DNA of 16,030 nt from Sulfurimonadaceae bacterium (GTDB taxonomy: Bacteria; Campylobacterota; Campylobacteria; Campylobacterales; Sulfurimonadaceae): assembly GCA_030610325.1 (NCBI GenBank), contig JAUWRZ010000007.1:1-16030 (forward strand), given 5' to 3'. Shown piece after piece: positions 1-16,030 of this stretch. The translations under genes and the position numbers were made by a program. How positions within the stretch are numbered: the stretch's first letter is position 1; each line of letters begins with the position of its first letter. Under the pieces are notes generated by a model. It was given only the letters and a program-made list of their open reading frames with translations, was not told the origin of the DNA and ran no database searches.

Positions 1-577
1 AACCTGTGTTCCAGTAGATAAGGAAGATACCGATCAGCATACCAAGGTCAGCGATACGGTTCATGATGAACGCTTCGTTCGCTGCCCCTGTCGCTGACTC
101 TTTGTGGTACCAGAAACCGATCAGCAACCATGAACAGAGACCAACGCCTTCCCAACCTATGAAGAGACCAGCAAAGTTATCACTCATGACCAGGATCATC
201 ATCGAGAAGACGAAAGCTGAAAGGTATGAGAAGAATCGGTTAAAGCCCTTGTCATGATCCATATAACCTATGGAGTAGATATGGACTACTGTAGAGACGA
301 TAGTGACGACCATCATCATCGTCACGGAGACCTGGTCTACTACAAAGCCAAACGGTATGTAAAGGTCACCCGTCTCCATCCATGTCATCATCTCGACATG
401 TACAGTATTACCTGCAAGCACATGAGTAAGCAGTATGGTACTACTTACCAGTGAAGCGAATAGAAGGCCGGTCGGGACCAGACCCGCAATGATCGTCTTT
501 GGACGAGCGCCAAACAGACCAGCAAAAAGCGAGCCTACAAGCGGTGCAAAGAGTGCAATATATAAATACGTTTCCAT
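1..577 (-). CDS. nuoL: NADH-quinone oxidoreductase subunit L, N-terminal part (cut by window edge)
   Basis: This is the first 192 codons of the large antiporter-like proton-pumping subunit of complex I, a multi-spanning inner-membrane protein; the rest lies beyond position 1. The translation starts METYLYIALF and shows several hydrophobic helices. It contains the NuoL signature GWEGVGLCSWLLIGFWY at residues 141-157, whose Glu143 matches the conserved proton-path glutamate of the family (E. coli Glu144), and NRIADLGM near residue 173. I chose the ATG at 577-575 because a GAGG ribosome-binding site at 590-587 lies 9 nt upstream. In-frame ATGs at 586 and 583 lie too close to that site, although the one at 586 would overlap the nuoK stop as ATGA. 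The gene follows nuoK directly and is clearly translationally linked to it. Confidence 0.95.
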   Translation of the reverse strand, partial: METYLYIALFAPLVGSLFAGLFGARPKTIIAGLVPTGLLFASLVSSTILLTHVLAGNTVHVEMMTWMETGDLYIPFGFVVDQVSVTMMMVVTIVSTVVHIYSIGYMDHDKGFNRFFSYLSAFVFSMMILVMSDNFAGLFIGWEGVGLCSWLLIGFWYHKESATGAANEAFIMNRIADLGMLIGIFLIYWNTG

Positions 578-582
578 TTCCA

Positions 583-891
583 TCATCCTCGCATCGTTGT
601 CATCATATCTAAGTCGATCTTACCAGTACGCTTGTACCAGACGATCAACAGACCAAGTCCGACTGCCACTTCAGATGCTGCTATCGCGATGACGAAGAAC
701 GCAAACATCTGACCAGTCAGGTCACCGTAGTAGTGTGAGATCGCCGCAAATGCGACATTGACCGAGTTTAGTAAGATCTCTGTAGCAAAAAAGAGCAACA
801 GAAGGTTCTTACGACGCATGACACCGATCAGTCCGATAGCAAACAGTATCGTCGAAAGGACCAGATAGTGTGAAAGTCCGATTTCCATCAT
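583..891 (-). CDS. nuoK: NADH-quinone oxidoreductase subunit K
   Basis: Small membrane subunit of complex I, 102 residues with three predicted transmembrane helices (about residues 5-25, 29-50 and 61-85), the usual length and topology of the family. The two conserved membrane glutamates needed for proton transfer are present as Glu38 (ATEILLNSVNVAF) and Glu74 (IAASEVAVGLGL). The start ATG at 891-889 overlaps the nuoJ stop as ATGA, and AAGG about 7 nt upstream can serve as ribosome-binding site. A second ATG follows at once, so the first methionine may not be used. Translational coupling J to K to L is evident from the overlaps. Confidence 0.97.
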   Translation of the reverse strand: MMEIGLSHYLVLSTILFAIGLIGVMRRKNLLLLFFATEILLNSVNVAFAAISHYYGDLTGQMFAFFVIAIAASEVAVGLGLLIVWYKRTGKIDLDMMTTMRG

Positions 892-1463
892 GAGGCAGCC
901 TTTTCATTGGTTTCGACCGAAAGTGGAGACTTGTCTTCATCTAACAGTGTCAACGAGGTGTCCATCTTCTTACCGGCAAGGATAATACCACCGATCATAG
1001 CCACCAGCAGCATCACCGCAGCGACCTCGAACGGGACCAGATATTTGGTAAAGAGTACCATACCTACAGCCTGAGCATTACCGACACCTTCCTGAACAGG
1101 ATAGAGTGCAGCGATATTGTCAGAGACGATCGGTGCAGCAAAGATAAGTACGATAAGCAGTGCAGCCATACCACTCATACCAAAGACCAGCATCGGAGAT
1201 GTACGTTTTTCTACGACATCGCGTGTCGTATCGAAGAACATCATACCAAAGGCGTAGAGTGCCAGTACAGCACCTGTATAGACTATGATCTGTACTGCAC
1301 CAAGGAAGTCTGCCCCGAGAATAAAGAAAAATGCCGAGATAAAGATCATTCCGGCTGCCAGTGAAGTCAGGGCGTAAAGTGCCTGAGAGGTCAACACAGC
1401 TATCGAGAACATCGAAATAGTCAAGATGGCAAAAAGATAAAAAGCGATTGCTTCAAACATCAT
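888..1463 (-). CDS. nuoJ: NADH-quinone oxidoreductase subunit J
   Basis: Membrane subunit of complex I, 191 residues with five predicted transmembrane helices. The family hallmark is the third helix, read here as YTGAVLALYAFGMMFF, the flexible helix that links the quinone site to the proton channels. A hydrophobic helix near residues 155-165 is followed by a polar C-terminal tail (KKMDTSLTLLDEDKSPLSV) ending in KAAS. The start is the first of two adjacent ATGs, preceded by AGGAG. The gene lies 6 nt downstream of nuoI and overlaps nuoK by 4 nt, so it belongs to the same transcription unit. Confidence 0.95.
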   Translation of the reverse strand: MMFEAIAFYLFAILTISMFSIAVLTSQALYALTSLAAGMIFISAFFFILGADFLGAVQIIVYTGAVLALYAFGMMFFDTTRDVVEKRTSPMLVFGMSGMAALLIVLIFAAPIVSDNIAALYPVQEGVGNAQAVGMVLFTKYLVPFEVAAVMLLVAMIGGIILAGKKMDTSLTLLDEDKSPLSVETNEKAAS

Positions 1464-1469
1464 AACTCC

Positions 1470-2087
1470 TTAATACGCAAGAGGCGTTTTCTTAACGCTC
1501 TTGTCACTTCCTGGGATAATAGCACCGAATCCAGGGAACTCTTCCTGCTGTCCGGCTTTTAAAGCATCGATCGGTGTCAACATATCTTCGAACTCTACAA
1601 AGTGTGCACGCTGCTCTGAAGCGTTCTCATAACGACCGCCATGAACGATCGCCAGCTCTGGGCACACTTCCGCACAGTAACCACAAAAGATACAGCGTCC
1701 AAGGTTGATACTGTACTCAGTGACCTCTTTACGACTGTTCTCATCATACTTAGTGTCCATTCGGATACAGTCAGAGATACAGATCTTCTCACACAATCCA
1801 CAACCGATACAGCGTTCTGTACCTGATTCGAAAAGACGTAACATCTTATGGACCGCGCGATAACGTGGTCCTATAGGTAACTTCTCTTTAGGATACTGAA
1901 CGGTATGGATGTCAAATTTGAACATCTCACGCAGTACGACCCATAGACCTACAAAGAGCTCACCTTTGAGTGATCTTGAAGCCACCTGCTTGAACTTACC
2001 CCAACCTGTCTCGGGATAATCCTCGATGTCCACCATATAGTAGCCATCTTCTCCAACATTTCTGTCTTTAAATTTTTCAAAACTCAT
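1470..2087 (-). CDS. nuoI: NADH-quinone oxidoreductase subunit I, two [4Fe-4S] clusters
   Basis: Peripheral subunit carrying clusters N6a and N6b, which pass electrons from NuoG toward NuoB. It has 205 residues. The two ferredoxin motifs are complete: Cys93/96/99/103 ([11 protein letters not shown]) and Cys132/135/138/142 ([12 protein letters not shown]). The first motif is followed by ISDC instead of the usual proline, and Cys107 is an extra cysteine. The roughly 90-residue N-terminal part includes the amphipathic region that contacts the membrane arm. The start ATG is preceded by AAGGGTG at suitable spacing, and the gene lies about 9 nt after nuoH. The protein ends TPLAY, a tail also found in NuoC of this operon. 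Confidence 0.97.
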
Positions 2088-2096
2088 TGCGCACCC

Positions 2097-3086
2097 TTAA
2101 AACATCATCACGATGCCGGTGATCACTATATTGACCACGGCAATCGGCATTAGTACCTTCCAGCAGAGCCACATCAGCTGGTCTGGTCTTACATCCGGCC
2201 ACGCAGCACGTGTCCAGAGAAAGAAGAAGAAGATAAACGAGACTTTACCCAGAAGCGCGAGCGCTCCACCAACTGAACCATCACCAAAACCGCCAAGGAA
2301 TATCAAGGCGATCACAAAGGAGATGAAGAACATGTTGGCATATTCACCAATAAAGAAGAGACCCCAACGCATACCGGAGTACTCAGTACCGAAACCATCG
2401 ATGATCTCATGGTCATTCGCTATGAGGTGGAACGGTGTACGTCCAGTCTCTGCGAATGCTGCGATGACAAACAGGACAAAGGCTACCGGCTGTGACCAGA
2501 TCATCCAAGAGCCTACACCCGCAGCCTGATAGTTATTAAAATCTATCAGAGAGAGTGATCCGACCATCATTATCGGAGCGAGAAGCGACAGTCCACTTAC
2601 GACCTCATAAGAGATAAAGACCGACGCGGCACGCGCAGCGGAGATAAGTGACCACTTATTTGCCGAAGCCATACCACCAAGTAGCGGACCATAAAGTCCG
2701 ATCGCCATGACACCCAGTATGTAGAGAATACCGACATTGATGTCTGAGATAATAGGATGGACCTCATAACCAAAGATCGTAAAACTCGGCATGAACGGGA
2801 TAGCAGCCGCCGCCATAAAGGCGGTCGCTGCAGTGATCACTGGTGCGATCTTAAAGATAGGACCGACGACGTTCTGTGGGACGATATCCTCTTTTGTGAA
2901 GAGTTTTACACCATCAGCCGCGATCTGAAGCAGACTGTACGGACCGACATGCATCGGCCCCAGTCGTCGCTGCATGAAAGCCAACACCTTTCGTTCGAAG
3001 TAGGTACCAAATCCGGCCAGCGCCGAAAATACCAGCAGGAGTATGACGATCTTGATGACCGTCTCTATTAAATATGCTGTATCCAT
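2097..3086 (-). CDS. nuoH: NADH-quinone oxidoreductase subunit H
   Basis: Membrane subunit that forms most of the quinone chamber and the entry of the E-channel; 329 residues with about eight transmembrane helices. Family motifs include GTYFERKVLAFMQRRLGP (residues 27-44), DGVKLFTKEDIVP (58-70), and TEYSGMRWGLFFIGEYANMF (234-253). The loop that usually reads PFDLxExExE reads PFHLIANDHE here, so the near-invariant Asp is His220, the first glutamate is Ala223, and Asp225 and Glu227 remain. Campylobacter NuoH is also divergent here as I remember it. The start ATG lies 3 nt after the stop of the second nuoG, with AAGGTG as ribosome-binding site inside that gene's end. Confidence 0.97.
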   Translation of the reverse strand: MDTAYLIETVIKIVILLLVFSALAGFGTYFERKVLAFMQRRLGPMHVGPYSLLQIAADGVKLFTKEDIVPQNVVGPIFKIAPVITAATAFMAAAAIPFMPSFTIFGYEVHPIISDINVGILYILGVMAIGLYGPLLGGMASANKWSLISAARAASVFISYEVVSGLSLLAPIMMVGSLSLIDFNNYQAAGVGSWMIWSQPVAFVLFVIAAFAETGRTPFHLIANDHEIIDGFGTEYSGMRWGLFFIGEYANMFFISFVIALIFLGGFGDGSVGGALALLGKVSFIFFFFLWTRAAWPDVRPDQLMWLCWKVLMPIAVVNIVITGIVMMF

Positions 3087-3089
3087 CTA

Positions 3090-5579
3090 TTACACCTTTT
3101 GAATCGAAGCTGTAGCAAAGCGATAACCGCCAAACAGAGCCTCTGAATTGATATTAGCATCGAACGTCGGTAGATAAGCTATCTCACCGTCGATCTTATT
3201 ATCACTGATGACCTTGACACTCACCTCACCTGCTTCAGTCTTGACACTCACGACATCCCCAGCTTCAAGCTCACTAGCACTAAGTGCTGACTCACTCATG
3301 TAGAGTCCGCCTTCAGCGATGAGTTGATGCGCTTTGTTCGTAAATGGTGTGAACTGACGTACCGGGTTAGCAAGATAGACCAAAGTACCATCAAGCGCCT
3401 GGTCCTCATCGATCGGCGTCACATGCTCGTCTTTCTTCATCCTCACCGGCATCTTACCAAGCAGATAACCACGTACTTCCTCACCAGCATTGGTATAGTG
3501 GTTTGGAAGATCATCGAACTTACGTGTCTTAAAGCCACGTGACGTCGGAAGCTGCTCGGTGTAATCGATCGTGTACTCGGCTTTAAGACCAAGTGCGTTT
3601 GCTATGTCATTAAGTACATAACCGCCATATCCTACCGCCACATTGGTCGGATTGACACGCTTGTTGATACTTGTAAGCGTACCCTCTTGCTGATTGATGG
3701 CTGGCATATCCAGGTCACCATCACCAAGACCGGAAAGAACGAAATCACCTTGAGTGTTGTAACCGACAGCATACTCGCCAGCTTCATCATCAAGATCACA
3801 GATAAGTCCTACACCAAGCGTATTGGTCAATGTAGGGATCATTACCAGCTCGAACGCTGAGTACTTCTCGATCAGTGCCACCAGACGGGCGATGTTCTGA
3901 GAAGATGGATGCGTATAGAGGTCCGGTCCGACGATCAGCGAGAACGTCTCCTTCTTCTTAAGCAGTTTTAGCAACGTCTCTTCAAACTTAGCCGGTGCAC
4001 CGACGATCTCCAGCAGGCGGTTCTCATCGACCTCTACCTCTTTGGAGACCTTCTTAGGCACCATCTTGGTCACGTCTGAAGTGACCTCTTCTTCTTCACC
4101 AGTCTCTTTATTGACGACCTTCTTAGTGACCTGTGTGACCACCTTCTCTTTGATCGTCTCCGTGACAGTCACGGTCTTCTCACTGTGGAAGCCTGCAAGA
4201 TAGTCGACGACTTTCTTAGGTAGAAGGTCTTTGTTCGCGAAAAGGTCAAGGATCAGATACAAGACCGCCTCTTCCTGAAGCGGAGCATGGTTGATACTTA
4301 CTACGTTCTTGCTCATACCATCGACTACAGGATCAGCTACCGGATGAAAATAGAGTCCGGCACCTTTCATCTGTACGGCATTGTTAAAGGCATAACGTGC
4401 ATTCGGATTATCTGATTTGAGTGCAGTACCTACAGAGACTACAAAGTCTGTGTTATGTACTTTCTCAAGATCAGAGCCGTAGATAGATGAACGACTGACA
4501 ACAGAGTAATCACGCAAGAAGGTCTTGAAGTCCTGTGCATCTTTATTGACAAGTCTATAACCGAACTTATCTTTCAGACGCTGAAGGATAAGTGCCTCTT
4601 CATTGGTGATCGTCGAAGTAAAGTTGATGGTATCGGCTTTCTTGAACGCATCAAGCGCCGCAGCAAACGCCGTCTCATCTTTTGTCACATCACTGTTTTG
4701 ATAATCATATCCATAACGTCCCGCACCACATAGAGAGACATAGTTCCACTCATTGCTTACACGGTAGATCTTCTCTTCAGGATTATCTATGCTTGTGTGC
4801 TTCGTATCATAAGAGATCTGACATCCCGCGCTACAGTGACCACAGGTCGCAGGGACCTGCTTATGCTCCCATGCATTGGAGGTGTAGATGTAATCTGTAT
4901 CTACAAGTGCACCGACCGGACAGACTGCGGCACACTCACCACAACTTGTACAGTCAAGCATCTCTTCACCGCTGGTCAGACCGATAACAGACTTGTTCAG
5001 CTTGTTCCACATCGCGTATGCATCTTTTGGCATGCTCTCTTTAAAGCTACCATCGATCGCACCAGCACCACGTGGGACAGTCTTGAGTGAGTTATCACCT
5101 ATCATATCTTTACAGGCAGTGACACAGCGCTCACAGACTATACAGAGGCCCGGATCGTAGTGTATATGACCCCAGTCTACAGATGAACGGTCTACATCGG
5201 CTATGGTATAGCTTTGTGAGTCTACGCCCAGTTCCAGTGTGTAGTTTTGCAGTTCACACTCGCCGGACTGATCACAGACACCACACTGAAGAGGATGGTT
5301 GACATCATAGACTTCCATGATGGCACGACGTTCCTTTTCGATGTTCTCAGTCGTAGTCGTAATATTCATCCCGCTTTTTGTCTTTGCATTACATGCATAG
5401 ACCTGCTTGCCATCTGCCTCGACGAGGCAGATACGACAAGCTAGTGTCGGACTACACCTTGTCAGGTAACAGATTGCCGGTATAAAGATATCATTCGCAC
5501 GAGCAGCATTGAGTATGAACTCACCCTCTTGTGTCTGAAACTCTTTTCCGTCAATGGTAATCGTTATTTCGTTTGCCAT
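3090..5579 (-). CDS. nuoG: NADH-quinone oxidoreductase subunit G, second copy
   Basis: Large iron-sulfur subunit of the peripheral arm, 829 residues from the ATG chosen here. Ligand sets in order: [2Fe-2S] N1b Cys37/48/51/63; N5 His95, Cys99/102/108 (HPLQCGVCDQSGEC); Cys146/149/152/156 and Cys210/213/216/220, two four-cysteine ferredoxin motifs; Cys246/249/253/284, the N7-type cluster at the edge of the molybdopterin-oxidoreductase-like domain. The C-terminal domain carries no visible catalytic cofactor signature. Residues 469-517 are a Lys/Glu/Val/Thr-rich insertion that the first copy lacks. The stop of the preceding nuoG and this ATG share one base (TGATG). GTG at 5582 is possible but lies only 2 nt from the GAGG site, whereas the ATG is 5 nt from it. 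It is a clear paralogue of the neighbouring gene. Confidence 0.95.
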   Translation of the reverse strand: MANEITITIDGKEFQTQEGEFILNAARANDIFIPAICYLTRCSPTLACRICLVEADGKQVYACNAKTKSGMNITTTTENIEKERRAIMEVYDVNHPLQCGVCDQSGECELQNYTLELGVDSQSYTIADVDRSSVDWGHIHYDPGLCIVCERCVTACKDMIGDNSLKTVPRGAGAIDGSFKESMPKDAYAMWNKLNKSVIGLTSGEEMLDCTSCGECAAVCPVGALVDTDYIYTSNAWEHKQVPATCGHCSAGCQISYDTKHTSIDNPEEKIYRVSNEWNYVSLCGAGRYGYDYQNSDVTKDETAFAAALDAFKKADTINFTSTITNEEALILQRLKDKFGYRLVNKDAQDFKTFLRDYSVVSRSSIYGSDLEKVHNTDFVVSVGTALKSDNPNARYAFNNAVQMKGAGLYFHPVADPVVDGMSKNVVSINHAPLQEEAVLYLILDLFANKDLLPKKVVDYLAGFHSEKTVTVTETIKEKVVTQVTKKVVNKETGEEEEVTSDVTKMVPKKVSKEVEVDENRLLEIVGAPAKFEETLLKLLKKKETFSLIVGPDLYTHPSSQNIARLVALIEKYSAFELVMIPTLTNTLGVGLICDLDDEAGEYAVGYNTQGDFVLSGLGDGDLDMPAINQQEGTLTSINKRVNPTNVAVGYGGYVLNDIANALGLKAEYTIDYTEQLPTSRGFKTRKFDDLPNHYTNAGEEVRGYLLGKMPVRMKKDEHVTPIDEDQALDGTLVYLANPVRQFTPFTNKAHQLIAEGGLYMSESALSASELEAGDVVSVKTEAGEVSVKVISDNKIDGEIAYLPTFDANINSEALFGGYRFATASIQKV

Positions 5580-7819
5580 CACACCCTCTCTATCTTAACT
5601 TGATTGTATCTGTAGCTCTCATAGTTCTCACTACTGTCAAATGACGGGTTGAGTGCAACAGTACCTTTTAGTCTCTCATCTACTTTAAACACACGCTCGT
5701 ACACATCCTCACCGACAGTGAACCTGACACGTTCGCCATCTTTTATCCTTGCCGCTACAGCGAACTGTTCTGAACCTCTCAAGAGCGCTTCATCAATGAT
5801 CTGATGCGCCTTATCAGTAAACGGATTGAACTGCATAAGCGGATCACAACGGTAGATGACACTACCGTTGAACTCTCTGATATCAGAGATGGCATCGACA
5901 GTAGCAGAAGTCTCACTCACCATAGGAGCGAGTCTATAACCCCGGACCTCTTCACCGACATCTGTGTAGTGGTTTGGAAGATCATCAAAGCGTACCTGAC
6001 TGAAACCACTCTCTTGTGGAAGCTGTACGGTATAGTCGATGACATGCTCACTCTTCATACCAAGCGCATTGGCAATATCATTGAGCTCATAGCCATGATA
6101 AGCCAATGCTGCGTTCATAGGCACGACTCTTTTATCGATATTGGTGAGTGTTCCCTCCTGCTGCGATAGAGCAGGCATATCAAGATCGCCCTCACCATCA
6201 CCCAATGCACTCAGGACAAAGTCAGCAGCTACGTTATAGCCCACTGCACTCTTACCCTCTTCGCTGTCAAGGTCACAGATGAGACTGACTCCAAGAGAGT
6301 TGGTCTCCGGTGGTATGATCATGACACTGAACGCGCTGTGTCTTTCGATCATACCAGCCATCTTGGCGATATTTACTGCATTTGAGTGGTTGATGAGATC
6401 GGCACCGATCACAAGTACCGGATCGTCTCTACGAACCAGCTTTTTCTTAAGTAGTTCCAGCTCTTCCTCACCGACATTGCTCTCACCACTCACATAACCG
6501 ATATCGAGATCATCGAAAAACGCCTTATGTGTCTCTTTGGCACTCTCATCGACTATCATCTCACAAAGCATCGCAAGTACACCCTCTTCCGAGCCGACTT
6601 CGTACTTCACATACTGAGTGACAAGGTTTCGGAGCATCTCATCTTCGATAGGATGCATATAGGCCATGTAACTCTTACGTCTGTTGACTGCGACACTCAG
6701 AGCAAAGCGTACCATCGGGTTATCAGTCGAAACTGCTGAACCGATAGTGACGACATAATCGCTTTTTCTTATGCTCTCAAGATCTGCACTATAGAGGCTA
6801 CTTCCGCTTACAGAAGTAAAAGCGTTCAGGAACTCCTGATACTTCTTCGCCTCTTTATTGATAAGACGGTAGCCGAAGCGCTCTTTCAGTCGCTGAAGCA
6901 GCAGAGCCTCTTCGTTACTTATCATCGAATTGAAACGGATCGTATCTGCGTTCTCAAACGCAGACACAGCGATAGCGAATGCATCCTCATCTTTCTCAGA
7001 GACACGGTTCTCAAAATCGTAACCAAAACGACCGGCACCACAGAGAGCATCAAAGTCATCTTCGTTCGTCACACGGTAGATGCTCTCCGCACCCAAGGTA
7101 GCTGTCCCTTTCTCTTTCTTCTCATAAGTAAGATTACAGGCACTGCTACAGTGTGCACAGGCAGATGGTACTTTCTCAAGTTCCCATACATTAGAGCTGT
7201 ACTCGAAATCTGTACTGGCCATCGCACCGACTGGACAGACCGAGATACATTCACCACACTGTATACATTTACTAAACGTATTGTCTATCTCGGACTTATA
7301 TCCACCAGGGCGGATAAAGAGTGCTTCTGAACCGACTACCTCATTACATACACTGGTACACTTCTCACACATGATACATAGATGCGGGTCATAACTGAGT
7401 ACGCCCCATACCTTTGAGTCACGTCGTTGATCAGCGACAGCGAATGTCTGCTCATCAAGACCGAAGTCCAGTGTCTTGTTCTGAAGGTCACACTCACCAC
7501 TTTTATCACAGACACCACACTGTAGTGGGTGATTGACATTGTACATCTTCATGATGCTCTGTCGTTCTGAATAAAGCTCCTGCGAATCTGATGTGATCGC
7601 AATACCTTCTGTCGGTGGTGTATTACAACTCAGGACAAAACCATCGACACCTTCTGCCTCGACTACACACATACGGCATGATGCCGATGGACTTGTCTTT
7701 GCAAGATAACACATGGTAGGGATATATATTCCCTCCCTGCGTGCCACCTGAAGGATAGATTCGCCTTTAGCGGCAGTGACCTGGCGGCCATCGATCGTAA
7801 ACTGGATCATTTTACTCAT
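5579..7819 (-). CDS. nuoG: NADH-quinone oxidoreductase subunit G, first copy
   Basis: Iron-sulfur subunit of 746 residues with the same architecture as the next gene. [2Fe-2S] ligands Cys37/48/51/65; N5 ligands His97, Cys101/104/110 (HPLQCGVCDKSGEC); two four-cysteine motifs Cys148/151/154/158 and Cys185/188/191/195 (CIQCGECISVCPVGAM); N7-type Cys221/224/228/260. Blocks shared with the second copy include NEEAL.LQRLK..FGYRL.NK, LICDLD, QQEGTLT.I.KRV and FDDLPNHYT..GEEVRGY, so the pair is an old tandem duplication. All ligands are kept in both, so neither looks like a decaying copy. The start ATG has AAGGAG 5 nt upstream and sits 10 nt after the GltD-like gene, which suggests these two proteins may contact each other. 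Confidence 0.95.
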   Translation of the reverse strand: MSKMIQFTIDGRQVTAAKGESILQVARREGIYIPTMCYLAKTSPSASCRMCVVEAEGVDGFVLSCNTPPTEGIAITSDSQELYSERQSIMKMYNVNHPLQCGVCDKSGECDLQNKTLDFGLDEQTFAVADQRRDSKVWGVLSYDPHLCIMCEKCTSVCNEVVGSEALFIRPGGYKSEIDNTFSKCIQCGECISVCPVGAMASTDFEYSSNVWELEKVPSACAHCSSACNLTYEKKEKGTATLGAESIYRVTNEDDFDALCGAGRFGYDFENRVSEKDEDAFAIAVSAFENADTIRFNSMISNEEALLLQRLKERFGYRLINKEAKKYQEFLNAFTSVSGSSLYSADLESIRKSDYVVTIGSAVSTDNPMVRFALSVAVNRRKSYMAYMHPIEDEMLRNLVTQYVKYEVGSEEGVLAMLCEMIVDESAKETHKAFFDDLDIGYVSGESNVGEEELELLKKKLVRRDDPVLVIGADLINHSNAVNIAKMAGMIERHSAFSVMIIPPETNSLGVSLICDLDSEEGKSAVGYNVAADFVLSALGDGEGDLDMPALSQQEGTLTNIDKRVVPMNAALAYHGYELNDIANALGMKSEHVIDYTVQLPQESGFSQVRFDDLPNHYTDVGEEVRGYRLAPMVSETSATVDAISDIREFNGSVIYRCDPLMQFNPFTDKAHQIIDEALLRGSEQFAVAARIKDGERVRFTVGEDVYERVFKVDERLKGTVALNPSFDSSENYESYRYNQVKIERV

Positions 7820-7829
7820 GTTGGCTCCT

Positions 7830-9824
7830 TTACTGCGCTATCATAGCTATATAGTAACAGCGCATACAGCGTTCTGCTTCGCTGAGTCCCTGCTCCTGAG
7901 TGAACCCGTAGTTCACCTCTTTGTTGTTGTCTTTACGTTCGTCGACTTCGAGGACTTCACTCTGTTCACGAGGGATACCCGGAAGCCAGCCAGTGACCTT
8001 CTCTTTCTTATCATAGACCCGCATCTTGCGAAGGTGGTCTTCCATGATCTCATCATCTGTCAATGTGATCTCACCCGTCTCCATATAACGTGCCATGACA
8101 GAAGCAGCACGTTTTGCCTGACCGACCGCATTGACGATCGTCATCGGACCGTATTCACAGTCACCTGAAGCGAAGATGCCTTTACGTGAGGTCATATAGT
8201 GGACACCATTGGTCTTGATAGTCCCCCATGAGGTCATCTCAAGTTCCCACTCTTGGGGAAGAAGGTCAAGATCTGCACTTTGCGATACAGCCGGAATCAG
8301 GAAATCTGAGTCGATCGTATAAGACTCGCCTTCGATCTTGACAAGCTGAGCTCGTCCGCCGTCAGGGTCTGGTACCAGCTCAAACTTATCGATAAGCAGA
8401 GACTTGATGACATCTTCTTCATCATTGATATTGTTCACCGCAGAGTGGAAGAGGAACTCGACGCCCTCTTCTACTGCTTCGTGATACTCTTCATAGGTCG
8501 TATTACGGATGATAGTCTTCTCATCACGACGATAGATCATGTAGACTTTCTTGGCATTGGCACGGATAGAACAGCGCACGACGTCCATAGAGGTAAAACC
8601 ACCACCTACACAGACGACTGTCTTACCGGTAAGGTCTACCTCTTCACCGATACCGTACTTCTCGAAAAGATTGACCTGGTCAAGCATCTCGATCGCGCTC
8701 CAGTAACCATCAAGCTCAGGACGTTCATTACTACAACGTACTTTTTTAGAGATACGTGTACCAGTGGCGACCATCACAGCATCATAATCTTTCTCATACT
8801 GACGCATCATATCTGCACTCACACGAGAGTTAGTGATGAAATTGACGCCAAGGTCTCTTACTGCTTCTATATCCTGGTTGTATTTATCGATCGGCATACG
8901 GTATTCTGGTACACCGACAGCGACCTCACCACCAAGGACCGGCAACTCTTCAAAGACATCTACATGGACACCTTCCAGTGCCAGGTAGTATGCCGTAGTC
9001 AGACCGGCAGGACCAGCACCGATGACGGCGACTTTCTTATCACCTTTTGGTTTTGCTTCTGCCGGATGGAAGAAGCCGAAACCGTGATCAGTCTCATAGT
9101 CAGCACCCAGACGCTTAAGCTCCATGATGGCAATAGGGGCATCAAGGTTGGTACGACGACAAGCATCCTCACATGGGTGAGGACAGACTCGGCCACAGGT
9201 GTGTGCCAATGGCATCGTCTGACGTGTAGCTCTTAGTGACTCATCAAAACGGAGGTCACGAACGCCTTCGATATAACCAGGGATATCGACATGTGCCGGA
9301 CAGGCATCAGTACAAGGTGCTGTGATCTTTGCGATGTAGTTCACTTCAGTATCATAATGCTTTGATGGCACCTGTTCGTCAATACATCGGTCAAACTCAT
9401 CTTTAAAATGTTCCATAAGGTCCATAAGAGGATTTGGAACGGTCTTGCCGATCTCACATTTGGAAGTGAGTTGCATGCTTTTAGAGACCTCTTTGAGATG
9501 GGCTACATCATCATAGGTGCCTTCGCCACGGGCGATCTTATCTAACAGATCATAGAGGATCCTGCCACCCCAACGTCCCGGTGCACAACGGCCACAAGCT
9601 TCGGAATAGACCTGATACTGCGCTGCATACTCTGTTGCAAGCCGTACCACATCCACATCCGGATCAAATAGCGCTACACCGTCCCAGCCTATAAAAGCCT
9701 TTGATTCACGATGATCGTCATACTGTGCCGGTAGATTGTAAGCAGACTCTTCCCACGCATCTTCAGCTTTGCCGACATTACTTATCTGCTCGCCTCGCCA
9801 AGTGGAAAAATAGACTTTACTCAC
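7830..9824 (-). CDS. NuoF-position flavoprotein: N3-cluster remnant fused to a GltD-like FAD/NAD(P)H module
   Basis: A 664-residue protein in the place of NuoF. The NADH/FMN-binding glycine-rich domain of true NuoF is absent. Residues 75-144 resemble the NuoF C-terminal cluster domain (EACGRCAPGRWG, then KCEIGKTVPNP), with Cys77, Cys80 and Cys123 present but Gly83 where the third ligand should be. Residues 171-222 are the double iron-sulfur domain of glutamate synthase small subunits (CTDACP, then CGRVCPHPCEDAC). FAD binding follows at 265-300 (VAVIGAGPAGL and FEELPVLGGEVAVGVPEYRMP), and a second nucleotide site at 402-434 (VVCVGGGFTSMD and YRRDE), typical of NAD(P)H. GASGD-like FASGD at 551-555 closes the FAD site. 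The start is GTG with GAGG 7 nt upstream. It probably feeds electrons to, or takes them from, NuoG; the donor (NADPH, NADH, flavodoxin or ferredoxin) is not settled by sequence. Confidence 0.88.
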   Translation of the reverse strand: MSKVYFSTWRGEQISNVGKAEDAWEESAYNLPAQYDDHRESKAFIGWDGVALFDPDVDVVRLATEYAAQYQVYSEACGRCAPGRWGGRILYDLLDKIARGEGTYDDVAHLKEVSKSMQLTSKCEIGKTVPNPLMDLMEHFKDEFDRCIDEQVPSKHYDTEVNYIAKITAPCTDACPAHVDIPGYIEGVRDLRFDESLRATRQTMPLAHTCGRVCPHPCEDACRRTNLDAPIAIMELKRLGADYETDHGFGFFHPAEAKPKGDKKVAVIGAGPAGLTTAYYLALEGVHVDVFEELPVLGGEVAVGVPEYRMPIDKYNQDIEAVRDLGVNFITNSRVSADMMRQYEKDYDAVMVATGTRISKKVRCSNERPELDGYWSAIEMLDQVNLFEKYGIGEEVDLTGKTVVCVGGGFTSMDVVRCSIRANAKKVYMIYRRDEKTIIRNTTYEEYHEAVEEGVEFLFHSAVNNINDEEDVIKSLLIDKFELVPDPDGGRAQLVKIEGESYTIDSDFLIPAVSQSADLDLLPQEWELEMTSWGTIKTNGVHYMTSRKGIFASGDCEYGPMTIVNAVGQAKRAASVMARYMETGEITLTDDEIMEDHLRKMRVYDKKEKVTGWLPGIPREQSEVLEVDERKDNNKEVNYGFTQEQGLSEAERCMRCYYIAMIAQ

Positions 9825-9835
9825 GTATCATCCTC

Positions 9836-10060
9836 TCATTTCTTAACAACGATGGTCCAGTCGACCTCATTGAACTTTAAAGAGTTCAGCAGTTCATAAC
9901 CGCCCTCTTTGATAGCATCTGCACTTTTCTGGACCGATGTAAAATCACCGATCTCAAACAAGATGATCGCCACTCCGCCGTATTCTACTTCGTCTTTCAT
10001 GATCTCACTCATGCGATCATAAAAATCATCTTTAAGATGACGCAGGTCAAAACGTTTCAT
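9836..10060 (-). CDS. Small NuoE-position protein of the Campylobacter/Helicobacter type
   Basis: A 74-residue protein between nuoD and the GltD-like gene, where other bacteria have nuoE. It begins MKRFDLRHLKDDFYD and ends NSLKFNEVDWTIVVKK. It contains no cysteine at all, so it cannot hold the [2Fe-2S] cluster N1a of normal NuoE, and it is less than half the normal NuoE length. Its size and place match the short proteins known from the H. pylori and C. jejuni nuo operons (HP1264, Cj1575c), whose complex I is reported to use flavodoxin rather than NADH; I recognise this from memory, not from a search. The ATG has GGAG 5 nt upstream and lies 8 nt after nuoD. Its likely role is structural, bridging the input module to the complex. 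Confidence 0.87.
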   Translation of the reverse strand: MKRFDLRHLKDDFYDRMSEIMKDEVEYGGVAIILFEIGDFTSVQKSADAIKEGGYELLNSLKFNEVDWTIVVKK

Positions 10061-10068
10061 ATATGCTC

Positions 10069-11295
10069 CTAACGGTCGACTTCACCGAAGACGATATTGG
10101 TAGTACCAATGATCGCAACGACGTCTGGGATATAGTGACCCGGTAAGAGGTCAGTCAAGATTCCTGTGTGCCAGAACGACGGCGCACGCAGCTTAAGACG
10201 GTACGGATATGGACCACCCTGGGAGTTGATGTAGTATCCAAGCTCACCTTTTGGTGACTCAGTCGGGATATAGACCTCACCTACTGGAGGACGCATACCC
10301 TGAGTGACTAGTACGAAGTGCTGCATCAGTGAGTAGTTCTGCGTCATGATATCGATCTTTGGTGCTGAGATATATTTAGGAGCATGTGCCATCAACTCCG
10401 GTGTAGTATCGAAATACATCGGGATCAGTTGATGTAGGATCTTCGCAGACTCACGCATCTCCATCATATAGACCTTATAACGCGCGTAGTTATCGCCCTT
10501 ATCAGAGTAAGGGATATCAAAGTCTACTTCGTCATAAAGCTCATACGGCTCCTCTTTACGGATATCCCATTTGACACCGGAAGCACGTAACATAGGACCG
10601 GTACAGCCCCAGCTTAGTGCCATCTCAGTAGAGATGACTCCGACCTTCTCCATACGCATACGCCAGATACGGTTGGTATCGAGCAGGTCCTCATAATCTT
10701 TGATGTTCTCCGGAAGCTTCTCAAGGAACTTTCTGAGATCACCCATAAAGTTATCTGGAAGGTCCAGAGGTACACCGCCGATACGAATAGCTGAGTGTGT
10801 AAGACGTGCTCCACAATAGTCCTCGATAAGGTCCATCAGATATTCGCGTTCACGGAAAGCGTACAGGAAGACTGTCATAGCACCGATATCCAGTGCTGTA
10901 GTAGCCAGCCAGAAAAGGTGAGACATCAGACGGTTTGTCTCAAGTAGCATCATACGGATGACTTTTGCACGACGAGGTACTTCAAGTCCGATAAGCTCTT
11001 CTACTGCCAGGACAAAGCCATAGTTGTTTGAGCTTGACGCGATGTAGTCCATACGATCTGTCGTCGGCATGAACTCATTGTAGATCATGTTCTCAGCCAT
11101 CTTCTCCATACCGCGGTGAAGGTACCCGACATCCGGATGGGCTTTTACTATCTGCTCTTGTTGCAGGTGCAGCATCAGACGCAGCTGACCGTGAGCTGAA
11201 GGGTGCTGAGGACCGAAGTTCAGTACCAGTTCATTGTCATCACGGTCAAACGTGATATTCTCAAAAAATGGACGTAGTCTATTGGTTTGTTGCAT
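10069..11295 (-). CDS. nuoD: NADH-quinone oxidoreductase subunit D (49-kDa type)
   Basis: Subunit of 408 residues that forms the quinone-reduction pocket together with NuoB; its fold is that of the [NiFe]-hydrogenase large subunit without the metal-binding cysteines. The quinone-head ligands are conserved: His35 in [13 protein letters not shown] and Tyr84 in [16 protein letters not shown], a constant offset of three from the Thermus residues His38 and Tyr87. The C terminus is the canonical [11 protein letters not shown]. NuoC and NuoD are separate genes here, not fused as in E. coli. The start ATG is preceded by AAGGA 7 nt upstream, and the gene follows nuoC after 10 nt. Confidence 0.98.
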
Positions 11296-11305
11296 ACAGC
11301 TGTCC

Positions 11306-12121
11306 TTATCTGTCTCTGTCGCGGATCACGACAGATTTCTCTTCATCGAACTTCTCGATCATGAAGACGCCTTCTTCTTCCTGATACGCAAGAGGTGTAG
11401 TAGGCTCAGGCCCTTTACTCTCTTTTGGCTCTGCACCACGAGGGACTTCGTGGCCAAGACGTCCGAAGCGCTCAGTATCGTAACGATCTACCATTGCAGG
11501 ATCACGATTTTCCGGTCCGATGATGTCACGGGCCTCTTTACCAAAGATCTTATCGACCTCATACCACTGAGCGAACTCATCACCTTGAAGCGGATAGCTC
11601 TTATGGAGTGGATGACCTTCCCAGTCATCAGGCATAAGGATACGCTTCATGAACGGATGGTTGTTCACCTTTAGTCCAAGCATATCATAAGCTTCACGCT
11701 CCGCCCAGTCAGCTGAACGAAAGAGTGGATTGACACTCTCTACAGCAAGTCCCTGGTCAATAAAACACTTTACACGGATACGTTTACGTTTGTTCATACT
11801 TAGCAGTTGATAGAAGACCTCTAACTGACCTTTGTCAGCTAACCAGTCTATCGCGCTCATCTCTGAGAGTTGCGTGTAGTCACATTCGTCTTTGAGCACT
11901 TCAAGTACACCATAGTTGTCTTCAGGCTTGATGATGACGACCATCTGCTTGACCTGGATATAAGCTTCGATGACTTCGAACTTCGCTTTGATCGCTTCAA
12001 GATCAGCAGCAAACACCTCATCACTCTCTACTGTGCTCTTTGGCACCTGAGGCGCTACCCAGTAACGGTCTGTGTAGTAAGCTTTTTTCTGTGCGTCTTT
12101 CTTATCTGTATATGCTCTCAT
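11306..12121 (-). CDS. nuoC: NADH-quinone oxidoreductase subunit C (30-kDa type)
   Basis: Structural subunit of the connecting arm, 271 residues. The family signature spans residues 138-178 ([19 protein letters not shown], then [17 protein letters not shown]). The N-terminal 35 residues are charged and of low similarity to the family core. Residues from about 225 onward form a polar extension containing TTPLAY and ending [11 protein letters not shown]. The same TPLAY tail ends NuoI. The ATG follows the nuoB stop with no gap (TAGATG), and an AAAGG site lies inside the end of nuoB, so the two genes are translationally coupled. Confidence 0.97.
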
Positions 12122-12631
12122 CTACATCAACCTTTTTGGTTTTTGTGATTTGATCGCCTTCTCACTACGGATCTTCTTCTGTAGCAGCATCACTCCATAT
12201 TGAAGTGTCTCCGGACGAGGAGCACAACCAGGCAGGTAAAGATCTACCGGGATGACACGGTCAACACCCTGAACAGTAGCGTATGTGTTGAACATACCAC
12301 CCGTGTTCGCACATGAGCCCATAGAGATGACCCACTTAGGTTCTGTCATCTGATCATAAAGACGTCTGATGAACTCAGCATGCTTCTTTGTCAGCGTTCC
12401 CGCGACGATCATGATATCAGCCTGACGTGGTGACGAACGAAAGATAGTACCAAAACGGTCAAAGTCGTAACGTGATGCCCCTGAGGCCATCATCTCGATA
12501 CCACAACATGCCAGACCGTAAGTCAGAGCCCAAAGCGAGTTTGAACGACCCCAGTTTGCCAATTTGTCAATAGATGTCAATGCGACCGGTAGGCCGCCAT
12601 CTTGCATATAATTTACTTGATGCTGTGCCAT
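12122..12631 (-). CDS. nuoB: NADH-quinone oxidoreductase subunit B, cluster N2
   Basis: Subunit of 169 residues that carries the terminal [4Fe-4S] cluster N2, the direct electron donor to quinone. All four ligands are present: the tandem Cys42-Cys43 ([14 protein letters not shown]), Cys107 ([12 protein letters not shown]) and Cys136 (LPGCAPRPE). Length and motifs are those of an ordinary NuoB. The start ATG has a near-perfect AAGGAG site 7 nt upstream and overlaps the end of nuoA by 19 nt. The basic C terminus ([12 protein letters not shown]) is family-typical in character. Confidence 0.98.
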
Positions 12632-13002
12632 TCAAGCGCTCCTTTTTTCCAAGCATAAACGAAACCAATAGCCAGCAGTAAGATGAACAGTAACATCTCA
12701 ACAAAGCCAAACCAACCTAAGAGTTTGAAGTCGATCGCCCATGGAAACATAAAGACGATCTCCACATCAAACAGTAAGAACAGAAGTGCGAACAGGTAAA
12801 ACTGTGACGAGATCCTGTTTGGCTGTTTGGTCACTTCCGGACCACATTCATAAACGGTAAGCTTTAACTTCTCCGTATCTTTTGCAGCTAGTGCACGGCT
12901 TGCCAGACGGGCAATAACCGTTGTCGCATAAAATGCACCAAATGTCAGTACAAATAGCACAAAAACCCCAAAGTAAGGATTCATCGTGTCAACGTGCTCC
13001 AT
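12613..13002 (-). CDS. nuoA: NADH-quinone oxidoreductase subunit A
   Basis: First gene of the operon and a membrane subunit of 129 residues with three transmembrane helices (about residues 9-32, 68-88 and 97-117). The loop between helices 1 and 2 contains the conserved YECGPE (51-56), and helix 2 carries the conserved Asp79 and Glu81 in LLFDVEIVF. The ATG at 13002 is preferred over Met7 because AAGGTGG lies at 13013-13007. Transcription most likely begins in the 311-bp region upstream. Confidence 0.97.
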
Positions 13003-13020
13003 AATTCCACCTTTTTGTTG

Positions 13021-13030
13021 TTGTTAACAA
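13021..13030. repeat. Perfect palindrome TTGTTAACAA in the nuoA leader
   Basis: A 10-bp perfect palindrome lies 7 bp upstream of the nuoA ribosome-binding site. Its core GTTAAC is shared with a second palindrome at 13086-13095. It could be a protein-binding half of a paired site or a small RNA structure; function is unknown. Confidence 0.5.
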
Positions 13031-13070
13031 ACATCCAAACACAGTGCTTGTGCACCGATTTGGTCACTTT

Positions 13071-13095
13071 GTTTTCTAGTGAAAACAGTTAACTG
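13071..13095. repeat. Overlapping inverted repeats at the predicted nuo start point
   Basis: GTTTTC at 13071-13076 and GAAAAC at 13081-13086 form a perfect 6-bp inverted repeat around TAGT. It shares base 13086 with the perfect 10-bp palindrome CAGTTAACTG (13086-13095). The composite sits just downstream of the -10-like hexamer, a common operator position. It could equally form a short hairpin in the leader transcript. Confidence 0.5.
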
Positions 13096-13125
13096 CACTA
13101 TATCAAAAAGAGGATTAAACAAAAC
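13090..13125 (-). promoter_or_regulatory. Probable sigma-70-type promoter of the nuo operon
   Basis: On the minus strand a -10-like hexamer TATAGT lies at 13102-13097, preceded directly by CTTTTTGA and, further up, by a periodic T-rich run (GGTTTTGTTTAATCC). Campylobacter-type housekeeping promoters characteristically have a good -10 box with periodic T-rich upstream DNA and no conserved -35 box, which fits. The predicted start point, around 13090, falls within the palindrome CAGTTAACTG and leaves an 88-nt leader to nuoA. The hexamer is imperfect and no transcript data are available. Confidence 0.4.
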
Positions 13126-13202
13126 CGAATTGGCAATGACATATTTTCAAGTTGTCACAATTTGGAACAACTGGGATAATGAGGTGAAAAAGAAGTGTGT
13201 AG

Positions 13203-13243
13203 ATAGGTAATGCCAGCGCAGATGTAATATAAATATTACCTAT
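13203..13243. repeat. Two competing AT-rich inverted repeats
   Basis: ATAGGTAAT (13203-13211) pairs perfectly with ATTACCTAT (13235-13243) across a 23-nt spacer. Inside it, GTAATAT (13224-13230) pairs perfectly with ATATTAC (13233-13239) across two bases. Both structures use bases 13235-13239, so only one can form at a time. The element lies in the ATPase-nuoA intergenic region, upstream of the predicted nuo promoter. Confidence 0.45.
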
Positions 13244-13263
13244 ATAAGTCGATTAAAGGTGAC

Positions 13264-13296
13264 TTTTAAATAAGCAAGCTGATACTGGCGTGCTTA
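13264..13296 (-). terminator. Weak terminator candidate after the AAA ATPase gene
   Basis: On the minus strand TAAGCA (13296-13291) pairs with TGCTTA (13276-13271), extended by two more pairs past a mismatch, and is followed by TTTAAAA. It lies about 20 nt after the ATPase stop codon, the right place for a terminator. The stem is short and the T-run is only three bases before A residues, so termination may be inefficient. Confidence 0.3.
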
Positions 13297-13313
13297 CTGA
13301 GACGTACCCTGAT

Positions 13314-15050
13314 TCAGGTACTTAAGAAGCCCATCGACTTCTCTGAGTCGAAGTTTCCGCTTCGCTCTTTATCTATCTCAGCCTTTAATCCAGTCAAAGT
13401 GAAAAGCGGCTCTTGCGCTGTCGCTACGGTATAGGCGGTATTTTTGATGATAAGGTTTATCTGCCCGCCACTAAGGGCATACTCGGACAGTACTGAGGCA
13501 TCGAACCCCTCCTCATATGGTGCGTTTTTCGGAAGCATCTGTTCCCATAAAAGCTGCCGTTGCGCCTTGTTTGGCTTTTTAAACTCGATCTTGTAATTAA
13601 AACGGCGAGAGAAGGCCATATCGATGTTCTCAAGCAGGTTCGTAGTCGCTATCAGTATGCCTTCAAACTTCTCTATCTGCTCAAGAAAGATGTTCTGCAT
13701 CTGGTTATGCATCTGGTCAGCACTGGAGTTCACACCACTTGAACGTGAACTCAGAAACTGATCAGCTTCATTAAGCAGCAGTATAGGCTCTGTCTTTGTC
13801 CGTTTAGTCAAGTCCTTGTAGGTATCGAAGATCTTACGTACGTTCTTCTCACTCTCTCCGACATACATAGAGAGGATCTTCGAGCAGTCAAAGCTCAGTA
13901 CCTGTCGTCTGAGTGACTTGCCAAGCGAATGCGCCGTCATCGTCTTTCCGGTGCCTGGAGGTCCATAAAAGATGATGCGTGCGTCTATCCCTTTACGACG
14001 CTCTTTTATGCCCCACTCGTGAAGACGGCTGATCACGGTCTTATCTACCTGCTTCATCAGGTTCTGCAACGTCTCATGTGTCTTGGGCTCAAGTACTACA
14101 TCATCGAGGTCTGTAGCAGACTCTACGAGTTCGAACAGGTCCTGCTCTTTGATGAGCATATCCAGTTTCAATCTACGGACTTTTTTCTTTTTCTGAGGAT
14201 GGATGATGGACTGAAGTACCTCATCTGCTATATAAAAAGCCCGGGTGATCCCACCAAAAGGATTAAGCATCTCCTCATAATCCATGATATCCTGACTCAA
14301 AAGGCGTGAGCCCTCTTCGAGCAGGGAGCGGTTTTTGATGCGTTCATACTCATCGAGACTGATGAGATCGATCAGGGCGTTCATCTCACGCAGGTTAGCA
14401 TCACCCGCACTGTACTCCTCTTTAAGTAGTGCAAGGAATATCACCTGCTCTTTGGGATCCAGTTTCTTCTGCTTGAAAAAACGGTCGAGTACTACCTCCT
14501 GATCAGTCTGAGAGATCCGGTCCTCTATCCTTTTTTCCAACAACTCAAGCTTGCTCTGTATCCGGTCGATACCGAGCGAGTGTTCATGGACACTATGTCG
14601 GATACCACTCATCTTCTGATAGAGCTCGATACGAAAGAACTGGTCTTGCAGATACTCGAGATGATCGGCATAAGGCTTTATATCAGGTAGCCTCATCTCC
14701 AGAGAACCCTCTTCAAGAAGTCTTAGAAACGAATGGGTCAGTGCGACTGCCGTGTTCAATAACTCAAGGTGAGTAAGATCGCTGATCTTGACCGGAGTAA
14801 AGGAGTTTTGGGTGATCCAGCCCAGTTCCAGCAGACTCTTTATCTGTTCAAGGTGGTTCACATATGCATACTCTTCCACACCGTAGAGCTCTTGAAGCAG
14901 CTCCAGTACAATATAGTCCTCCTGCCCGGCTATAAACTTCTGAGCCAGTAACTGTAGGATGTTCGCTTCATCTACCTCACACTTGAGTTGGGAGAATATC
15001 TTGGTCTCTGCAACCTCTTCGTTCTCTAAAAAATCGATTAAAAATTTCAA
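13314..15050 (-). CDS. AAA-family ATPase with long helical N-terminal region
   Basis: A 578-residue soluble ATPase. Residues 1-320 are mostly helical and charged, without a recognised domain; 156-186 could form a coiled coil. The C-terminal AAA module has Walker A GPPGTGKT (363-370), a pore-like MYVGESEKNVRK segment (395-406), Walker B ILLLNEAD (423-430) with Asn427 in place of the usual Asp but Glu428 kept, sensor-1 ATTN (468-471), arginines 482-483 (FSRRF), and the sensor-2 region SGGQI (527-531). It resembles FtsH/Vps4/CDC48-class remodelling ATPases in this module; its substrate is unknown. The start is TTG at 15050, because an in-frame TGA lies 18 nt upstream and no ATG or GTG follows before well-formed protein; GAGAGAGA precedes it. 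It stands between an acyl-CoA synthetase gene and nuo, without evident functional connection. Confidence 0.87.
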   Translation of the reverse strand: MKFLIDFLENEEVAETKIFSQLKCEVDEANILQLLAQKFIAGQEDYIVLELLQELYGVEEYAYVNHLEQIKSLLELGWITQNSFTPVKISDLTHLELLNTAVALTHSFLRLLEEGSLEMRLPDIKPYADHLEYLQDQFFRIELYQKMSGIRHSVHEHSLGIDRIQSKLELLEKRIEDRISQTDQEVVLDRFFKQKKLDPKEQVIFLALLKEEYSAGDANLREMNALIDLISLDEYERIKNRSLLEEGSRLLSQDIMDYEEMLNPFGGITRAFYIADEVLQSIIHPQKKKKVRRLKLDMLIKEQDLFELVESATDLDDVVLEPKTHETLQNLMKQVDKTVISRLHEWGIKERRKGIDARIIFYGPPGTGKTMTAHSLGKSLRRQVLSFDCSKILSMYVGESEKNVRKIFDTYKDLTKRTKTEPILLLNEADQFLSSRSSGVNSSADQMHNQMQNIFLEQIEKFEGILIATTNLLENIDMAFSRRFNYKIEFKKPNKAQRQLLWEQMLPKNAPYEEGFDASVLSEYALSGGQINLIIKNTAYTVATAQEPLFTLTGLKAEIDKERSGNFDSEKSMGFLST

Positions 15051-15145
15051 TATCTCTCTCTGTCAATTCATTATTTATTGCGCAGGATAGCGTATACAGC
15101 CTAAAAGGGAGGGGGAATAGCAGTCGCAGGGGAGGGAAAAGCTCT
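15051..15145. other. Gap between acyl-CoA synthetase and ATPase genes with purine mirror repeat
   Basis: The 95-bp gap has no gene and no clear terminator. On the plus strand AAAAGGGAGGGG (15103-15114) is mirrored exactly by GGGGAGGGAAAA (15129-15140) around a 14-nt spacer. Four runs of at least three G make a G-quadruplex possible, and the mirror symmetry makes triplex DNA possible. The G-rich strand is the template strand for both flanking genes. AT-rich DNA at 15061-15080 could hold a promoter for the ATPase gene, but I see no convincing -10 box. Confidence 0.6.
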
Positions 15146-16030
15146 TTACTCCTCCTGCTCTTTGAGTAGGCGTTTAAGTACTTTTCCGGTCGCATTCTTG
15201 GGAAGTTCATCAATGATCTTCACTGATTTGGGCAACTTGAAGTTTGCCATCTTCTTCTTTAGAGCGGCTTTGATCACGCTCTCTGTGATCTTCTCGGTGT
15301 CAGTACCCTCTTCTACCTCTATATAGGCCACTGGGACCTCACCGTTTTTAGGGTCTTTGACCCCTATGACTGCGGCGGCTTTGACATACTCGAGCAGCAT
15401 CAGATGCTCTTCGATCTCACGCGGATAGATGTTGATCCCTTTGGAGATGATAAGGTCTTTGATACGGTCTACTATATAGATGTAACCCTCATCATCCATC
15501 TTCGCCAGGTCTCCGGTACGCAACCAGCCGTTGACGATGGTCTCTTTGGTCGCTTCGGGCCGGTTAAGATAACCTATCATGACACAATCACCTTTGACGA
15601 TCAGTTCACCGACCTGACCCCACGGGACCTCGATCATGTTCTCATCGACTATCTTTACCTCATAACCCGGCATCGCCTGACCGACGGAGAGGATCTTCTG
15701 CTTATGCAGCGGATTGATCGCGACAGCAGGGGAACATTCACTCAGACCGTAACCCTCTAACATCGTCGCCCGGTTGAACACCTGACCAAAGCGGGTGATC
15801 GTATCCTCACTCAGCGCCGAAGCACCGGATATAAAGGCACGTATGGAGTTAAACCAGAGAAAATACCAGGGAAGGTCTGCACGGATAAGCGCATTATAGA
15901 TGTCTGGTACTCCAAGGAATATGGTGACTCGTTTAAGCAGGGTCTGCTTGATGATGTTACTAAAGGGCAAGATCGACTTGATGATGACAAACGAGCCCTT
16001 GGAAAAGATAGGAAGCATCACTATGATGGA
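15146..16030 (-). CDS. Long-chain acyl-CoA synthetase (AMP-forming ligase), C-terminal part
   Basis: The last 294 codons of a class I adenylate-forming enzyme; the N terminus lies beyond position 16030. Counting from the window edge, motifs are YGLSECSP (94-101, adenylate binding), GWLRTGD (168-174), the hinge DRIKDLIISKGINIYPREIE (188-207), and the C-terminal LPKNATGKVLKR (276-287) with the catalytic Lys283. This set is typical of fatty acyl-CoA synthetases of the FadD type, which activate fatty acids with ATP and CoA. Chain-length preference cannot be read from this part. An in-frame GTG at 16021 is internal; the frame is open to the edge. Confidence 0.9.
   Translation of the reverse strand, partial: SIIVMLPIFSKGSFVIIKSILPFSNIIKQTLLKRVTIFLGVPDIYNALIRADLPWYFLWFNSIRAFISGASALSEDTITRFGQVFNRATMLEGYGLSECSPAVAINPLHKQKILSVGQAMPGYEVKIVDENMIEVPWGQVGELIVKGDCVMIGYLNRPEATKETIVNGWLRTGDLAKMDDEGYIYIVDRIKDLIISKGINIYPREIEEHLMLLEYVKAAAVIGVKDPKNGEVPVAYIEVEEGTDTEKITESVIKAALKKKMANFKLPKSVKIIDELPKNATGKVLKRLLKEQEE

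Follow-up and report, generated by a model that had tools for sequence, protein, structure and literature searches.

The window, that is, the whole stretch of 16,030 nucleotides analyzed here, bears a complex I (nuo) operon on its minus strand in the order nuoA, nuoB, nuoC, nuoD, nuoX, a fusion gene, nuoG1, nuoG2, nuoH, nuoI, nuoJ, nuoK and the start of nuoL (Table 1), with intergenic gaps of -19 to +11 bases. The ORFs of the window place the complex I core NuoA-D and NuoH-L in this one operon; nuoL is cut at the window end, and our check of the NDH-1 core covers A-D and H-L, nuoM and nuoN lying beyond the window. The gene order recurs in relatives. Among the best 80 of 217 confirmed loci from a contig scan that used close-relative patterns only, the named relatives show 76-95% identity and include Sulfurimonas, Sulfuricurvum and MAGs labelled Sulfurimonadaceae, Helicobacteraceae, Campylobacterales, Arcobacter or bacterium. 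Because of these relatives, the source of the window is, judged by sequence, a Sulfurimonadaceae-like bacterium.

Table 1. Features of the nuo operon in the window (residue numbers refer to the fusion protein).
Feature	Position	Strand	Evidence or remark
nuoA, nuoB, nuoC, nuoD	10069..13002	-	ORFs, operon spacing; NuoD by Pfam
nuoX, 74 aa, PF16514, between nuoD and the fusion	9836..10060	-	Pfam, PDB match; no cysteine
Fusion, NuoF-type N3 domain and GltD-like NADPH/FAD/2x[4Fe-4S] module (predicted cofactors)	7830..9824	-	Intact ORF, Pfam, TIGR, alignment, model
N3-type domain, PF10589, residues 73-146	9387..9608	-	Cys77, Cys80, Cys123 kept; Gly83 replaces Cys
GltD-type iron-sulfur domain, PF14691, residues 168-247	9084..9323	-	Cys171, Cys175, Cys214, Cys218, Cys222; Lys237
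FAD/NAD(P)H two-Rossmann module, Pyr_redox_2, residues 263-570	8115..9038	-	GAGPAGL, GGGFTSMD, YRR431-433
C-terminal tail, residues 626-657, Cys653/Cys656	7854..7949	-	Counterpart of the N-terminal Cys pair of NfnL and of the GltD-domain tail in StnC
nuoG1, 746 aa, N1b, N5, two ferredoxin-type [4Fe-4S] and N7 cysteine sets	5579..7819	-	Partner of the fusion
nuoG2, 830 aa, same cysteine sets as nuoG1	3090..5582	-	Occurs with and without the fusion
nuoH, nuoI, nuoJ, nuoK and start of nuoL	2..3086	-	ORFs, operon spacing

No nuoE was found in the window operon, where a PF16514 gene stands instead, so that the NADH/FMN module formed in NDH-1 by NuoE and NuoF is lacking there. This gene, overlooked in an earlier reading, is nuoX; its product matches PF16514 (E = 1.3e-38) and PDB 2LXR, the H. 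pylori protein HP1264 (E = 5.2e-23). The operon thus has the NuoX of the NuoXY type, and the fusion together with a full NuoG1 occupies the place of the short NuoY. Upstream of nuoA, at 13314-15050 on the minus strand, lies a gene whose 578-aa product, an AAA ATPase bearing a winged-helix domain, is possibly a complex I assembly factor. An AAA ATPase gene lies near nuoA in 15 of 38 fetched regions, with and without the fusion, several regions being too short to reach it.

The fusion protein and its ligand positions

An earlier note on this DNA had claimed that the NADH/FMN domain of NuoF is gone and that an N3-type domain is joined to a GltD-like module. Pfam, the NuoF model TIGR01959 and 124 aligned sequences agree with it. 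The fusion is an intact ORF of 664 aa with a GTG start, and its Pfam matches comprise the NuoF iron-sulfur region (PF10589), Fer4_20 (PF14691) and Pyr_redox_2, with neither the NuoF NADH/FMN domain (PF01512) nor an added ferredoxin domain among them. TIGR01959 matches only over its last 120 positions (290-409 of 410). A NuoF nucleotide motif run on the canonical NuoF as a control gave no match.

From 132 fusion ORFs, 124 distinct rows remained for alignment after duplicates and short pieces had been dropped, 103 of them from Sulfurimonadaceae-type loci and 21 from other families. One row is without the N3 part and one without the C-terminal cysteines, and both are cut ORFs. Compared with a relative of 95% identity (L078), the fusion shows dN = 0.023 and dS = 0.47, that is, dN/dS of about 0.05. 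A chance or mis-assembled join of the domains is ruled out by the 124 distinct rows and this purifying selection.

The five cysteines of the GltD-type domain are invariant among the 124 rows, and the tail pair is present in 123 of them; the one other ORF is truncated. All have counterparts among the cysteines of the NfnL and StnC modules, the tail pair being C-terminal in StnC too and N-terminal in NfnL, and together they would bind the two clusters of the GltD module. Presumably the arginine pair of YRR431-433 takes part in NADPH binding; this pair and homology suggest that the fusion prefers NADPH. The position next to FAD is Lys237 in all 124 rows, whereas it is Glu in NfnL. In sequence position Lys237 aligns with Lys170 of StnC. 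According to PMC10482914, this Lys is a ligand of the FAD-proximal cluster, and the FAD of StnC does not bifurcate. Arg309 is also invariant (124/124) and corresponds to Arg201 of NfnL; it does not discriminate between NfnL and StnC because StnC keeps the counterpart (Arg239) too.

A four-cysteine N3 site is not what the fusion has. The third Cys of the CGxCxPC motif is replaced by Gly83 in all 123 rows having that column, whereas the canonical NuoF encoded in the same genome (L001) bears the full motif, CGQCTPC. Because Cys77, Cys80 and Cys123 are kept and the third cysteine of the motif is not, the N3 cluster may be ligated by three cysteines or be a 3Fe-4S cluster, or the site may be empty.

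An AlphaFold model of the fusion built with 21 sequences has a mean pLDDT of 79, which is good for the fold, and falls below 50 at residues 76-81, 164-177, 220-228 and 654-664. These are the cluster loops, so that a comparison with GltD and NfnL, as the earlier note had proposed, can be made for the fold and is too poor for cluster geometry. The closest folds are the GltD modules of the Stn/NfnABC transhydrogenases, in a comparison that hardly probes residues 1-167. In the PDB ranking by sequence, NfnABC (9bov) comes first and the NfnL-type 4ylf second (E = 1.4e-76), ahead of two of the three Stn/NfnABC chains with similar identities, and both halves of the fusion have Stn/NfnABC complexes among their best PDB matches. 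The kinship with NfnL that had been proposed therefore holds for sequence at second rank, whereas the fold and the top sequence match point to Stn/NfnABC.

These results bear on the hypothesis of the earlier note that the complex bifurcates or confurcates, with an NfnL-like FAD splitting electrons between quinone (via NuoG) and ferredoxin or flavodoxin and so coupling quinol, ferredoxin and NADPH. NfnL does belong to the same superfamily and has the arginine corresponding to Arg309; the complex is rich in clusters and may contain a second flavin (in NuoX); and reduced ferredoxin is needed by the reductive TCA (rTCA) cycle (PMC4584964, PMC7952632). The NfnS family (PF10418), however, was found in none of 61 sampled family genomes, including the genome of the window (83% complete), while it was matched in 6 of 14 control genomes; nor does Pfam find an added ferredoxin domain in the fusion. 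Bifurcation at the fusion FAD is disfavoured because of the invariant Lys, as at the non-bifurcating flavin of StnC, and the lack of the NfnS family in these genomes, and the hypothesis, thus weakened, seems to us quite unlikely.

NuoG1, NuoY and canonical NuoEF

In both NuoG proteins, the cysteines expected for N1b, N5, two ferredoxin-type clusters and N7 are present. Of 90 NuoG1 rows, all complete ORFs with a length of 640 aa or more, at least 87 have any given ligand of these sets. The 97 NuoG2 rows, of 700 aa or more, have all ligands except for the N7 set, which is kept in 84. In the other 13 the N7 cysteines are gone and those of the other clusters remain. A NuoG1 model has a pLDDT of 77, with the Fe-S region poorly predicted. 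Because nuoG2 occurs with and without the fusion, NuoG2 would hold the canonical NuoG position. Among the 132 fusion loci, NuoG1 has at least 600 aa in 90, is cut by the locus edge in 39, was not seen in 2 and has 591 aa in 1 (L111), where the homology extends over the full length and is interrupted by one in-frame stop. In two loci nuoG2 lies in two ORFs (L044, 12438-14051; L051, 14046-14462), either by a frameshift or by a real split.

Another 24 loci lack the fusion; as all were picked by nuoX, the presence of nuoX is not countable there. The gene after nuoX in these loci encodes 215-351 aa. From gene order and family we infer that this short gene is nuoY of the Cj1574c type. A profile of the short proteins aligns to positions 328-770 of the 776-position NuoG1 alignment (probability 100%, E = 5.5e-64) and more weakly to NuoG2 (E = 1.8e-23), and no cysteine column is common to half of the rows. 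Some results speak against a NuoG1 origin: BLAST of single sequences against NuoG1 at 1e-4 finds no match for 3 of the 24 (L070, L072, L076) and, for L075, one limited to the last 110 residues, and the NCBIfam NuoG model hits 2 of 4 tested weakly (E of about 1e-4). As far as sequence profiles tell, short NuoY (L052-L067, L070-L077) corresponds by descent to the C-terminal part of NuoG1, which bears no clusters, and is not a substitute for NuoF. A degraded fusion as the source of NuoY was also considered and rejected, the profile probability being 0.07% against the fusion and 100% against the C-terminal part of NuoG1. In L077, NuoX and NuoY form a single ORF with PF16514 at residues 1-72 of 351.

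It is also evident that the fusion and the long NuoG1 go together. Mapped onto a 50-row nuoD tree, the fusion state changes 9 times, and at least 6 of these changes fall on well-supported branches. The 49 rows with both traits fall into 25 with the fusion and a long NuoG1 and 24 with neither, where long was set at 480 aa or more and five long NuoG1 are edge-cut pieces of 494-507 aa. All independent pairs agree with the link (6/6, P = 0.031), which upholds the link of the fusion to two nuoG genes that the earlier note had raised. The simplest reading is repeated loss of the fusion jointly with the Fe-S part of NuoG1, and the fusion may also have been regained where an entire operon was transferred; the outgroup branch of the tree is very long, so the root and the choice between loss and gain rest on parsimony. 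One genome (G208) has two short-Y nuo operons (L066, L067). In the nuoD tree the second falls among sequences of a different family, which likely reflects a transfer or a mixed bin.

This co-loss would give NuoY of the Cj1574c type a sequence-based origin. NuoY is described in a review (PMC6682613) as replacing nuoEF together with nuoX, and a 2025 HMM survey reports a Campylobacterota clade of complex I-like enzymes (PMC12361115). Our literature search, whose coverage leaves out many subscription journals, so that prior notice is possible, found no description of the fusion or of a NuoG1 origin of NuoY. The link of the fusion to a full-length second NuoG and the NuoG1 origin of NuoY thus appear to be new.

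Another explanation of the window operon is that a canonical NuoE/NuoF encoded elsewhere serves the complex and the fusion is an accessory. We found strong fusion matches (E < 1e-100) in 126 of 397 sampled Campylobacterota genomes; a wider tally of 194 genomes takes in weaker GltD-type matches, and in the family sample 193 of 200 genomes match at 1e-30, weak ones included. The match is limited to the GltD part in 9 of the 126, namely a piece in G199 and eight longer ORFs of family f2, four of which were fetched (L047-L050). These four ORFs (724-962 aa) have extra sequence around the N3 part and keep the N3 cysteines and Lys237. PF01512 occurs in 96 of the 397 genomes and was not matched in 98 of the 126 with a strong fusion; 11 of the other 28 have only PF01512 ORFs of more than 530 aa, which are probably of hydrogenase or formate-dehydrogenase type. 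The genome of the window is among the 28, with nuoD, E, F and G together on contig C4 (L001), where they belong to a second, canonical complex I. A nuoE/nuoF pair elsewhere, which had been named as a possible refutation, therefore exists. It adjoins a nuoG and its own nuoD, however, the latter being 36% identical to that of the window. Because of these neighbors and the 98 genomes without a PF01512 match, this NuoEF probably does not supply the input module that the window complex lacks, and we regard the accessory explanation as very improbable. Arcobacter butzleri is reported to keep canonical nuoEF (PMC6682613).

Equally improbable, in our judgment, is that the fusion module is a structural relic kept for assembly with its redox function lost. 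One N3 cysteine is indeed gone, and the short-Y lineages retain the cluster-free NuoG1 domain, yet the cofactor and ligand residues are invariant in 124 sequences under the low dN/dS given above.

Proposed function and related systems

The reading that we prefer, and consider fairly probable, is that the fusion complex pumps protons as an NADP(H):menaquinone oxidoreductase, has a non-bifurcating flavin of the Stn type and is plausibly run in reverse for CO2 fixation. Electrons would enter this proton-pumping complex I of free-living Campylobacterota through the fusion subunit. In the GltD-like module, NADP(H) and FAD would exchange a hydride (two electrons), and single electrons would pass linearly from FAD through the two GltD [4Fe-4S] clusters, one of them ligated by Lys, and the three-Cys N3 to NuoG1, and from there through NuoG2, NuoI and NuoB to menaquinone, while the membrane subunits pump. 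In the reverse mode in rTCA autotrophs, quinol formed by the oxidation of sulfur or H2 would plausibly, with the help of the proton motive force, yield NADPH. Menaquinone has a potential of about -80 mV and NADPH one of about -320 to -380 mV. With such values, four protons at about 150 mV would cover the step from quinol to NADP+ and barely that from quinol to ferredoxin, so that NADPH is favoured as the product of reverse flow. The genome of the window encodes the citrate-binding domain of ATP-citrate lyase, in keeping with the CO2-fixing setting suggested earlier. The rTCA cycle is reported in Sulfurimonas (PMC4584964, PMC7952632), and a Nautilia genome paper proposes reverse electron transport via a partial complex I without E, F, G and K (PMC2628731).

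A different reading takes the complex as a flavodoxin or ferredoxin machine, with entry or exit at FMN in NuoX and the GltD module as an attached flavodoxin/ferredoxin:NADP reductase. nuoX is kept in 130 of the 132 fusion loci, and its family is present in 332 of the 397 phylum genomes. HP1264 is described as an FMN-binding protein of novel fold (PMC6269979, a review), and NuoX of the window operon may, by its family, bind FMN as well. Flavodoxin or ferredoxin is considered the likely partner where nuoXY has replaced nuoEF in Campylobacterota (PMC6682613), and the complex I of C. jejuni is reported to use flavodoxin (PMC6682613, PMC4178425). However, the GltD module is gained and lost jointly with the Fe-S part of NuoG1, which fits better with a wire from FAD to NuoG1, and we find the flavodoxin reading unlikely, though not negligible. 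Given the reported use of flavodoxin by close kin and the possible binding of FMN by NuoX, the complex may have partners besides NADP(H), and NuoX-FMN may be an added flavodoxin port. A wider proposal, which we advance only tentatively, combines these points: a complex I with NADP(H) instead of NADH as its physiological partner and a lengthened two-NuoG arm (up to about 16 Fe-S clusters, counted by motif) could be reversed by the proton motive force to supply NADPH, and possibly a low-potential carrier via NuoX-FMN, for CO2 fixation, and the flavodoxin type of Campylobacter and Helicobacter could be its reduced descendant, with NuoY as the leftover of NuoG1.

The step from menaquinol to the potential required by the rTCA cycle in H2S- and H2-oxidizing Campylobacterota is a practical gap in energy models, and a complex I with an NADPH module of the Stn type would fill it. 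If true, it would also show that complex I tolerates the exchange of its NADH module for another flavin module.

Compared with canonical NuoF, the fusion shares the N3-type domain and the operon position, but it is without the Rossmann/FMN NADH domain and has three instead of four N3 cysteines. The NuoX/NuoY complex I of C. jejuni (Cj1575c/Cj1574c) and H. pylori has the operon, nuoX and the absence of NuoEF in common with the fusion system, whereas NuoY there is a cluster-free C-terminal fragment of NuoG1, as judged above, and no GltD module is present. NfnAB (NfnL, 5jca/4ylf) is close in sequence and shares the GltD fold, FAD and two clusters, but has a Glu ligand, the Cys pair at the N-terminus, NfnS as partner and ferredoxin as acceptor. 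Stn and related NADPH enzymes are reported to pair GltD-like with NuoG-like parts, as are the SfrAB-type NADPH reductase of Geobacter and NsoABC; according to that source (PMC7483475), SfrAB is a soluble Fe(III) reductase and NsoABC a sulfur oxidoreductase, neither being a proton-pumping complex I. The closest likeness is with StnABC/NfnABC (Sporomusa 8oh5, Caldicellulosiruptor 9bov, Thermococcus 9n5u), where, as in the fusion, the GltD module has Lys in the FAD-proximal position and its Cys pair in the C-terminal tail, and is teamed with NuoF- and NuoG-like parts. In StnC, however, the GltD domain lies inside the NuoG-like subunit and is accompanied by a NuoE/NuoF-like FMN module; neither holds for the fusion system, in which GltD is joined to the N3 remnant, NuoG is separate and the genes belong to a membrane complex I operon.
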